Assembly (NCBI GenBank): GCA_023379125.1
Contig: JAMCSY010000027.1
Location: 69,249 to 116,463, forward strand
DNA: 47,215 bases
DNA from: Patescibacteria group bacterium
GTDB taxonomy: Bacteria > Patescibacteriota > Microgenomatia > Daviesbacterales > UBA10151
Reading direction: 5' to 3'
Shown: piece by piece, positions 1-47,215 of the stretch
Numbering within the stretch: the stretch's first letter is position 1
How the letters are laid out: each line of letters starts with the position of its first letter
Program-made: the position numbers and the translations under genes
The notes under the pieces: generated by a model
The model's input: only the letters and a program-made list of their open reading frames with translations
Told to the model about the DNA's origin: nothing
Databases searched by the model: none

Positions 1-28
1 TTTTGCTCCTGGTTGAAAGTTCATTGCT

Positions 29-709
29 TTAAAAATTAATCCGCAGCCGAGCATTTTCTATAGTGGCATTGTTCCCCAGGGTAGTTTGAACTTGTAAAAC
101 ATAGGTTTTTTTGCCTGCAGGCAAGGTAAAACCGTTAGAAGATAAAAAAGTTAAGTTAGTGGCATTAGTAGAAACTGTCGAGTTGCCCACAGCTGCCTGA
201 TCTGTTAGATCATAAAATCGGACATTAACTACTCCAATTGTTTCAATCAGCCTCGCTGATAACTCAAGCTGCATCGAGGTATAGCCTGGGAAATCTCCTG
301 GGTCTAATATTACCTGAGAACCATCAACAGTAATATAGTTCCTATCCCCACTTTGAAATGATGAACTTAACGGAACAAATAAAGTTGATTTGGCCGTAGT
401 TTGACTGTTATTTTGACTAAGACTATCTATCTTTTGCTGTAGGTTAGTCACAGTTGTTTCCAGTTTGGCCACTTTACCTTCTAAAGAACTTGCTGGGGTT
501 GGTGTGGGTGATAACAAGCTGGTTACTGGAGAAATATCAGGCATAAACGTAGCAGAATTTGCCGGAGACAAAACTGGAGCCAAGGTTGGTGTAGGTAAAC
601 CAGAACTTACTTTAGGCTGAGTGCTGAGCAAGTTGTTAAAAAAGAGAAAATAGTAAGTTGCCCCCACTACAGCTATTCCTATTCCTAAAATAAGCAGCAC
701 TTTAGCCAT
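29..709 (-). CDS. Membrane-anchored coiled-coil protein, function unknown
   Basis: I do not recognise a named family. The protein is about 226 residues. It has one hydrophobic segment at residues 3-23 (MAKVLLILGIGIAVVGATYY), a Pro/Thr/Ser-rich linker to about residue 78, a short predicted coiled coil (LEGKVAKLETTVTNLQQKID) and a C-terminal beta-rich part. The likely topology is inside N-terminus with an extracytoplasmic C-terminal domain. The reading frame is open for six more codons upstream, but I chose the ATG at 709 because a TATGAT -10 element ends exactly 6 nt before it. The gene ends 28 bp from the window edge, so its downstream neighbour is not visible. Confidence 0.7.
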   Translation of the reverse strand: MAKVLLILGIGIAVVGATYYFLFFNNLLSTQPKVSSGLPTPTLAPVLSPANSATFMPDISPVTSLLSPTPTPASSLEGKVAKLETTVTNLQQKIDSLSQNNSQTTAKSTLFVPLSSSFQSGDRNYITVDGSQVILDPGDFPGYTSMQLELSARLIETIGVVNVRFYDLTDQAAVGNSTVSTNATNLTFLSSNGFTLPAGKKTYVLQVQTTLGNNATIENARLRINF

Positions 710-715
710 ATCTCT

Positions 716-721
716 ATCATA
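716..721 (-). promoter_or_regulatory. -10 element, leaderless start of the 709 gene
   Basis: TATGAT on the minus strand, 6 nt before ATG 709. No good -35 is visible. This spacing recurs upstream of many genes in the window. Confidence 0.45.
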
Positions 722-763
722 CAACAATTTCTAACGACAGCTAAAACAAGATTAGTACTGAGT

Positions 764-850
764 GAAGCTCCGAGGTCTAAAGCCCTCGGCTTCCTGCCAG
801 AAGAAGATATTTTTAGGTTTCGATTCATCCATGGACTAAAAGTCCATTGT
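764..850. repeat. Dispersed hairpin element, copy 1
   Basis: Two hairpins lie here. CCGAGG (770-775) pairs with CCTCGG (784-789), and ATGGACT (831-837) pairs with AGTCCAT (841-847) over a 3-nt loop. The first hairpin, with its flanking AAGCT and TTTC/CTTC bases, is nearly the reverse complement of 33600-33630, so this is a dispersed inverted repeat. The style, with GC-rich hairpins near 'gattcatc', resembles IS200/IS605 ends, but no transposase is present. Confidence 0.5.
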
Positions 851-947
851 TTTCTCGAAGTGCGCAGTAAACCAAGGCTTTTTTAATCCCCTGTTGTCTA
901 GTAACAAAAAGAGGAATTCCGTATTGGGAATTTATCTGCGTAATTGT

Positions 948-955
948 GCTATCCT
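948..955 (+). promoter_or_regulatory. Extended -10 (TGCTATCCT) for the GH1 gene
   Basis: TATCCT at 950-955 preceded by TG, 7 nt before ATG 963. It predicts a transcript starting at or next to the start codon. A TTGGGA at 924-929 is 20 bp upstream and is a poor -35. Confidence 0.4.
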
Positions 956-962
956 AAAATGG

Positions 963-2192
963 ATGGCCAAACAGGTTAAACAACATCCACTTACAGGTTT
1001 CCCAATAGATTTTTTGTGGGGAGCGGCTACTTCTGCTTTTCAGGTAGAGGGAAATAATATTCATGCTGACTTTTGGGACTGGGAACAAACAAATTTGCCA
1101 AATGAACAAAGATCAGGCCAGGCAATTGATCACTACCACCATTTTTCAGAAGACTTTGCCCTGGCTAAAAAATATCAACAAAATGCACACCGACTAAGCC
1201 TGGAATGGTCCAGAATTGAGCCTGCAGAGGGTGTTTTTGACTTACTAGAGATTGATCATTATCGTCAAGTGTTACAAGAGTTAAAAAAGCAAAATTTGGT
1301 AGTTTTTTTAACTTTGCATCATTTTACCAACCCTGAGTGGTTTACCAAAATGGGTGGTTGGAAATCTGCCAAAGCTACTTGGTTTTTTAACAGATTTGTC
1401 CAAAAAGTTGTGCCAGAATTTGCTCCTTGGGTAGATTATTGGATCACCATTAATGAGCCTGGGGTCTTACTATATCATTTGTACATCAATTCCAGATGGC
1501 CAGGTTCAGAAAAATCCTGGTTTAATTATCTCAAAACTTTTTACCATTTAGTTTGGGCCCACCGCCAAGCTTACCATTTTATCCAGCAAAGAGTTCCTCA
1601 AGCCCGAGTAGGTGTTGTTCATAACATCACTTGTTATTCTGTCACTCACCCACAAAACCCTTTAGAAAACTTAGTCAAATGGTGGAAATCCTTGACTGAA
1701 ACTCACCTATTTTATCTACTCAGCTACAAAACCCATGATTTCTTGGGCGTTAATTATTATTTTCACAACTATATCAATCTGGGTCAGGAAAAACCCGAAA
1801 GACATAATCTAACTAGATCAAATCAGTCTCAATTAGGCTGGGAAATTTATCCGCAAGGTTTATATCGTGTACTCAAAAGTCTCAAAAGATACCACTTACC
1901 TATTTTTATTACTGAAAACGGCCTAGCCACCAATGACGAGACACAACGAACTAAGTTCCTGACCGATCATCTCGCAGCCGTTTTACATGCTCTTAGGGAG
2001 CAAATTGTAGTCAAAGGTTATTTTTATTGGAGTTTACTAGACAATTTTGAGTGGACTGATGGTTGGCAGGCTAATTTTGGCTTAATTGGAGTCAACCGCA
2101 AAACTATGCACAGACTTCCCAAAAAAACTATAACAGTGTATGCTGAGATTATCAGAGCAAATCTTAGCTCAATATCAAAAAAGAAATCTTGA
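963..2192 (+). CDS. Glycoside hydrolase family 1 (beta-glucosidase-like)
   Basis: A retaining beta-glycosidase of family GH1, a TIM barrel that cleaves beta-linked glucosides or galactosides. The family signature FLWGAATSAFQVEG is at residues 17-30. The acid/base is E165 in TINEPG and the nucleophile is E318 in FITENGLA. The NFEWTDGW aglycone/glycone motif is near the C-terminus. At 409 residues it is slightly short for the family (440-480) but has all key motifs. There is no signal peptide, so it probably acts in the cytoplasm. The frame is open back to a TTG at 894; I prefer ATG 963 because GH1 homology starts just after it and an extended -10 lies 7 nt upstream. It heads a three-gene operon with a transporter and a second glycosidase, which suggests use of imported oligosaccharides. 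The true substrate cannot be read from sequence. Confidence 0.9.
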   Translation: MAKQVKQHPLTGFPIDFLWGAATSAFQVEGNNIHADFWDWEQTNLPNEQRSGQAIDHYHHFSEDFALAKKYQQNAHRLSLEWSRIEPAEGVFDLLEIDHYRQVLQELKKQNLVVFLTLHHFTNPEWFTKMGGWKSAKATWFFNRFVQKVVPEFAPWVDYWITINEPGVLLYHLYINSRWPGSEKSWFNYLKTFYHLVWAHRQAYHFIQQRVPQARVGVVHNITCYSVTHPQNPLENLVKWWKSLTETHLFYLLSYKTHDFLGVNYYFHNYINLGQEKPERHNLTRSNQSQLGWEIYPQGLYRVLKSLKRYHLPIFITENGLATNDETQRTKFLTDHLAAVLHALREQIVVKGYFYWSLLDNFEWTDGWQANFGLIGVNRKTMHRLPKKTITVYAEIIRANLSSISKKKS

Positions 2193-2216
2193 TATTTGAT
2201 TGCAGATTTAAAGTTT

Positions 2217-3119
2217 ATGTCCTACCTGCCAATATCCATTATCTCTTATGCCCTAAACGGTTTTTCTTTAATCGTAGACAAAACCTTACTTAACGAATCA
2301 TTGCCTAGTCCTTATGTTTATACTTTTTATATTGGGCTGCTGAGTGCTTTGGTAGTTTTCTTAATCCCTCTAGGAGCAACAATGCCCAACTTGCAAGGAG
2401 CGATCTTTGCAATTCTCTCAGGCATATTTTTTGCCTTGAGTTTAGTAACTTTTTTTACCAGCATGAGACACACTGTGGTGACTGTAGTTGGCCCAATTGT
2501 GGGTACTGTCAACCCTGTTTTTGCCTTAATTGTAGGCTCCTTGATTCTCAACCAAGAATTAGTAGCTCACCAGTGGGTGAGTTTTTTGTTGTTAATTACT
2601 GGGGGGATAATTTTGACTTTTAATCTTTGGTGGGGCAAACATTCTCTAGATAAAAACTTCTTGATCATGATCTTATCAGGTTGTTTTTTTGGTCTTTCTT
2701 ATGTCATGCTCAGGCAAGCTTTTTTATATGATTCTTTTTTGAATGTACTCATTGTTAGCAGATTAGCCCTCACTGCCATTGTACTTATTTTTCTCTTTTT
2801 CCCCCAAACCAGACATGATATTTTTGGCTCACAAATCACCCATAATCATTTTGCTAATAAAACTTCAGCCCTAGTTCTCTCTAGCCAGCTGGCTGGTGGA
2901 GTCTCTGGTTTAATGTTGGCCTGGGCAGTTTCCATGGCCAGTCCAGCTATTGTTAATTCCATTTATGGTGTCCAATACATTGTGCTTTTGGGTGGAGCAA
3001 TTATTCTTGCTAAATCTCATCCTCACTTCCTGGAAGAAAGATTTACCCCAATGGTCTTAGTCCAAAAAATCTTGGCAGTAATTATTATTTCTCTTGGCTT
3101 AGTCTATCTAGCAATTTAA
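2217..3119 (+). CDS. DMT-superfamily (EamA-like) permease
   Basis: An integral membrane protein of about 300 residues with ten hydrophobic segments in two similar halves, the usual EamA/DMT layout. The second half restarts near 'LSGCFFGLSYVMLRQAF'. It is expected to move a small metabolite across the cytoplasmic membrane; the substrate is unknown. The start could also be a TTG at 2196; ATG 2217 gives the normal short N-terminus before membrane segment 1. It follows the GH1 stop by 24 nt and precedes the second glycosidase by 7 nt, so the three genes are probably co-transcribed and the permease may carry a sugar or sugar conjugate. Confidence 0.8.
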   Translation: MSYLPISIISYALNGFSLIVDKTLLNESLPSPYVYTFYIGLLSALVVFLIPLGATMPNLQGAIFAILSGIFFALSLVTFFTSMRHTVVTVVGPIVGTVNPVFALIVGSLILNQELVAHQWVSFLLLITGGIILTFNLWWGKHSLDKNFLIMILSGCFFGLSYVMLRQAFLYDSFLNVLIVSRLALTAIVLIFLFFPQTRHDIFGSQITHNHFANKTSALVLSSQLAGGVSGLMLAWAVSMASPAIVNSIYGVQYIVLLGGAIILAKSHPHFLEERFTPMVLVQKILAVIIISLGLVYLAI

Positions 3120-3126
3120 TATTTTT

Positions 3127-4161
3127 ATGGGATTAATCTTAAAAATCATTGGTTTTGTCCTGGCAGGATTTATCTCTTTTATCTTGCTACTTTTTGCAGC
3201 GATGTGGGTTAGTGATGAATTTTTGCAGGTAACTCAACCTCAACCTCAAGTTGCCTATGGGGTAACTTTTTCCAATATTTATACCCAGGGTTTAGAGCTC
3301 AATCAAGATCAGGTTTATCAGGCAATTATTTCTGATTTAGGAGTCAAGCTAATTAGGCTCCCAGTTTATTGGAACATTATCCAAAACCAACCAGATAAAT
3401 TTGATTTTAGTGAGTATGATAAAATGCTGGACTTGGCTGCACAACATCACGTTAAAGTTATCCTGGCAATTGGTAAAAAGTTACCTCGCTGGCCAGAATG
3501 TTTTGTGCCTACTTGGGCAGCTACTCTACCGGCAAACAACCAACAAGCTGAGTTAAACAATGCTTTAATTCAAACAGTCCATCACTTTCAAAACAGGCCA
3601 GAAGTAGTTGCTTGGCAAGTGGAAAATGAACCCCTGTTTGATTTTGGTCAATGTTCCTCGATTGATCCTCAAGTATTAAGCTCGGAAGTCAGCTTAGTCA
3701 GATCTTTAGATCTAAGACCAATCTGGGTCACTGATTCTGGTGAGGTAGGCCTCTGGGTTAAACCAATGCAGCTGGGTGACTATATGGGAGCTTCTGTTTA
3801 TCGCGCTACTTGGAACCCCATTTTTGGTAATTTTCATTATCCTCTACCGCCTCTTTACTACACCTGGAAAGCAGCTTTGATCAAAATTTTATTTGCCCCT
3901 TCCTCCCGAGGTGTAATTATTTCTGAGTTACAAGCAGAACCCTGGACTCCAGGTACCTCCATCATTCAAACTCCCATCCAAACCCAGTTGAATGATTTTA
4001 GCTTGCAAACCTTTCAAGACAGTGTACATTATGCTGATCATACTTATTTAGGCACTGAGATCCTCTGGGGTGTGGAATGGTGGTATTACATGAAGGAACA
4101 TGGCCATCCAGAGTATTGGAATTATGCCAAAACTCTATTTAATGGTTCCACAAGTTTCTAA
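3127..4161 (+). CDS. Membrane-anchored clan GH-A glycoside hydrolase-like protein
   Basis: 344 residues with one N-terminal membrane segment (residues 5-27) and then a TIM-barrel hydrolase domain outside the membrane. The pattern 'LGVKLIRLPVYWNIIQ' (71-86) and a VENEP motif placing the acid/base at E168 are typical of clan GH-A (GH5/GH42-like). The nucleophile is probably E267 in ISELQAEPW. I cannot assign the GH family number. It is the last gene of the GH1/permease operon. A TTTAAT hexamer lies 6 nt before its ATG, so an internal promoter is possible. Together with the cytoplasmic GH1 enzyme it suggests outside trimming, import and inside hydrolysis of a glycan. Confidence 0.75.
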   Translation: MGLILKIIGFVLAGFISFILLLFAAMWVSDEFLQVTQPQPQVAYGVTFSNIYTQGLELNQDQVYQAIISDLGVKLIRLPVYWNIIQNQPDKFDFSEYDKMLDLAAQHHVKVILAIGKKLPRWPECFVPTWAATLPANNQQAELNNALIQTVHHFQNRPEVVAWQVENEPLFDFGQCSSIDPQVLSSEVSLVRSLDLRPIWVTDSGEVGLWVKPMQLGDYMGASVYRATWNPIFGNFHYPLPPLYYTWKAALIKILFAPSSRGVIISELQAEPWTPGTSIIQTPIQTQLNDFSLQTFQDSVHYADHTYLGTEILWGVEWWYYMKEHGHPEYWNYAKTLFNGSTSF

Positions 4162-4178
4162 CACTAAACGACCGAACA

Positions 4179-4757
4179 TCATGCCTCTATTGATTTAAAT
4201 ACCCTTTCTCCTAACTCTTTTAGCAATTTTGCCCCATCAGATCTATCCTCTCTTGTATATGTTCGACCCATTGCTCGACGGAGTTTATGCTCAACGATGT
4301 ATTGCTTCAGTATATCTGTTAAAAGGATATCTGGATCTGCCTGATAATTAAATTGACGAAGGCTCCGCGTCATCTCCACAACACAATCGTTTGCATGAAA
4401 TCCTCCGATTACAAAGCGTGAAGTTTGCGGATAAGAGAGCATACTAACCAAACCTTGTAATAAGTCATGGTGACGATCTCTAGTCCACTCAGAAAGGCCA
4501 ATTCCTATCTTAAGAGTTTGATCGAAAGCAGATGCTGGATAAAGATAACTATCATAATTCCCATTGAAGTCATCAAAAACTATACGCGCAACCTGGAAAC
4601 CATGTCTGTGATAACGAGTAAGTAGTCTTTCAGTCGTTTGTCTAAACTGAATTGCTAATAAACTTGGTGGTATACTTATTTCCTTAAAGGTAGTCTTACC
4701 AGTGGTGCGATTATCAGGATACATAATCAGCACTGTATTAATCGCTTCACGACTCAT
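4179..4757 (-). CDS. Conserved hypothetical protein (192 aa)
   Basis: I do not recognise this family. It is soluble, with no signal or membrane segment, and has alternating beta/alpha character. Stretches that look functional are 'VLIMYPDNRTTGKT' near the N-terminus, 'IVFDDFNGNYDSYLYP' (59-74) and 'FVIGGFHANDCVVEM' (115-129). The last recalls the active-site Cys strand of cysteine hydrolases, but the match is too weak to name it. The C-terminus is charged and helical. It is convergent with the glycosidase operon (17 nt between stops) and divergent from the PBP gene. It has its own promoter with a TATAAT 8 nt before the ATG. Confidence 0.6.
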   Translation of the reverse strand: MSREAINTVLIMYPDNRTTGKTTFKEISIPPSLLAIQFRQTTERLLTRYHRHGFQVARIVFDDFNGNYDSYLYPASAFDQTLKIGIGLSEWTRDRHHDLLQGLVSMLSYPQTSRFVIGGFHANDCVVEMTRSLRQFNYQADPDILLTDILKQYIVEHKLRRAMGRTYTREDRSDGAKLLKELGERVFKSIEA

Positions 4758-4765
4758 TACTGATT

Positions 4766-4771
4766 ATTATA
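4766..4771 (-). promoter_or_regulatory. TATAAT -10 for the 4757 gene
   Basis: Perfect -10 hexamer on the minus strand, 8 nt before ATG 4757. A TTGTTT lies about 19 bp further upstream. The implied leader is 0-2 nt. Confidence 0.5.
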
Positions 4772-4948
4772 TACCAACTTATTTTTGGCAAAACAAGTAG
4801 TTAGCCTCATTTTTCTGTATGCTTATTTAATAAAATGACCTTTTTTGTTAGTTAAAGTGATACTTTGCAGTACTTTTCTTTGTGATTCTATGGGATTTAC
4901 AATAAAGTTAATAAAACTTCAAAATGCTGTAGGTTAGAAGACGGATCA

Positions 4949-7282
4949 ATGAGCAAAGCAGCACCAAAAAGGAGTCTTCGGTCTAATAAAACCACTGGCA
5001 AGATCAGGTTTTCTTCCCCCAAAAAATCGCAGGCACAAAATATATTAATTCCTCTCTATTTTCTGCTTTATATCTTGTTAAAAATTGGCCAGTTTGTCTT
5101 ATTTTTAAATTCTTTAATCATAAAAAAATCACAACAAGGTCTCACGCAAGCTGGTTATTTAGTCCAAAAAAGTAGGCAGATTTTACTAACCTCTGGCCCT
5201 CCAGTAAAACCTGTGACCAAACCAGCAAAACCTGCTTTCCTACCCCAACCCCTTAGTAAAGTTACCTTAACTAAAATAGTTTTATTAAGTTTACTAATTA
5301 TCATTCTCAGCTCTGCTTATTTTTTTAAGCAACTCCTGGGTCAATTACCTTCCCCCTACTTGCTAGATGAAGCCAATCCTCCTTTAACAAGTCAAATCTA
5401 TGACCGTCATGGCGTACTACTCTACCAATTTTATGCTGATAAAAATAGACAATTAGTTAACCTCCAACAAATTCCCCAAAATCTAATTAATGCCACAATT
5501 GCCATTGAAGATAAACATTTTTATGAACATCCCGGGATTGATCCTCTAGGAATTATTAGAGCTTTAAGAAATAATTATGAAAACCAAAATGGCAACCTGC
5601 AAGGAGGTTCAACAATTACCCAACAACTGATCAAAAATACTCTGCTGACTCCTGATCAAACTATTACCAGAAAAATCAAAGAGGTTATTTTAGCTTTCTG
5701 GTTAGAGAGAATCTATGATAAAAACCAGATTCTACAGATGTATTTTAACGAGGTGCCTTATGGTGGGCTATCCTGGGGGGCTCAAGCTGCAGCCCAAACT
5801 TATTTTGGTAAAGATGCTCATGATTTAGATCTGGCTGAATCTGCTTATCTGGCTGGACTACCTACTGCTCCAACTGAATATTCTCCCTATGGAGCTCATC
5901 CAGAACAGGGCAAACAAAGGCAAAAAGAGGTTCTACAAAGAATGGTAGAAGATAACTATATTACAGCTAACCAGGCTACCAAGGCTTTTGCTGAACCACT
6001 TAATTTTAAACCTCCAGTCCAAACAATCTTAGCTCCTCATTTTGTAATGTATGTTAAATCTCTACTGGTGCAAAAATATGGTGAGAGAATGGTTTCTCAA
6101 GGTGGACTAAAAATCACTACTACTTTAGATTTAAAACTTGAGCAGATGGCGGAAAAGGTCGTCGGTGACGAAGTGAGTAAACTTGCTCGTCTAAAAGTCA
6201 GTAACGGTGCCGCTATGATTTTAGATGCCCACACTGGACAGATTTTAGCGATGGTTGGTTCCAAAAATTATTTTGATCCCCAGCAAGGCAATGTGAATGT
6301 GGCTCTATCACTGCGCCAGCCAGGCTCTTCCATCAAAGTTATTACTTATGCCACTGCCTTTAAACAAGGTTTTACACCGGGCACTATTTTACTGGATACT
6401 CCGACAAATTTTAAAAACACTTGGGGCTACTCTTATTCTCCAGTAAATTACGATGGTAGATTTCATGGCCCAGTAACTATCCGGACTGCTTTGGGCAGTT
6501 CTTATAATATTCCCGCGGTCAAAACCCTAGCTCTAGAAGGTATTCCCCAATTTTTGCAAACAGCCCAAGATTTAGGAATTACCACTCTGACTGATACTAA
6601 CAATTATGGACTATCTCTTACCTTAGGAGCAGGTGATGTGACACTACTACAAATGATGGGTGTTTATGATACCTTCGCCCAAGCTGGTGTCAAACATACC
6701 CCTCAAGCAATCCTGACTATCACCAACTCAAAAGGCATAGTGATTGAAGACCACAGCCAAGATCAAGGCCAGCAAGTTTTAACTCCTCAGGTAGCTTATT
6801 TAGTCACCAATATTTTATCAGATCCTAAAGCCAGAATGCCTGCTTTTGGAACAAACTCAGGCCTGGAAATTACTGGGCACACAGTAGCTGTTAAAACAGG
6901 TACTTCTGACAATAAAAGGGACAACTGGGCTTTTGGCTACACTCCAAATTATGTGGTAGGAGCTTGGGTGGGTAACAATGATAACTCCCCCATGGATCCT
7001 CAGCTTTCTTCTGGTATTACTGGGGCCACACCAATCTGGCATGACTTAATGACTAACTTACTACAAAACATTCCCAACCAGGACTTTGCCAAACCCGCAG
7101 GGATTATTGAAGCCTCAATTGATGGGCATAAAGATCTAGCTATCTCTGGGCAAGTTCCTAAAAATGTGGTTTCACAAAAGAAGGAAACTCAAACTGATGG
7201 TGACGGTCACCAAAAAGAAGTGATTACTTATTATGATAATTTTTCTACCTTCATCCCCAAACCTACCCAAACAGTCCAGTAG
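4949..7282 (+). CDS. Class A penicillin-binding protein (PBP1a-like)
   Basis: A bifunctional peptidoglycan synthase that polymerises lipid II and cross-links stem peptides at the outer face of the membrane. After a basic N-terminus and hydrophobic stretch (31-58), the main membrane segment is about 106-127. The GT51 transglycosylase domain follows, with catalytic E187 in IEDKHFYEHPG and GGSTITQQ at 219-226. The transpeptidase domain has the SxxK nucleophile S460 (GSSIK), SYN at 518-520 and KTGT at 649-652. All catalytic motifs are intact. Length (777 aa) is normal for the family. The extra N-terminal hydrophobic part, about 100 residues before the real anchor, is unusual. It stands alone, with mreB 15 kb downstream as the other cell-wall gene. 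Confidence 0.95.
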   Translation: MSKAAPKRSLRSNKTTGKIRFSSPKKSQAQNILIPLYFLLYILLKIGQFVLFLNSLIIKKSQQGLTQAGYLVQKSRQILLTSGPPVKPVTKPAKPAFLPQPLSKVTLTKIVLLSLLIIILSSAYFFKQLLGQLPSPYLLDEANPPLTSQIYDRHGVLLYQFYADKNRQLVNLQQIPQNLINATIAIEDKHFYEHPGIDPLGIIRALRNNYENQNGNLQGGSTITQQLIKNTLLTPDQTITRKIKEVILAFWLERIYDKNQILQMYFNEVPYGGLSWGAQAAAQTYFGKDAHDLDLAESAYLAGLPTAPTEYSPYGAHPEQGKQRQKEVLQRMVEDNYITANQATKAFAEPLNFKPPVQTILAPHFVMYVKSLLVQKYGERMVSQGGLKITTTLDLKLEQMAEKVVGDEVSKLARLKVSNGAAMILDAHTGQILAMVGSKNYFDPQQGNVNVALSLRQPGSSIKVITYATAFKQGFTPGTILLDTPTNFKNTWGYSYSPVNYDGRFHGPVTIRTALGSSYNIPAVKTLALEGIPQFLQTAQDLGITTLTDTNNYGLSLTLGAGDVTLLQMMGVYDTFAQAGVKHTPQAILTITNSKGIVIEDHSQDQGQQVLTPQVAYLVTNILSDPKARMPAFGTNSGLEITGHTVAVKTGTSDNKRDNWAFGYTPNYVVGAWVGNNDNSPMDPQLSSGITGATPIWHDLMTNLLQNIPNQDFAKPAGIIEASIDGHKDLAISGQVPKNVVSQKKETQTDGDGHQKEVITYYDNFSTFIPKPTQTVQ

Positions 7283-7338
7283 TTTATTTATAGGTCTCTA
7301 AATAACGATTGGGTAAGTAATTGGTTAAATAATTTTAA

Positions 7339-7367
7339 TTGACATTTTAGCTAGTACAGACTAAACT
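7339..7367 (+). promoter_or_regulatory. Promoter TTGACA-17-TAAACT upstream of the hairpin-repeat leader
   Basis: TTGACA 7339-7344 and TAAACT 7362-7367, 17 bp apart. The start would be near 7374, so the mRNA leader for the 7512 gene would contain all four tandem ATGAG repeat units. Confidence 0.6.
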
Positions 7368-7385
7368 CAGCTGGCAGAGAAAACT

Positions 7386-7511
7386 ATGAGCCGCATGGGC
7401 GTCTCTGATTAGGAAATTATGAGCCGTACTGACGTCTCTAACTTTGTTATGAGTCACTAACGTGCCTCTAACTTTGTTATGAGCCGCATGGGCGTCTCTG
7501 ATTAGGAAATT
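7386..7511 (+). repeat. Four tandem 30-33 bp ATGAG hairpin/micro-ORF units
   Basis: Units start at 7386, 7419, 7449 and 7479 and are 33, 30, 30 and 33 bp long; units 1 and 4 are identical. Each begins ATGAG and contains GAG-N-xyz-loop-zyx-N-CTC. The inner stems are CGC/GCG, CGT/ACG, CAC/GTG and CGC/GCG, so the pairs change together. Units 1 and 4 encode MSRMGVSD and stop at a TAG that overlaps an AGGA ribosome-binding site for the next ATG. The last linker plus ATGAGCCG forms the start of the following gene. Confidence 0.75.
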
Positions 7512-8225
7512 ATGAGCCGAGAAGCAGGAATCGAAGAATACCACATACTCAGCACTTCCCCCGGTGATTTCTTGAGAGCGATTAATCTTCCTCTCCCACG
7601 ACAAGTAGCTTTTTTTAACTTCCGGGCTAAAGACACTGGTGAACCACCCAATAATGTTCAGTATGATGATGTCTATGCTACTCGAGCTTATGAGCGGGGC
7701 TTTTTACCATATACCATGGATGTGATTGGTTATGTTGAATCTACACTTGCTCCGAATCGCTCATATGTCAATGTGTCCAGACTACCTCTTCTACCCAGAA
7801 AGAGAATTAATCGCACCGTGGCTGTTGCTGTGGCTAAAGCAATCATGCGAGGCGAAGGCCGGGCTCAGAGAGTAAAAGCCTATATCCCAAGTTTGTGCAT
7901 TAATGAATTCTGTGAAGATTTTTGGGGATATCTAATAGAGTCCTACGAACTACAAGAAGCTGTAATTGTGCCTGCTATGCTCAAAGGAGCCACAGCTGAG
8001 CCTTTAAAATTCACAGTCAAACTAAATACTAGAACTCAAGAATATACTGCCCCAGCCATACTTTTTATGGGTAATGGTTACAGCACTACCGGTTCTGAAT
8101 CACTTTCTGCAACACAGGCACCACAAGAACTTCACTCTGGTTTAACTTTAAAAATGACTACTGAGTTTGCCCACAGCTTAGCTGGAGCTACTTTACGCGA
8201 TCGATTTGACAGCTTAGCTTACTAG
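7512..8225 (+). CDS. Hypothetical protein (237 aa) behind a tandem-repeat leader
   Basis: No family recognised. It is soluble, with no signal or membrane segment. Notable parts are an acidic/aromatic segment 'GEPPNNVQYDDVYATRAYER', a basic 'LLPRKRINRTVAVAVAKAI' segment and 'YIPSLCINEFCEDFWGYL', which has two cysteines and several aromatics. The start is set by a good Shine-Dalgarno (AGGA, 6 nt before ATG), shared with secE. The start codon coincides with the start of a fifth repeat unit, so the first codons (MSRE) may derive from the repeat. It may be an enzyme, but I see no catalytic signature. It converges on the ASCH gene. Confidence 0.65.
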   Translation: MSREAGIEEYHILSTSPGDFLRAINLPLPRQVAFFNFRAKDTGEPPNNVQYDDVYATRAYERGFLPYTMDVIGYVESTLAPNRSYVNVSRLPLLPRKRINRTVAVAVAKAIMRGEGRAQRVKAYIPSLCINEFCEDFWGYLIESYELQEAVIVPAMLKGATAEPLKFTVKLNTRTQEYTAPAILFMGNGYSTTGSESLSATQAPQELHSGLTLKMTTEFAHSLAGATLRDRFDSLAY

Positions 8226-8242
8226 ATTAACTAGCTAGCCTG

Positions 8243-8647
8243 CTAGAGAATCATCCAACCTCTTAAATCTCTCTTTTTAATCTTAATTGGGGACGTGATA
8301 AATCTTTCTGACTGAGTTATAAAAATCAAAGTACCATATTTACTAGTCAGCTTACCTTGTTGATATTTTTGATCTAAATTAGCCTGCCCAACAGAAATTT
8401 CTTGACCATAATCAGACCATATCTTCTCAACATCAAACTGTGTCATCCCAGCATAAGAGATCACTTTTTTAGCCTGAAACTGTCCAATAACTTCTTCTCC
8501 AGGAGGCTTCATGTAAATAATATCCCCCACCCCAACTTGACCAAAAGGGACAATTTTGTGTTGTGAGAATCTGGTTTCAATTGTTTTTATCCCAGCTAAA
8601 ATAGCTTCAATGGTGATCCTATCCATAATCGCTAGGTGTTTTTTCAT
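8243..8647 (-). CDS. ASCH-domain (PUA-like) protein
   Basis: About 134 residues forming one ASCH domain, a beta-barrel of the PUA-like superfamily usually linked to RNA binding or modified-base handling. The family start is visible as 'HLAIMDRITIEAILAGIKTI', then 'ETRFS', and the barrel motif VGDIIYMKPPGEEVIGQF follows. The C-terminal 'KKRDLRGWMIL' looks conserved. The frame is open to an ATG at 8743, but the ASCH fold starts right after ATG 8647, which also has an AAGG Shine-Dalgarno 5-6 nt upstream, so I use the shorter form. The longer frame would overlap the secE leader repeats. Substrate unknown. Confidence 0.7.
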   Translation of the reverse strand: MKKHLAIMDRITIEAILAGIKTIETRFSQHKIVPFGQVGVGDIIYMKPPGEEVIGQFQAKKVISYAGMTQFDVEKIWSDYGQEISVGQANLDQKYQQGKLTSKYGTLIFITQSERFITSPIKIKKRDLRGWMIL

Positions 8648-8741
8648 GCTTGCCTTACCCGCCTTGATAATAATCCCTGGAGCAAACTTACACAATATGT
8701 TAAGATTAAGCTCAGCAGTTGCAGGAAAAACAAGTCCAATC

Positions 8742-8804
8742 ATGAGTCATTACATGTCTCTAATTAGCATTATGAATCGCTAGCACGCTTCTAATTAGGA
8801 AATT
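8742..8804 (+). repeat. Two ATGAG-family hairpin units in the secE leader
   Basis: Units at 8742-8771 (30 bp) and 8772-8804 (33 bp), with the same lengths and design as those at 7386-7511. The first has CAT/ATG as its inner stem. The second ends with the same ATTAGGAAATT linker and ribosome-binding site, immediately before the secE ATG. The first unit opens a 13-codon micro-ORF that stops inside the second unit. Confidence 0.7.
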
Positions 8805-8990
8805 ATGAAAGCTATACTTGATTTTTTAAGTGAAGTTAAGGTAGAATTAGCCAAAGTTGTATGGCCATCGCGCGATACAACAATTAAGCTTACGGTAATT
8901 GTAATTTTAGTAACTGTTACTGTAGGCTTTTTTATTGGAGGTGTCGACTACTTATTAACGCAGATTCTATCTGCAGTTATCAATAAGTAG
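8805..8990 (+). CDS. secE: Preprotein translocase subunit SecE
   Basis: The small subunit of the SecYEG translocon in the cytoplasmic membrane. 61 residues is typical for the single-span form. The amphipathic helix 'FLSEVKVELAKVVWPSRD' carries the family signature (KVxWPSR), followed by one membrane segment at 27-48 and a second hydrophobic tail. Its place directly before nusG, rplK and rplA matches the classic bacterial cluster. The start is set by AGGA 6 nt upstream. A second, diverged copy of its last 19 codons lies 28 bp after its stop. Confidence 0.95.
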   Translation: MKAILDFLSEVKVELAKVVWPSRDTTIKLTVIVILVTVTVGFFIGGVDYLLTQILSAVINK

Positions 8991-9018
8991 ATACCAACAA
9001 GAAGCGAACGAAGTGAGA

Positions 9019-9078
9019 TTCATTGGAGGTGTTGATTACTTGCTAACACAAGTATTAAGCTTTGTAATCACAAAGTAA
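9019..9078 (+). pseudogene. Diverged second copy of the secE 3' end
   Basis: The frame reads FIGGVDYLLTQVLSFVITK and a stop, against FIGGVDYLLTQILSAVINK at the true secE C-terminus (8931-8990): 16 of 19 residues match. At the DNA level only about two thirds of bases match, and many differences are silent. There is no start codon or upstream secE sequence, so this is a displaced or remnant tail, not a gene. Confidence 0.75.
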
Positions 9079-9116
9079 TCAACAACGACAAAAGATATAT
9101 AAGTGACTAGGATAAT

Positions 9117-9176
9117 GTCACGCTGAACTAGTTTCAGCATCCAGTAAACAAGATCCTGAAACAGGTTCGGGATGAC
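9117..9176. repeat. Palindromic dispersed repeat of the GATCCTGAAACAGGTTCGGGATGAC type
   Basis: GTCACGCTGAACTAGTTTCAGCATC and GATCCTGAAACAGGTTCGGGATGAC (opposite ends of 9117-9176) are imperfect inverted copies around a 10-bp centre. Very similar palindromes occur in many unrelated bacterial genomes and give spurious ORFs reading 'VIPNLFQDL'. It lies between the secE tail copy and nusG, so it is in the nusG leader. Confidence 0.6.
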
Positions 9177-9193
9177 AGGAGCAGGACAAAAAT

Positions 9194-10114
9194 ATGGACA
9201 ATCAATCACAAAACGACAAAACAAATACAACCAATGATACTCTAACTGGAACCCAAGCTCCAGCACAAAGTGCTGTCCAAGATACCACAGCAGAAAAAGA
9301 CCAAGTACTAGAGCCAACTCAACCTGAACAAATTCAGTCTGAGCTATCTCCAACTGAACCTGAGGCTAACACTGTAGCTCAGGCAGAAAGTCCCACTACA
9401 GAAACAGTCCGAGATCCCCAAGAGGAAGCTTCTCAAGAAACGACTGAAGAATTCCCTACCATCGAAACTACTAATGATCAACCTGAGGCAGAAGTTGCAA
9501 AACCTGCTGATGATGACCAAACCGAACCAGCAGAACCAACTGACGAACAAGTCTCACAGACCTCTTCACCAACTCAACCTTCAGTACCTGGGGCCAGATG
9601 GTATGTTGTGCATACTTACTCTGGGCATGAAAATAGAGTAGCAACTGCTTTAAAGCAAAGGGTGGAATCAGAACATTTGGGGAATAAGATTTTAGATGTT
9701 TTGGTCCCTACCCAGGATAAAATTGAGATTAGATCTGGTAAAAAAGAGACTGTCAAAGAAAAAATCTTTCCTGGTTATATCTTAGTCAGAATGGTCTTAG
9801 ATGATGCTTCTTGGCTGGCTGTGAGAACAACCCAAGGAGTAACTGCTTTTATTGGAATGGGTAACAAACCTACCCCAATTCCTGATTCAGAGGTTTCTTC
9901 AATTGTGAAATTTATGGAGCAAGGTGGCCAACCTAGCTATAAAACTGTTTATTCGGAAGGTGATACAGTTAAGATTGCTGATGGTCCCTTTGCTGAGTTT
10001 ATTGGTAAAGTTGAGTCTGTTGATAAAGAGCGTGGTAAAATAAAAGTCCTGGTTTCAATTTTTGGTAGAGAAACTCCAGTTGAGTTGGATTTTTTGCAAG
10101 TTAATAAGTTATAA
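9194..10114 (+). CDS. nusG: Transcription termination/antitermination factor NusG with acidic N-terminal extension
   Basis: NusG binds RNA polymerase and links it to the ribosome or Rho. The NGN domain starts at about residue 135 (ARWYVVHTYSGHENRVATAL) and includes 'KIFPGYILVRM' and 'VRTTQGVTAFIG'. The C-terminal KOW domain carries 'GDTVKIADGPFAEFIGKVESVD'. About 130 residues rich in E, T, Q and P precede the NGN domain, so the protein is 306 residues instead of about 180. The extension looks disordered and acidic. An AGGA site lies upstream of the ATG. It is in the secE-nusG-x-rplK-rplA cluster. Confidence 0.95.
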   Translation: MDNQSQNDKTNTTNDTLTGTQAPAQSAVQDTTAEKDQVLEPTQPEQIQSELSPTEPEANTVAQAESPTTETVRDPQEEASQETTEEFPTIETTNDQPEAEVAKPADDDQTEPAEPTDEQVSQTSSPTQPSVPGARWYVVHTYSGHENRVATALKQRVESEHLGNKILDVLVPTQDKIEIRSGKKETVKEKIFPGYILVRMVLDDASWLAVRTTQGVTAFIGMGNKPTPIPDSEVSSIVKFMEQGGQPSYKTVYSEGDTVKIADGPFAEFIGKVESVDKERGKIKVLVSIFGRETPVELDFLQVNKL

Positions 10115-10157
10115 GGACCTGGCGTTTTCGCGGTATTAAGTATTTTATCGCTCAAAC

Positions 10158-10215
10158 ATCAGAACCTTGCCTTTTTAAATCTTCTGATTTTAAGGCAGAA
10201 AGGTAGATTTAAAAA
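10158..10215 (+). promoter_or_regulatory. Leader with competing inverted repeats after nusG
   Basis: Three pairings overlap: ATCAGAA (10158-10164) with TTCTGAT (10182-10188), TGCCTT (10168-10173) with AAGGCA (10192-10197), and TTTTTAAATCT (10172-10182) with AGATTTAAAAA (10205-10215). They cannot all form together, which is the layout of a conformational switch. No U-run follows, so it is not a simple terminator. Confidence 0.35.
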
Positions 10216-10224
10216 CGTAAAAAT

Positions 10225-10515
10225 ATGAATACAGAGACAGAGTTGGTCATTCAACATTGCCTGCCAATAGTTCATATTTTAGATAGGCAAGAACAAGACA
10301 TTATAGCTTATTTATGCAGAAAAACTGGGGAGAATTGTGTAGAAGTTAAGATTCTTGAAGGAATAGCAGGCTCTAGACTTTTTCAACCTGGCAAGTTGAT
10401 TAATTTAGATCTAGATTCTTATCGTTTAGTGTTGGATGAGAGAGATCAGGATTATTGTAACCAACAGCTAGTTGGAATGCTTGGAGGAGTTTCCCAAAAA
10501 GCTAACTGGTTCTAA
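10225..10515 (+). CDS. Hypothetical protein (96 aa) between nusG and rplK
   Basis: Family not recognised. It is a small soluble protein with Cys at positions 12, 30, 38 and 78, and a beta-rich centre ('VEVKILEGIAGSRLFQPGKL'). It is encoded in the same direction between nusG (110 bp upstream) and rplK (30 bp downstream), where most bacteria have no gene. Normal codon use and the tight spacing to rplK support a real gene in the ribosomal operon. A role in translation or transcription is a guess from context only. Confidence 0.6.
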   Translation: MNTETELVIQHCLPIVHILDRQEQDIIAYLCRKTGENCVEVKILEGIAGSRLFQPGKLINLDLDSYRLVLDERDQDYCNQQLVGMLGGVSQKANWF

Positions 10516-10545
10516 ATACTGAAGTCTTTTTTAAGAAAGTAAATT

Positions 10546-10974
10546 ATGGCAACAAAAAAGATAAAAACATATATAAAGCTTAATATTCCAGCTGGGGCAG
10601 CCACAGCTGCTCCTCCAGTGGGTCCAGCCTTAGGTCAGCATGGTTTGCCAATCATGGAATTTGTTAAGGCTTTTAATGACAGAACCAAAGAAAGGTCTGG
10701 TAATATCTTACCTGTGGTTATTACTGTTTTTGAGGACAGAACTTTTTCCTTTATCACCAAAGAGCCACCAGTGGCTGAAATGATCAAAAAAGCTCTTAAC
10801 TTACAAAAAGCCTCGGGCAAAGCTGGTAAAGAATCAGCTGGCACTTTAAATAAAGACCAGGTTCAGAAAATTGCCCAAGACAAAATGCCAGATTTGAACA
10901 CTGATAATCTAGAAGCAGCCATGAGAGTTGTGGAAGGTACTGCCCGCTCAATGGGCATTAAAGTGCAAGGCTAA
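10546..10974 (+). CDS. rplK: 50S ribosomal protein L11
   Basis: Binds 23S rRNA at the GTPase-associated centre and works with L10/L12 and elongation factors. 142 residues is the family length. '[29 protein letters not shown]' covers the proline-rich N-terminal linker region (VGPALGQHG), and the C-terminal RNA-binding domain ends '[17 protein letters not shown]'. It sits in its normal place between nusG and rplA. Confidence 0.97.
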
Positions 10975-11002
10975 TTTTTTTAAAATGGCCTAATTAAATA
11001 AA

Positions 11003-11076
11003 GGAAAGGTGGTAATGGACAATTTGGCAAACAAGACTATTTAAGTAGTACTCGATATGTCCAAATTTGTCCAAGG
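11003..11076 (+). promoter_or_regulatory. Hairpin and micro-ORF in the rplA leader
   Basis: GGACAATTTGG (11017-11027) can pair with CCAAATTTGTCC (11061-11072) with one bulged base. The right arm ends directly before the AAGG ribosome-binding site (11073-11076) for rplA. A 9-codon ORF (ATG 11015, stop 11042-11044) preceded by GGAAAGGTGG lies in the left arm. Autogenous control by L1 is known in other bacteria; here it is an inference. Confidence 0.4.
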
Positions 11077-11079
11077 TAT

Positions 11080-11868
11080 ATGGGTAAAACAAAAACAGCA
11101 ATAATTGATGATTCTAAAGTAGTTGAGCCTGAAAAAAAGGCTCCAGTTACTGAAGCTAAAATTGATCAACCAGCTGGTAAAAAAGGCAAGACTAAGGCTA
11201 GTAAACAATCTTTGAAAAAAACTGGCACCAAAAAAATCATCAGAGGTAAACAGTACCAACAAAAAGTGGAGTTAATAGAAAAAGTGAAAAGATACCCTTT
11301 AGCTGAGGCTGTTAAATTAGCTCAGGAAATTTCTTTTACCAAATTTCCCGGCACAGTGGAAATTCATATCAACACTAATGCCAAAAACATCAGAGGTCTG
11401 GCAGCTCTGCCTTTTGCCACTGGTAAACAACTAACTATTTTAGCTTTTGGGACAGGTGCCAAAGACTCAGGAGCAGATCTCGTAGGCAGCGAGGAAACAA
11501 TCGAGGAAATTACCAAGGGCAAACTTAATTTTGATGTGATAGTCACTACTCCTGATTGGATGCCCAAGTTAGCTAAAGCAGCACGGATTTTAGGACCAAG
11601 GGGTTTAATGCCCAACCCTAAAAATGGCACTATTGGAGAAAATTTAAGCAAAATTGTGACTGACTTAAAGCAAGGTAAGATTGAATATAAAACTGAAAGC
11701 AACGGACAAGTTATTCATTTACGTATTGGCAAAACGAATCAGGCTGCTGAAGAGATCTCCGCAAATATCAAAGCGCTCTATAATACAATTGGCAAATCCA
11801 AAATCAAGAAAATCACTCTCTCTCCCACCATGGGACCAGGTGTCAAAGTAGAGCTGAATTCAATCTAA
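11080..11868 (+). CDS. rplA: 50S ribosomal protein L1 with basic N-terminal extension
   Basis: Binds 23S rRNA at the L1 stalk and in many bacteria represses its own mRNA. The core begins near residue 60 ('KQYQQKVELIEKVKRYPLAEAVKLAQ'). The family signature is visible at 'PDWMPKLAKAARILGPRGLMPNPKNGTIG'. The first 60 residues are Lys/Ala-rich and are not part of the normal L1 fold, making it 262 residues instead of about 230. Its stop overlaps the stop of the convergent gene by 4 bp. rplJ-rplL, usually next, are 4.4 kb away. Confidence 0.96.
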   Translation: MGKTKTAIIDDSKVVEPEKKAPVTEAKIDQPAGKKGKTKASKQSLKKTGTKKIIRGKQYQQKVELIEKVKRYPLAEAVKLAQEISFTKFPGTVEIHINTNAKNIRGLAALPFATGKQLTILAFGTGAKDSGADLVGSEETIEEITKGKLNFDVIVTTPDWMPKLAKAARILGPRGLMPNPKNGTIGENLSKIVTDLKQGKIEYKTESNGQVIHLRIGKTNQAAEEISANIKALYNTIGKSKIKKITLSPTMGPGVKVELNSI

Positions 11869-12485
11869 GCCTTTTCCTGAGCATCAATCATATCCACCAA
11901 AGAAGCGGTAACGATGGTACTCGGTGCAACCAAGGGTGATATATCTCCATATACCCTATGAACTAATTTGGGCAAAGCTCTTCTGTGTAGATCATAGAGA
12001 TCTCTGCCCCATTGCTTGCCGTCGACATTAAGCCAAAAATCCAGCTGGTTTTCCTTCCTCAACCAGTAATGCATATTTCCAATTAACTTAGGGGACAATA
12101 GAATGGCTCTAGTATGTGCGTGTGTGGCAAATCTTGATGGAGGAAGTGGTGCACCCGGTAAGCACCATCTCCAAACAGCCAGTCTTTGCCCTAAAATCAG
12201 ATTAGCATCATATCTATCCTGGTCTGTGAGGTTAATTCCAGTGGTGCCCAACTGAATCAGCTCTCCTTCAACACTAATCAAGCCTCCTTGCATTAATATT
12301 TCTCCAACTTGGCCTAAGCTCTTTTTGACAGCAGTAGCCACCTCTGCAGACAAAGCATGCTTAGCCAACTGCTCTTTAATGGCCAAGTCTATTTGGCTGC
12401 AAGTTACTTTGCCTTTAGACATTAACCATTTTTCAGAATTATTCCTACCAATTTGTCTCCAATACAACTTTCCCTCTTCCAGCAT
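11865..12485 (-). CDS. Hypothetical protein (206 aa)
   Basis: Not recognised. It is soluble, has Trp-rich stretches ('AVWRWCLPGAPLPPSRFATH', 'LDFWLNVDGKQWGRDLYDLH') and a possible His pair in 'ATHAHTRAI'. The frame is open to 12608, but that extra part covers GC-rich hairpins and is not codon-like. ATG 12485 is preceded by a perfect TATAAT with 6 nt spacing, the same layout as other starts here, so I use it. It is convergent with rplA (4 bp overlap of the ends). Confidence 0.6.
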   Translation of the reverse strand: MLEEGKLYWRQIGRNNSEKWLMSKGKVTCSQIDLAIKEQLAKHALSAEVATAVKKSLGQVGEILMQGGLISVEGELIQLGTTGINLTDQDRYDANLILGQRLAVWRWCLPGAPLPPSRFATHAHTRAILLSPKLIGNMHYWLRKENQLDFWLNVDGKQWGRDLYDLHRRALPKLVHRVYGDISPLVAPSTIVTASLVDMIDAQEKA

Positions 12486-12491
12486 ATATAT

Positions 12492-12497
12492 ATTATA
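12492..12497 (-). promoter_or_regulatory. TATAAT -10, leaderless start of the 12485 gene
   Basis: Perfect -10 hexamer on the minus strand, 6 nt before ATG 12485. The hairpin cluster begins just upstream. Confidence 0.5.
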
Positions 12498-12512
12498 ACC
12501 GCTTCGGCAAAA

Positions 12513-12661
12513 CTCCCCGATTTTATCGGGGGAGATGTAAGCAAAGCTTTCCTTTCGCTTCGCGAAACGTAGACGAGTAGGTTTCAAGCTTTCCCGGCAA
12601 ATAAGCAACGAAGCGATTGAAAGCTTACAAGACAGGAAAACTCCAGACTTTCAGTCCGGGG
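12513..12661. repeat. GC-rich hairpin cluster (IS200/IS605-end-like)
   Basis: Four hairpins in 150 bp: CTCCCCGAT/ATCGGGGGAG (12513-12534, one extra G in the right arm), TTTCGC/GCGAAA (12553-12567), AAGCTTTC/GAAAGCTT (12586-12626, 25-nt loop) and GACT/AGTC inside CTCC..GGGG (12641-12661). The arrangement resembles IS200/IS605 or TnpB-guide-RNA ends, but no transposase or TnpB ORF is present. It could be a decayed element or a structured RNA. Confidence 0.4.
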
Positions 12662-13464
12662 AAGCTTATAGGATAATTAAATTTAATTGATCAAATGACC
12701 ATTCGTCGGCTTTCGTTTTGTGTAAAAAAGAAAAGTTTTGTTTATGCCAGTGATATCTTCTAATATCGCCTTTAGTGACTCAGATTTTTGTAGGAATCTT
12801 TTTCATCATCCGCAAGTTAACGCTCATAGTTTTTCGTGGGTACTATCAACTATATCAGTATAATTGATAGTACTAACTTATAGATATATCTATATCAAGT
12901 ATTTTTAAATACTAAAACCCTCTTATAGATGATTTTTACAACCATCAAAAAGTTAATTAAATAGATCATCAAACATATAGACTAAGATTCATTGCAGTTT
13001 ACCTTCAGGCAACCATTGACTTAAAAGCTTTACACCAGTCGGTTTTTCCAGAACTCTAGAGGATTATTAGCAGAAGATTAAGAATTTAAGAGGTAAGTTC
13101 TGGGTAAGTTTTACTCTCTTCCCTACACCACTACAAAAGATATAGATAAGTTGAGTGCGAAAGCTCAAGTTTTATAAAGTCTTTTTATTAAGATTTGAGT
13201 TTGGTTATGTATTTTGCTAAGGATTCCGTCTGCTATTTTACGAGAGGCTAATCTTACCTACCCTTATTGCAGCATTTATCAAAATCCTCCTTTACTTAGA
13301 ATTGTTCACTACAAGCGAACAACCAGTCGGGATAGCACCGTCTACACACTATTTTTGGCAGACGTGCCAGTCGGGGTAGATCTACTTTTAGAATAGTACC
13401 TATAAAAGCATTTGTAAAGCCATCTGGCTTTCTGCTGAAGATACAACAAAGCCTACACTACTGA
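12662..13464. other. 800 bp AT-rich non-coding interval
   Basis: I see no convincing gene. It holds several hairpins: GTGATAT with ATATCGC (near 12750), TACTATCAA with TTGATAGTA (near 12840-12870), CCAGAACT with AGTTCTGG (near 13050-13110), and GCACCGTCT (13335-13343) with AGACGTGC (13360-13367). The last is flanked by direct repeats CCAGTCGGGATAG (13323) and CCAGTCGGGGTAG (13367). A 60-codon frame at 13214-13396 crosses these repeats and is probably spurious. It may hold an unrecognised structured RNA or an element remnant. Confidence 0.4.
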
Positions 13465-14475
13465 TTAACTTCTTTTTAATTTATTCCACACTAACTTTAA
13501 ATCGAACTTTAGTAAGTATAAAGAAATTATTCCCACTGCTGGTAAGGCAACCAGAGTAAGTATATGGAATAATACTGCTGCTGCTGATGCTAGATTAGCT
13601 GGTAAACCTAAGACTCCACTAAAAACTGCTAAGGTAGCAGCTTCTGTTGTACCCACATAACCTGGGGCAGAAGGAATTAAAAAAGTTAAAGCTGCTAAGC
13701 AATTTCCTACCACTGTTATTCCTAAAGATAATTGATGACCTAAGGCTTGATAAGTAAAGAACCAAACTAAACTGTCCGAAGCTGTCGCCATGATTGTGAG
13801 CCCCACTATCAATAATAGATCTTGGGGTTTTCTTTTCAGCAATTCAAATCCCTCAATCACACTATCGAATAAATTAGTCAGCCAAACTTGGACTTTCTTA
13901 ATAAACACTAACTTAATCAGTAAATTAAATAAAAATTTAAGCAGCTTATTGCTATAGATAGCCAGCACAAAAATTAGAGTTAGAATAACAAATAACCCCA
14001 AAATGACCAAAGAAGTCTGCAGTCCCAAGCTAGTAGTAATAGTAAAGATAAACAAAACAATTAACAGTAGTACTACCCAAAAATCCAAAAAACGATCAAT
14101 TAACACCCAAATTAAGGATTGGCCAATATTTAACTCAAATTGAGCACTTAAATAGACACTTTTAGTTAGCTCTCCAGCTCTGACTGGAATTAAAAAAGAT
14201 AAAAACTGGCTCAGGTAAGTAATCATCACTGAATCTTTCAGAGGCAAATGGTATCTAGCAAGCAATAATTTGAGCCTGCCACCTCTTAAAAATCCTGAAA
14301 AGATAATAAAAAAGACTATTGGTAAAACTAGTTTTAGATCTACACCAGAAAGTATCTGTAAAACTTGTGACAGATTAACAAATCTGGACCAAATAAAGAT
14401 CAACAGTAAGCCTAGGGCAGTATTGGCGAGAATTCTAATTGCTAGCTTACCTGAGGATTTAGTATTTTTCGCCAT
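13465..14475 (-). CDS. Flippase-like integral membrane protein (UPF0104 / lysylphosphatidylglycerol synthase TM family)
   Basis: 336 residues, about eight membrane segments. The motifs 'FSGFLRGGRLKLLLARYHLP', 'FLSFLIPVRAGELTKSVYL' and 'PSAPGYVGTTEAATLAVFSG' are those of the family often annotated as flippase-like or MprF membrane domain, which moves lipids or lipid-linked sugars across the membrane. There is no aminoacyl-transferase domain, so it is not full MprF. It has its own leaderless promoter, divergent from the dockerin gene. Nearby envelope genes fit a role in lipid or glycan export. The substrate is not known. Confidence 0.8.
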   Translation of the reverse strand: MAKNTKSSGKLAIRILANTALGLLLIFIWSRFVNLSQVLQILSGVDLKLVLPIVFFIIFSGFLRGGRLKLLLARYHLPLKDSVMITYLSQFLSFLIPVRAGELTKSVYLSAQFELNIGQSLIWVLIDRFLDFWVVLLLIVLFIFTITTSLGLQTSLVILGLFVILTLIFVLAIYSNKLLKFLFNLLIKLVFIKKVQVWLTNLFDSVIEGFELLKRKPQDLLLIVGLTIMATASDSLVWFFTYQALGHQLSLGITVVGNCLAALTFLIPSAPGYVGTTEAATLAVFSGVLGLPANLASAAAVLFHILTLVALPAVGIISLYLLKFDLKLVWNKLKRS

Positions 14476-14481
14476 GTCTCC

Positions 14482-14510
14482 ATTCTAGGGTAGTGGAGCA
14501 AACTTGGCAA
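14482..14510 (-). promoter_or_regulatory. Promoter TTGCCA-17-TAGAAT for the flippase-like gene
   Basis: On the minus strand, TTGCCA (14505-14510) and TAGAAT (14482-14487) are 17 bp apart, with 6 nt from the -10 to ATG 14475. It overlaps the divergent promoter of the dockerin gene. Confidence 0.6.
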
Positions 14511-14513
14511 ATA

Positions 14514-14522
14514 TGTTATGTT
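14514..14522 (+). promoter_or_regulatory. Extended -10 (TGTTATGTT) for the dockerin gene
   Basis: TATGTT at 14517-14522, preceded by TG, 6 nt before ATG 14529. It favours 14529 over the GTG at 14493 as the start. Confidence 0.45.
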
Positions 14523-14528
14523 CTTACT

Positions 14529-15320
14529 ATGAGTGGGTTTTCTAAAAAAGAGATAGGTTTGTTATTTGGTTTAGCTATTGTTCTTTTTAGTATTCCCCTA
14601 GCCATGGTTTTGGTCAAACAATCTCAGATTTTTAATTCTGCAGCCAAGGGCCCTACTCCAGTAACCAAAATTACCCCTTTGCCTACTCCAGACACTAGTT
14701 CACTGACAGATCTGAAAAATTTATTAGGAGCGAGTATTTCCGCTACTCCCTCACCAGGTGTGGTGGTTTCTTTTGGGCCTACTTTAACTATTGATGTGCA
14801 AGTTCAAGGCAGATCACCCAACAAAAATGCTGAGAGTAAAGTTTTTGTGGGAGTAGCACCTGGTGATATTTCCAGTAATCCTTCTTACCTACTTTCTTTT
14901 AGTATTGATCTACCTGATTCAGGCAAATTTTCTGGACTTAGTTTAGCAGGCCTTTCTACAGGTAACACTTATACTGTTTATATAAAAGGTCCTGCCCAAA
15001 TTGCTACAGCTTCTGCCTTCATTGTTAACCCTAGGGAAAATGTGCCCAACAATGGTCAACCACTACTCATGAAGACTGGTGATTTGAATGAGGACAATGT
15101 GATTGATAAAAAGGATCTAGATATTGCTAAACTGGCTTTAGGTTCCACAGCTAAATCATCTAATTGGAACTCGAGAGCAGATTTTAATTTGGATGGCATT
15201 GTTAACAATATCGATCTATCCCTTATCTATAACAATATGAATCAAATTGGCGCTTCAGGCCAGTGGTTTTCTACTCCACTTGCTACTGATTCTGCCAACC
15301 CAACTGTCTCTGCCAACTGA
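14529..15320 (+). CDS. Membrane-anchored protein with C-terminal dockerin domain
   Basis: About 263 residues. A membrane segment follows the first residues (KEIGLLFGLAIVLFSIPLAM), then a Thr/Pro-rich linker, a beta-rich central domain (about 80-165) and a C-terminal type I dockerin. The dockerin has two calcium-loop repeats, 'DLNEDNVIDKKD' and 'DFNLDGIVNNID'. Dockerins bind cohesins; a cohesin-type protein is encoded at 17401-18423, so the two may interact at the cell surface. Start chosen from an extended -10 6 nt before the ATG. The central domain is not identified. Confidence 0.75.
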   Translation: MSGFSKKEIGLLFGLAIVLFSIPLAMVLVKQSQIFNSAAKGPTPVTKITPLPTPDTSSLTDLKNLLGASISATPSPGVVVSFGPTLTIDVQVQGRSPNKNAESKVFVGVAPGDISSNPSYLLSFSIDLPDSGKFSGLSLAGLSTGNTYTVYIKGPAQIATASAFIVNPRENVPNNGQPLLMKTGDLNEDNVIDKKDLDIAKLALGSTAKSSNWNSRADFNLDGIVNNIDLSLIYNNMNQIGASGQWFSTPLATDSANPTVSAN

Positions 15321-15342
15321 AATTTAACTATACCAACCTTGC

Positions 15343-15954
15343 ATGATAGATGAACACTTTACAATTCTGGGTTCAATACTGGTTGCTATTGGTGGCCTGA
15401 GCTACCTGATAGATACAGTCAAAGGGAGAGTCAAACCTAACAAAGTTTCTTTCCTCCTCTGGTCGTTTGCGCCACTTATTGCCTTTGCCGCCCAGATAAA
15501 AGAAGGTGTCAGTTTCCTTTTAGCACTAATCACATTCGTTGCCGGCATTGAGCCACTCATGATATTTATCGCTTCATTTTTTAATAAAAAGGCAGCATGG
15601 CAGCTTAGAAGTTTTGACTTAGCCTGTGGAGCAGTGTCTCTACTTGGACTTGTCCTCTGGCAGATAACCCAGACTGGATATATCGCAATTATATTAAGTA
15701 TTGTAGCTGACGGGATGGCTTCACTACCCACTATCATCAAATCATTCACCCATCCAGAAACTGAAAGCGGTTGGCCTTACTTTACCACAGTAATCGCTGC
15801 TATCATAACTCTATTAGCAGCCAAGGACTACAGTCTGGCAAGCGTTGGTTTTACTGTGTATCTTTTGATAGTTTGTTCAGTGATTTCTGCCCTCGTTCAC
15901 TTCAGGCTCGGGAGACCACTATCAAAGGCTTTTGGTTTAAAGGACGTTAATTAA
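15343..15954 (+). CDS. Small polytopic membrane protein (PQ-loop/SemiSWEET-like)
   Basis: 203 residues with six to seven hydrophobic segments. The N-terminal 'YLIDTVKGRVKPNKVSFLLW' (segment, basic Pro-containing loop, Trp) resembles a PQ-loop or SemiSWEET unit. A second similar element may occur around 'MASLPTIIKSFTHPETESGW'. The role could be transport of a small solute; this is weak. A TATACC lies 8 nt before the ATG, so it may be transcribed on its own as well as with the dockerin gene 22 bp upstream. Confidence 0.6.
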   Translation: MIDEHFTILGSILVAIGGLSYLIDTVKGRVKPNKVSFLLWSFAPLIAFAAQIKEGVSFLLALITFVAGIEPLMIFIASFFNKKAAWQLRSFDLACGAVSLLGLVLWQITQTGYIAIILSIVADGMASLPTIIKSFTHPETESGWPYFTTVIAAIITLLAAKDYSLASVGFTVYLLIVCSVISALVHFRLGRPLSKAFGLKDVN

Positions 15955-16028
15955 AACAAAGGGTAACTCTGTCCATCCGCAAGCCTGTCTAGATTAAAAT
16001 CTAGACTTAACAGTGAGTAAGACTAAGA

Positions 16029-16058
16029 TTGACAATAGTTAGTTAAGTCAGGTAAAAT
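16029..16058 (+). promoter_or_regulatory. rplJ-rplL promoter TTGACA-18-TAAAAT
   Basis: TTGACA 16029-16034 and TAAAAT 16053-16058 with an 18-bp spacer. Start expected near 16065, giving a leader of about 210 nt before rplJ. Confidence 0.7.
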
Positions 16059-16074
16059 ACTTTCAGCTTAAGAA

Positions 16075-16222
16075 AGTGAGCAAAGTAGGCAAGGATCTTT
16101 TTATGCTACAGTAAACATATTTTACTTAGCGTTTAGAAAACCTTGCCCTCCGTCTCTGGCGGAACATAAGTCTCACCGAGGCGGTATTTATAAATCAACT
16201 CTTATCTGTCTGATGATTTTAA
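16075..16222 (+). ncRNA. Ribosomal protein L10 leader
   Basis: The leader before rplJ has the expected size and parts: a long-range pairing of AGGCAAGG (about 16088) with CCTTGCC (about 16141), and the conserved-looking segment 'CCGTCTCTGGCGGAAC' followed by 'CTCACCGAGGCGG'. In Firmicutes and other phyla the L10(L12)4 complex binds this leader and promotes termination. Assignment is from position and motif memory, not a covariance search. Confidence 0.6.
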
Positions 16223-16247
16223 AACGCCTGCGGGGCGTTATTTTTTT
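16223..16247 (+). terminator. Attenuator terminator before rplJ
   Basis: AACGCC-tgcgg-GGCGTT followed by ATTTTTTT. A classic intrinsic terminator placed 30 bp before the rplJ start, so it must act conditionally. Confidence 0.8.
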
Positions 16248-16276
16248 ATAACCCCTCTCTTTAGTAAAAAGGACTC

Positions 16277-16804
16277 ATGGCTAAAACTAGAATACAAAAA
16301 GAACAATCTGTGGAAAGTTTAAGCGAGAAATTATCTCAGGCTCACTCAGTGGTTTTTGCTGATTATAAAGGCATGAGTATGAGCTCTTTATCTGATTTAC
16401 GCAAAACTTTAAAACAACTTTCTGCTCAATTTCTGGTGACTAAAAATACTTTACTGGCTATTGCTCTCAAGAAAAATAGCTTACCAGGTGAAGAAGCAGT
16501 CTCACAAGGACCAACTGCTACTCTCTTTGCTTTTGATGATGAAGTCTTACCAATTAAAGCCCTGGTAAAGACTCTCAAAGATAGCCAAATCGGTTTCATC
16601 AAAGCTGGAATTGTTGATAGTCAGCTTTACGATAGTTTAGCCATTTCTCGCCTAGCTAGTTTACCTGGCAAACAAGAATTGCGTGCTCAAGTGGTAGGGA
16701 CAATTAATGCCCCCATTCAGGGAATGGTCACAGTTTTATCAGCTAATCTTAGAAATCTTGTCTTTGCACTTGAACAAATCAGACAACAGAAAGGTGGTGA
16801 GTAA
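16277..16804 (+). CDS. rplJ: 50S ribosomal protein L10
   Basis: Base of the ribosomal stalk; it binds 23S rRNA and carries L7/L12 dimers. 175 residues, normal length. 'SVVFADYKGMSMSSLSDLRKTLK' is the family N-terminal signature, and the C-terminal helix 'ANLRNLVFALEQIRQQKGG' is the L7/L12 dock. It is transcribed from its own promoter through an attenuated leader and is followed by rplL after 39 bp. Confidence 0.97.
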   Translation: MAKTRIQKEQSVESLSEKLSQAHSVVFADYKGMSMSSLSDLRKTLKQLSAQFLVTKNTLLAIALKKNSLPGEEAVSQGPTATLFAFDDEVLPIKALVKTLKDSQIGFIKAGIVDSQLYDSLAISRLASLPGKQELRAQVVGTINAPIQGMVTVLSANLRNLVFALEQIRQQKGGE

Positions 16805-16843
16805 ATAGCTTATCAGTTATCAACTAACTGATACTTTAAAAAC

Positions 16844-17263
16844 ATGGACGAAAATACACAACCTAAAGAAGAGAAAACTGTTTCTAAAAACTTGAGCACA
16901 ATTATCGAGTCAATTGAGAAATTGTCTGTTTTAGAATTAGCTGATTTGGTGAAAGCTTTAGAGGAAAAGTTTGGTGTCTCTGCTGCTCCAATGGCAGTAG
17001 CTGCTGCTCCCGCTGCTGGTGGCAATGGCGCTGAACCTGCTGAAGAAAAAACCACATTTAATGTCATCTTAACTAATGCTGGCGCTAATAAAATTTCTGC
17101 TATTAAAGCAGTTAGAGAATTAGTTCCCACCTTAGGCTTGAAAGAGGCTAAGGATTTAGTTGAGGCTGCTCCCAAACCAGTTTTGGAAGGGGTGAATAAG
17201 GAAGCTGCTGAAGAAGCAAAAACTAAACTCACCGCTGCTGGAGCAACTGTCGAGTTGCAGTAA
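16844..17263 (+). CDS. rplL: 50S ribosomal protein L7/L12
   Basis: Stalk protein that recruits translational GTPases. An N-terminal dimerisation domain '[20 protein letters not shown]', an Ala/Gly-rich hinge (about 50-63) and the C-terminal domain '[20 protein letters not shown]...[11 protein letters not shown]' are all present. At 139 residues it has about 17 extra charged residues at the N-terminus. A strong terminator follows. Confidence 0.97.
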
Positions 17264-17303
17264 CTGGGGCAATCCAAGTTACAGCAAACACAAATCACAA
17301 ACT

Positions 17304-17341
17304 AAGGTTTCCAAGAAGATTAACTTTGGGAACCTTTTTTT
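17304..17341 (+). terminator. Intrinsic terminator after rplL
   Basis: AGGTTTCC pairs with GGGAACCT (one mismatch) across an 18-nt loop, followed by TTTTTT. It ends the rplJ-rplL unit. Confidence 0.75.
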
Positions 17342-17400
17342 GTAGTCAAAAATCAGTAGGCAAAACAGCAGTTCTCTAGTTGCTAAGTGGGCCTGAGTTA

Positions 17401-18423
17401 TCAAGTAGAATAATGAATCAGCCCCTTATCAATCAACACTCTAATCATAATCGAATAATCAACAGTATTAACTATCCCGTCATGATTTAAATCAGCAACT
17501 GAATTATTTTTACCAAAATTAGACAATACTGCACTCAAATCAGCAAAATCTACTCTACCATCATTGTTTAGATCATAGTTAGGTGCTAGCTGGGGTGTAG
17601 GAGTAACCCCTGGTGGAGGTGTGGGGGTGGAAGTAGGAGCCTTCGTTGGCAAAGGTGTGGGAGTTGGCGTAGGAGTAGGCGCTGGATTAGTAAAGTTGAG
17701 GTTTCTTTTTATACTTAAAATGTTAACGTTATCAGAATTACGATAAATAGCTGAGTCATTAGCAAAATCAATTGAACCTTGACCAGGAGCAATTGCTTCA
17801 AATTCTACCACTGCCATTAACCCCCCTACTGTACCATAGTCTGATTTATATCCAGGAGCAGGAACTCCTCCTACTAAAGAGATCGTTCCTTGAGTGTTGT
17901 CAAAATAATTTTCTACCCAATTGTTAATAAAATAATCAGTAGACGATGTTGGCTCCCCTGCTGTATTAGATCCACCTGATAATGGCAAAGGTCCAACTGT
18001 AGGTGTTGGGCTTAAATTAGGCGTTTTTGAAACCGTAGGGAAAGAAGGCAAGTTGCCAAGATTACCTGGCCTGGAAACAGTCCCTAAGATAATGCTTTTG
18101 ACTTTTAACATATTAGCAGGGAATTTTAATTTCGCCACAAATAAATTGGCTGAGTCTACATCTGACTTGGCATAAATAGATACTCTAAAACTATTCCCCA
18201 CCGCAGTACCAGCTTGATTAGAAATTAGTGTTAAACTGACTTCAGGAGCAGAAACTGGTTGTTGGGATCCAGCTTGGGGTTGAAAAACCTGAGGAGTTTG
18301 GACTAGGTAAACAGTTAAAGGGATTGCTATTGCTACTACCATCAAAGCAGTAATACCTAAGATAAATCTCTTATTCAGTTTAAAATGGAACCTGCTGTGA
18401 TAGGTTTCTAGATTATCATCCAT
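17401..18423 (-). CDS. Membrane-anchored cohesin-dockerin protein
   Basis: 340 residues. One membrane segment (about 18-40), then a cohesin-like beta-sandwich ('VSLTLISNQAGTAVGNSFRV', 'FVAKLKFPANMLKVKSIILG', 'GLMAVVEFEAIAPGQGSIDF'), a PT-repeat linker (about 248-275) and a dockerin with loops 'DLNNDGRVDFAD' and 'DLNHDGIVNTVD'. It could accept a dockerin partner through its cohesin and dock onto another cohesin. Genes for a second dockerin protein (14529) and a sortase (26130) are nearby. It has a -10 CATACT 5 nt before the ATG and is divergent from the ligase gene. Cohesin assignment is from pattern only. Confidence 0.75.
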   Translation of the reverse strand: MDDNLETYHSRFHFKLNKRFILGITALMVVAIAIPLTVYLVQTPQVFQPQAGSQQPVSAPEVSLTLISNQAGTAVGNSFRVSIYAKSDVDSANLFVAKLKFPANMLKVKSIILGTVSRPGNLGNLPSFPTVSKTPNLSPTPTVGPLPLSGGSNTAGEPTSSTDYFINNWVENYFDNTQGTISLVGGVPAPGYKSDYGTVGGLMAVVEFEAIAPGQGSIDFANDSAIYRNSDNVNILSIKRNLNFTNPAPTPTPTPTPLPTKAPTSTPTPPPGVTPTPQLAPNYDLNNDGRVDFADLSAVLSNFGKNNSVADLNHDGIVNTVDYSIMIRVLIDKGLIHYST

Positions 18424-18428
18424 ACTTT

Positions 18429-18434
18429 AGTATG
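18429..18434 (-). promoter_or_regulatory. -10 CATACT for the cohesin-dockerin gene
   Basis: Minus strand, 5 nt before ATG 18423; implies a leaderless mRNA. Confidence 0.4.
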
Positions 18435-18451
18435 GTTTTATTATCTGAGAG

Positions 18452-18480
18452 TTGTCAAGCTATACAATCAGCTTTACACT
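18452..18480 (+). promoter_or_regulatory. Promoter TTGTCA-17-TACACT for the ligase-like gene
   Basis: TTGTCA 18452-18457 and TACACT 18475-18480, exactly 17 bp apart, 11 nt before ATG 18492. The leader would be about 4-5 nt. Confidence 0.65.
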
Positions 18481-18491
18481 AAAACTACTTA

Positions 18492-19673
18492 ATGTTGCTG
18501 CAAATTTGTACTCTTTTTTTACTGTTTGGAACACTGTTTGCTATTTGGCCAGTAGGTCCAAACTCGTTCGAACCTATTAAAACTTATCTGGTAATCATTA
18601 TTAGTTCAGTGAGTATTGTATTTGCCTTGCTAAAACAGTTCGCTAGCCAACCGACAAGACATTTAGTGCAGTCTTTTCGTCCTTCAGCCAAGTTAGTCCC
18701 TTTAGTCCCTGTTGCAATTTTGCTGTTTATACTCCTTATCCATTTACTTAGAACGCACTTTGATCCTTTGTTGATCTGGGGTAATCCTTACCGGCCACAA
18801 GGTTCACTGATTTATCTATGCTTTCTGGGGCTTTTTCTAGTAGCACCACAGTTGAATTTACCTATAAAAATGATAGTTAAAGTTGCACAAATTAGCCTTT
18901 TGATCTTGTTTGTGACTACTATTTTCACAGCTCCTGATGCAAATTTTCGCTTTTATGGACTGCTTGGTGAACCTAACTCTTTAGCTGCTGCTGCTTTAAT
19001 TCTTTTCCCTTTGACTGTTAACTCAACTAAAGGATTTAAATTGAAGTTATTATCAATTGTGACTTTTTTGTTAGTTTTGATGTCTGGATCACGGATTGCC
19101 GTACTGGCCTTTATCTTTACTGCAAACGTGTTTTTTTTACGTCAACATAGGCGCCTTTTTTTAGGCCTTAACCTACTGCTGGGTTCTCTTTTACTGCTAG
19201 CTATTATTCAACCCTTTTTTAATAGCAATCTTCCTTACTATTTAAACTTAGCTGGGCGAGCAGACATCTGGACAAACTCTGCTCAAGCTTTTTTATATAG
19301 CCCATTACTAGGTTTTGGCTTTGGTTCCTTGGAAAACATTATCAGGAATCAAGCTAGCCTAAATAATAATATCCTACAATATCAAACTATTGATCAAGTT
19401 CACAATCTATTGCTACAGTGGTTATTGATGAGCGGAGTTATCGGTACAATAACTTTACTTTTTATTATTTTCCGAGTTTGCAAAAACCTTTATATAACTC
19501 ACAACTGGACATTCCTAGTTATTATAGTTAGTTTACTTTTAATTCAGTTATTCAACCCAGTCAGTGTGGCCATTCTTATCTGGCAGTGGTGGATTTTTGG
19601 TAAATTCTATGATCTCAAAACTAACCAGCTTCAAACTGAAAAACTGGCAGAAACAATGGTTGACAGTTTGTGA
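18492..19673 (+). CDS. O-antigen ligase / Wzy-like polymerase family membrane protein
   Basis: 393 residues with about ten membrane segments. 'YGLLGEPNSLAAAALILFPL', the segment 'SGSRIAVLAF' and the large loop 'PLLGFGFGSLENII...IDQVHNLLLQWLLMSGVIG' match the WaaL/Wzy_C O-antigen ligase superfamily. Such proteins join or polymerise lipid-linked glycans on the outer face of the membrane. In this setting it may attach a surface polysaccharide or glycosylate surface proteins. Short leader from its own promoter. Confidence 0.8.
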   Translation: MLLQICTLFLLFGTLFAIWPVGPNSFEPIKTYLVIIISSVSIVFALLKQFASQPTRHLVQSFRPSAKLVPLVPVAILLFILLIHLLRTHFDPLLIWGNPYRPQGSLIYLCFLGLFLVAPQLNLPIKMIVKVAQISLLILFVTTIFTAPDANFRFYGLLGEPNSLAAAALILFPLTVNSTKGFKLKLLSIVTFLLVLMSGSRIAVLAFIFTANVFFLRQHRRLFLGLNLLLGSLLLLAIIQPFFNSNLPYYLNLAGRADIWTNSAQAFLYSPLLGFGFGSLENIIRNQASLNNNILQYQTIDQVHNLLLQWLLMSGVIGTITLLFIIFRVCKNLYITHNWTFLVIIVSLLLIQLFNPVSVAILIWQWWIFGKFYDLKTNQLQTEKLAETMVDSL

Positions 19674-19689
19674 AATTCTGTGATATATA

Positions 19690-19728
19690 TTGACTTAGAA
19701 TGGTTGTTGAAGATCTACTAAGATCTTC
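19690..19728 (+). promoter_or_regulatory. Palindrome GAAGATCT-acta-AGATCTTC over a possible promoter
   Basis: Perfect 8-bp inverted repeat at 19709-19728, 12 bp before the HTH gene. A TTGACT at 19690 is 18 bp from TCTACT (19714-19719), so the palindrome overlaps the putative -10. Auto-repression by the HTH protein is possible but unproven. Confidence 0.35.
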
Positions 19729-19740
19729 TGAGAAACTATT

Positions 19741-19953
19741 ATGAGCGATAAGGTATCATTGGAAAATCTCCCTGATTTACTCACTGTTAAAGAAGTTGCA
19801 GAAGTCTTGCGTGTCTCTCCTCTTACTATAAAAAGATGGGGCAAAAGAGGCAAACTTCCTGCCATTAGAATTAACTCGCGTGGTGATAGGCGGTATAAAA
19901 AAGAAGCAGTACTCTGGCTACTCGGTATTACTCAAAAGAGCAATGTTGCTTAA
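19741..19953 (+). CDS. Small HTH protein (excisionase/MerR-like HTH_17)
   Basis: 70 residues. 'LLTVKEVAEVLRVSPLTIKR' then 'WGKRGKLPAIRINSRGDRRY' is the winged helix-turn-helix of excisionase/MerR-type proteins, with the wing ending in RRYKKEAV. It is a DNA-binding protein, either a regulator or a recombination directionality factor. No integrase is visible nearby. The last 14 codons occur again 137 bp downstream with different final residues. Confidence 0.8.
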   Translation: MSDKVSLENLPDLLTVKEVAEVLRVSPLTIKRWGKRGKLPAIRINSRGDRRYKKEAVLWLLGITQKSNVA

Positions 19954-19982
19954 AACTAAAGTTTTTTGGCTACTCTCTTTTC

Positions 19983-20030
19983 AGAATAATTCACTACTAT
20001 CTAAATCGCTGTTTAGATAGTGTTTCATTA
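19983..20030. repeat. Long hairpin between the HTH gene and its tail copy
   Basis: ACTATCTAAA-tcgctg-TTTAGATAGT is a perfect 10-bp hairpin (about 19996-20021), extended by AATAAT/ATTATT outside. It may be a terminator without a clear U-run or the core of a small inserted element. Confidence 0.5.
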
Positions 20031-20032
20031 TT

Positions 20033-20090
20033 TAAAAAAGAAGCAGTACTCTGGCTACTCGGTATTACTCAAAAGAGTACTTCTGTTTAA
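20033..20090 (+). pseudogene. Second copy of the HTH gene 3' end
   Basis: 20033-20077 is identical over 45 nt to 19896-19940. The frame continues to its own stop and reads KKEAVLWLLGITQKSTSV, against KKEAVLWLLGITQKSNVA in the intact gene. No start codon or upstream HTH part. AGTACTCT and AGAGTACT inside the copy form an 8-bp hairpin. Confidence 0.8.
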
Positions 20091-20210
20091 ATAGCTATAG
20101 AAATTTTAATATTTTTGATCAAACTATATCTAGCACTCTTTTAATATAATTGCTAAAATAGTATCATTAGCTTTTTGGGGAAGTCTAAAATCAAATTGAT
20201 ATACTTTATA

Positions 20211-21053
20211 TCACTGAAGATTTTCAAGTACTAACTTAGCTGCTCCATATACCCCACTTAACTCACCTTGCTCAGCATAGCATATTCTAATTTTATTCAG
20301 CAAGCTTTCTGGACAATGACTCCTGGCAACCTTAATAACCTGAGGTAAAAACCTTTTGTAAGCTGCCTGTCCACCACCAAAAATAATCATTTGCGGATCA
20401 AAAATTTGAACAATATTAGTTACTCCCAAACCTAACCACAAGCTTAGTTCTTCCTCATCTGCTGCTTGCTGCACTAACCCTTCTAAACAACCCTGGTGAC
20501 CTAAACCACACTTTACCTTAGAAAAACTACTAATAATCATATGGCCTATTTCCCCTGCTCGATAATGTTGGCCTCTAAATAGTTGACCATTAATTTGCAT
20601 TGCCCCACCTACTCCAGTCCCCACTGTTAACATCACTACGTTTTGATTTCCTCTAGCTGCACCCTGCCAAATCTCACCTAGCAAAGCTATATTGGTATCT
20701 CGATCAAAAAGAATTGGAGTTTCTGCATTGATTAGAGAAGTTGTTAGGCTTCGCAGTTGCATCAGCAGCTGCAGAGGTTGTTGATTGTGTAGGTTTGAGG
20801 CAGGTAGAATTAGTCCTTTTTGTGGATCAAGTGGTCCAGGCACTCCAATCCCTACCCCCAACAATTTAGCAGACTTCTTTTTCTGCTGCTGCCAAAGCTG
20901 TTCAGCTAACTCGAAGAGAATCTGACCAAATTGATCTGAATTTGTTCTTAAAGGTGAAGCTACCTTTTTAGCTGCCAAAAGTTTACCCTCCTGGCTGACC
21001 AAACCCACTCTTAAATGTGTTGCACCACAATCTGCCCCTAACAATAAATCCAT
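20211..21053 (-). CDS. ROK-family sugar kinase (glucokinase-like)
   Basis: 280 residues. The N-terminal phosphate loop 'LLGADCGATHLRVGLV', 'GVGIGVPGPLDPQKG', the catalytic region 'DRDTNIALLGE' (catalytic Asp kept) and 'VGTGVGGAM' identify a ROK kinase that phosphorylates glucose, mannose or N-acetyl-hexosamines. The zinc motif is altered: 'KVKCGLGHQGCLEG' has two extra residues between the Cys pairs compared with CxCGxxGCxE. It has its own -10 6 nt before the ATG, inside the end of the wecG-like gene. It may feed the GH operon products or wall-sugar metabolism. Confidence 0.85.
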   Translation of the reverse strand: MDLLLGADCGATHLRVGLVSQEGKLLAAKKVASPLRTNSDQFGQILFELAEQLWQQQKKKSAKLLGVGIGVPGPLDPQKGLILPASNLHNQQPLQLLMQLRSLTTSLINAETPILFDRDTNIALLGEIWQGAARGNQNVVMLTVGTGVGGAMQINGQLFRGQHYRAGEIGHMIISSFSKVKCGLGHQGCLEGLVQQAADEEELSLWLGLGVTNIVQIFDPQMIIFGGGQAAYKRFLPQVIKVARSHCPESLLNKIRICYAEQGELSGVYGAAKLVLENLQ

Positions 21054-21059
21054 ACTCTC

Positions 21060-21089
21060 ATTCTACACACTAACTTGCTTGGCTGTTAA
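21060..21089 (-). promoter_or_regulatory. Promoter TTAACA-18-TAGAAT for the ROK gene
   Basis: Minus strand: TTAACA (21084-21089), TAGAAT (21060-21065), 6 nt to ATG 21053. It overlaps the last codons of the upstream wecG-like gene. Confidence 0.55.
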
Positions 21090-21938
21090 GACTAAAGAAA
21101 TAAAATCAAAAAGCTTGAGTTGCCTTTTAGCTCGCCAAGGCTGAACAAGTAACCGATAAAGCCACTCCAGCCCGATATTTCTTAAGATTTGGGGGGCTCT
21201 GGGTATTTCACCAGAAAGATAATCAAATGTTCCCCCAACTCCCATAGCTACCTTAACTGGGAGGTGCTTTAAATTGTTAGTAATCCATTTTTCTTGCTTA
21301 CCTTGCCCAAAACCCACTAACAACAAATCACAAGCAGAATAAGTCACAATACTATTTTTTCTTCGCTCTTCTTCCCAATTATCAGAGGTAGAACTCCAAA
21401 CTTCTCTACCATCTTGATCCACTTGTGGTCCATCGTTAGCAAAGGCAATTTTTAATCCTGGATATTTTTTTGCTAAGCAGTCAGCTGCTTTTTTTGCTAC
21501 ATTATTTTTACCTCCCAAAAGGCCTATTGTGAGGCCCAAATCTTTCTTTTCTTTATTCAGCTGAGCCATCTTTGAGGCTAAGCTCTCTACTAAATCTACT
21601 CCAGTCACTGTGGGAAAATGATTGTCTGGTAGAAGTTTTGGCAAAAAGACTGTCAAAATATATAAGAGACGCTCAACTTTTGATTTGTTCAGCATTAACT
21701 TAGCCCAACCAATTCTGGCACTATCAGGAATATTTAAATCTGCTCCATTTAAGATCTGTCTAAACTTAGCATCTTGCTGAGCCAGCAGAATAAACTCTAC
21801 GTTTGGAGTAGTAACTAGATGTTTACCCTGTTTACTTTGCAGCCAATCTAAGACAAGACCCCTTGCTTGCCCTATATTTACCTGGTCTACTCTCACTCCC
21901 AAGATTTGCTCTGAACTCAGTTTATTTTGACTATTCAT
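21063..21938 (-). CDS. WecG/TagA/CpsF family glycosyltransferase (GT26)
   Basis: About 291 residues. Family motifs: 'LVTTPNVEFILLAQQD', 'ADLNIPDSARIGWA' (the PDG strand, here PDS), 'GLLGGKNNVAKKAA', 'LLLVGFGQGKQEKWI', 'GVGGTFDYLSGEIPRAP' and the C-terminal 'GLEWLYRLLVQPWRAKRQ'. It transfers ManNAc- or ManNAcA-type sugars to lipid-linked intermediates for surface glycans. The frame opens at 21971; ATG 21938 with GATAAT just upstream gives the normal start. It is followed by the ROK kinase after 9 nt. Confidence 0.9.
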   Translation of the reverse strand: MNSQNKLSSEQILGVRVDQVNIGQARGLVLDWLQSKQGKHLVTTPNVEFILLAQQDAKFRQILNGADLNIPDSARIGWAKLMLNKSKVERLLYILTVFLPKLLPDNHFPTVTGVDLVESLASKMAQLNKEKKDLGLTIGLLGGKNNVAKKAADCLAKKYPGLKIAFANDGPQVDQDGREVWSSTSDNWEEERRKNSIVTYSACDLLLVGFGQGKQEKWITNNLKHLPVKVAMGVGGTFDYLSGEIPRAPQILRNIGLEWLYRLLVQPWRAKRQLKLFDFISLVLTAKQVSV

Positions 21939-22351
21939 CTTCCTGCATATTATCGCAAATCTGATGTTCAAAACCCAGCCTTTTGCTTAATCAATTGCTT
22001 CCCAGGCGCGAATTATCAATTTGGGGTTACTATTATCATCCTGTATGTTTAGTCACACTATCTAGCACAAGCAAATGATCTTCGTGAACTTTTGCAGAAA
22101 TGGCTGTAAAAAGTTATTTTAGACAAAATTGCAACAGAGCTACATCGTAGGATCGCAATAAATCTTTCTGCAGAATCCCCGGTACTACTCTTTTAGTTGC
22201 GGAAACCTCATAGACAAAGACAAAGGTTGTGCTGGAATTTTTTGCTGTGAAACCCACTAGTAATTGGAGCTCGTCAAAAAAAGTCCATTATATTTTGATC
22301 TATTTTGCATATCTTGTGACTAGGTTTTTAGACTAGTAGAATTGGGGCATC
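21939..22351. other. 413 bp divergent gap between wecG-like gene and mreB
   Basis: Holds the mreB promoter at its right end and a nested hairpin at 22128-22159 (ATTGC/GCAAT outside, CTAC-atc-GTAG inside). I see no gene in the rest. Confidence 0.5.
22314..22342 (+). promoter_or_regulatory. mreB promoter TTGTGA-17-TAGAAT
   Basis: TTGTGA 22314-22319, TAGAAT 22337-22342, 9 nt before ATG 22352. A short inverted repeat (CTAG...CTAG) fills the spacer. Confidence 0.6.
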
Positions 22352-23368
22352 ATGTTTAACTTTGCCAAACGCATCGGCATCGATCTGGGCACTGCCAACT
22401 CTCTAGTTTATTTAGCAGGTGGTGGTGTAGTCTTAAACGAACCAACAGTAGTCGCTATTTCTACTGATGATAATCGAGTGCTGGCTGTGGGCAATGAAGC
22501 CAAAGAGATGCTTGGTAGAACCCCAGGCAATATTGCCGCTTCCCGTCCAATGCGCGAAGGTGTGATCGCCGACTATGTCATTACTGAAGCAATGTTACGC
22601 TATTTTATCGATAAAGTTTGTGGTTCTTCAAGAATGTTTAAGCCAGAAGTGATGATCTGTGTTCCAGCAGGAGTGACTTCAGTAGAAAGACGGGCTGTCC
22701 TGGATGCAACACTCTCGGCTGGGGCTAAAACAGCTTTTTTGATTGACGAGCCATTGGCCGCAGCAATTGGGGCTAGGATCCCCATTGCCAATCCTTCTGG
22801 TAATATGATTATCGACATTGGCGGAGGTACCACTGAAGCAGCTGTGATCTGCTTAGGCGGTGTAGTTGTCCATACTTCAGTGCGAGTAGGTGGCAACAAA
22901 ATTGACGAGGCTTTACAGTCAGCGATTAGAAAAAAATTTGGACTGCTGATTGGAGAAAACCAGGCAGAAGAGGTTAAGATAAAAATTGGCTCGGCTACTC
23001 AAGTTAAACTTGCAGATAATAAAACAATGCCTGTACGCGGTCGAGACTCAATTACTGGTCTGCCCAAAACCATTGAGCTCAGCACTAATGAAGTTAATGA
23101 AATGATCGCCCCTACTCTGCAGAAAATTGTGGGAGCAGCAAAAGAAGTCTTAGAACAAACTCCTCCTGAGCTAGCCTCAGATATCATCGATAAAGGTATT
23201 GTGCTCTCAGGTGGAACCTCAATGTTAACTAATTTAGATCGCTTAATGACAGAAAGCACTGGTGTACCATGTCATGTTGCAGAAAATCCCCTCATGTGTG
23301 TGGTAATGGGAACAGGATTGGCCTTAGAGAATTTAGATTTATATAAACGTTCAGTTACTAAAAGATAG
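22352..23368 (+). CDS. mreB: Rod-shape-determining protein MreB
   Basis: Bacterial actin homologue that organises side-wall peptidoglycan synthesis under the membrane. 338 residues, full length. Phosphate 1 motif 'IGIDLGTANSLVYL', 'MICVPAGVTSVERRAVLDA', phosphate 2 'NMIIDIGGGTTEAAVI' and the adenosine motif 'GIVLSGGTSMLTNLDRLM' are all present. It stands without mreC/mreD. Its promoter gives a 2-3 nt leader. The 3' end, including the stop codon, forms a hairpin that is repeated 100 bp downstream. Confidence 0.97.
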   Translation: MFNFAKRIGIDLGTANSLVYLAGGGVVLNEPTVVAISTDDNRVLAVGNEAKEMLGRTPGNIAASRPMREGVIADYVITEAMLRYFIDKVCGSSRMFKPEVMICVPAGVTSVERRAVLDATLSAGAKTAFLIDEPLAAAIGARIPIANPSGNMIIDIGGGTTEAAVICLGGVVVHTSVRVGGNKIDEALQSAIRKKFGLLIGENQAEEVKIKIGSATQVKLADNKTMPVRGRDSITGLPKTIELSTNEVNEMIAPTLQKIVGAAKEVLEQTPPELASDIIDKGIVLSGGTSMLTNLDRLMTESTGVPCHVAENPLMCVVMGTGLALENLDLYKRSVTKR

Positions 23369-23386
23369 CTGTAGAACGTTTGCAAC
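23344..23386 (+). repeat. mreB 3'-end hairpin repeat, copy 1
   Basis: 43 nt covering the last 8 codons, the stop and 20 nt after it. AAACGTTC pairs with GAACGTTT, and AGTTA with TAGCT, making a stable stem-loop over the stop codon. A second stem-loop, AAGAGAAGT/ACTTCTCTT (23397-23430), follows. Confidence 0.8.
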
Positions 23387-23443
23387 TTTTGGCCTTAAGA
23401 GAAGTGTGACCAAGAGATGATACTTCTCTTATAAACTATGTCT

Positions 23444-23486
23444 TAAACGTTCAGTTACTAAAAGATAGCTGTAGAACGTTTGCAAC
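23444..23486 (+). repeat. mreB 3'-end hairpin repeat, copy 2
   Basis: Identical to 23344-23386 over 43 nt, offset exactly 100 bp. The following CTTAAGAGAAGTGT (23394-23407) also recurs at 23531-23544, here followed by TTTTTT, which may act as terminator. Confidence 0.85.
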
Positions 23487-23573
23487 AACTAAATTATTAA
23501 AGGGACTCTGTCTTGTAATCTACTCGTTGTCTTAAGAGAAGTGTTTTTTATCAACTTCCAAGAAGACTATGAA

Positions 23574-23602
23574 TTGAAAATTGATTATCGATCGCTCATA
23601 AT
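23574..23602 (+). promoter_or_regulatory. Promoter TTGAAA-17-CATAAT for the GT4 gene
   Basis: TTGAAA 23574-23579, CATAAT 23597-23602, 6 nt before ATG 23609. One of the clearest leaderless promoters in the window. Confidence 0.65.
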
Positions 23603-23608
23603 TGATGG

Positions 23609-24820
23609 ATGACTATCGGTTTTGATGCATCACGCGCTTTTATTAACCACCGAACTGGTACTGAAAACTATTCTTATCAAATTCTTTATCATTTAAGCAA
23701 GATTGACCAGCAAAATAAATACTTGGTTTACCTTCGCCCAGGAGCCAATTTAGCCAAGATAAAAAGGCTACATAAATGGCCAGCAAATTTCTCCTTCCAG
23801 ATCATCAACTACCATTTTTTATGGACACAACTTGGCCTGGCTAAACGAACTTTTACTGACCATCTGGATGTGCTTTTTGTACCTGCCCACACCCTACCTA
23901 TCTTGCACCAACCTGGTCTCAAAACAGTCATGACTGTCCATGATTTAGGTTCAGAATTTTTACCCCAAACGCATCAGTTAAAACAACGACTTTACCTCAA
24001 CTTTACGACTCACTCGCAAATCAAGTCTGCCAGTCTAGTAATTGCTGTTTCTCAAGCGACTAAAAAAGATATCCTGAAAAAAGTTACTATTGACCCCAAA
24101 AAAATCACTGTTGTTTATGAGGGATTTGATCAGCAACTCTTTAAACCTGTCTCAAATGATCAATTACTTAATACTTTGAGACATTTTAATCTAGTTGATA
24201 AAGACTATTTTCTCTTCGTCGGGACCATTCAACCCCGAAAAAATCTGCACAATCTTATCCTTGCCTACCAAGCTTTTTTACAAAATTTTTCTGCTCAGCA
24301 ACATCAAGGTATCAATATCACACACTCTCAAACTGGTAAAAACTCTCACCTCAAGTCTTGGCAACCTCAGCCAAAAACAGCACAACTTCCCTATCTAATA
24401 TTAGCAGGTACCAAAGGCTGGCTAGCTGAAAAGATCTACCAGTTACCTCAACACCTAGGAATTACCGACAAGGTTAAGTTTTTGGGGTTTGTCCCTGACC
24501 ACGATCTACCAGCACTATATTCTGGAGCCAGAGCATTTTTATTTCCCTCCCTGTTTGAGGGCTTTGGGCTACCAATTTTGGAAAGCATGGCTTGTGGCTG
24601 TCCAGTACTCACCTCTAACAGCTCTTCTATGCCAGAAGTTGCTGGAGAGGCAGCCATTCTAGTCAATCCTAATAGCGTGGAAAGTATTACTCAGGGTATC
24701 AATAAAATTTATAATCAACCACCAGGCAAACAGTTGGGTTTTCAGCAAGCAGAGCAATTTAGCTGGGAACAAGCAGCTAGACAAACTTTGGCTGTTTTAG
24801 AAAAAGCTACTTTAGATTGA
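23609..24820 (+). CDS. Glycosyltransferase family 4 protein
   Basis: 403 residues, GT-B fold. The N-terminal 'IGFDASRAFINHRTGTENYS' acceptor domain is followed by the nucleotide-sugar domain with 'FLFVGTIQPRKNLHNLILAY' and 'PSLFEGFGLPILESMACGCP', the E(x7)E signature of retaining GT4 enzymes. A poorly ordered insert of about 40 residues (about 226-262, Gln/Ser/His-rich) interrupts the C-terminal domain. It probably builds a surface polysaccharide or glycolipid. Its 3' end overlaps the convergent PEGA gene by 14 bp. Confidence 0.9.
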   Translation: MTIGFDASRAFINHRTGTENYSYQILYHLSKIDQQNKYLVYLRPGANLAKIKRLHKWPANFSFQIINYHFLWTQLGLAKRTFTDHLDVLFVPAHTLPILHQPGLKTVMTVHDLGSEFLPQTHQLKQRLYLNFTTHSQIKSASLVIAVSQATKKDILKKVTIDPKKITVVYEGFDQQLFKPVSNDQLLNTLRHFNLVDKDYFLFVGTIQPRKNLHNLILAYQAFLQNFSAQQHQGINITHSQTGKNSHLKSWQPQPKTAQLPYLILAGTKGWLAEKIYQLPQHLGITDKVKFLGFVPDHDLPALYSGARAFLFPSLFEGFGLPILESMACGCPVLTSNSSSMPEVAGEAAILVNPNSVESITQGINKIYNQPPGKQLGFQQAEQFSWEQAARQTLAVLEKATLD

Positions 24821-26054
24821 TACCAAAAAAGTTAGGCATGGTGCCTGTAGGAGTAGGATAAGTGTTTAAAATTACCAGTCTGGAAGCATCTGGCCAAGAA
24901 AAGACTGCTTGTGGTTCAAAAGTTCCTGCATAAATAATAGCCACATTAGTCCCATCAAAATCAGCAATACCAATTTTGCCATCCAGCACCATCACAATGT
25001 GTTTAGAGTCTGACAGCCAACTATAACTGTAAGCAGGTGGCAAATCATAAGTTTTTACTGCTGATGTCACTACTTGATTACCAGAAGAAGGTGTACCTGA
25101 AGAAACAGCTTTTTGTGCGCTATCACCAAAAGGACTTAAGTCGTAGACCTTAAAGCCTTGGAGCATCTGAGGTTTACCAGTTTTATCAGGAGTTGGTGGT
25201 GTTCCAACAATAAACTCAGTCTCATCCGGTGACCATTTTAAATAAGCTGCATTTGATGCAATTTTTTCTGTTTGCGGATCTTGGATCGTGGCTAACCTCG
25301 CCTGATCACGCGTAGCCTGATCTGTTTCCCAAGACTTCAAAGTAGCAGCCACAATGGGAGTGATGTCCTTCAAGTCACTGGTTTGCGTTAAAGAATCTGC
25401 AGGTAAGAGATAGTTTCGCTGATTAGCATCACCTGGCTGTCCATTCTCCTGCAAAGTTACCAAAACCTGTTTAGAATCTGGGGACCATTTCAAAGTAGCT
25501 TTGGAAAAATCCAGGGTGGGTGTTGAAGTAACAATTTGATGCGGCTCAGCCCCTCTAGAAAAAGAAATAGGCTGAGCGATCATTGTCCAGACCCAAATCC
25601 CTCCAGTCTGCCGCAAATGCGAGCTATCTGAAGACTCTGGAACAGCAAAAGCTAATTTTTGTCCATCAGGAGAAAGTAGTGGATTATAGACCCCATTAAA
25701 TGTTAAAGGATAAACTGTGGGTAAGCTGGGAAAAAGAGTAGCTTTGACCTCAGAGACCAGGCCCTCTCGCACATCAACTTGCTTCTCCCAAGAGATATAG
25801 CCTTCTTTAACTATTTTGATATCATAGGTTTTTGGAGAAAGTTGAGAAATTGTGGTATTAGTTGCTGTGGTTAAATGCCCATCAATATAAACAGAGGCTC
25901 CATCTGGATTAGAGGTTAAAGCAATAATTCCAGTCCCTACCACCTTACCTTCTGTGGTAGAAAAAGAATAGCCTTTGGTCAAAAGTACTGCTACTGCTGC
26001 CCCCACTCCGATTATTAAAAATGTGGCAATCGTGAATATTAAACGTTTACTCAT
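24807..26054 (-). CDS. Membrane-anchored PEGA-domain protein with TolB-like propeller
   Basis: 415 residues. One membrane segment (5-26), a PEGA domain (about 46-112: 'ALTSNPDGASVYIDGHLTTA', 'YDIKIVKEGYISWEKQVDV'), then beta-propeller-like repeats with 'LLSPDGQKLAFAVPES', 'LKWSPDSKQVLVTL', 'LKWSPDETEFIVGT' and 'SYSWLSDSKHIVMVLDG'. PEGA domains are found in surface proteins. It probably senses or binds a ligand outside the cell; the function is unknown. It has TATACT 11 nt before the ATG. Confidence 0.8.
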   Translation of the reverse strand: MSKRLIFTIATFLIIGVGAAVAVLLTKGYSFSTTEGKVVGTGIIALTSNPDGASVYIDGHLTTATNTTISQLSPKTYDIKIVKEGYISWEKQVDVREGLVSEVKATLFPSLPTVYPLTFNGVYNPLLSPDGQKLAFAVPESSDSSHLRQTGGIWVWTMIAQPISFSRGAEPHQIVTSTPTLDFSKATLKWSPDSKQVLVTLQENGQPGDANQRNYLLPADSLTQTSDLKDITPIVAATLKSWETDQATRDQARLATIQDPQTEKIASNAAYLKWSPDETEFIVGTPPTPDKTGKPQMLQGFKVYDLSPFGDSAQKAVSSGTPSSGNQVVTSAVKTYDLPPAYSYSWLSDSKHIVMVLDGKIGIADFDGTNVAIIYAGTFEPQAVFSWPDASRLVILNTYPTPTGTMPNFFGINLK

Positions 26055-26065
26055 GATAACAATCT

Positions 26066-26071
26066 AGTATA
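26066..26071 (-). promoter_or_regulatory. -10 TATACT for the PEGA gene
   Basis: Minus strand, 11 nt before ATG 26054; no strong -35. Confidence 0.4.
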
Positions 26072-26129
26072 GTTTACCAAAATCCTACCAAAACATACAG
26101 TCTAAGCTTGGTTAGAATATCAGCTGAGC

Positions 26130-26843
26130 CTACTCCCCTGCCAGTTTGGCTCGGACAATCAGTCTGTTCACCAAAGTTCCTGGTGGATCACAAGTTTGCA
26201 AGGTTAAAACTGATTTATTATATTGATCTGTTAAAAAGTGGGTATCTGAAGGTTTAGCAATTGTTTTATCAAAGACAATATAATCATACCTTTTACCCTG
26301 ATAAAACATAATAATCCGATCTCCAATATCTAGCTTATTGAGCAAGAAGAAAATTGCATTATACCTCACCACATTCCAAGGGGCATCAGTGGAATGAGAA
26401 AATAGATAAATATTACCATCCTGCCCAGGAAATGCTGTACCTTTGGCATGAGCTACACCTTGAGCCAGAGCAGCTGTATAGTCTTTTTCATTAGCAGGAT
26501 CCACATTAGGAATTACTTTGGCATTAGCGCCAATCTTTTCAATTACGATCCCAAAGTCAGTGGAAACTGGTTTGATGATATCTGTTTGACTGCCAGTAAT
26601 ACCGGCAAACCCTACTGGTGTATTAGTACTATCTTGAGTTGAGCTGGGACTGGCACTACCTGAAGAAGTTATTACATTTGGTACCACAAACCTTTTACCC
26701 AGGATCTGATCATAGTTGTATTGCAACTCCAGTCCTACCACAGGTTCCAAGATTAAGACGATGGTTACTAGGCCTACTAAAGTAAAAAAATAGCCAGCAA
26801 ACCTGATCAAAAAAATTTTTCGATAAGCTTTTGAATAAATCAT
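26130..26843 (-). CDS. Sortase
   Basis: 237 residues. N-terminal membrane segment (about 10-35), a linker rich in Ser/Thr, then a sortase beta-barrel. The catalytic His is H150 (LFSHST), the Cys is C218 in TLQTCDPPG and the Arg is R227 (NRLIVRA). Sortases join proteins to the wall or to each other at a C-terminal sorting motif. I cannot set the class; class D/E features are likely. The open frame extends upstream into the tRNA-Arg gene, so ATG 26843 is the start. The substrate may be one of the anchored surface proteins nearby. Confidence 0.9.
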   Translation of the reverse strand: MIYSKAYRKIFLIRFAGYFFTLVGLVTIVLILEPVVGLELQYNYDQILGKRFVVPNVITSSGSASPSSTQDSTNTPVGFAGITGSQTDIIKPVSTDFGIVIEKIGANAKVIPNVDPANEKDYTAALAQGVAHAKGTAFPGQDGNIYLFSHSTDAPWNVVRYNAIFFLLNKLDIGDRIIMFYQGKRYDYIVFDKTIAKPSDTHFLTDQYNKSVLTLQTCDPPGTLVNRLIVRAKLAGE

Positions 26844-26873
26844 TATTATATAAGAAATTAGTCCCTGCCCTAG

Positions 26874-26946
26874 TACCCCTGGCGGGAGTCGAACCCACAA
26901 TCTTTCCCTTAGGACGGGACTGCTCAATCCATTGAGCTACAGGGGC
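26874..26946 (-). tRNA. tRNA-Arg (anticodon CCU)
   Basis: 73 nt cloverleaf on the minus strand. Acceptor GCCCCTG/CAGGGGT, D-arm GCTC/GAGC, anticodon loop GTCCTAA giving CCT, T-arm GTGGG-TTCGACT-CCCGC. The first pair of the anticodon stem is a G-A mismatch. CCA is not encoded. Confidence 0.9.
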
Positions 26947-27059
26947 CAGCTACTATATTTTAGCAAAAATTTAGAGCTTAAGCCCGGTTTTGTTGAGATC
27001 TCATGGCCAGAGTCTTTCCAAAATGCTAAAATGAGCTGGAAGATTAAGAGCTGAGCAAG

Positions 27060-27080
27060 ACTTTCTTTAAAAAAGAAAGT
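27060..27080. other. Hairpin ACTTTCTTT-aaa-AAAGAAAGT
   Basis: Perfect 9-bp hairpin between the two tRNA genes. AT-rich with a T-run inside the stem; it may stop transcription in either direction. Confidence 0.4.
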
Positions 27081-27111
27081 TGATCTTGCCAAGTAATAGC
27101 TTGTTTAAATC

Positions 27112-27183
27112 CGGGGATTAGCGCAGCGGTAGCGCGCACGGTTCGGGACCGTGAGGTCGGCAGTTCAAATCTGCCATCCCCGA
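27112..27183 (+). tRNA. tRNA-Pro (anticodon CGG)
   Basis: 72 nt cloverleaf. Acceptor CGGGGAT/ATCCCCG with C1-G72 typical of tRNA-Pro, D-arm GCGC/GCGC, anticodon stem CACGG/CCGTG with loop TTCGGGA, T-arm GGCAG-TTCAAAT-CTGCC. CCA is not encoded. Confidence 0.95.
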
Positions 27184-27449
27184 CCCAAAGCACAAAACAA
27201 GTAATAAGTGTATTACTATCTATTTCTTGAACCTGTTTTAACCTTTCATTACTAACTACTCTAGGTCTTTATTAATATCTTTGAGATCCTTTATTTATCA
27301 ATCGATAGCTACGACTGATAATAAGTTGTTAGATATGACGGGGGTTATTTTAACAATCTTTTCTATCAACAAAAATAATTGAGTACAAAATGTATAATAT
27401 AACAATCTGGATCACTAATTATTTAGATAGCAAGAAAACTCTGATTATT

Positions 27450-27512
27450 ATGAGTCTTATTTGATAAGCCTCTAACTTTGTCATGAGACTTACTTGATAA
27501 ATCTCTAAATAA
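27450..27512. repeat. Two ATGAG-family hairpin units next to ndk
   Basis: Units at 27450-27482 (33 bp; stem GAG-T-CTTAT...ATAAG-C-CTC, 5-bp inner stem) and 27483-27512 (stem GAGA...TCTC with TTA/TAA inside). The second overlaps the ndk stop codon. Same period and design as 7386-7511. Preceded by CTCTGATTATT, the linker of a lost unit. Confidence 0.65.
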
Positions 27513-28035
27513 CATTAAAGTCTTCGCCAAACCAAAGCTTGATTTCGCGCTCTGCTTCTGCTGGAGTTCCTGAAGCATGCACCAAATTCTCACAAGCTCT
27601 TTCTTCAGCATCTGACTTAACAAAAGAATCAATTCCTAGATCCCCTCGAATACTTCCTTTGGGGGAATCAGCTGGATTAGTCTTTCCTACCACTTCTCTA
27701 ACCTTGGCTACTGGATTCTCTGTCCCGATCAAAATCATTTTCACAATTGGACCAGACAAAACATATTTATGTAATCGTTTGACTACTTCCAAATTTTTTT
27801 GATAAAAGGCTTTTAATTCCTTATCCGATAAACCACTTATATCACGATGACCTAGAGTTAAAATATAATCTCGATCATCCAAAGGATAGTGTTTATTGAC
27901 AGTAGCTTCATCAGGCTCAATTTTTTGCAGCTTATCCACTTTCAGACCTGCTTTTTCAAAGTAGCCGATAATTTCCCCAATCAGGTTACGGCGGACTCCA
28001 TCTGGTTTGATAAAAACAAAAGATCGGGAACTCAT
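27505..28035 (-). CDS. ndk: Nucleoside diphosphate kinase
   Basis: Transfers the gamma phosphate between nucleoside di- and triphosphates through a phospho-histidine. 'SFVFIKPDGVRRNLIGEII' (start), 'GKTNPADSPKGSIRGDLGID' and the active-site His H153 in ENLVHASG are intact. At 176 residues it is longer than the usual 135-150, with inserts around 'NKHYPLDDRDYILTLGHRDI' and a longer C-terminal tail. Stand-alone gene on the minus strand, with hairpin units at its 3' end. Confidence 0.95.
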   Translation of the reverse strand: MSSRSFVFIKPDGVRRNLIGEIIGYFEKAGLKVDKLQKIEPDEATVNKHYPLDDRDYILTLGHRDISGLSDKELKAFYQKNLEVVKRLHKYVLSGPIVKMILIGTENPVAKVREVVGKTNPADSPKGSIRGDLGIDSFVKSDAEERACENLVHASGTPAEAEREIKLWFGEDFNVI

Positions 28036-28088
28036 AACTGTAAGCTTTTAACTTCTTTAGTTATACATTTTTAATTCTACATCCTAAA

Positions 28089-29159
28089 TTACTTTATTTC
28101 TGTGTCTTCCACATTGTAGCTGCCATCCAAATAGACGTCAACCATCACAAAACGCGGATTTTGAGTGTTTTGTTGTCTGGTCACTGCCCCAACAGCAATC
28201 TCATTGAGACTTGTTTGTGGATCAACATACTGGGAGAAAAAATGAGTATGCCCAGCAAATACCCCACCCACACCACTACTTGCTAGAGACTGAGAAACCT
28301 GGTTGGCTTGATCTGTCAATGATGCTGTCACCCAACCCATTACATGATCAGAAGTAGGATGATATAACGGCTCATGCAAAAAAACAAAGGTCTGCAGAGG
28401 TGGGTTTGTAGCCAACCTGCTTAACTCACTATCTAGCCAGTGCATCTGTAGTTTATCAATCCCTTCATAATTATCTGCATTATTAACTAATATAAAACGT
28501 ATATTACTATCTCCAAAGCTTTCATAAGGTGTCCCAAAAACTTGTTGATAATAGGTAATTGCTGGTTGCTTTTGATCTCTTGCTGCCCATAAATCATGAT
28601 CTCCTGCCGTTAAATAATACTTGACCGTGGCAGTCTGCCAAGTTTGTTGAGCAGCTGCTAACTCCTCAGGAGTGCCTGTGTCAGTATAATCACCTACTCC
28701 AATAATAAATTTCGCGCCGGATTTTTCTGCTTGCTTAATGGCCTTGGCTAAATCCTCATTGTCATTATGAGAATCTCCCATCACCGCAAAACGTAAAAGC
28801 AGTTGCTTGTCTGAGTTGTCTGATGAAATTGGCACAGATTGGTTATTATTTACCTGAGTTAAGCCTTCCACAGCAGGAGAACTACTTTTTCCTGCCGCTA
28901 ACAGGCTTTGTAAATCTGCATTTAATTTTGTGATATTTCCCCTGCTTAAATCACTAATAATAGAGCTGCCCCGTTCAGAACTCAGTGACAAGAGTAGTCC
29001 TTGTGGATTAAATTTTAATGGATCAGCACCAGTAAAATAGCGAAAAGCCGAATAACAGGCCAAACTTAAGATCAAAAACATCATCAAAGATAGCATGACA
29101 CGGAAAATGACTAGTGGACCAGACCCTCTTCGATGGTATTCGCGTTTTTGGGTAAACAT
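28089..29159 (-). CDS. Membrane-anchored metallophosphoesterase
   Basis: 356 residues. A membrane segment at about 18-42 places the catalytic domain outside. Calcineurin-like motifs: 'FAVMGDSHND' (D-x-H), 'IIGVGDYTDTG' (GDxxD-like), 'YYLTAGDHDLW' (GDHD in place of GNHD), 'FVFLHEPLYH' and 'GVFAGHTHFF' (GHTH). The substrate may be a nucleotide, lipid head group or wall phosphate. The start is 3 bp after the argS stop, so the two genes are likely one transcript. Confidence 0.85.
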   Translation of the reverse strand: MFTQKREYHRRGSGPLVIFRVMLSLMMFLILSLACYSAFRYFTGADPLKFNPQGLLLSLSSERGSSIISDLSRGNITKLNADLQSLLAAGKSSSPAVEGLTQVNNNQSVPISSDNSDKQLLLRFAVMGDSHNDNEDLAKAIKQAEKSGAKFIIGVGDYTDTGTPEELAAAQQTWQTATVKYYLTAGDHDLWAARDQKQPAITYYQQVFGTPYESFGDSNIRFILVNNADNYEGIDKLQMHWLDSELSRLATNPPLQTFVFLHEPLYHPTSDHVMGWVTASLTDQANQVSQSLASSGVGGVFAGHTHFFSQYVDPQTSLNEIAVGAVTRQQNTQNPRFVMVDVYLDGSYNVEDTEIK

Positions 29160-29162
29160 ATA

Positions 29163-30881
29163 TTACATTTGTACAGGCGCTTCAATTCCTAACAAACGAA
29201 GGCCTTCTTTTATCACTTGTCCAACAGCAGCTGTTAACAACAATCTAAACTCAACATTATCTGAGTTGAGAATCCGATACTTTTGATAAAACAAATTATA
29301 ATCTTTAGTAAGCTCTAGAAGATATGTCGCAATTAAGTTAGGACGATATTGTTCACTTGCTTGTTGAACAACTATATCAAAATAATCCAATCTAATAAGT
29401 AATAGTCGTTCTTGTTTTTCCAAATGCAGAAATTTTTTAACATCATCAATACTTTCGATTTCTAAAGGAGCATTTTTTAAAACAGATTGAGTCCTGGCAA
29501 AAGTGTACTGTAAATATGGTCCACTATCTCCTTGTAAGGAAACAGATCTAGCAATATCAAAGATCATATCTGATGAAGGTGCAATTTTGAGCATGGCAAA
29601 TTTCACAGCTCCCACTGTTACTTGCTCCACAACCTCATCTTTAGTCTCAAGCTGAGAATCTGCCATTACTTGGGCTACTTTTCCTCTAACTTCAGATAAC
29701 AAACTCTCTCCAGTGATCACCTCACCTGTGCGAGAGGACATTTTGCCTGAAGGTAAATTAACCATACCATAAGCTAAATGAAACTCTTTGGGACCAATCT
29801 GAGGAAAAATCAATTCTAGGGCTTTAAATAGTACTTTAAAATAATCTGTTTGCTCGTTGGCTACAACATGAATTGCTAAATTAAAAGCAAAAGCTTCATA
29901 TTGTTGTTTAGCCAACCCCAAGTCTTTGGCCTCATATGTGGGATTACCTTGACTAGTAATAAAAACTCTCTTGTGTAAACCAAACTCTTCACCATTAAAG
30001 ATCACTGCCCCCTCACTCTCTGCAAAAATCCCTTTAGCCAAAAACTGCTGAACAATCTTTTTTCCTTCGCTATCTACCTCACTTTCAAAAAAAAGTCTGT
30101 CAAAACGGGTACCTAGTTGATGATAAATAGTTTGAAAGTAATCAAGACTCCAGGATCTGGTTTGCATCCATAAATCCCAAATCTGGGGATCACGTTGGTA
30201 AATTTGGCTATTTATTTGCTCAATTTCTTTTTTGGCAGCAACATCATCTTGATAAGCCTTACTACCTAAAGCATAGGCCTGACCTAAAAACTGAGCTCTT
30301 TGTTTTGTATCCATTTGTTCTGGCTTGGTTTGACCAGCTAGCTTTTTAACACCCCAGATAGCTTTGGCAACATGAGGTCCAATATCCCCCTGGTAGTTAG
30401 CGCGATAAACATCCTCACCTCTACCCTCAAGCATTCGACAAATACTCTCTCCTAAAATAATGTTGCGCAAATGTCCTATGTGGAAAGCTTTATGAGTATT
30501 TGGATGGGCAAACTCAACTAAGATTCTTTGTTTTTTACTAACTTTCGGTAAATTCACAGGACTTAGCAGATTAGGAATTAAAGCTTGATCTTTTAAGGTA
30601 AAGTTAATAAAACCTGGTTCAGCAATTTCAATCTTCTCTAAAAAATCTAAATTACCCATCTTGACCATAATTTCCTTAGCAATCTCAAAGGAGGTTTGCT
30701 TAGAGGTTTTCGATTTTAATTTAGCAAGTTGTAAAGCGATATTTGAAGTGTAATCCCCAAAGGAAGGATTTTCTGGAATAGATAAAACTATATCAGTTGC
30801 TGGAAAGCCCAAAGCTTTTACTGCCTTGATAAGGCTTTCTTTAAGCAACTCACGAGAGTTCAATATCTCTTCTCCTGTCAT
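29163..30881 (-). CDS. argS: Arginyl-tRNA synthetase
   Basis: Class I synthetase charging tRNA-Arg. 572 residues. The N-terminal Add1-type domain, the HIGH motif in 'HPNTHKAFHIGHLRNIILGE', 'MVNLPSGKMSSRTGEVIT' (KMS region) and the C-terminal anticodon-binding domain 'DYFDIVVQQASEQYRPNLIA...KDYNLFYQKYRIL' are present. ATG 30881 is chosen over 30908 because an extended -10 TGCTATCAT ends exactly 6 nt before it. It is followed closely by the phosphoesterase. Confidence 0.96.
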   Translation of the reverse strand: MTGEEILNSRELLKESLIKAVKALGFPATDIVLSIPENPSFGDYTSNIALQLAKLKSKTSKQTSFEIAKEIMVKMGNLDFLEKIEIAEPGFINFTLKDQALIPNLLSPVNLPKVSKKQRILVEFAHPNTHKAFHIGHLRNIILGESICRMLEGRGEDVYRANYQGDIGPHVAKAIWGVKKLAGQTKPEQMDTKQRAQFLGQAYALGSKAYQDDVAAKKEIEQINSQIYQRDPQIWDLWMQTRSWSLDYFQTIYHQLGTRFDRLFFESEVDSEGKKIVQQFLAKGIFAESEGAVIFNGEEFGLHKRVFITSQGNPTYEAKDLGLAKQQYEAFAFNLAIHVVANEQTDYFKVLFKALELIFPQIGPKEFHLAYGMVNLPSGKMSSRTGEVITGESLLSEVRGKVAQVMADSQLETKDEVVEQVTVGAVKFAMLKIAPSSDMIFDIARSVSLQGDSGPYLQYTFARTQSVLKNAPLEIESIDDVKKFLHLEKQERLLLIRLDYFDIVVQQASEQYRPNLIATYLLELTKDYNLFYQKYRILNSDNVEFRLLLTAAVGQVIKEGLRLLGIEAPVQM

Positions 30882-30887
30882 AAGGTA

Positions 30888-30896
30888 ATGATAGCA
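30888..30896 (-). promoter_or_regulatory. Extended -10 TGCTATCAT for argS
   Basis: Minus strand, 6 nt before ATG 30881; decides the start and implies a leaderless argS mRNA. Confidence 0.55.
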
Positions 30897-30911
30897 TATC
30901 AAGGGCACAAA

Positions 30912-31624
30912 TTATGCCTGTTGTGCGGATTTTCGAAAGATCGCGTTATAAGCACCTTCATCGTCACCATGGTATTGCACTAGTTCAAATCGATTGTCTC
31001 TAGCAATTTTAAAATCTTCAATGAAGCCTGACTGCCAAATCAACAAACCGCCTGGTTTAAGGACACGTTGGGCCTCTCAGCGATGGTTTCCGCCCTCGTT
31101 TCCTGATTTAAACAAGATGCAAAAATACCACCCAAACATTCATAAGCAAACGGTAGTTTAGTTGAGTCTGCCTCAAAGTCGACTCTCCCAAGATAAAAAG
31201 CAAACTGGCCTGTTTGTCCATCGTAGATTGGACAACCCGGAGCAATATTAGAGACAAACACTTTTCTATCGAGTAAACTTGTATCCACCAAATCAAACCC
31301 TGACCCGGTTGGTCCAGCAACTTCAATTAGAGTTGACTTAAGATTATTAAGTGTTTCTACAGCATCAAAACCCTCTTGTTTCCATTCCCTATTCCATTTA
31401 GCCCAATCTTTAAGTGATTCTTCGCGATTCCGTTTCTTAAAATCTTCAGCTCTTGTCGGAGAATCCTGTGCTACTTCTATAGTTTCTACTTGGACAGGAG
31501 CTGATCCCTGATTAACAGGCAATAACCCAGGAAATCTTTTTTGGAAAAAGTCACGCAATTTACTAAGCTCTAACCCGTATCTTCGAGGCTGTGGTTTTGC
31601 TTCTTGCTCAGAATCAGTATTCAT
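30912..31624 (-). pseudogene. SAM-dependent methyltransferase-like gene, frameshifted
   Basis: The first part (from ATG 31624) reads to 'SLNQAVC' and stops at 31040. It holds 'LIEVAGPTGSGFDLVD', a SAM-binding motif I, and 'AYECLGGIFASC'. In another frame from about 31075 the sequence continues 'EAQRVLKPGGLLIWQSGFIE' and on to 'YNAIFRKSAQQA' with a stop at 30912-30914, which is the expected methyltransferase C-terminal half. The frames meet at GAGAGG (31073-31078, plus strand cctctc). Removing one GA restores IAEAQRVLKPGG. So it is a 2-nt insertion, a recent pseudogene or a sequencing error. It keeps a good promoter. Confidence 0.8.
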
Positions 31625-31632
31625 TAATGACC

Positions 31633-31662
31633 ATCATACAAGATCTACTTTCTGCTGTCCAA
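31633..31662 (-). promoter_or_regulatory. Promoter TTGGAC-18-TATGAT for the methyltransferase-like gene
   Basis: Minus strand: TTGGAC (31657-31662), TATGAT (31633-31638), 8 nt to ATG 31624. It lies inside the 3' end of comEC. Confidence 0.55.
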
Positions 31663-32643
31663 ACTCTTTTGCTTGATACCTAGCAACCAAGCTAGCAAGA
31701 CAAGATAATAACCAACCCAAACTAGGACAGTAGTTTGACCAACCTCAACACTTCCCCCAGGAATTTGAGCAAAAAGACTCACCACATCCACAAAATAAGT
31801 TAATAAAACTGCTGGAGCCAGTCCTAGTATTAAACCTAAAACAGGAGAGATTAAGCTTCCCAACAAACTGATAAAGCCTAAAATCATAATAGGAGTAATT
31901 GTCCATAACACCAAAACATTAACCACTATACCTATGAGAGAAACTCTACCAAAATAAAAAGCAATAATTGGTAGTGTTAAAAGTTGAGCTGACAAACTAA
32001 CACCAAGATCCTCTTTGATCACCTTTGGTACCCTATGTAATAATTTAATCATTTGAGGAGAGACTAATACTACTCCAATGGTAGCTGCAAAAGATAGCTG
32101 AAAAGAGATACTAAAAAGATAATTAGGATTATATACTAGCATCAGACCAGCAGATAAAAGCAACCCCCACCAACCTAAGACAGTCTTGCCTAACAGCTGC
32201 CCTAGATAAGTAAACCCAGCCATAATTGCTGCTCGGACAATTGGAGGCTGAAAACCAGTTAAAAAAGTATAGAATATTAGTACTGTCATTGTTAAAACAA
32301 GTGTTTTTTTGCGTCCAAACAAATAAGAAAGGTTGACCAGAAAACCTGCTAAAATACTCAAATTTTGCCCAGAAACTACAATAATATGAATTGTGGAAGT
32401 ATTTTTAAGATCTTGTTTGAGATCATAGTTCAGTTTTTCTGTCGAACCTACCAGCATGCCAGCCATTAAAGCATTTTGAGGCTCAGGCCAGATTTGATAA
32501 CAACGTTGGGCTAAAAATTGCTGGACTGAAGCTAAAATCAGATGTTCAGGTTCTTGATAGTTAGGATCAAGTCCAGTCTGGCTAATTCTCCAACCAAAGA
32601 GTATCAGCCATAAAATTAGAGTTATTACTAAAAACTTAAGCAT
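31645..32643 (-). CDS. comEC: ComEC/Rec2-family DNA-uptake channel, competence domain only
   Basis: 332 residues, multiple membrane segments. The competence-domain core is clear: 'LMAGMLVGSTEKLNYDLKQD', 'NTSTIHIIVVSGQNLSILAG' and 'GFQPPIVRAAIMAGFTYLGQ'. ComEC moves single-stranded DNA across the cytoplasmic membrane. Full-length ComEC is 700-800 residues, with an N-terminal OB-like domain and often a C-terminal beta-lactamase-like nuclease domain; most of the first and all of the latter are absent. Such short forms are known, so this is probably functional. It follows comEA after a 228-bp structured gap. Confidence 0.9.
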   Translation of the reverse strand: MLKFLVITLILWLILFGWRISQTGLDPNYQEPEHLILASVQQFLAQRCYQIWPEPQNALMAGMLVGSTEKLNYDLKQDLKNTSTIHIIVVSGQNLSILAGFLVNLSYLFGRKKTLVLTMTVLIFYTFLTGFQPPIVRAAIMAGFTYLGQLLGKTVLGWWGLLLSAGLMLVYNPNYLFSISFQLSFAATIGVVLVSPQMIKLLHRVPKVIKEDLGVSLSAQLLTLPIIAFYFGRVSLIGIVVNVLVLWTITPIMILGFISLLGSLISPVLGLILGLAPAVLLTYFVDVVSLFAQIPGGSVEVGQTTVLVWVGYYLVLLAWLLGIKQKSLDSRK

Positions 32644-32733
32644 CTAAGAAATCATCAACCTCTACCAATGAATGAACTTGATCATAGACATCTATTATTC
32701 TGACTTGGAACAAAGACCTTTAAAAAGCGAGGA

Positions 32734-32864
32734 AGCTGATATCAGGGGGATGTCGGAATTCTTTCCGAGGGCAAACTTTCCCCCGATCAATCAGCTGACG
32801 AGCTTTTAGGTCGACTTCGACTTCCGTCAGACAGTTTTGCCACGCTTTTGCTGTCAAAAGCGTG
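32734..32864. repeat. Three-hairpin structured interval between comEA and comEC
   Basis: A long stem AGCTGAT (32734-32740)/ATCAGCT (32790-32796) encloses GGGGGA/TCCCCC and CGGAA/TTCCG. Then CTGACG (32795-32800)/CGTCAG (32825-32830) encloses GTCGA/TCGAC, and CACGCTTTTG (32841-32850)/CAAAAGCGTG (32855-32864) is a perfect 10-bp hairpin with a CTGT loop. It is far more GC-rich than its surroundings. It could be an element remnant, a processing signal or an RNA. Confidence 0.5.
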
Positions 32865-32871
32865 AGTCTTT

Positions 32872-33474
32872 CTAGTACACACTGATTTTATCTTTAATCT
32901 TGTCAAACTCACTTTTACCCACTACTTTTTTAGTCACCAAGTCCTCAGTTTGTGAATAAGGCCGATTATCTACAATTTTCTGGGCAGTGACTGGTCCCAC
33001 TCCTGGTAAAGAGTCTAGGGTATCCAGAGAAGCAGAGTTGATATTAATTGTTCCTAAAGCAGTTGAGTCCACCGTTGCTCCAGCCACTGCTGGGCTAGAT
33101 TCTCCTGAGTTGGGTATATAGATTTTTAAACCATCTGTGACTTTCTGGGCTAAATTAAGTGTTTTGGCTACATAATTAGTATCTGCCTGAGTAGTTAATC
33201 CTCCAGCTTTTTGAATTGCATCCTCTACTCTGGCGCCACTAGTTAGTTGATAAACCCCTGGGTGTTTTACAGCCCCGGAGACATCAACCATAATTTGACT
33301 CATTTGAGGATTAGCTGTTGGTAAAACTATTGGTTGACTAGGATTACTCTGTAAAGTTTTAGGAATTAATCCTGAAGAAATTATGCCACTAACGAGTAAA
33401 ACCCCACCTACCGCGCTTAAAATGATCGGCAGTTTATAGTGACTAATGAACTGATCAAGTGGACTTTCTTCCAT
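32872..33474 (-). CDS. comEA: ComEA-like DNA-binding competence protein
   Basis: 200 residues. One membrane segment (about 14-34), an SLBB domain ('MVDVSGAVKHPGVYQLTSGA', about 61-115) and a C-terminal helix-hairpin-helix DNA-binding domain ('ININSASLDTLDSLPGVGPV', 'TAQKIVDNRPY'). It binds incoming DNA outside the membrane and hands it to ComEC. It is transcribed from a leaderless promoter and followed by comEC. Confidence 0.92.
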   Translation of the reverse strand: MEESPLDQFISHYKLPIILSAVGGVLLVSGIISSGLIPKTLQSNPSQPIVLPTANPQMSQIMVDVSGAVKHPGVYQLTSGARVEDAIQKAGGLTTQADTNYVAKTLNLAQKVTDGLKIYIPNSGESSPAVAGATVDSTALGTININSASLDTLDSLPGVGPVTAQKIVDNRPYSQTEDLVTKKVVGKSEFDKIKDKISVY

Positions 33475-33480
33475 AGTTTA

Positions 33481-33510
33481 ATATTAAACATATCTGGTGA
33501 GAGTTGAAAA
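33481..33510 (-). promoter_or_regulatory. comEA promoter TTTTCA-18-TAATAT
   Basis: Minus strand: TTTTCA (33505-33510), TAATAT (33481-33486), 6 nt to ATG 33474. Confidence 0.55.
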
Positions 33511-33544
33511 GACTAATTAGTTTATTACGCGTGCCGAAAACCGT

Positions 33545-33731
33545 GTGGCTATCAGCCACCGGCTGAAGGCCGCTAGTAAAAAGCGTTTTCCTGAAAAGAA
33601 ACCGAGGGCTATTAGTCCTCGGAGCTTTATTTCGAGCGAGAATACCTCCCGGCTTACCGCGGGGATGAACGTTTGAAAGAACTTGTCCCTTTAGGGATAC
33701 CCCGCTATTTACAGCGGGGAGGGATTCATCT
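33545..33731. repeat. GC-rich hairpin cluster upstream of comEA, includes inverted copy of the 764 hairpin
   Basis: Hairpins GTGGCT/AGCCAC (33545-33559), CCGAGG/CCTCGG (33602-33622), TCCCT/AGGGA (33686-33697) and CCCCGCT/AGCGGGG (33700-33719), the last followed by AGGGATTCATC. The second is the inverted relative of 770-789. The last hairpin abuts the SprT-like stop codon and could end that transcript. IS200/IS605-like ends are a possible origin. Confidence 0.5.
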
Positions 33732-34157
33732 GGAATATCTTTTTTGCAAATAGAGCTGTTTTAATTCTTGACGATATTCTTTGATCCATTTTTGATAAGA
33801 TTGATATAAACCTCCCAAACCACGCTTGCTTAATTCCTTTTTGATGATCCCTCCCTCATGAGGAAAATGATGTGAGCGTGGCCTCGGTGAGGAAAAACCA
33901 TGAACATAGTGACAGAGTTCATGAGCGATAGTGTGATCAACAATCTCTTGGGGTATTTTCTCATCCTTAAACATCCCAGAAATAGTAATATAAGTGTGCT
34001 TACTGCGGGGGTCAAATCTAATTGAACCAAACCTCAGCCTGGCAAATCTACCAAACTCAATAAAAACTGGATTAATCTGCTCCACGTCAGCAAAATAGTT
34101 AGACCAGAGAAAGTCTAATCGGGAAAGAAGCCACTGACCATCACGCTTGACCGCCAT
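33726..34157 (-). CDS. SprT-like zinc metallopeptidase
   Basis: 143 residues, a compact SprT/M48-like domain. The zinc motif is HELCH at 79-83 (HTIAHELCHYVHG), and a third ligand may be one of the His in 'SHHFPHEGG'. The SprT family includes DNA-protein crosslink proteases, but small bacterial members are poorly studied. It has a very clear leaderless promoter. The basic C-terminus 'QLYLQKRYSR' runs into the hairpin cluster. Confidence 0.8.
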   Translation of the reverse strand: MAVKRDGQWLLSRLDFLWSNYFADVEQINPVFIEFGRFARLRFGSIRFDPRSKHTYITISGMFKDEKIPQEIVDHTIAHELCHYVHGFSSPRPRSHHFPHEGGIIKKELSKRGLGGLYQSYQKWIKEYRQELKQLYLQKRYSR

Positions 34158-34163
34158 TCTTCC

Positions 34164-34192
34164 ATACTAGTAAACAAGGCCAGAAGCGTCAA
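34164..34192 (-). promoter_or_regulatory. Promoter TTGACG-17-TAGTAT for the SprT-like gene
   Basis: Minus strand: TTGACG (34187-34192), TAGTAT (34164-34169), 6 nt to ATG 34157. Confidence 0.65.
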
Positions 34193-34371
34193 GCTAGCAA
34201 CCATTTTTGGCAGACAACTAAATTGCTTGATAAGATTAAATCAAGTGACTGCTACAACAAGCTAAACTATCAACTTTGATTATTAGCACTTAAGATCAAT
34301 AATTGCTTAAATTATTAGTTGAGGTTAGTAGAGTACAATTAACTAATGAGTTCTCTGCTTTTGGGTTTTAC

Positions 34372-36786
34372 TCAGGTTAATTGTGTGACAAAATTAACCA
34401 CTTTGCCAGATACATAAATTTTGCGTTTCAGATCTTTGTTTAAGAGCAGTTTGCTAATTTTTTCCAGCTTTAAGGCTTGGCTAACTACATCTGTCTCCTT
34501 ATTAACTATATCATAGTCTATCACTAATTGTGCTCTCAGCTTACCATCGATCATTACGGCAATCTTTACTTCAGCTGCTTGTAGATACTTTTCTTCCGCC
34601 TGAGGCCAATCTTGCTGATGGATAGAATAAGCCTGGCCAAGTTGTTGCCACACCTCTTCAGTTAAATGTGGAGCAAAAGGAGAAAGTAACAATAAGAATT
34701 TCTCATACTCAACTAAAGAAACTGCTGTCTTTTTACTCAAAAAGTTTAACCACTCCATCAAAGCAGCTACCGCTGTATTGTTCTTCATCGTCTCAATATC
34801 ATCTGTGACCTTCTTAATAGTCTTGTGCATTTGATAATAGTCTTCTTTAGATAACTTCTCGTTCTTACTCACCTTATCCTGTAAATTCCAGACTCTTTCT
34901 AAGAAATGAAAAACTCCACCAACTCCATTAGGATCCCAAGGAGCCACAATATCAAATGGCCCTAGAAAAGCCAGATAGGTTCTGATTGCATCAGCCCCAT
35001 ATAATTTAACCTGTTCATCAGGATTAACCACATTGCCCTTAGATTTGCTCATCTTAGTGCCATCAACACCCAGAATCAATCCATGATGTAGTCTTTTCTC
35101 GGCATACTCGGTAAATTTGACTAACCCCAAGTCATGGAAAAACTTGGTGAAAAAGCGCGAATAGAGCGCATGACCCAAAGTATGTTCTGCTCCCCCAATA
35201 TAAATTTCTAAAGGCATCCACTTACTAATCAATTCTTGATCAAAAATTTTGTGTTCATTATGTGGATCTAAATAACGAAAAAAATACCACGAATTATCCA
35301 TAAAGCCATCCATTGTTTCTGTTTCTCTTTTGGCTGAACCCCCACACTGAGGACAATCAACATTAACCCATTGCTCGGCCGTTGCCAAAGGTGGTTTACC
35401 CTGCGGAGTATAATCAACTTTATAAGGCAACTCCACTGGTAAATCTTTCTCAGGCACAGGCACCAAACCACACTTGTCACAATAAACAAAGGGAATTGGA
35501 GTTCCCCAATATCTTTGTCTAGAAATAGACCAATCATGCAAATGATAAGTAGTTTGGTGCTCCCCCAAACCCAAGCTGTGTAGATGATCAGTAATTTCTT
35601 GAGCTGCTTTTTTAGACGTCAAGTCATCAAATTGCTGAGAGTTGATCAGCTTCCCCTCGCCTGTAAAAGGTAATCCAGCTAATTGTTCTGCCTGACCGGA
35701 ATCAATCACTGGTACAATTTCTAAACCAAACTTTTTAGCAAAATCAAAATCCCTTTGATCATGAGCAGGTACAGCCATAATGGCCCCAGTACCATAACCT
35801 GGTAAAACATAATCAGCTACCCAAATAGGAATCTGCTGATGAGTTAAGGGATTAGTCACAAAACTACCAGTAAACACGCCTGATTTTTCTTTATTTTCTT
35901 TCCTTTCCTGCTCACTCTTTTTACTTGCTTGGATCACATACTCTGCTACTTCCTGATGATGTTTCGAGGCTAAAAGCTGTTTTAGCAAAGGATGCTCAGG
36001 GTTGATAATTAGGAAAGTTGCTCCATAAATCGTGTCTGGACGGGTAGTAAAAATCTCAATAAATTGATTTTTTTGCGCAGCTAAGGGAAATTTAATTAAA
36101 GCACCTTTAGATTTACCAATCCAAGCATTCTGACTCTCTCTTAACGACTTAGGCCAAGCAACCTCAGGAGGCTCAGACCAAAGCAAATCATCAGCATAAG
36201 CAGTAATCTTCAAAAACCACTGTTCTACCTCTTTTTGGATTACTTCTGTCTCACAGCGCCAACATTTTCCTGCCTCAACATTTTCTTCTGCCACAACTGT
36301 TTGACAAGATGGACACCAACTAGAATAGGTTTTGCCGCGGTAAGCTAGACCTTTCTCGTACATTTTTAAGAAAATCCATTGATTCCAGCGATAATATTCA
36401 GGCAAGCAAGAAATGGTGCTTTTTTCCCAGTCAAAAGAAGCTCCCATTGTGGTAAATTGCTGCTTCATCCTAGTGATATTGGACATGGTCCAATCCTGTG
36501 GATGAATTCCTCGTTTAATTGCTGCATTCTCAGCTGGTAGTCCAAAAGCATCAAAACCATTAGGCAATAAAACATTAAAGCCCTGCATTCTTTTAAACCT
36601 AGCCAAAATATCCCCCATGGTAAAAGTAAACCAATGTCCCATATGTAGATCACCTGAGGAATAAGCAAGTTCAACCAAACAATAGAACTTCTGTCCAGTT
36701 TTTTGCAGATCAGTAAAGTACAGGTTATCTTTGCCCCAACGTTGCTGCCATTTATTTTCAATATGGTTTGGTATATATTTTTTCAT
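34372..36786 (-). CDS. leuS: Leucyl-tRNA synthetase
   Basis: Class Ia synthetase, 804 residues, full length. HIGH appears as HMGH at 48-51 in 'YSSGDLHMGHWFTFTMGD'. Zinc-type Cys pairs are in 'CPSCQTV...CWRCE' and 'CDKCGLV...CPQCGG'. The editing domain has 'FTTRPDTIYGATFLI', and the KMSKS loop is 'GVDGTKMSKSKGNVVNPDEQ'. The C-terminal anticodon domain contains 'PFAPHLTEEVWQQLG'. TATTTT lies 8 nt before the ATG. It is divergent from the ATPase operon. Confidence 0.97.
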   Translation of the reverse strand: MKKYIPNHIENKWQQRWGKDNLYFTDLQKTGQKFYCLVELAYSSGDLHMGHWFTFTMGDILARFKRMQGFNVLLPNGFDAFGLPAENAAIKRGIHPQDWTMSNITRMKQQFTTMGASFDWEKSTISCLPEYYRWNQWIFLKMYEKGLAYRGKTYSSWCPSCQTVVAEENVEAGKCWRCETEVIQKEVEQWFLKITAYADDLLWSEPPEVAWPKSLRESQNAWIGKSKGALIKFPLAAQKNQFIEIFTTRPDTIYGATFLIINPEHPLLKQLLASKHHQEVAEYVIQASKKSEQERKENKEKSGVFTGSFVTNPLTHQQIPIWVADYVLPGYGTGAIMAVPAHDQRDFDFAKKFGLEIVPVIDSGQAEQLAGLPFTGEGKLINSQQFDDLTSKKAAQEITDHLHSLGLGEHQTTYHLHDWSISRQRYWGTPIPFVYCDKCGLVPVPEKDLPVELPYKVDYTPQGKPPLATAEQWVNVDCPQCGGSAKRETETMDGFMDNSWYFFRYLDPHNEHKIFDQELISKWMPLEIYIGGAEHTLGHALYSRFFTKFFHDLGLVKFTEYAEKRLHHGLILGVDGTKMSKSKGNVVNPDEQVKLYGADAIRTYLAFLGPFDIVAPWDPNGVGGVFHFLERVWNLQDKVSKNEKLSKEDYYQMHKTIKKVTDDIETMKNNTAVAALMEWLNFLSKKTAVSLVEYEKFLLLLSPFAPHLTEEVWQQLGQAYSIHQQDWPQAEEKYLQAAEVKIAVMIDGKLRAQLVIDYDIVNKETDVVSQALKLEKISKLLLNKDLKRKIYVSGKVVNFVTQLT

Positions 36787-37141
36787 TGTTCTCTAAAATA
36801 ACAATTTGTTTTTAATGCTCATAAAAAATTTGTTGCGCTAGTTTACTTTTCTCAGCCCTTTTTCAGTGTTCCCTTGCTATGATCTTAGCATAACAAGTAA
36901 ATATTTGACAGAGGTTGACCAATCAACTAATAATTGTTTACCTAAGTATAAATTGCGTCAAATATCTTGTTGTTTATTAACGCAGCGATTTTCCACAGAG
37001 CTTGTCATGTAATACATTGATATACTTGTTATATATTTAGACATATCAATATAATTGTCTCTGTGAGTATTATAGTTAGTGAAAAGTAATTTTTTGCTAA
37101 CGCGTTTATTAAATTGTTATAGAAATATAATATTTGATGTA

Positions 37142-37170
37142 TTGACAAGTATCCATCGCTTAGCTATTCT
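37142..37170 (+). promoter_or_regulatory. ATPase operon promoter TTGACA-17-TATTCT
   Basis: TTGACA 37142-37147 and TATTCT 37165-37170. Start near 37177, ten bases before the long hairpin. Confidence 0.7.
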
Positions 37171-37186
37171 ACATATAGTCAGTGTT

Positions 37187-37226
37187 GTTAAGTAGGAGTA
37201 AAAGCAGACGGTTACTCCTACTTAAC
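37187..37226 (+). promoter_or_regulatory. 15-bp perfect hairpin at the 5' end of the ATPase transcript
   Basis: GTTAAGTAGGAGTAA (37187-37201) and TTACTCCTACTTAAC (37212-37226) with a 10-nt loop. A pyrimidine-rich tract including TTTTTT follows at about 37228-37246. It may protect the mRNA 5' end or act as an attenuator. Confidence 0.65.
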
Positions 37227-37477
37227 AAGATTCTCCTTCTTTTTTATTCTTAATTATTTCCCGATTCCAGCTAGCAATAATTTCTATTTGTTCTCAGAAA
37301 AGTATGTGGCTAATATGTCATCCTTACTCAAAAGCTAGTGCCTCAAAGAAGGGAATATTAAAGAACTACTCTACTCTAGTTATTACGGAGTGCTTGATTT
37401 TCCCCAATCTTCAGGTTAACCTTTAAGAAACAAAGTCTCTTTTAACTGAGAGAAAACTTTGTCTAACAAAGGGGTCT

Positions 37478-38323
37478 ATGAACTGCCTTAATCGTCTCAT
37501 CAAATACTTACTAGCCTTTTTGCTGTTTTTTAGTATTTACCTAATCCCGATATCGGTAATTGCTCAATCAAGCTCAATTGAGGTAACCTCAGTTTTTGAC
37601 TTAGCCGATAAAGAAGCTCAGAATGGCGATATTATTTCCAACATTGAAGGTGTGGGGTTAACTCGCACAACAGCAGCTTATGATCAAAGACTCTTTGGGA
37701 TTGTGCAAAATGATCCAGTAATTGTTTACCGGAGGTTGGATAACAGTGGCACACCCATCGCCCGCTCTGGTGTGGCAGAAGTTAACGTTACAACATTCAA
37801 CGGTGATATTCAGAGTGGAGATTACATTACCTCTTCAGAGATACCCGGTAAAGGTCAAAAAGCTGATGCTTCAGGATATGTTATCGGTGTAGCCCTGGAG
37901 TCGTTTACAAGCCAGGATGGTCAAGAATATGATTACCAGCCTATTTCTAATCCTAGCAAAATACAGAAATTAAAGACTGGTCAAATCCAGGTAGCTTTAA
38001 AAATAGAATATGCTGAGATTACCCGAACCAGATTCTTATCTGGCCTTCTCAATATTATCAACACTGCCCTATTCAAAAATTTAGAAGATCCTAATAAATT
38101 TGTTCAGCTTTTTAAATACACCTCAGCTGGATTGGTAATTTTGGTTAGTTTCATCATTGGCTTTTTATCATTCTCTCGTTCAATTCCCAAAAGTATTGAA
38201 GCAATTGGCCGGAATCCACTGGCTCAACGGGCAATTCACTTCTCAATTATTCTGAATATTGTCTTGACTATCATCACTGCTCTACTTGGTATTGGTGCTG
38301 CCTTACTGATCTTGAGGCTTTAA
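37478..38323 (+). CDS. Secreted fibre-type ectodomain fused to a c-subunit-like membrane hairpin
   Basis: 281 residues. A signal peptide or first anchor is at 8-29. The ectodomain (about 35-180) has 'YDQRLFGIVQNDPVIV' and 'NGDIQSGDYITSSEIPGKGQ', a pattern I know from the C-terminal domain of tail-fibre-like and beta-strand-repeat proteins. Two membrane segments (about 214-232 and 252-279) are joined by 'SIPKSIEAIGRNPLAQRAI', which matches the polar loop of ATP synthase subunit c (EAIARNPxA). TM2 reads 'ILNIVLTIITALLGIGAALL': where subunit c has the ion-binding Glu (LTEA), this has LTII, and no acidic residue is in either helix. It is the first gene of the F1 operon and has a good ribosome-binding site (AAGGGG). 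It probably cannot carry protons. No family name is known to me. Confidence 0.75.
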   Translation: MNCLNRLIKYLLAFLLFFSIYLIPISVIAQSSSIEVTSVFDLADKEAQNGDIISNIEGVGLTRTTAAYDQRLFGIVQNDPVIVYRRLDNSGTPIARSGVAEVNVTTFNGDIQSGDYITSSEIPGKGQKADASGYVIGVALESFTSQDGQEYDYQPISNPSKIQKLKTGQIQVALKIEYAEITRTRFLSGLLNIINTALFKNLEDPNKFVQLFKYTSAGLVILVSFIIGFLSFSRSIPKSIEAIGRNPLAQRAIHFSIILNIVLTIITALLGIGAALLILRL

Positions 38324-38346
38324 TGGACTGAAACCCTTACTTCGTA

Positions 38347-38378
38347 ATGAGCCTTGAAGACTCGTCTCTTACTTCGTA
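38347..38378 (+). repeat. ATGAG-type unit between the first two ATPase genes
   Basis: One 32-bp unit starting ATGAGCC, with linker CTTACTTCGTA that also occurs just before it (38336-38346). It encodes a 10-codon micro-ORF, MSLEDSSLTS. Its stem is weaker than in the other copies. Confidence 0.45.
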
Positions 38379-38422
38379 ATGAACAATTGTCTTCAACTTT
38401 AAGATGTACTATGCTTTAATCA

Positions 38423-39127
38423 ATGCCCACTCTTAACCTTGAAAACATCATTCTATTGGCAATTTTGCTGCTCACCACAGCTTTGTATCTTTGGGAACAT
38501 CGTAAAAACCAAAAACTCTCCAAAATTCTCGAGCTCGAGCCAGAAGCGATCACCAAATCTACTGAGTCACAAAGTTATAAGATCATCCATGATGCTATTC
38601 GTAAAGCTCAGGCTATTCTTGGTAGTGCCGAGACAGAAAGTATCAAATTAGTGGCTGACAGCCGTACCACCAGTGAGAATCTGCAAAAAAAGTACGCAGA
38701 AGAGATAGAAAAATATAAAAACCAACTGCAAGCCTCTTTGCAGGAACAAGTTAGTGTCTCCCAATCAGAGTTTAATAAATTTCTTGATGATCTAAAGTCT
38801 CACAGCGAACAGTCACAAACACTTAATCAGCAAGTAACCGAGCAACGTACTCGCGAAATTTTTGAACTCTTTGAACAAAGACTAGCCACATTTTTAACCC
38901 AAACTGAACAGGAAAGTATCTCTGCCGTGGATTTGGAGATCAAAGCTGCTAGGCAGCTGATTGATACTTACAAATCACAGCAGCTAGCTTTAATTGATGA
39001 AAATATTATTGCTGTTTTGGAAAGAACCCTAGCTATTGTCCTTAACAAAAAACTACCATTAAAAGATCAAATGGATTTAGTCTTCGAAGCTTTAGAAAAA
39101 GCTAAGACAGAAAAGTTTGTTATTTAA
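38423..39127 (+). CDS. F-ATPase subunit b-like peripheral stalk protein
   Basis: 234 residues: one N-terminal membrane segment (4-22), then a long charged coiled coil ('LQKKYAEEIEKYKNQLQASL'), and a C-terminal segment 'VLNKKLPLKDQMDLVFEALE' like the end of subunit b. Subunit b links the membrane part to F1 through delta. It is longer than typical b (about 160). It lies 100 bp after the c-like gene and 3 bp before the delta-like gene. Identification depends on the operon context. Confidence 0.75.
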   Translation: MPTLNLENIILLAILLLTTALYLWEHRKNQKLSKILELEPEAITKSTESQSYKIIHDAIRKAQAILGSAETESIKLVADSRTTSENLQKKYAEEIEKYKNQLQASLQEQVSVSQSEFNKFLDDLKSHSEQSQTLNQQVTEQRTREIFELFEQRLATFLTQTEQESISAVDLEIKAARQLIDTYKSQQLALIDENIIAVLERTLAIVLNKKLPLKDQMDLVFEALEKAKTEKFVI

Positions 39128-39130
39128 TTT

Positions 39131-39616
39131 ATGTATCAAGATCAAATAAATATTTTTATCAGTACTGTTTATGGTAAATCTGAGGCTACCAGACAACTAG
39201 CTACTCTAAAAAGTTATCTGCTAAATAGATTATTTTCCAATGACCAAAGTATGCTCACCTCCCTAGAGCCAGAGCAAATTCGCTGGATGCAGAGTTTAGG
39301 AGAAGATTTCTACCAGGGAATTAATCAGACAAATGTTTATCAAATTCTCCAAGCAATCGAAGAACATTTAGCTCAACTGGAGCCACTGATCATCTACTTG
39401 CCTTTCGTCTTACCGGACGCCCAATTACCAAATCTAGGCAAATACGCACGAAACTTATTTGGTCCTGAGTGTTTAGTGGAAATCAAATTTGACCCTGACT
39501 TAATTGCTGGACCAGCTTTAGTCTGGAAAGGTGTATATAAAGATTACTCAATTAAACAAAAACTTGCTGATCATCATCAGGAAATCATGGATAGCCTCAA
39601 ACTAAAATTGAACTAA
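39131..39616 (+). CDS. F-ATPase subunit delta-like
   Basis: 161 residues, soluble. The C-terminal 'EIKFDPDLIAGPALVWKGVY' followed by 'KDYSIKQKLADHH' matches the OSCP/delta C-terminal pattern (vDpsLiGGivvrvGdkviDgSv). Delta joins the stalk to the top of F1. It is placed between b and alpha, the standard order. Confidence 0.75.
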   Translation: MYQDQINIFISTVYGKSEATRQLATLKSYLLNRLFSNDQSMLTSLEPEQIRWMQSLGEDFYQGINQTNVYQILQAIEEHLAQLEPLIIYLPFVLPDAQLPNLGKYARNLFGPECLVEIKFDPDLIAGPALVWKGVYKDYSIKQKLADHHQEIMDSLKLKLN

Positions 39617-39631
39617 ATTCGAAGATATCTT

Positions 39632-41149
39632 ATGGCTAATACAAGCACTTCTTCAGCATCCACAGCAGCAAATCAAAAGCCTACTGAAGTTGGTTTTGTC
39701 CGTTCAGTCAAAGATTTTTTGGTTTACCTTGATGGCTTACCAACCCTCCAGATTAACGATTTAGTGCAAAACGAGGCGGGGCTGCGTGGTTGGGTCACTG
39801 CCCTGCAAAAAGATAAAGTTGAGGTGCTGATGGTTGATGATGGTGAAGTAACTCCTGGGCAAATGTTCCAGCGTGGCCAAACCAATCTATCTGTACCTGT
39901 TGGTCCATTTTTACTAGGTCGGGCAGTTGATCCCTTAGCTGTCCCCATTGATGGCAAGGGCAAACTAGCTGTTACTGACACCACGACACTGGCCGAACTT
40001 GACCCCACTGCCAAAGGCATTTCTTTTCGTGAGTTTATTAATCACCAATTTGATACAGGTATTACTCTGGTCGATTCTTTAATCCCAGTTGGAAAAGGTC
40101 AAAGGGAGTTAGTTCTAGGAGATGCCCGTTCAGGTAAAACTAGCTTCTTAATCGATATTATTGTTAATCAAAAGTACACTAAAACTGTCTGCATCTATGC
40201 TCTCATTGGTAAACCCATTACTGAGGTTAGAAACATGATTGATATTCTCCACTCTAATAATGCCTTGGATCACACAATTGTGGTCGCTGCCTCTTCAACT
40301 GATCCTGCTCCCCTAATCTTTTTAACTCCCCAAACTGCCTTCTCTATTGCTGAATATTTTCAGAAGCAAGGCCAAGATGTCTTAATTATTCTGGATGATA
40401 TGGGTAATCATGCAAAAATCTATCGGGAGATTTCTCTACTGGCTAATGTAGCCCCAGGTAGAGAATCTTATCCTGGTGATATTTTTTATCAGCATGCTCA
40501 TCTTTTGGAAAGAGCTGGAAGTTTTAACCGTCAAGCAGGCGGGGGTTCGATTACCGCTTTGCCAGTTATTGAACTGAACTTAAACGATTTCACCACTCTA
40601 ATTCCTACTAATGTCATGGCCATGACTGATGGACATTTATTATTCAAGTCTGCTCTTTATAGCCAAGGGCAAAGACCAGCTATTGACCTTTCTCTGTCCG
40701 TTTCCCGGGTAGGACAACAAACTCAAACCCATACCCAAAATCTGCTAGCAACCAAGGTCAAGCAAGTTTTAGCTGAAGCCACCCAGCTAGAAACAGTCAG
40801 TAGGTTTAGCTTTGAGTTACCTTTTGAAACACAGCTATTGCTCAGACAAAAAATCTTGATTGAAGAAATGATTAAGCAAGAACCTTTGATATATATTTCT
40901 AAAGAGATTCAATCAATCCTACTTGCTCTACCTTTTACAGGCATGTTTCAAGACAAAGATGCTGAGTTTGTGCGCCAAAACTTACGTAAAATTATTGAAA
41001 GTTTTGCTAGTGATCCACAGCTTCTCAATACCACCAGGGCAGTGCCTGAGATGAAAGATGATAACCAGTTAATCGCCCTGCTAGAAAAAGCTACATCCAG
41101 ACTGGAATATTTACTAGGACTAACCAAAAAAGGAGCGCAAAAAGCCTAA
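39632..41149 (+). CDS. atpA: F1-ATPase subunit alpha, divergent
   Basis: 505 residues. Recognisable: 'GRAVDPLAVPIDGKG', the P-loop GDARSGKT at 163-170, 'IYALIGKP' in place of the usual 'IYVAIGQK', and the arginine-finger motif SVSRVG with R359. The P-loop differs from the nearly constant alpha sequence GDRQTGKT: the Gln that contacts Mg-nucleotide is replaced. The N-terminal Ser/Thr-rich stretch is short. Normal length. It supplies the non-catalytic nucleotide sites and the catalytic arginine finger. Confidence 0.92.
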   Translation: MANTSTSSASTAANQKPTEVGFVRSVKDFLVYLDGLPTLQINDLVQNEAGLRGWVTALQKDKVEVLMVDDGEVTPGQMFQRGQTNLSVPVGPFLLGRAVDPLAVPIDGKGKLAVTDTTTLAELDPTAKGISFREFINHQFDTGITLVDSLIPVGKGQRELVLGDARSGKTSFLIDIIVNQKYTKTVCIYALIGKPITEVRNMIDILHSNNALDHTIVVAASSTDPAPLIFLTPQTAFSIAEYFQKQGQDVLIILDDMGNHAKIYREISLLANVAPGRESYPGDIFYQHAHLLERAGSFNRQAGGGSITALPVIELNLNDFTTLIPTNVMAMTDGHLLFKSALYSQGQRPAIDLSLSVSRVGQQTQTHTQNLLATKVKQVLAEATQLETVSRFSFELPFETQLLLRQKILIEEMIKQEPLIYISKEIQSILLALPFTGMFQDKDAEFVRQNLRKIIESFASDPQLLNTTRAVPEMKDDNQLIALLEKATSRLEYLLGLTKKGAQKA

Positions 41150-41154
41150 AACAT

Positions 41155-43396
<2,242 letters not shown>

Positions 43397-43452
43397 TGAA
43401 TCTTCAGCGAGTTAATCCTCTATTGGCTAAGAATATATATTGCTAAACAGTT

Positions 43453-43737
43453 ATGAGTGTATTAAAAGTCAAAATAGTAACCCCTAAAGCAACTATTTTC
43501 CAAGGAGACGCAGACTCTGTTTCTTCAACTAACAGTTCTGGCAAGTTTGATATATTACCAGAACACGCTAACTTTGTAACTTTAATCAACAATCACCCCA
43601 TTACCCTTTGTTTAGCTAACCAGCAGACCAAAAGTTTTACTTTCCCTCTAGCAATTATTTATACTCATAATAATCAAATAGATATCTACACGGATATTAC
43701 TCTACAGTTAGAGAACATCTCCAACACTACTCACTAA
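43453..43737 (+). CDS. atpC: F1-ATPase subunit epsilon, N-terminal domain only
   Basis: 94 residues: 'LKVKIVTPKATIFQGDADSV' and 'GKFDILPEHANFVTLINNHP' are the epsilon beta-sandwich. The C-terminal helical pair that blocks ATP hydrolysis in normal epsilon (about 130-140 residues) is missing. Last gene of the operon, 56 bp after beta. The lack of the inhibitory arm would favour a constantly active ATPase. Confidence 0.85.
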   Translation: MSVLKVKIVTPKATIFQGDADSVSSTNSSGKFDILPEHANFVTLINNHPITLCLANQQTKSFTFPLAIIYTHNNQIDIYTDITLQLENISNTTH

Positions 43738-43835
43738 TTCTAACTAAAGTCTATTATCACTTATCCAAACAATACCTTGTCCTCTTACAAAAAAGCTGTA
43801 GAGAATTGTTTCTGTCAGGTTAAACTCTTACTTAA

Positions 43836-43916
43836 AAATCTAGGTATTATTTTTACTCAATTACCTTGGTAAAATCTAGGCAGTCCCCTCATATAATCTC
43901 TTGACAAATCTAGGCA
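43836..43916 (+). repeat. Three AAATCTAGG(C/T)A direct repeats upstream of the fibre gene
   Basis: AAATCTAGGTA at 43836, AAATCTAGGCA at 43872 and 43906 (spacing 36 and 34). The third overlaps the -35 TTGACA. A fourth, AAATCTAGGTA, is inside the gene at 44632. Possible operator for the HTH domain encoded here or for another regulator. Confidence 0.5.
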
Positions 43917-43930
43917 AATTAGGGCATTCT
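43901..43930 (+). promoter_or_regulatory. Possible promoter TTGACA-18-CATTCT for the fibre gene
   Basis: TTGACA 43901-43906 and CATTCT 43925-43930, which leaves a leader of about 80 nt. An isolated TATAAT at 43892-43897 has no good -35. Confidence 0.45.
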
Positions 43931-44017
43931 AAAAATAGGCCTGTTATTAATATAGAAGAGTAAGTTTATCCCAAAACTCTCCTTCAGAAAATATTTTAAG
44001 GGCCACCAATAACTGCC

Positions 44018-47000
44018 ATGAAGAGTGATCGTCTGCAAAAAGCCAAACTCGCTGAATATTTACAAACTCGGGTGAATCCGACCAAATCTGTTGCTGCTAA
44101 GCTATCCTCTGGCTCACCTTTATTAAAAATTGGAGAGGCAGCTAAAGTACTTGGAGTTTCCATTGATACCTTACGTCGCTGGGAAGAAGTAGGCAAAATC
44201 AAATCAATTAGGACAGCCGGTGGTACTAGGCTATACTCAATAGAATTACTTCAACAAGTCGCTGGCAAAAAACGCTCTTACAGGAGGGTTGAGCAAGCTG
44301 ATAAACTTCAAGCCAAATTACAAAGCAAAGATACAGTACAATTGCCTCCTAGCCAACTCCTTCCTACTCCAGCCGGTGAAGACGATTCAATTATCTCCCA
44401 GCTGCCCAATAAAGAGCTTGCTAATTTGATAACACCAGGCATTTCCAACGAGGTTGAACAAATCATTCAATCTCAACAAGCTCATTCTTTATATGAATCT
44501 CCTCTAACTCAACAACCAGAAATTGATACTAATGAGAGCATTATTGCTATACCCGAAGATAAACCCGAAACTACCCTAGAAGCAGACAAAATTAGCAAAA
44601 ATAAACTTCATATTTTAAATATAAAACATAGAAATCTAGGTAATTTAGCCTCGGTTAGAGAAAAAATCTATGCAGGGGCTACTCTACTGTTTGTTAGTTT
44701 TACATTATTAATAAGTGCCCTCGCTTTTACAAAAATCACTGGCAGTGTCTTGCCTTTTGCCTTACCCACCCCTTTAAAACAGCTAGCAGCAAACTTACAA
44801 TTGGATTCTCAACCAATCTCTTTGGCAGGTGTTAACCCAAATAACTTCTCACAGAATTTGGCAACTATTCCTAACTTAAATAGCGGGAAGGTTCTAGCTG
44901 GCACTACTGTTGCCCATTATTTAGAAATCAACTCGGACACAGCTATTAATGGCAGCCTGGCAGTTTCGACCGATGGTGTTTTTGGTAACTCAGTTACCGC
45001 TCCAAATATTATATATGGTGTCCGAGCTGGAGCTAATGTTGCTGTTTCTGCTGGACAAACTCCAACTATTTCAGTTAATTTACCAGCCCTCGTTAACTCT
45101 TTCCAAGGCTCAACAGGTGCCATCAATTTAGCTGCTGGTACTGATATTGCTATTTCTGGCTTAACTATTTCTGATACTGCAACCCTTTCTTCCGTGCGCG
45201 GTAGAGGTGGCTGTGACTCATGTATCGTTGATGATGATGTCAGTAATACTTTAACCTTAGATTCCTCCAGTTCAGTGTCTGGTTCAGCAATTAAGTCTGG
45301 GACTGTAGCTAGCAGCTATGGTGGAACAGGTATCACATCATATACAAAAGGTGACATTATATATAGCTCTGCTACAAGTACTCTGGCTACATTAGGCATT
45401 GGTACTTCTGGTCAGGTTTTGCAAGTCTCCAGTTCCGGAGTTCCTTCCTGGGCTAACGCTACAGGCACCTTGAGCGGTGGTGGGAATAATGGTTATGTTG
45501 CTTATTGGACCGGGGCTACTTCTCTTTCATCTGAACAATATTTGTCTACATCAAGAGGTGGCACTGGGCTAGATGGCTCAGCTGCCAGCAATGGGCAACT
45601 GCTGATTGGCAACGGCACAGGTTATTCTTTGGCTACCCTAACCCCAGGAACCGGAGTTACTGTCACTAATGGAGCAGGTACCATCAGTCTGGCCGCCAGT
45701 CTGCTAAATGCAGTTGACGGGATTGGAACTACTGCTTCATATTCTGGTTTGGAGTTTGCCGGGGGGTCAAGCGATCAGTTAAGCCTGCTACAAGGTTGCT
45801 CAGACGGAGAGCTATTGAAATGGGACAACACCAGTAAAGCTTGGGTCTGTTCAACTGATTTAGGTGGTTCAACTGCCATAATTAATGTCGCCGAAGGTGC
45901 AACTACTTATAGTGGTATTGATACTCTGCGTTTTAGTGCCAATGATTTTAATGTCTCTAAAACAACTTCTACTGCTGATGTTTCAATAGATTATACGAAT
46001 GGCCAATTGGCAACATCAGGGCAAAATGGTTTCTTGTCTGCTGCTGATTGGACCACCTTTAACTCCAGACAAGCAGGTGATGCTGACCTGACAGCATTGG
46101 CTGGACTTGGTTCCACAGGTATTGCAGTGAGAACTGGCTCAAATACCTGGTCTCAAAGAATGATCACTGGGACTACCAATCAAGTGATTGTCACCAATGG
46201 TGATGGAGTCTCTGGCAACCCGACTCTTTCTCTACCCCAAGATATTGCTTTAACTTCCTCTCCTACCTTTAGTGCTTTAGCTTTAACAGCTACTTCTAAC
46301 CAACTGCTTTTGGGAACTACCAATATTGGGACTTTAACCTGGACTCCTTCTACTACTCAAACTATTACTCTACCTGATGCTACAGGTACTGTAGCTTTAG
46401 GAACAGGGACTTCTGGACAGATTACTGGATGGACTGGGACTTCCTCCTTAGGAATATTAACTGATCTACCAACAGCTACTACCATTGGTTCTAGTTATAT
46501 CTACAGAGTGGGAGGAACTGATGTGGCTGTTACTGATGGTGGAACTGGGAAGAGTTCCTGGACACAGTATTCCATACCATATCTTACTGATACATCTACC
46601 TTTGGAGAAATAGCTATTGGGACTTCTGGGACAGTGCTCGTTTCTTCAGGTACAGGTTATACTTGGAGTACAATTTCTGGAGTAGGTGCTGTAACAGGTA
46701 CTGGTACTTCGAACTATGTGACCAGATGGACTGGTTCTTCTTCTTTGGCCACTGGTGTTCTGTATGATAATGGGGCTTATGTAGGTATAGGCACTACTAA
46801 TCCCGGATCACTACTGACTGTGGGTAATAATACCTTTACTGTTAACTCTTCTGGGAATATCTTAGGTAATACTTTAGCTTTAACAGCTTCCTCCAATCAA
46901 ATAGTCCTAGATACTAATGGGACTTTAACCTGGACTCCTTCTACTACTCAAACTATTACTCTGCCTGATGCTACAGGTACTGTAGCTTTAGGAACAGGGA

Positions 47001-47215
47001 CTTCTGGAGGACTGGCTGCCTGGAATGGAACTAACTCCTTAACCAATCTTACCTCTTTAGATGTGAGTAGAGGTGGAACTGGACACACTTCCTGGACACA
47101 ATATGGTCTGCTGTATGCTGATACTACTTCTTCCCTTTCTCAGGTAGGAATAGGAACTACCGGACAGTTACTAGCTACTACTGGGACAGGTTATTCTTGG
47201 ATAGATAATAACTTC
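44018..47215 (+). CDS. Giant beta-strand-repeat surface protein with N-terminal MerR-type HTH (partial)
   Basis: 1066 codons are visible and the frame is open at the window end. Residues 35-80 are a MerR-like HTH: 'LLKIGEAAKVLGVSIDTLRR' then 'WEEVGKIKSIRTAGGTRLYS'. A polar linker (about 85-210) follows, then one membrane segment ('IYAGATLLFVSFTLLISALA', about 223-243), and then a very long Gly/Thr/Ser-rich ectodomain. The ectodomain repeats phage tail-fibre-like units such as 'YGGTGITSYTKGDIIYSSAT' and 'GIGTSGQVLQVSSSGVPSW'. A 90-bp DNA segment (46328-46417) recurs at 46919-47008 with one change. The DNA-binding end would be in the cytoplasm and the fibre outside. Start ATG 44018 has no strong ribosome-binding site. 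It lies 280 bp after the ATPase operon. Confidence 0.85.
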   Translation, partial: MKSDRLQKAKLAEYLQTRVNPTKSVAAKLSSGSPLLKIGEAAKVLGVSIDTLRRWEEVGKIKSIRTAGGTRLYSIELLQQVAGKKRSYRRVEQADKLQAKLQSKDTVQLPPSQLLPTPAGEDDSIISQLPNKELANLITPGISNEVEQIIQSQQAHSLYESPLTQQPEIDTNESIIAIPEDKPETTLEADKISKNKLHILNIKHRNLGNLASVREKIYAGATLLFVSFTLLISALAFTKITGSVLPFALPTPLKQLAANLQLDSQPISLAGVNPNNFSQNLATIPNLNSGKVLAGTTVAHYLEINSDTAINGSLAVSTDGVFGNSVTAPNIIYGVRAGANVAVSAGQTPTISVNLPALVNSFQGSTGAINLAAGTDIAISGLTISDTATLSSVRGRGGCDSCIVDDDVSNTLTLDSSSSVSGSAIKSGTVASSYGGTGITSYTKGDIIYSSATSTLATLGIGTSGQVLQVSSSGVPSWANATGTLSGGGNNGYVAYWTGATSLSSEQYLSTSRGGTGLDGSAASNGQLLIGNGTGYSLATLTPGTGVTVTNGAGTISLAASLLNAVDGIGTTASYSGLEFAGGSSDQLSLLQGCSDGELLKWDNTSKAWVCSTDLGGSTAIINVAEGATTYSGIDTLRFSANDFNVSKTTSTADVSIDYTNGQLATSGQNGFLSAADWTTFNSRQAGDADLTALAGLGSTGIAVRTGSNTWSQRMITGTTNQVIVTNGDGVSGNPTLSLPQDIALTSSPTFSALALTATSNQLLLGTTNIGTLTWTPSTTQTITLPDATGTVALGTGTSGQITGWTGTSSLGILTDLPTATTIGSSYIYRVGGTDVAVTDGGTGKSSWTQYSIPYLTDTSTFGEIAIGTSGTVLVSSGTGYTWSTISGVGAVTGTGTSNYVTRWTGSSSLATGVLYDNGAYVGIGTTNPGSLLTVGNNTFTVNSSGNILGNTLALTASSNQIVLDTNGTLTWTPSTTQTITLPDATGTVALGTGTSGGLAAWNGTNSLTNLTSLDVSRGGTGHTSWTQYGLLYADTTSSLSQVGIGTTGQLLATTGTGYSWIDNNF
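46328..47008 (+). repeat. Near-identical 90-bp repeats in the fibre gene
   Basis: 46328-46417 and 46919-47008 differ at one base (CTACCTGATG / CTGCCTGATG); both encode GTLTWTPSTTQTITLPDATG and onward. The identity at third positions shows a recent copy or gene conversion. Confidence 0.85.

Follow-up and report, generated by a model that had tools for sequence, protein, structure and literature searches.

Genomic islands and phages use tRNA genes and gene ends as targets, and these gene ends are duplicated or restored. Among the short palindromes, the REPs (GTAG and CGTC types) are imperfect hairpins of 20-40 bp that are dispersed in intergenic regions and sometimes lie within genes, and no transposase is known for the CGTC REPs (PMC3733652). 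The Rickettsia palindromic elements (RPEs), of 105-150 bp, are noted for their in-frame insertion within genes, and their target duplication is given as unknown (PMC10969869, PMC2229807). The YPAL or RU-2 elements of Yersinia are 168 bp long, abundant and intergenic, with target duplications of 3-26 bp and targets with dyad symmetry (PMC2229807). TIGR arrays of the TIGR-Tas systems, reported from parasitic bacteria, mostly consist of 5-15 units beside a tas gene (PMC12045711).

Here, we analysed a stretch of 47,215 nt, referred to as the window, from contig JAMCSY010000027.1 (positions 69,249 to 116,463, forward strand; assembly GCA_023379125.1). Its source is a 0.97-Mb, 97%-complete genome of the Daviesbacteria family. 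A preliminary description had reported four units, each beginning with ATGAG, in the leader of the gene at 7512, and had read them as hairpins that are also ribosome-binding sites and micro-ORFs. We consider it probable (roughly 0.6) that each unit represents one copy of a very short palindromic insertion element, located mostly at gene ends, which would be mobile and spare its host genes. The four units are present as described, and the ATG of the gene lies 33 nt past that of unit 4.

7386 to 7406, plus strand: hairpin of unit 1, ATGAGCCGCATGGGCGTCTCT, with its core at 7388-7405 (repeat, pattern and covariance-model matches)
7407 to 7418, plus strand: spacer of unit 1, GATTAGGAAATT, a copy of the ribosome-binding site (RBS) before the ATG of 7512 (exact repeat of 7500-7511)
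7419 to 7439, plus strand: hairpin of unit 2, ATGAGCCGTACTGACGTCTCT, followed by the spacer AACTTTGTT
7449 to 7469, plus strand: hairpin of unit 3, ATGAGTCACTAACGTGCCTCT, with TAACTTTGTTAT on either side (12-nt exact repeat)
7479 to 7499, plus strand: hairpin of unit 4, identical to that of unit 1
7500 to 7511, plus strand: RBS region of gene 7512, GATTAGGAAATT, whose other copy is at 7407-7418
7512 to 8225, plus strand: orphan gene encoding 237 aa, downstream of the array

The ATGs of the units (7386, 7419, 7449 and 7479) and of the gene (7512) are spaced by 33, 30, 30 and 33 nt, and units 1 and 4 are identical across 42 nt of unit and spacer, an exact repeat. As had been noted, the micro-ORFs of these two units end with a TAG (7410-7412 and 7503-7505) that overlaps the following AGGA. 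The product of gene 7512 gave no match in Pfam or PHROGs, and no homologue was found among 37 other genomes of the family. The genes 4757 (minus strand) and 7512 (plus strand) encode unrelated proteins that both begin with MSREA, with ATGAGYCGWGAAGC directly after TAAT/TTAT; it may be that remnants of the hairpin persist in their start codons.

Within the window, the pattern ATGARNC-N(3-22)-GNYTCT matched ten times, compared with 2.2 +/- 1.4 expected matches, and 0 of 100 shuffled sequences reached ten. The related units previously seen at 8742, 27450 and 38347 are all among these matches, together with a unit at 8772 and an additional reverse copy at 9000-9023.

8742 to 8761, plus strand: first unit upstream of secE (pattern and covariance-model match)
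8772 to 8792, plus strand: second unit upstream of secE, ATGAATCGCTAGCACGCTTCT (pattern and covariance-model match)
8793 to 8804, plus strand: RBS region of secE, AATTAGGAAATT, which resembles the inter-unit spacer 8762-8771
8805 to 8990, plus strand: secE (PF00584, E 3e-17)
8934 to 8990, plus strand: copy 1 of the secE end, within the gene, IGGVDYLLTQILSAVINK and stop
9000 to 9023, minus strand: reverse-oriented element 3' of secE, ATGAATCTCACTTCGTTCGCTTCT (pattern match)
9022 to 9078, plus strand: copy 2 of the secE end, outside the gene, IGGVDYLLTQVLSFVITK and stop
27450 to 27473, plus strand: element whose inner stem is longer, CTTAT/ATAAG, lying 3' of ndk, which is on the opposite strand
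27483 to 27506, plus strand: second unit of the pair at 27450
38337 to 38380, plus strand: element between ATP-synthase genes, consisting of TTACTTCGTAAT, the hairpin at 38347-38369 and TTACTTCGTAAT again

Across the genome, copies were located with two covariance models (R1, R2) and patterns rather than by a full scan, which gave about 20 copies at 11 places in total. Copies lie upstream of 7512, secE, rpmE (two), a gene for an EamA transporter and yebC (two). Two more, in opposite orientations, precede a glycosyltransferase-like gene, and another two precede a small ORF at C27:37029. The other sites are after secE, after the gene at C4:164405, between the ATP-synthase genes and 3' of ndk. 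Unit lengths in multiples of three, proposed as a property of the repeat, hold for the 7512 array and not as a general rule, since the rpmE pair is 32 nt and the yebC pair 68 nt apart; the period is set by the length of the duplication and not by the reading frame. Across genomes, copies were found before genes, after genes, in tRNA genes and in frame within proteins, in both orientations.

With a length of 17-24 nt, the core forms an imperfect hairpin, GARYC...GYYTC preceded by AAT, that contains a bulged T as well as a pyrimidine mismatch. On its 5' side AAT is fixed, with TAT occurring less often. Twenty-two copies follow the scheme s'-T-GAR-Y-(inner stem, loop, inner stem)-Y-YTC-s. At the third pair, 13 of them have G-C, eight A-T and one G-T, and none of the 22 leaves it unpaired. 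The hairpin cells were paired in 84% of cases, compared with 71% in shuffled alignments and at most 47% when the alignment was slid. The paired changes that had been noticed in the inner stems of the 7512 array (CGC/GCG, CGT/ACG, CAC/GTG) proved to be real: the 22 copies contain 43 two-sided changes versus 16.7 in shuffles, with inner and outer pairs changing together. These changes show that selection, or a mechanism, maintains the hairpins. Since the complement of the 5' flank follows directly after the core, each site has its own outer stem with a bulged T, and the arms are accordingly site-specific (GTAA/TTAC, GCAA/TTGC, GCCAA/TTGGC, ACATTCAAAA/TTTTGAATGT). When folded individually with their arms, most copies return to the common shape (mean z = -2.0 against mononucleotide shuffles).

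In tandem dyads of 18 bp, about three helical turns apart, one might see an operator bound by a repressor, and the 30-33 bp spacing as well as the promoter-near position at several genes would suit it. However, the dyads are imperfect palindromes with the bulged T and the conserved pyrimidine mismatch, their half-sites change in sequence while the pairing is kept, and copies also occur within tRNA genes and coding frames. We regard an operator function as very unlikely.

The sequence that ends with AAT before the hairpin often recurs shortly 3' and ends at the same AAT. A typical site thus consists of a partial gene end terminating in AAT, the hairpin, the complement of the flank, a linker and again the gene end up to AAT, which continues into the rest of the intact gene. 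Of 58 elements whose third position pairs, 15 have an exact repeat, 8 nt or longer, that stops right at the AAT adjoining the core, compared with 0 of 20 matches lacking this pairing and 22 of 3204 control ATGA sites. An outer stem of at least 3 bp was found in 27 of the 58 elements versus 89 of the 3204 controls. The duplications are about 9 to 53 nt long and end at AAT. They comprise the ends of tRNA-Thr, tRNA-Pro and tRNA-Leu (17-18 nt), the start of yebC (37 nt, identical at 37/37 positions), the end of secE in four genera (53 nt and identical at 53/53 positions in genome G048), the end of uppS in genome G046, and, upstream of rpmE, secE and 7512, the RBS together with the ATG. A clear flanking duplication was absent at several copies (for example L204 and L205).

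The duplicated RBS and ATG at start codons account for the 30-33-nt units at 7386-7511 and for their micro-ORFs. The RBS and ATG of each unit are a duplication of the start of the target gene, and the micro-ORFs follow from this copied RBS and ATG; a uORF function is not supported. Nor are the units specific to leaders, as the same hairpins occur after secE, in tRNA genes, in coding frames and in both orientations. We also considered a cis-regulatory RNA leader in which hairpins in the 5' UTR of genes related to the ribosome and to secretion bind a protein or control translation and the micro-ORFs feed reinitiation. Copies are located directly before 7512, secE, rpmE and yebC, a promoter-like site (TTGACA-17-TAAACT) precedes the 7512 array, and the hairpins covary, all of which would agree with such a leader. 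Yet copies are found 3' of secE and ndk as well as in tRNA ends and coding frames in both orientations, and the target genes have no function in common. Moreover, the leader of 7512 as a whole does not surpass shuffled sequence in its folding (z = -0.2); only the individual hairpins do so. The four promoter-like sites detected stand against 4.0 expected. A regulatory leader is therefore unlikely to be the explanation. Owing to the insertions in tRNA genes, 3' ends and coding frames and in both orientations, we do not treat leader or operator functions as primary.

Elements within coding frames were seen in the products of rpsG (L202) and dnaE (L203), both named by sequence reading, and at L227. 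All three read NES..., and rpsG and dnaE have the peptide NES..ASSA.Q in common. At L224 (G010), an efflux-pump-like protein has a C-terminus that runs into the element (…TYGKKR and stop), and its apparent former end lies outside the gene.

Seen in the direction of the element, the intact gene lies 3' of the hairpin at all sites with a recognisable gene end. A duplicated end that restores the gene resembles what is known from genomic islands, whose attachment classically occurs at tRNA genes and conserved gene ends. The hairpins might thus be end remnants of a larger integrative element of the tyrosine-recombinase type that targeted these ends and lost its interior. However, at all sites with a recognised duplication the hairpin is only about 0-60 bp from the second gene end, with no large insert between them, and many different targets are occupied in one genome. 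We consider such remnants quite unlikely. Hairpin, linker and gene end amount to about 30-110 bp in total, and, unlike integrative elements, this element carries neither integrase nor cargo. Casposon- or integron-like integration was weighed by analogy only and set aside.

Tandem duplications might also arise at local hairpins through replication slippage or through template switching. This would require no mobile element, and the core would then represent a convergent hairpin geometry. The site-specific complements adjoining the core do resemble products of fold-back synthesis, and identical tandem units exist at 7385-7519 and C27:36999-37050. Against this, a single core consensus recurs at unrelated sites and in different genera, with zero matches in controls, and slippage leaves gene-end copies with mainly synonymous differences unexplained. 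We therefore judge slippage as rather improbable and return to the insertion element.

Such differing copies were found at several sites. The two secE ends in the window differ at 19 of 57 positions, with 3 non-synonymous codons versus 11.4 expected. The secE end copies of genome G014 differ at 16/54 positions (3 versus 9.6), a third secE copy in G048 at 15/54 (2 versus 9.7), and the uppS end copies of G046 at 12/42 (4 versus 7.9). This strong synonymous bias, in secE of three genera and in uppS, indicates that both copies were coding sequence until recently, and divergence of the coding type is not expected from simple duplication. Judging from these sequences, the gene end delivered by some insertions probably came from a different but related lineage. 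Both comEC and comEA are encoded in the window (31645-33474, minus strand). Natural uptake of DNA is thus plausible and may be linked to the element.

In relatives without the element, the next gene comes directly after secE. Tandem arrays are also present at secE in G001 and G048, and such arrays are compatible with recurrent insertion at a single site. The secE end of G001 (L200) has a 13-nt exact inverted copy of the insertion site, TCAACTCCTCCAA, after the stop codon and adjoining the element, which suggests fold-back copying from the copy within the gene. In another genome (L160, G054), a repeat unrelated in sequence to the element, GCAAAGCTTGCGATCCTTCGGATCTAAA, occurs four times in tandem directly after the secE stop codon.

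The mobile element that we propose would produce, in a single insertion event, a hairpin together with a duplicated or replaced gene end. The host gene would stay functional, the second gene end leaving an intact copy, and the regenerated AAT site could be used again, giving rise to tandem arrays. The least certain steps concern the insertion itself. A single-stranded hairpin may become joined at AAT to the 3' end of a DNA strand, and its own folded 3' end may then copy the flank, a fold-back step deduced from the anatomy of the sites. Subsequently, the strand would continue on another copy of the gene end, which would sometimes stem from a different lineage. More specifically, and with clearly more reservation, the element could be a DNA hairpin, about 20 nt in length and lacking a gene of its own, that propagates itself. 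It would enter conserved gene ends at AAT in single-stranded form, with its outer arm pairing with the target, and would spare the gene by having the gene end re-copied or imported, at times out of another lineage. As the copy number is low, the activity of the element can only be called putative.

Related copies were detected in nine other genera. Among 373 genomes of the class, only three contain the canonical core ATGARTCGCTNNCGCGCYTCT, the reversed control pattern having 0 matches; the two besides the present genome are Candidatus Daviesbacteria. With a looser pattern, a second subtype that differs in structure, GAGCCTTCG...ACTCGTCTC, was seen in seven of the family's other genera. The presence of the element in independent assemblies, including JACOXD01 and LCBT01, makes an artefact of one assembly unlikely. 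Matches of the canonical core beyond Daviesbacteria in a GTDB-wide search were mostly chance-like, and covariance-model matches in murJ-like genes of G010 and G045 (L062, L064) have the appearance of coding coincidence. In bacterium ADurb.Bin236 and a USCA MAG (L095, L098, L100), the same 21-nt core is located inside a larger hairpin, CGTCGGGA...TCCCGACG, that is repeated in the genome and carries a CGTC end; it is possible that this hairpin is a distant relative or a coincidence. No exact match was found among the IMG/VR viral contigs, and no strain pair with and without the same insertion was seen.

The preliminary description knew of no matching repeat family, and we likewise found none in Rfam, where the window and 20 loci gave only tRNA matches at gathering scores, or in the searched literature, which reached few subscription journals and no preprints. 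The element is apparently undescribed and works most like the REP, RPE and YPAL palindromes. As with REPs, it is a short, imperfect, dispersed hairpin, but with only about 20 copies at 11 places, far fewer than REPs. Unlike REPs, it shows gene-end duplication, the bulged T and the pyrimidine mismatch, and its arrays are head-to-tail, whereas those of REPs are head-to-head. An unpaired terminal GTAG or CGTC tag is absent from the copy alignment, in which the ends are ATGAR and YTCT; CGTC occurs only inside the right arm of some copies. The REP-associated Y1 transposase (PF01797) had no match in this genome, while control genomes did match. With neither terminal tag nor Y1 transposase in this genome, the element is not a REP by the criteria tested.

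With RPEs, whose spread likewise has no known mechanism, the element has in common that a small palindrome lies in frame inside conserved proteins (PMC10969869, PMC2229807). Unlike RPEs, its core measures 17-24 nt and its unit in the window 30-33 nt, and it is mostly found at gene ends, which are duplicated. It resembles YPAL in the variable length of its target duplications and in having targets with dyad symmetry, but restores gene ends, which the cited text does not describe for YPAL (PMC2229807). TIGR arrays also have tandem units of similar length with stem-loops (PMC12045711). The arrays found here consist of 1-4 variably spaced units, and the neighbours examined include secE, rpmE and yebC. 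On the basis of the literature description, an identity with TIGR-Tas was set aside, since the copies are dispersed, often single and accompanied by target duplications. In contrast to MITEs in general, the duplication length is not fixed (about 9-53 nt) and no parent transposon was seen. We place the element among the palindromic insertion elements; whether gene-end replacement deserves a separate category depends on the mechanism.

If our reading is right, the element is among the smallest insertion elements known and has an unusual, host-sparing mode, with insertion at conserved gene ends and retention of an intact end. Its hosts belong to the CPR/Patescibacteria, in which mobile DNA has been little studied. 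The synonymous divergence of the duplicated ends provides a means of tracing gene exchange among these uncultured bacteria, and the finding bears on the spread of RPE- and REP-like palindromes for which no transposase is known.

What the first reader, a model, noticed from the sequence alone, without database searches (positions are those of the whole stretch)
37478..38323. Fusion of a tail-fibre-type ectodomain to a c-subunit-like transmembrane hairpin
The ectodomain pattern (YDQRLFGIV, NGDIQSGDYITSSEIPGKG) is the type found at the ends of fibre and beta-strand-repeat proteins, while the C-terminal hairpin carries the subunit c loop EAIGRNPLA. If it forms a ring like subunit c, each ring would display about ten fibre-type domains on the outside, turned by F1 from inside. 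I know of no described protein with this layout.
Basis: partly seen in the sequence, partly recalled or inferred. Interest (0 to 1): 0.85.

Follow-up and report, generated by a model that had tools for sequence, protein, structure and literature searches.

The report
F1 motor carrying surface-displayed c-like rotor
Many ultra-small Patescibacteria carry a second ATP-synthase-like motor in which the proton-carrying ring subunit has lost its proton site and is fused to a fibre- or adhesin-type domain outside the cell, so the motor may turn or move surface structures instead of making ATP.

Summary
ORF 37478-38323 encodes a signal peptide, a phage-fibre-type beta domain and a C-terminal hairpin. 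It is the first gene of X-b-delta-alpha-gamma-beta-epsilon, the atp operon order without subunit a and with X in the place of subunit c. A confident AlphaFold model (pLDDT 93) superposes the hairpin on ATP-synthase c subunits (75 residues, 1.2 A) and the ectodomain on phi29 gp12/gp8.5 domains. The c polar loop (EAIGRNP) matches canonical c of sister genomes, but the ion-binding carboxylate is absent in every aligned member. The family occurs across Patescibacteria, beside its own divergent F1 with intact catalytic residues; most close relatives also keep a normal F1Fo elsewhere, while this genome shows none. In other lineages the same carboxylate-less hairpin carries Ig/invasin-like or NHL-propeller ectodomains (up to 2,589 aa). 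Two thirds of X operons adjoin fibre-type proteins, against 1 of 20 canonical operons. Best reading: an ion-uncoupled, ATP-driven rotor displaying surface modules, probably for adhesion or movement. Shown: fusion, homology, synteny, loss of the ion site. Inferred: ring, rotation, function. No description found in the papers searched; Mycoplasma F1-like systems are the nearest analogues.

The parts
37478..38323 (+). gene X: fibre-type ectodomain fused to a subunit-c-like hairpin (281 aa)
37478..37564 (+). signal peptide, residues 1-29, likely SPase I site before Q30 (-1 A in 59/75, +1 Q in 54/75 homologues)
37574..38017 (+). beta ectodomain, residues 33-180; fold of phi29 gp12 C-terminal fragment / gp8.5 head-fibre base; homologous to a domain in giant fibre proteins
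38030..38083 (+). helix 185-202 linking ectodomain to hairpin
38090..38320 (+). subunit-c-like transmembrane hairpin, residues 205-281; no D/E in TM2 of any of 75 members; R245+20 is I in the window
38198..38224 (+). polar loop EAIGRNPLA, residues 241-249; same motif as canonical subunit c of sister genomes (EAIGRNPDA/EA)
38423..39127 (+). subunit b-like stator: N-terminal TM, coiled coil, b-like C-terminus
39131..39616 (+). subunit delta/OSCP-like (AlphaFold pLDDT 96.3; Foldseek hits are delta/OSCP chains)
39632..41149 (+). F1 alpha (divergent), arginine finger kept
41155..42009 (+). F1 gamma
41993..43396 (+). F1 beta (divergent), catalytic residues kept
43453..43737 (+). F1 epsilon, beta-sandwich domain only; C-terminal helical domain absent
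44018..47215 (+). giant fibre protein: MerR HTH, one TM, fibre repeats; cut by the contig end; probable partner

Best explanation
This is a second, ion-uncoupled F1 ATPase of Patescibacteria. SHOWN by sequence or predicted structure: X is exported by a signal peptide; its outside domain has the fold of phage head-fibre-base/gp12 domains; its two-helix hairpin is a derived subunit c whose loop keeps the c motif but whose ion-binding carboxylate is lost; X sits where atpE sits in the operon; b, delta, alpha, gamma, beta and a shortened epsilon are kept; subunit a is absent from the operon. INFERRED: X hairpins form a c-type ring whose conserved GRNP loop docks on gamma and epsilon; alpha3beta3 hydrolyses ATP, held by b and delta; the torque goes into the ring and so into the ectodomains outside, or into something they hold. 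The likely output is mechanical work on surface fibres or adhesins (attachment, retraction or gliding), with the neighbouring giant membrane-anchored fibre protein as the probable partner. In other lineages Ig/invasin-like or NHL-propeller ectodomains are carried by the same kind of hairpin, which suggests a general display rotor with exchangeable heads.
For: Synteny: X directly upstream of b in 74/78 loci, and in 34/35 loci not selected for the loop motif; full X-b-d-A-G-B in 63/78 and 31/35. Hairpin = c: hhalign E=1.2e-10; X-hairpin HMM finds canonical c in 13 canonical loci at E 1e-10 to 3e-6; a canonical-c profile hits only X in the own genome; X profile hits only c subunits in the PDB at E<=0.1; 75 of 75 residues at 1.2 A on 6ynw_H. 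Ion site lost: 0/75 D/E in TM2; 0/35 at R+20 against E in 18/18 canonical c; no PF00119 or PF00137 in the own genome. Motor kept: beta catalytic residues 60/60, alpha arginine finger 73/73; separate clade from canonical F1 (0.998/0.968). Ectodomain = phi29 gp12 C-terminal fragment Z 12.5, gp8.5 base Z 9.4. Other heads: Ig/invasin-like with a PF00137 domain over Pfam's cut-off (L244, L245, L258-L260), NHL propellers (L243, L256, L257), none with a TM2 carboxylate, all beside b/d genes of an F1 operon. Fibre-type neighbour in 51/77 X loci against 1/20 canonical loci, p=9e-7.
Against: No oligomer was modelled, so ring and stoichiometry are unproven. With the loop masked, X-versus-c similarity is not significant (E=0.07), so for X itself the sequence link rests on loop plus context, with fold and synteny in support. 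TM1 of X has lost the GxGxGxG packing motif (G/A/S 0.34 against 0.50 in canonical c). The phage relatives of the ectodomain are trimeric (own knowledge), which may set another symmetry. There is no subunit a to hold rotor against stator, and no known receiver of torque. The fibre neighbour is missing at a third of loci, partly through short contigs. Function is inferred by analogy only; the organisms are uncultured.
Confidence: 0.62

Rival explanations
1. Static anchor: the X hairpins form a membrane platform that docks F1, but nothing rotates outside. F1 ATP hydrolysis drives conformational change or signalling, for example through the membrane-spanning MerR fibre protein, and the ectodomain is an adhesin or assembly platform.
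For: Ectodomain relatives are static phage decoration or base domains. Many adjacent giants have a cytosolic DNA-binding type domain (MerR, or integrase SAM-like in Gottesmanbacteria) plus one TM and an outer fibre, which looks like a sensor.
Against: Gamma, the epsilon beta-sandwich, b and delta, the parts needed for rotary coupling, are all kept, and the c loop that faces F1 is the most conserved part of X.
Confidence: 0.2
2. Assembly motor or chaperone: the ectodomain resembles the C-terminal domain released by autocleavage in phage spikes, and the motor helps fold, trimerise or push out the giant fibre.
For: Fold match to gp12 3gqh/3suc; homologous domain near the C-terminus of the giants; adjacency of giants.
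Against: Elsewhere Ig-like or NHL heads replace this domain, so the fibre-type domain is not essential to the machine; autocleavage was not tested.
Confidence: 0.1
3. Ordinary ion-translocating F1Fo ATP synthase with a decorated c subunit, using a distant subunit a or another ion-binding residue.
For: Operon order is that of atp operons; most close relatives have a subunit a elsewhere in the genome.
Against: No carboxylate in TM2 of any of 75 members; no subunit a detectable in the own genome or beside X; several genomes keep X without a detectable PF00119 gene (G000, G015, G023, G044, G046).
Confidence: 0.04
4. Chance or convergent two-helix membrane anchor with no kinship to subunit c.
For: TM1 and TM2 alone are not significantly similar to c when the loop is masked.
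Against: Loop identity to sister-genome c, operon position of atpE, fold match, and Ig-headed relatives that pass Pfam's own PF00137 cut-off.
Confidence: 0.04

Closest known systems
Bacterial F1Fo ATP synthase (atp operon, subunit c / PF00137)
   Same: alpha, beta, gamma, epsilon, delta and b kept; c-like hairpin with the polar loop; operon order b-delta-alpha-gamma-beta-epsilon
   Different: subunit a missing, c carboxylate lost, c fused to an exported ectodomain, epsilon shortened, alpha/beta in a separate clade
Mycoplasma mobile G1-ATPase (type 2 F1-like, gliding motor; PMC11864180)
   Same: an extra F1-like ATPase beside the normal F1Fo, no ion-conducting Fo described, proposed to drive surface adhesin movement; cluster encodes a 2-TM protein of unknown role
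   Different: dimeric chained motor with its own Gli proteins and a 12-TM protein; no c-like loop or c-fused ectodomain reported in the passages read; here b and delta are kept
Mycoplasma type 3 'F1-like X0' ATPase with MIB-MIP (PMC12994834)
   Same: atypical F1 with non-Fo membrane proteins needed for a surface protein system
   Different: X0 is a 12-TM and a 2-TM protein with no known homologues; no homologue of b; no display fusion on c described
Phage phi29 gp12 C-terminal fragment (3gqh/3suc) and head fibre gp8.5 base (6qyy)
   Same: fold of the ectodomain
   Different: soluble phage structural proteins, not membrane-anchored by a c-type hairpin
N-ATPase (alternate F1F0, TIGR033xx)
   Same: a second F-type ATPase operon in the same genome
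   Different: here alpha and beta are far below the N-ATPase model cut-offs; N-ATPases keep an ion-pumping Fo (own knowledge)

Membership tests
F1Fo ATP synthase | catalytic alpha3beta3gamma with P-loop, catalytic Glu and arginine finger | tested here: met
   beta K, E, R and E in 60/60; alpha arginine in 73/73; window beta over the TIGR01039 cut-off, 478.1 against 462.85
F1Fo ATP synthase | peripheral stalk b and delta | tested here: met
   b alignment with N-terminal TM and b-like C-terminus; delta model matches OSCP/delta chains
F1Fo ATP synthase | subunit a (PF00119) | tested here: not met
   none in the own genome at E<=10; none in the operon
F1Fo ATP synthase | c ring with ion-binding carboxylate | tested here: not met
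   0/75 D/E in TM2; canonical c has Glu in 18/18
Subunit c (PF00137) | two-helix hairpin fold | tested here: met
   residues 205-281 on c subunits, Z about 10, rmsd 1.2-2.0
Subunit c (PF00137) | conserved cytoplasmic polar loop R-Q/N-P | tested here: met
   GRNP invariant in the 29-sequence alignment A1, whose members were not selected by the loop; same loop in canonical sister c
Subunit c (PF00137) | Pfam gathering score | tested here: not met
   P0001 has no Pfam match; Ig-headed relatives L244, L245, L258, L259 and L260 pass it
Subunit c (PF00137) | oligomeric ring | not testable with these tools
   only monomers can be predicted
Mycoplasma type 2/3 F1-like ATPases | NCBIfam cut-offs for alpha/beta | tested here: not met
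   NF045863 353.6 against 600; NF045936 266.5 against 520; NF045858 373.9 against 850; NF045934 384.8 against 570
Mycoplasma type 2/3 F1-like ATPases | 12-TM X0-type protein in the cluster | tested here: not met
   no conserved multi-TM protein in the X operons surveyed
phi29 gp12/gp8.5-type domain | fold | tested here: met
   3gqh Z 12.5, 6qyy Z 9.4; BFVD matches to 6.5e-10
phi29 gp12/gp8.5-type domain | trimer and autocleavage | not testable with these tools
   needs biochemistry or a multimer model

The most novel reading that the evidence does not exclude
A new class of rotary machine: F1 turns a proton-dead c ring whose subunits carry exchangeable extracellular heads (phage-fibre base, Ig/invasin, NHL propeller), an ATP-driven rotating surface display used by host-dependent Patescibacteria to engage, reel in or crawl over other cells.
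Probability: 0.4. Interest if true: 0.97.

Novelty: new variant of a known kind. Interest (0 to 1): 0.88.

Why it matters
If right, rotary ATPases have a third kind of output besides ion transport and ATP synthesis: torque delivered through the membrane to extracellular domains. It would give Patescibacteria, whose motility and attachment machinery is poorly known, a candidate mechanical device conserved across much of the phylum, and a parallel to the Mycoplasma gliding motor whose membrane coupling is unknown (PMC11864180). It would also correct annotation, since these F1 genes can be read as evidence for ion-coupled ATP synthesis in genomes where no ion-coupled Fo can be found.

Tried and rejected
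Pfam and NCBIfam on P0001 alone gave only a weak 'subunit C' match (E=0.012); the kinship came from alignments and structure. Idea that upstream genes were a type IV pilus operon: the ~800-aa divergent neighbour reads as leucyl-tRNA synthetase, and other neighbours look like housekeeping genes; dropped. Hit of the ectodomain to phrog_673 'head scaffolding' explained by the decoration/base fold. Single 82-89 aa hairpins in G222 and G214 lie beside a 4-TM protein in an ordinary-looking atp cluster, so were set aside as canonical c. Promoter and terminator scans no better than shuffles. Rfam found only two tRNAs. Literature searches for a Patescibacteria F1-like system found none. The loop pattern used for the genome-contig scan biases those 80 loci towards GRNPLA, so loop conservation is quoted from loci found without it. 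The VIA list is filled mostly by c subunits and phage domains; absence of other folds there means nothing.

Full report
OBSERVATION. The ORF 37478-38323 (+) is 281 aa and holds every motif quoted. It is followed by 38423-39127 (b-like), 39131-39616 (delta-like), 39632-41149 (alpha), 41155-42009 (gamma), 41993-43396 (beta), 43453-43737 (epsilon) and 44018-47215 (giant protein, cut by the contig end). The window lies in a 0.97 Mb genome, 97% complete; its closest named relatives in the genome-contig scan are Candidatus Daviesbacteria (Patescibacteria).

NOT A ONE-OFF. In 57 related genomes 42 have some match to X; most same-family genomes have a full-length homologue, the rest only a matching domain in giant proteins. 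A scan of GTDB species genomes found 145 loci, 80 kept, in Daviesbacteria, Gottesman-, Levy-, Roizman-, Woese-, Curtiss- and Amesbacteria, WWE3 and a few Parcubacteria. X is directly upstream of b in 74 of 78 loci and, among loci not selected by the loop motif, in 34 of 35. In an even draw of 381 genomes of the phylum, by my count of the printed rows, at least 58 have a hairpin in an ORF of 240-360 aa and 8 in a larger ORF; the 75-95 aa ORFs are canonical-size c.

SECOND F1. Most close relatives also have a normal F1Fo with subunit a, usually on another contig. The window genome shows no PF00119 or PF00137 at E<=10, and a profile of Daviesbacteria canonical c finds only the X hairpin; with 97% completeness a missing contig cannot be fully excluded. 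Alpha and beta of X operons form their own clade (support 0.998 and 0.968; 33% and 42% identity to canonical sister genes; E. coli the only outside reference), with catalytic residues kept. Epsilon lacks its C-terminal helices. Delta is confirmed by a pLDDT 96 model matching OSCP/delta chains.

HAIRPIN. AlphaFold2 on 75 homologues: pLDDT 93.4, helices 205-245 and 247-280. VIA-align: c subunits at Z about 10, e.g. 6ynw_H, 75 residues, 1.2 A; note that Z near 10 is not by itself decisive for helical pairs. Profile comparison with sister canonical c: E=1.2e-10; reversed or block-shuffled controls no better than 0.03; with the loop masked 0.07, so the sequence signal is carried by the loop and its context. 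The reverse test, the X-hairpin HMM against 20 canonical loci, finds canonical c in 13 of them. Canonical sister c reads KAMEAIGRNPDAQAKILPAMLLGMAFAEAIAIY. X keeps EAIGRNP but has no D/E anywhere in TM2 in 75 members, and at R+20 has I, V, L, A, G or T in 35 unselected members. TM1 is less rich in small residues than canonical c. Positive residues cluster by the loop and a signal peptide precedes the ectodomain, giving the c topology: loop inside, both ends outside.

ECTODOMAIN. It matches phi29 gp12 C-terminal fragment (Z 12.5), gp8.5 base and capsid decoration proteins and many phage appendage proteins in BFVD. The same domain lies towards the C-terminal part of several giant proteins with MerR-HTH, one TM and fibre repeats. 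One complete giant, of 4,397 aa, also has a LamG-like domain.

OTHER HEADS. A hairpin with the same loop and no TM2 carboxylate sits at the C-terminus of 660-820 aa proteins with Ig/invasin-like domains (L244, L245, L258, L259, L260; these pass the PF00137 cut-off and keep a glycine-rich TM1) and of NHL-propeller proteins of about 500 aa (L256, L257) and 2,589 aa (L243), each next to b and/or d genes, with alpha, gamma and beta where the contig or fetched stretch reaches. This is the strongest sign that the hairpin is the machine part and the ectodomain the payload.

NEIGHBOURS. A fibre-type protein (most with one TM near the N-terminus) lies within 3 ORFs of 51/77 X operons but of only 1/20 canonical operons in relatives (p=9e-7). 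Its cytosolic end is MerR-type in many loci, or a phage-integrase SAM-like domain with collagen repeats in Gottesmanbacteria. In Woesebacteria a 2,3-BPG-independent phosphoglycerate mutase gene is inserted between X and b; in M. mobile the gliding motor contains phosphoglycerate kinase (PMC11864180).

MECHANISM. Rotary parts kept, ion path lost, export signal and surface head gained: the simplest reading is that ATP hydrolysis turns an X ring and the work is used outside. Ring, stoichiometry, rotation and purpose are inferred. The nearest known systems are the Mycoplasma type 2 and type 3 F1-like ATPases, in which an F1 has been recruited to a surface system (PMC11864180, PMC12994834), but alpha and beta fall well below those families' cut-offs, and neither is described with a subunit-c display fusion in the passages read.

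VERDICT. Observation confirmed; interpretation structurally supported and extended, function unproven. I rate it a new variant of a known kind (rotary ATPase), interest 0.88.

Noticed in passing
window 44018-47215: Giant protein with cytosolic MerR HTH, one TM and an outer fibre: a membrane-tethered DNA-binding-type domain joined to a surface fibre; similar giants adjoin many X operons.
   Followed up: partly
L160:9865-11262, L161:16756-20789, L162:16542-20306, L163:17792-20612: In Gottesmanbacteria-type loci the giant has phage-integrase SAM-like domains instead of MerR, then TM and collagen-like repeats.
   Followed up: partly
L243:10432-18201; L244:1076-3082; L245:9205-11199; L256:8658-10151; L257:5975-7498; L258:6858-8900; L259:5999-8461; L260:6695-8716: Carboxylate-less c hairpins fused to NHL-propeller or Ig/invasin-like ectodomains beside F1 operon genes.
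   Followed up: yes
L170:6028-7761, L179:10694-12433 (also L178, L185, L211): Phosphoglycerate mutase gene inserted between X and b in Woesebacteria, a glycolytic enzyme in the motor operon.
   Followed up: partly
L253:2320-3072 and 11039-11830: Two X-type genes flank one F1 operon, possible mixed rings.
   Followed up: no
whole genome G000: No canonical subunit a or c found; this genome may lack a proton-coupled ATP synthase.
   Followed up: yes
L243:3138-10364 and 1134-3133: Beside the 2,589-aa NHL-c fusion lie a 2,408-aa secreted protein and what looks like an ABC transporter pair inserted before b.
   Followed up: no

Follow-up and report, generated by a model that had tools for sequence, protein, structure and literature searches.

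The window analysed here, a stretch of 47,215 nucleotides, forms the 3' part of contig C27 (116463 bp) of a 0.97-Mb (972 kb) patescibacterial genome (G000), and near its end an F1-like ATPase operon is followed by a very large fibre gene. The operon runs in the order c-fusion, b, delta, alpha, gamma, beta, short epsilon, all on the forward strand. Its first gene (37478..38323) encodes a signal peptide, a fibre-type ectodomain and a c-subunit hairpin, and is followed by genes for a b-like subunit (38423..39127; a transmembrane (TM) helix and a coiled coil, conserved in position), a delta-like subunit (39131..39616; weak OSCP/b-delta match), an alpha-like subunit (39632..41149; PF00006, E=1e-67), a gamma-like subunit (41155..42009; PF00231, E=8e-26), a beta-like subunit (41993..43396; TIGR01039, E=3e-143) and an epsilon-like subunit consisting of the N-terminal domain alone (43453..43737; PF02823, E=1e-13). 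The fibre gene begins at 44018 in the same direction and thus lies directly after the operon, as a first-pass annotation of this DNA had stated.

The fibre reading frame (44018..47215, forward strand) contains zero internal stops and is open at the end of the window. Because contig C27 terminates at the last window base, inside the fibre, the C-terminus is unassembled; extending the contig, as had been proposed, leads no further, and the fibre was found on no other contig of the same genome. An N-terminal tail precedes a winged helix-turn-helix (HTH) domain of the BldC/MerR type (residues 36-79; 44123..44254), identified by PF00376 (MerR; residues 37-73, E=4e-13, above the family cut-off), by its closest solved structure (BldC, 6ama, E=1.6e-5) and by invariant alignment columns. 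Some 140 residues of low-complexity linker lead to a predicted single TM helix (residues 219-237; 44672..44728), the only hydrophobic segment of the protein (mean KD 2.1), with four K/R on its N-terminal side versus two on the other, a bias consistent with an N-in topology; both helix and topology are based on hydropathy and charge. The remainder (44729..47215) is a repeat ectodomain, cut by the contig end, that matches PHROG 31660 ‘tail fiber protein’ (E=2e-7). The open frame, the Pfam match, hydropathy and the PHROG match together bear out the earlier description of a MerR-type HTH, one membrane helix and a giant fibre in a single protein, with two amendments: the nearest structure is BldC and not a classical dimeric MerR, and the thousand residues then given are a lower limit, the fibres of relatives reaching approximately 4400-4500 aa.

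Such an unusual fusion invites the suspicion of an artefact, whether a frameshift, a chimeric contig or translation initiating 3' of the HTH, and the contig does terminate within repeats, while one relative (L074, 16100-16619) is without most of the HTH and retains the operators described below. We nevertheless consider this explanation scarcely credible. The identical architecture and frame recur in more than 25 independent contigs, on which grounds a frameshift or assembly join was rejected. The ATG at 44018 is the sole one upstream of residue 715, which, together with the conservation of the HTH, contradicts the suggested start after that domain, a GTG being present at codon 109. The HTH is moreover the best-conserved portion of the protein: in an N-terminal alignment of 14 relatives, each of the 18 invariant columns falls inside it, so that the strongest constraint rests there.

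The same architecture and frame are found in approximately 30 genera of one Daviesbacteria-like Patescibacteria family and in other Microgenomates. With residues 1-285 as the query, the HTH N-terminus was matched in 36 of 45 family genomes, many of the matches sitting in open reading frames of 1000-4500 aa (the longest 4511 aa). Additional loci (L069-L148) were fetched by name and partly duplicate contigs of the family genomes. Each readable locus shows one or two HTHs, a linker, one TM helix and the fibre, the last often starting with a motif resembling VLAxTxxxxFLExNSDTxINGSL, and family genomes hold additional HTH-fibre paralogs with other recognition residues. The complete relatives L070 and L118 carry Peptidase_S74, through which trimeric phage fibres act as their own chaperone, and Gottesmanbacteria fibres carry collagen repeats, which makes it likely that the fibre is trimeric; these trimeric-fibre domains are seen in relatives only, the window protein having the tail-fibre match and a missing C-terminus. 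The tail-fibre match and Peptidase_S74 are shared with phage tail fibres of the endosialidase type, but the proteins described here are predicted to be anchored in a bacterial membrane, with a DNA-binding domain attached, and no phage genes were seen near the fibre gene.

The stretch between the epsilon and fibre genes contains three direct copies of AAATCTAGGYA at spacings of 36 and 34, which we regard as putative operators: AAATCTAGGTA (43836..43846), AAATCTAGGCA (43872..43882) and AAATCTAGGCA again (43906..43916), all on the forward strand. The third copy abuts the 3' side of a TTGACA resembling a -35 element, an arrangement conserved in relatives, and the putative promoter reads TTGACA-N18-CATTCT (43901..43930, forward strand), with a weak -10 compared with the consensus of relatives, TTGACA-N18-TANNNT. 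It was missed by a generic sigma-70 scan, which demands a better -10; the sigma-70 and terminator scan was uninformative. Two further forward-strand copies lie within the gene, AAATCTAGGTA at 44632..44642, shortly 5' of the TM codons, and AAATCTATGCA at 44664..44674, encoding KIYA at the start of the helix; L071 and L083 have comparable intragenic copies. In the 972-kb genome the exact AAATCTAGGYA occurs seven times, five of them within the fibre locus, and the variant AAATCTATGYA twice, once inside the fibre gene. A 9-mer in three copies arose in 1 of 5000 shuffles of the intergenic stretch, though it is reached in 4 of 336 window tiles, two of which are that stretch itself. Recognition of the motif in the window was post hoc, and it was then tested in other genomes.

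In relatives the arrangement is tighter. Their fibre promoter reads TTGAC-AAATCTATGC-AAATCTATG-TACGAT, and its 18-nt spacer between -35 and -10 consists of two tandem 10-bp AAATCTATGYA direct repeats, usually with a third copy approximately 22 bp further on and then an inverted fourth. At up to one mismatch AAATCTATGYA reaches 5.9/kb in the start regions of fibres with a class-I HTH (TLRRWE ... GGTRLY), against 0.06/kb elsewhere in the same loci. When all 45 genomes were searched in full, the tandem site (up to two mismatches) gave 22 matches, versus two for a reversed-pattern control, and 19 of the 22 lie immediately upstream of 17 HTH-fibre genes, although the promoters share descent and counts across relatives are not independent. 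Sites at fibre genes include those of G006 and G018, whose operon is on another contig, and of G008 and G023, which are without the F1-like operon. The single exact tandem site off fibre genes (G005:C1:195342) precedes a gene for a small membrane protein; a match in G037 (two mismatches) falls inside ftsZ, and one in G015:C1 also has two mismatches. The earlier suggestion that the protein controls genes thus gains comparative support from operator-like repeats at 43836-43916, precisely the stretch that had been singled out for a binding test, and is narrowed by their distribution: the target appears to be mainly the fibre's own gene and not a wide regulon.

Repeats of this kind could be the operator of a separate soluble regulator, with the fibre HTH serving as a protein-protein anchor. 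Small soluble MerR-like proteins do occur in most family genomes, and HTH folds are capable of binding proteins, as the HTH of RodZ binds MreB. Yet, apart from the fibre, the window's genome has a single HTH match, in a 63-aa protein that neighbours a restriction-enzyme gene and has a different wing; the tandem site is missing from G036 and G040, although both possess small HTH proteins; and the DNA-contact residues of the fibre HTH are invariant. Moreover, the type of operator follows the type of HTH in the adjacent fibre gene, and we consequently judge the soluble-regulator explanation improbable, and an HTH that is an anchor alone less likely.

With G034 re-filed as class I by its wing GGTRLY, exact AAATCTAKGYA is present in 25 of 27 class-I HTH promoters versus 0 of 21 other HTH-fibre promoters (Fisher 3e-10 before the re-filing), the two sets coming largely from the same genomes. 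The HTHs of a second clade, with a wing resembling HRRY or QRRY, are accompanied by a different repeat, AAACTTGGACA, at 4.3/kb at the fibre start versus 0.05/kb, and class-II paralogs have other, less certain repeats. These differences can be placed on the structure of Streptomyces BldC, whose protomers bind 9-bp direct repeats of the form AATTXXXX(C), for example CAATTCGGACAATTCGGACA, head to tail, with Arg30 reading a C-G pair and the base-contacting Lys26 near guanines (PMC5859096). The fibre HTHs share with BldC the winged HTH, the contacts Thr27, Arg30, Trp31 and Arg47, and the interface Gly44 (6ama/6amk, PMC5859096). The equivalents of the four contacts are invariant, that of Arg30 in 42/42 and 23/23 HTHs. 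The equivalent of Lys26 is Lys in clade 2, where the operator, like that of BldC, contains GGAC; in class I it is Asp, and the operator contains TATGC. When BldC AATTCGGACA is lined up with AACTTGGACA of clade 2 and AATCTATGCA of class I, all three open with AA and retain the CA step, in parallel with the invariant Arg30, the clade-2 operator resembles that of BldC, and the GG core accompanies Lys26 and disappears with Asp26. The window's own AATCTAGGCA, with GG despite Asp, is an exception, and the rule is not absolute. G014, the sole class-I HTH with Asn at this position, is also the only one without any site at up to one mismatch. We therefore predict, at the level of sequence, that differences from BldC in DNA-contact residues track operator differences, a protein-DNA code, residue 26 against the operator core, that would be open to direct testing.

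A second replacement involves the fold itself. Four Gottesmanbacteria contigs encode fibres whose cytoplasmic end consists of two Phage_int_SAM (integrase SAM-like) DNA-binding domains (E<=1e-15), and the fibre promoters there carry a palindrome around TTGATATWTCAA, of which four copies exist in 1.18 Mb of loci, all four at these promoters. Because DNA-binding fold and operator are replaced together, binding of the promoter site by the fibre's own domain is favoured, and the pattern would be hard to explain otherwise; the swap to a SAM domain and palindrome likewise speaks against the soluble regulator.

We consider it probable that a membrane-anchored fibre autoregulates its own gene, most probably by repression, through a BldC-type HTH acting on repeats in the promoter. 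The cytoplasmic winged HTH, joined by the single TM helix to the extracellular tail-fibre-like ectodomain, would bind the direct repeats and repress the gene, repression being the most likely sign because the repeats occupy the -35/-10 spacer and extend near the probable transcription start. Such negative feedback would limit a very costly protein that runs to thousands of residues; if trimeric, the assembled fibre would present several HTHs to the repeats, and, since the HTH is synthesised first, it is conceivable, if speculative, that it acts on the promoter from the nascent chain. Tension, assembly or, in line with the earlier idea of attachment sensing, attachment of the fibre might conceivably alter the binding. 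Several points weigh against autoregulation: the window has a weak -10 (CATTCT) and spacings of 36 and 34, rather than 10, between its repeats, the promoters of close relatives share descent, class-II paralogs have other, less certain repeats, and a membrane-held protein has to locate its own promoter.

The sign of control might also be opposite, since classical MerR proteins activate from the equivalent spacer position. An HTH that activates the fibre gene by MerR-like distortion of a long-spacer promoter, giving positive feedback or an attachment-triggered switch, would suit an operator within an N18 spacer, as in MerR promoters, and a long consensus spacer; but the additional repeats, which lie close to the probable start or beyond it, point to blocking, and the BldC-type HTH is without the MerR dimerisation helix and is followed by a variable linker, so that we hold activation to be the least probable of the readings in which the HTH contacts these repeats. 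Somewhat less improbable, but still unlikely, is that the HTH binds them chiefly as a physical tether, joining the chromosome to the membrane or fibre base or fixing the gene at the envelope during translation. Sites within the same gene, including coding sequence near the TM codons, and the use of different folds at the same place (mostly MerR/BldC, integrase SAM in Gottesmanbacteria) would suit any DNA attachment, whereas a promoter position is unnecessary for tethering and the sites lie exactly between the -35 and the -10, and again around the probable start, as expected for transcription control.

Autoregulation by the fibre would set these proteins apart from the systems that they resemble. 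BldC has 68 aa, is soluble and regulates many genes, whereas the fibre HTH forms the cytoplasmic terminus of a membrane-anchored fibre, its predicted sites have a 10-bp rather than a 9-bp period and are almost confined to its own promoter, and class I has Asp in place of Lys26; the NCBIfam HTH_BldC model gives 29.5 bits against a cut-off of 77, and the protein is not small and stand-alone but fused to a TM helix and fibre. Classical MerR proteins share the winged HTH and an operator within the promoter spacer, but have a dimerisation helix, an effector domain and a palindrome, where the fibre protein has neither domain and direct repeats; no MerR-subfamily NCBIfam match of the fibre protein reached its cut-off. 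ToxR, CadC and TcpP likewise combine an N-terminal cytoplasmic DNA-binding domain, one TM helix and a C-terminal ectodomain. ToxR and CadC, however, have small sensor domains and an OmpR-type winged helix, whereas the fibre proteins join a BldC-type or integrase SAM domain to a fibre of 1000-4500 residues, and no Trans_reg_C domain (the OmpR/PhoB-type winged helix that marks ToxR/CadC) was found in the fibre protein, Pfam giving MerR/HTH_17 families. By its anatomy the protein would count, broadly defined, among the transmembrane one-component regulators, as neither a ToxR-family nor a classical MerR member. The broad definition of PMC10269533, a survey whose main text mentions neither MerR domains nor Patescibacteria, combines a predicted DNA-binding domain and a predicted TM region in one protein, as here, with control over the transcription of target genes, to which the operator-like repeats in the fibre's own promoter may point. 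No description of the HTH-TM-fibre architecture was found in the literature outside subscription journals.

Self-regulation would be unexpected for an adhesin-like protein. If it is confirmed, an adhesin-like surface fibre would report its own abundance, or, through some fibre-derived signal, its state, directly to its promoter, fibre control would need neither a sensor kinase nor a soluble regulator, and the DNA-binding domains at the ends of giant surface proteins would be accounted for, in bacteria whose genomes are very small and which are presumed to live attached to others. Giant fibres would also be tied to the F1-like ATPase operon.

That operon is unlikely to translocate ions, because TM2 of the hairpin is without Asp or Glu in all 11 aligned c-fusions, the window's (37478..38323) included; no subunit a was seen among the mapped operon genes, so that both hallmarks of an F1Fo ATP synthase are absent. 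The AlphaFold2 model of the c-fusion (pLDDT 92) has a hairpin matching c-ring subunits (TMt ~0.8), and its external domain bears a weak likeness to phage head-fibre-like proteins (8pkh, E=7e-4; the phi29 prohead lower). The F1-like ATPases of Mycoplasma (the gliding and F1-X0 types; PMC8406192, PMC3369863) likewise have a duplicate F1 alpha/beta operon, which in the present case is linked to surface proteins; unlike them, the present operon has a full b/delta/gamma/epsilon set, a c-subunit fused to an external domain and no visible subunit a, and its sequences did not reach the NCBIfam cut-offs for the Mycoplasma types.

The idea that fibre and operon work together finds partial support. The external beta domain of the c-fusion is related to domains within giant fibre reading frames, as had been suspected of the operon's first protein, and L074 and L116 carry this type of domain together with an HTH. 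The HTH-fibre gene follows beta/epsilon immediately and in the same direction in 23 of the 45 family genomes (G000, 2, 4, 9, 10, 14, 15, 16, 20, 21, 25, 26, 27, 29, 30, 31, 32, 34, 38, 39, 41, 42 and 44), and in Levy-, Woese-, Amesbacteria and WWE3 loci it is divergent, immediately upstream of the c gene; one gene pair in two gene orders argues for a functional link. The two Parcubacteria loci L142 and L143 lend support as well: at its N-terminus their c-fusion bears one more segment, HTH-like (HTH_17 match in L143 alone, E=0.0015, below the cut-off), and a further TM helix. Fusions of an HTH to a c-subunit are known from these two loci only, although a search across the phylum found the HTH part attached to other large reading frames. 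Obligatory coupling was rejected, because G008 and G023 have HTH-fibres without the operon, and so was control of the operon by AAATCTAKGYA-type repeats, as class-I sites are absent upstream of the c gene. More broadly, and as a tentative generalisation that we rather doubt will hold in every part, giant fibres in Microgenomates, perhaps in wider Patescibacteria, might as a rule be their own transcription factors, with BldC-type HTH, integrase SAM and HTH_17-type domains recruited along with matching operators, the nascent HTH silencing its promoter in cis, and the fibres working with a non-ion-pumping F1-like rotor that bears a related external domain.

The F1-like operon directly 5' of the HTH-TM-fibre gene is common across Microgenomates and also occurs at two Parcubacteria loci. 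In the 97%-complete genome to which the window belongs, a beta/alpha search returned this operon as its sole match and found no canonical ATP synthase; most relatives do have one. The c-subunit of the F1-like ATPase is joined to an external fibre-type domain (window 37478-38323). TM2 of this fusion lacks the carboxylate, and the operon in the window contains no subunit a. The c-subunit fusion and the operon could possibly constitute an ATP-driven rotor bearing an external domain and pumping no ions.

Parcubacterial c-fusions (L142:1513-3084 and L143:9326-10627) carry an HTH-like segment at the N-terminus and an additional TM, followed by the external domain. HTH-like stretches that match the HTH_17-like domain of L143 occur in other Patescibacteria ORFs, ~740-3336 aa long (G119:C21, G327:C11, G243:C33, and G285), which suggests a wider occurrence of large proteins with DNA-binding ends. 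In Gottesmanbacteria fibre genes (L097:9865-11262, L098:16756-20787, L099:16542-20303, and L100:17792-20611), the first domains encoded are two that resemble the DNA-binding SAM-like domain of integrases; collagen repeats come after them, as does a TM in L097, the locus in which it was read. A palindrome, their putative operator, lies 30-45 bp 5' of the genes.

Putative operator copies are also present within coding sequence, directly 5' of the TM codons and translated as KIYA, in the window (44632-44674) and in two relatives (L071:7378-7420 and L083:13030-13064), the last comprising three consecutive copies with a 12-bp period. In another relative (L074:16100-16619), most of the HTH is gone, through either a deletion or an assembly fault, while operators and fibre are retained.

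Between the promoter and start codon of class-I fibre genes, a short GCAGACGGA-like 5' element recurs (e.g., L069, L078, and L093). Class-II paralogs, which are other HTH-fibre genes, appear to possess promoter repeats of their own, less certain than those of class I (e.g., L172, L165, and L164): CATAACTTTTT occurs three times with an 11-bp period in the L172 promoter, and ACCTATGCATTGGTTAACCAATAC is the promoter repeat of HTH-fibre paralogs in L034 and L164.
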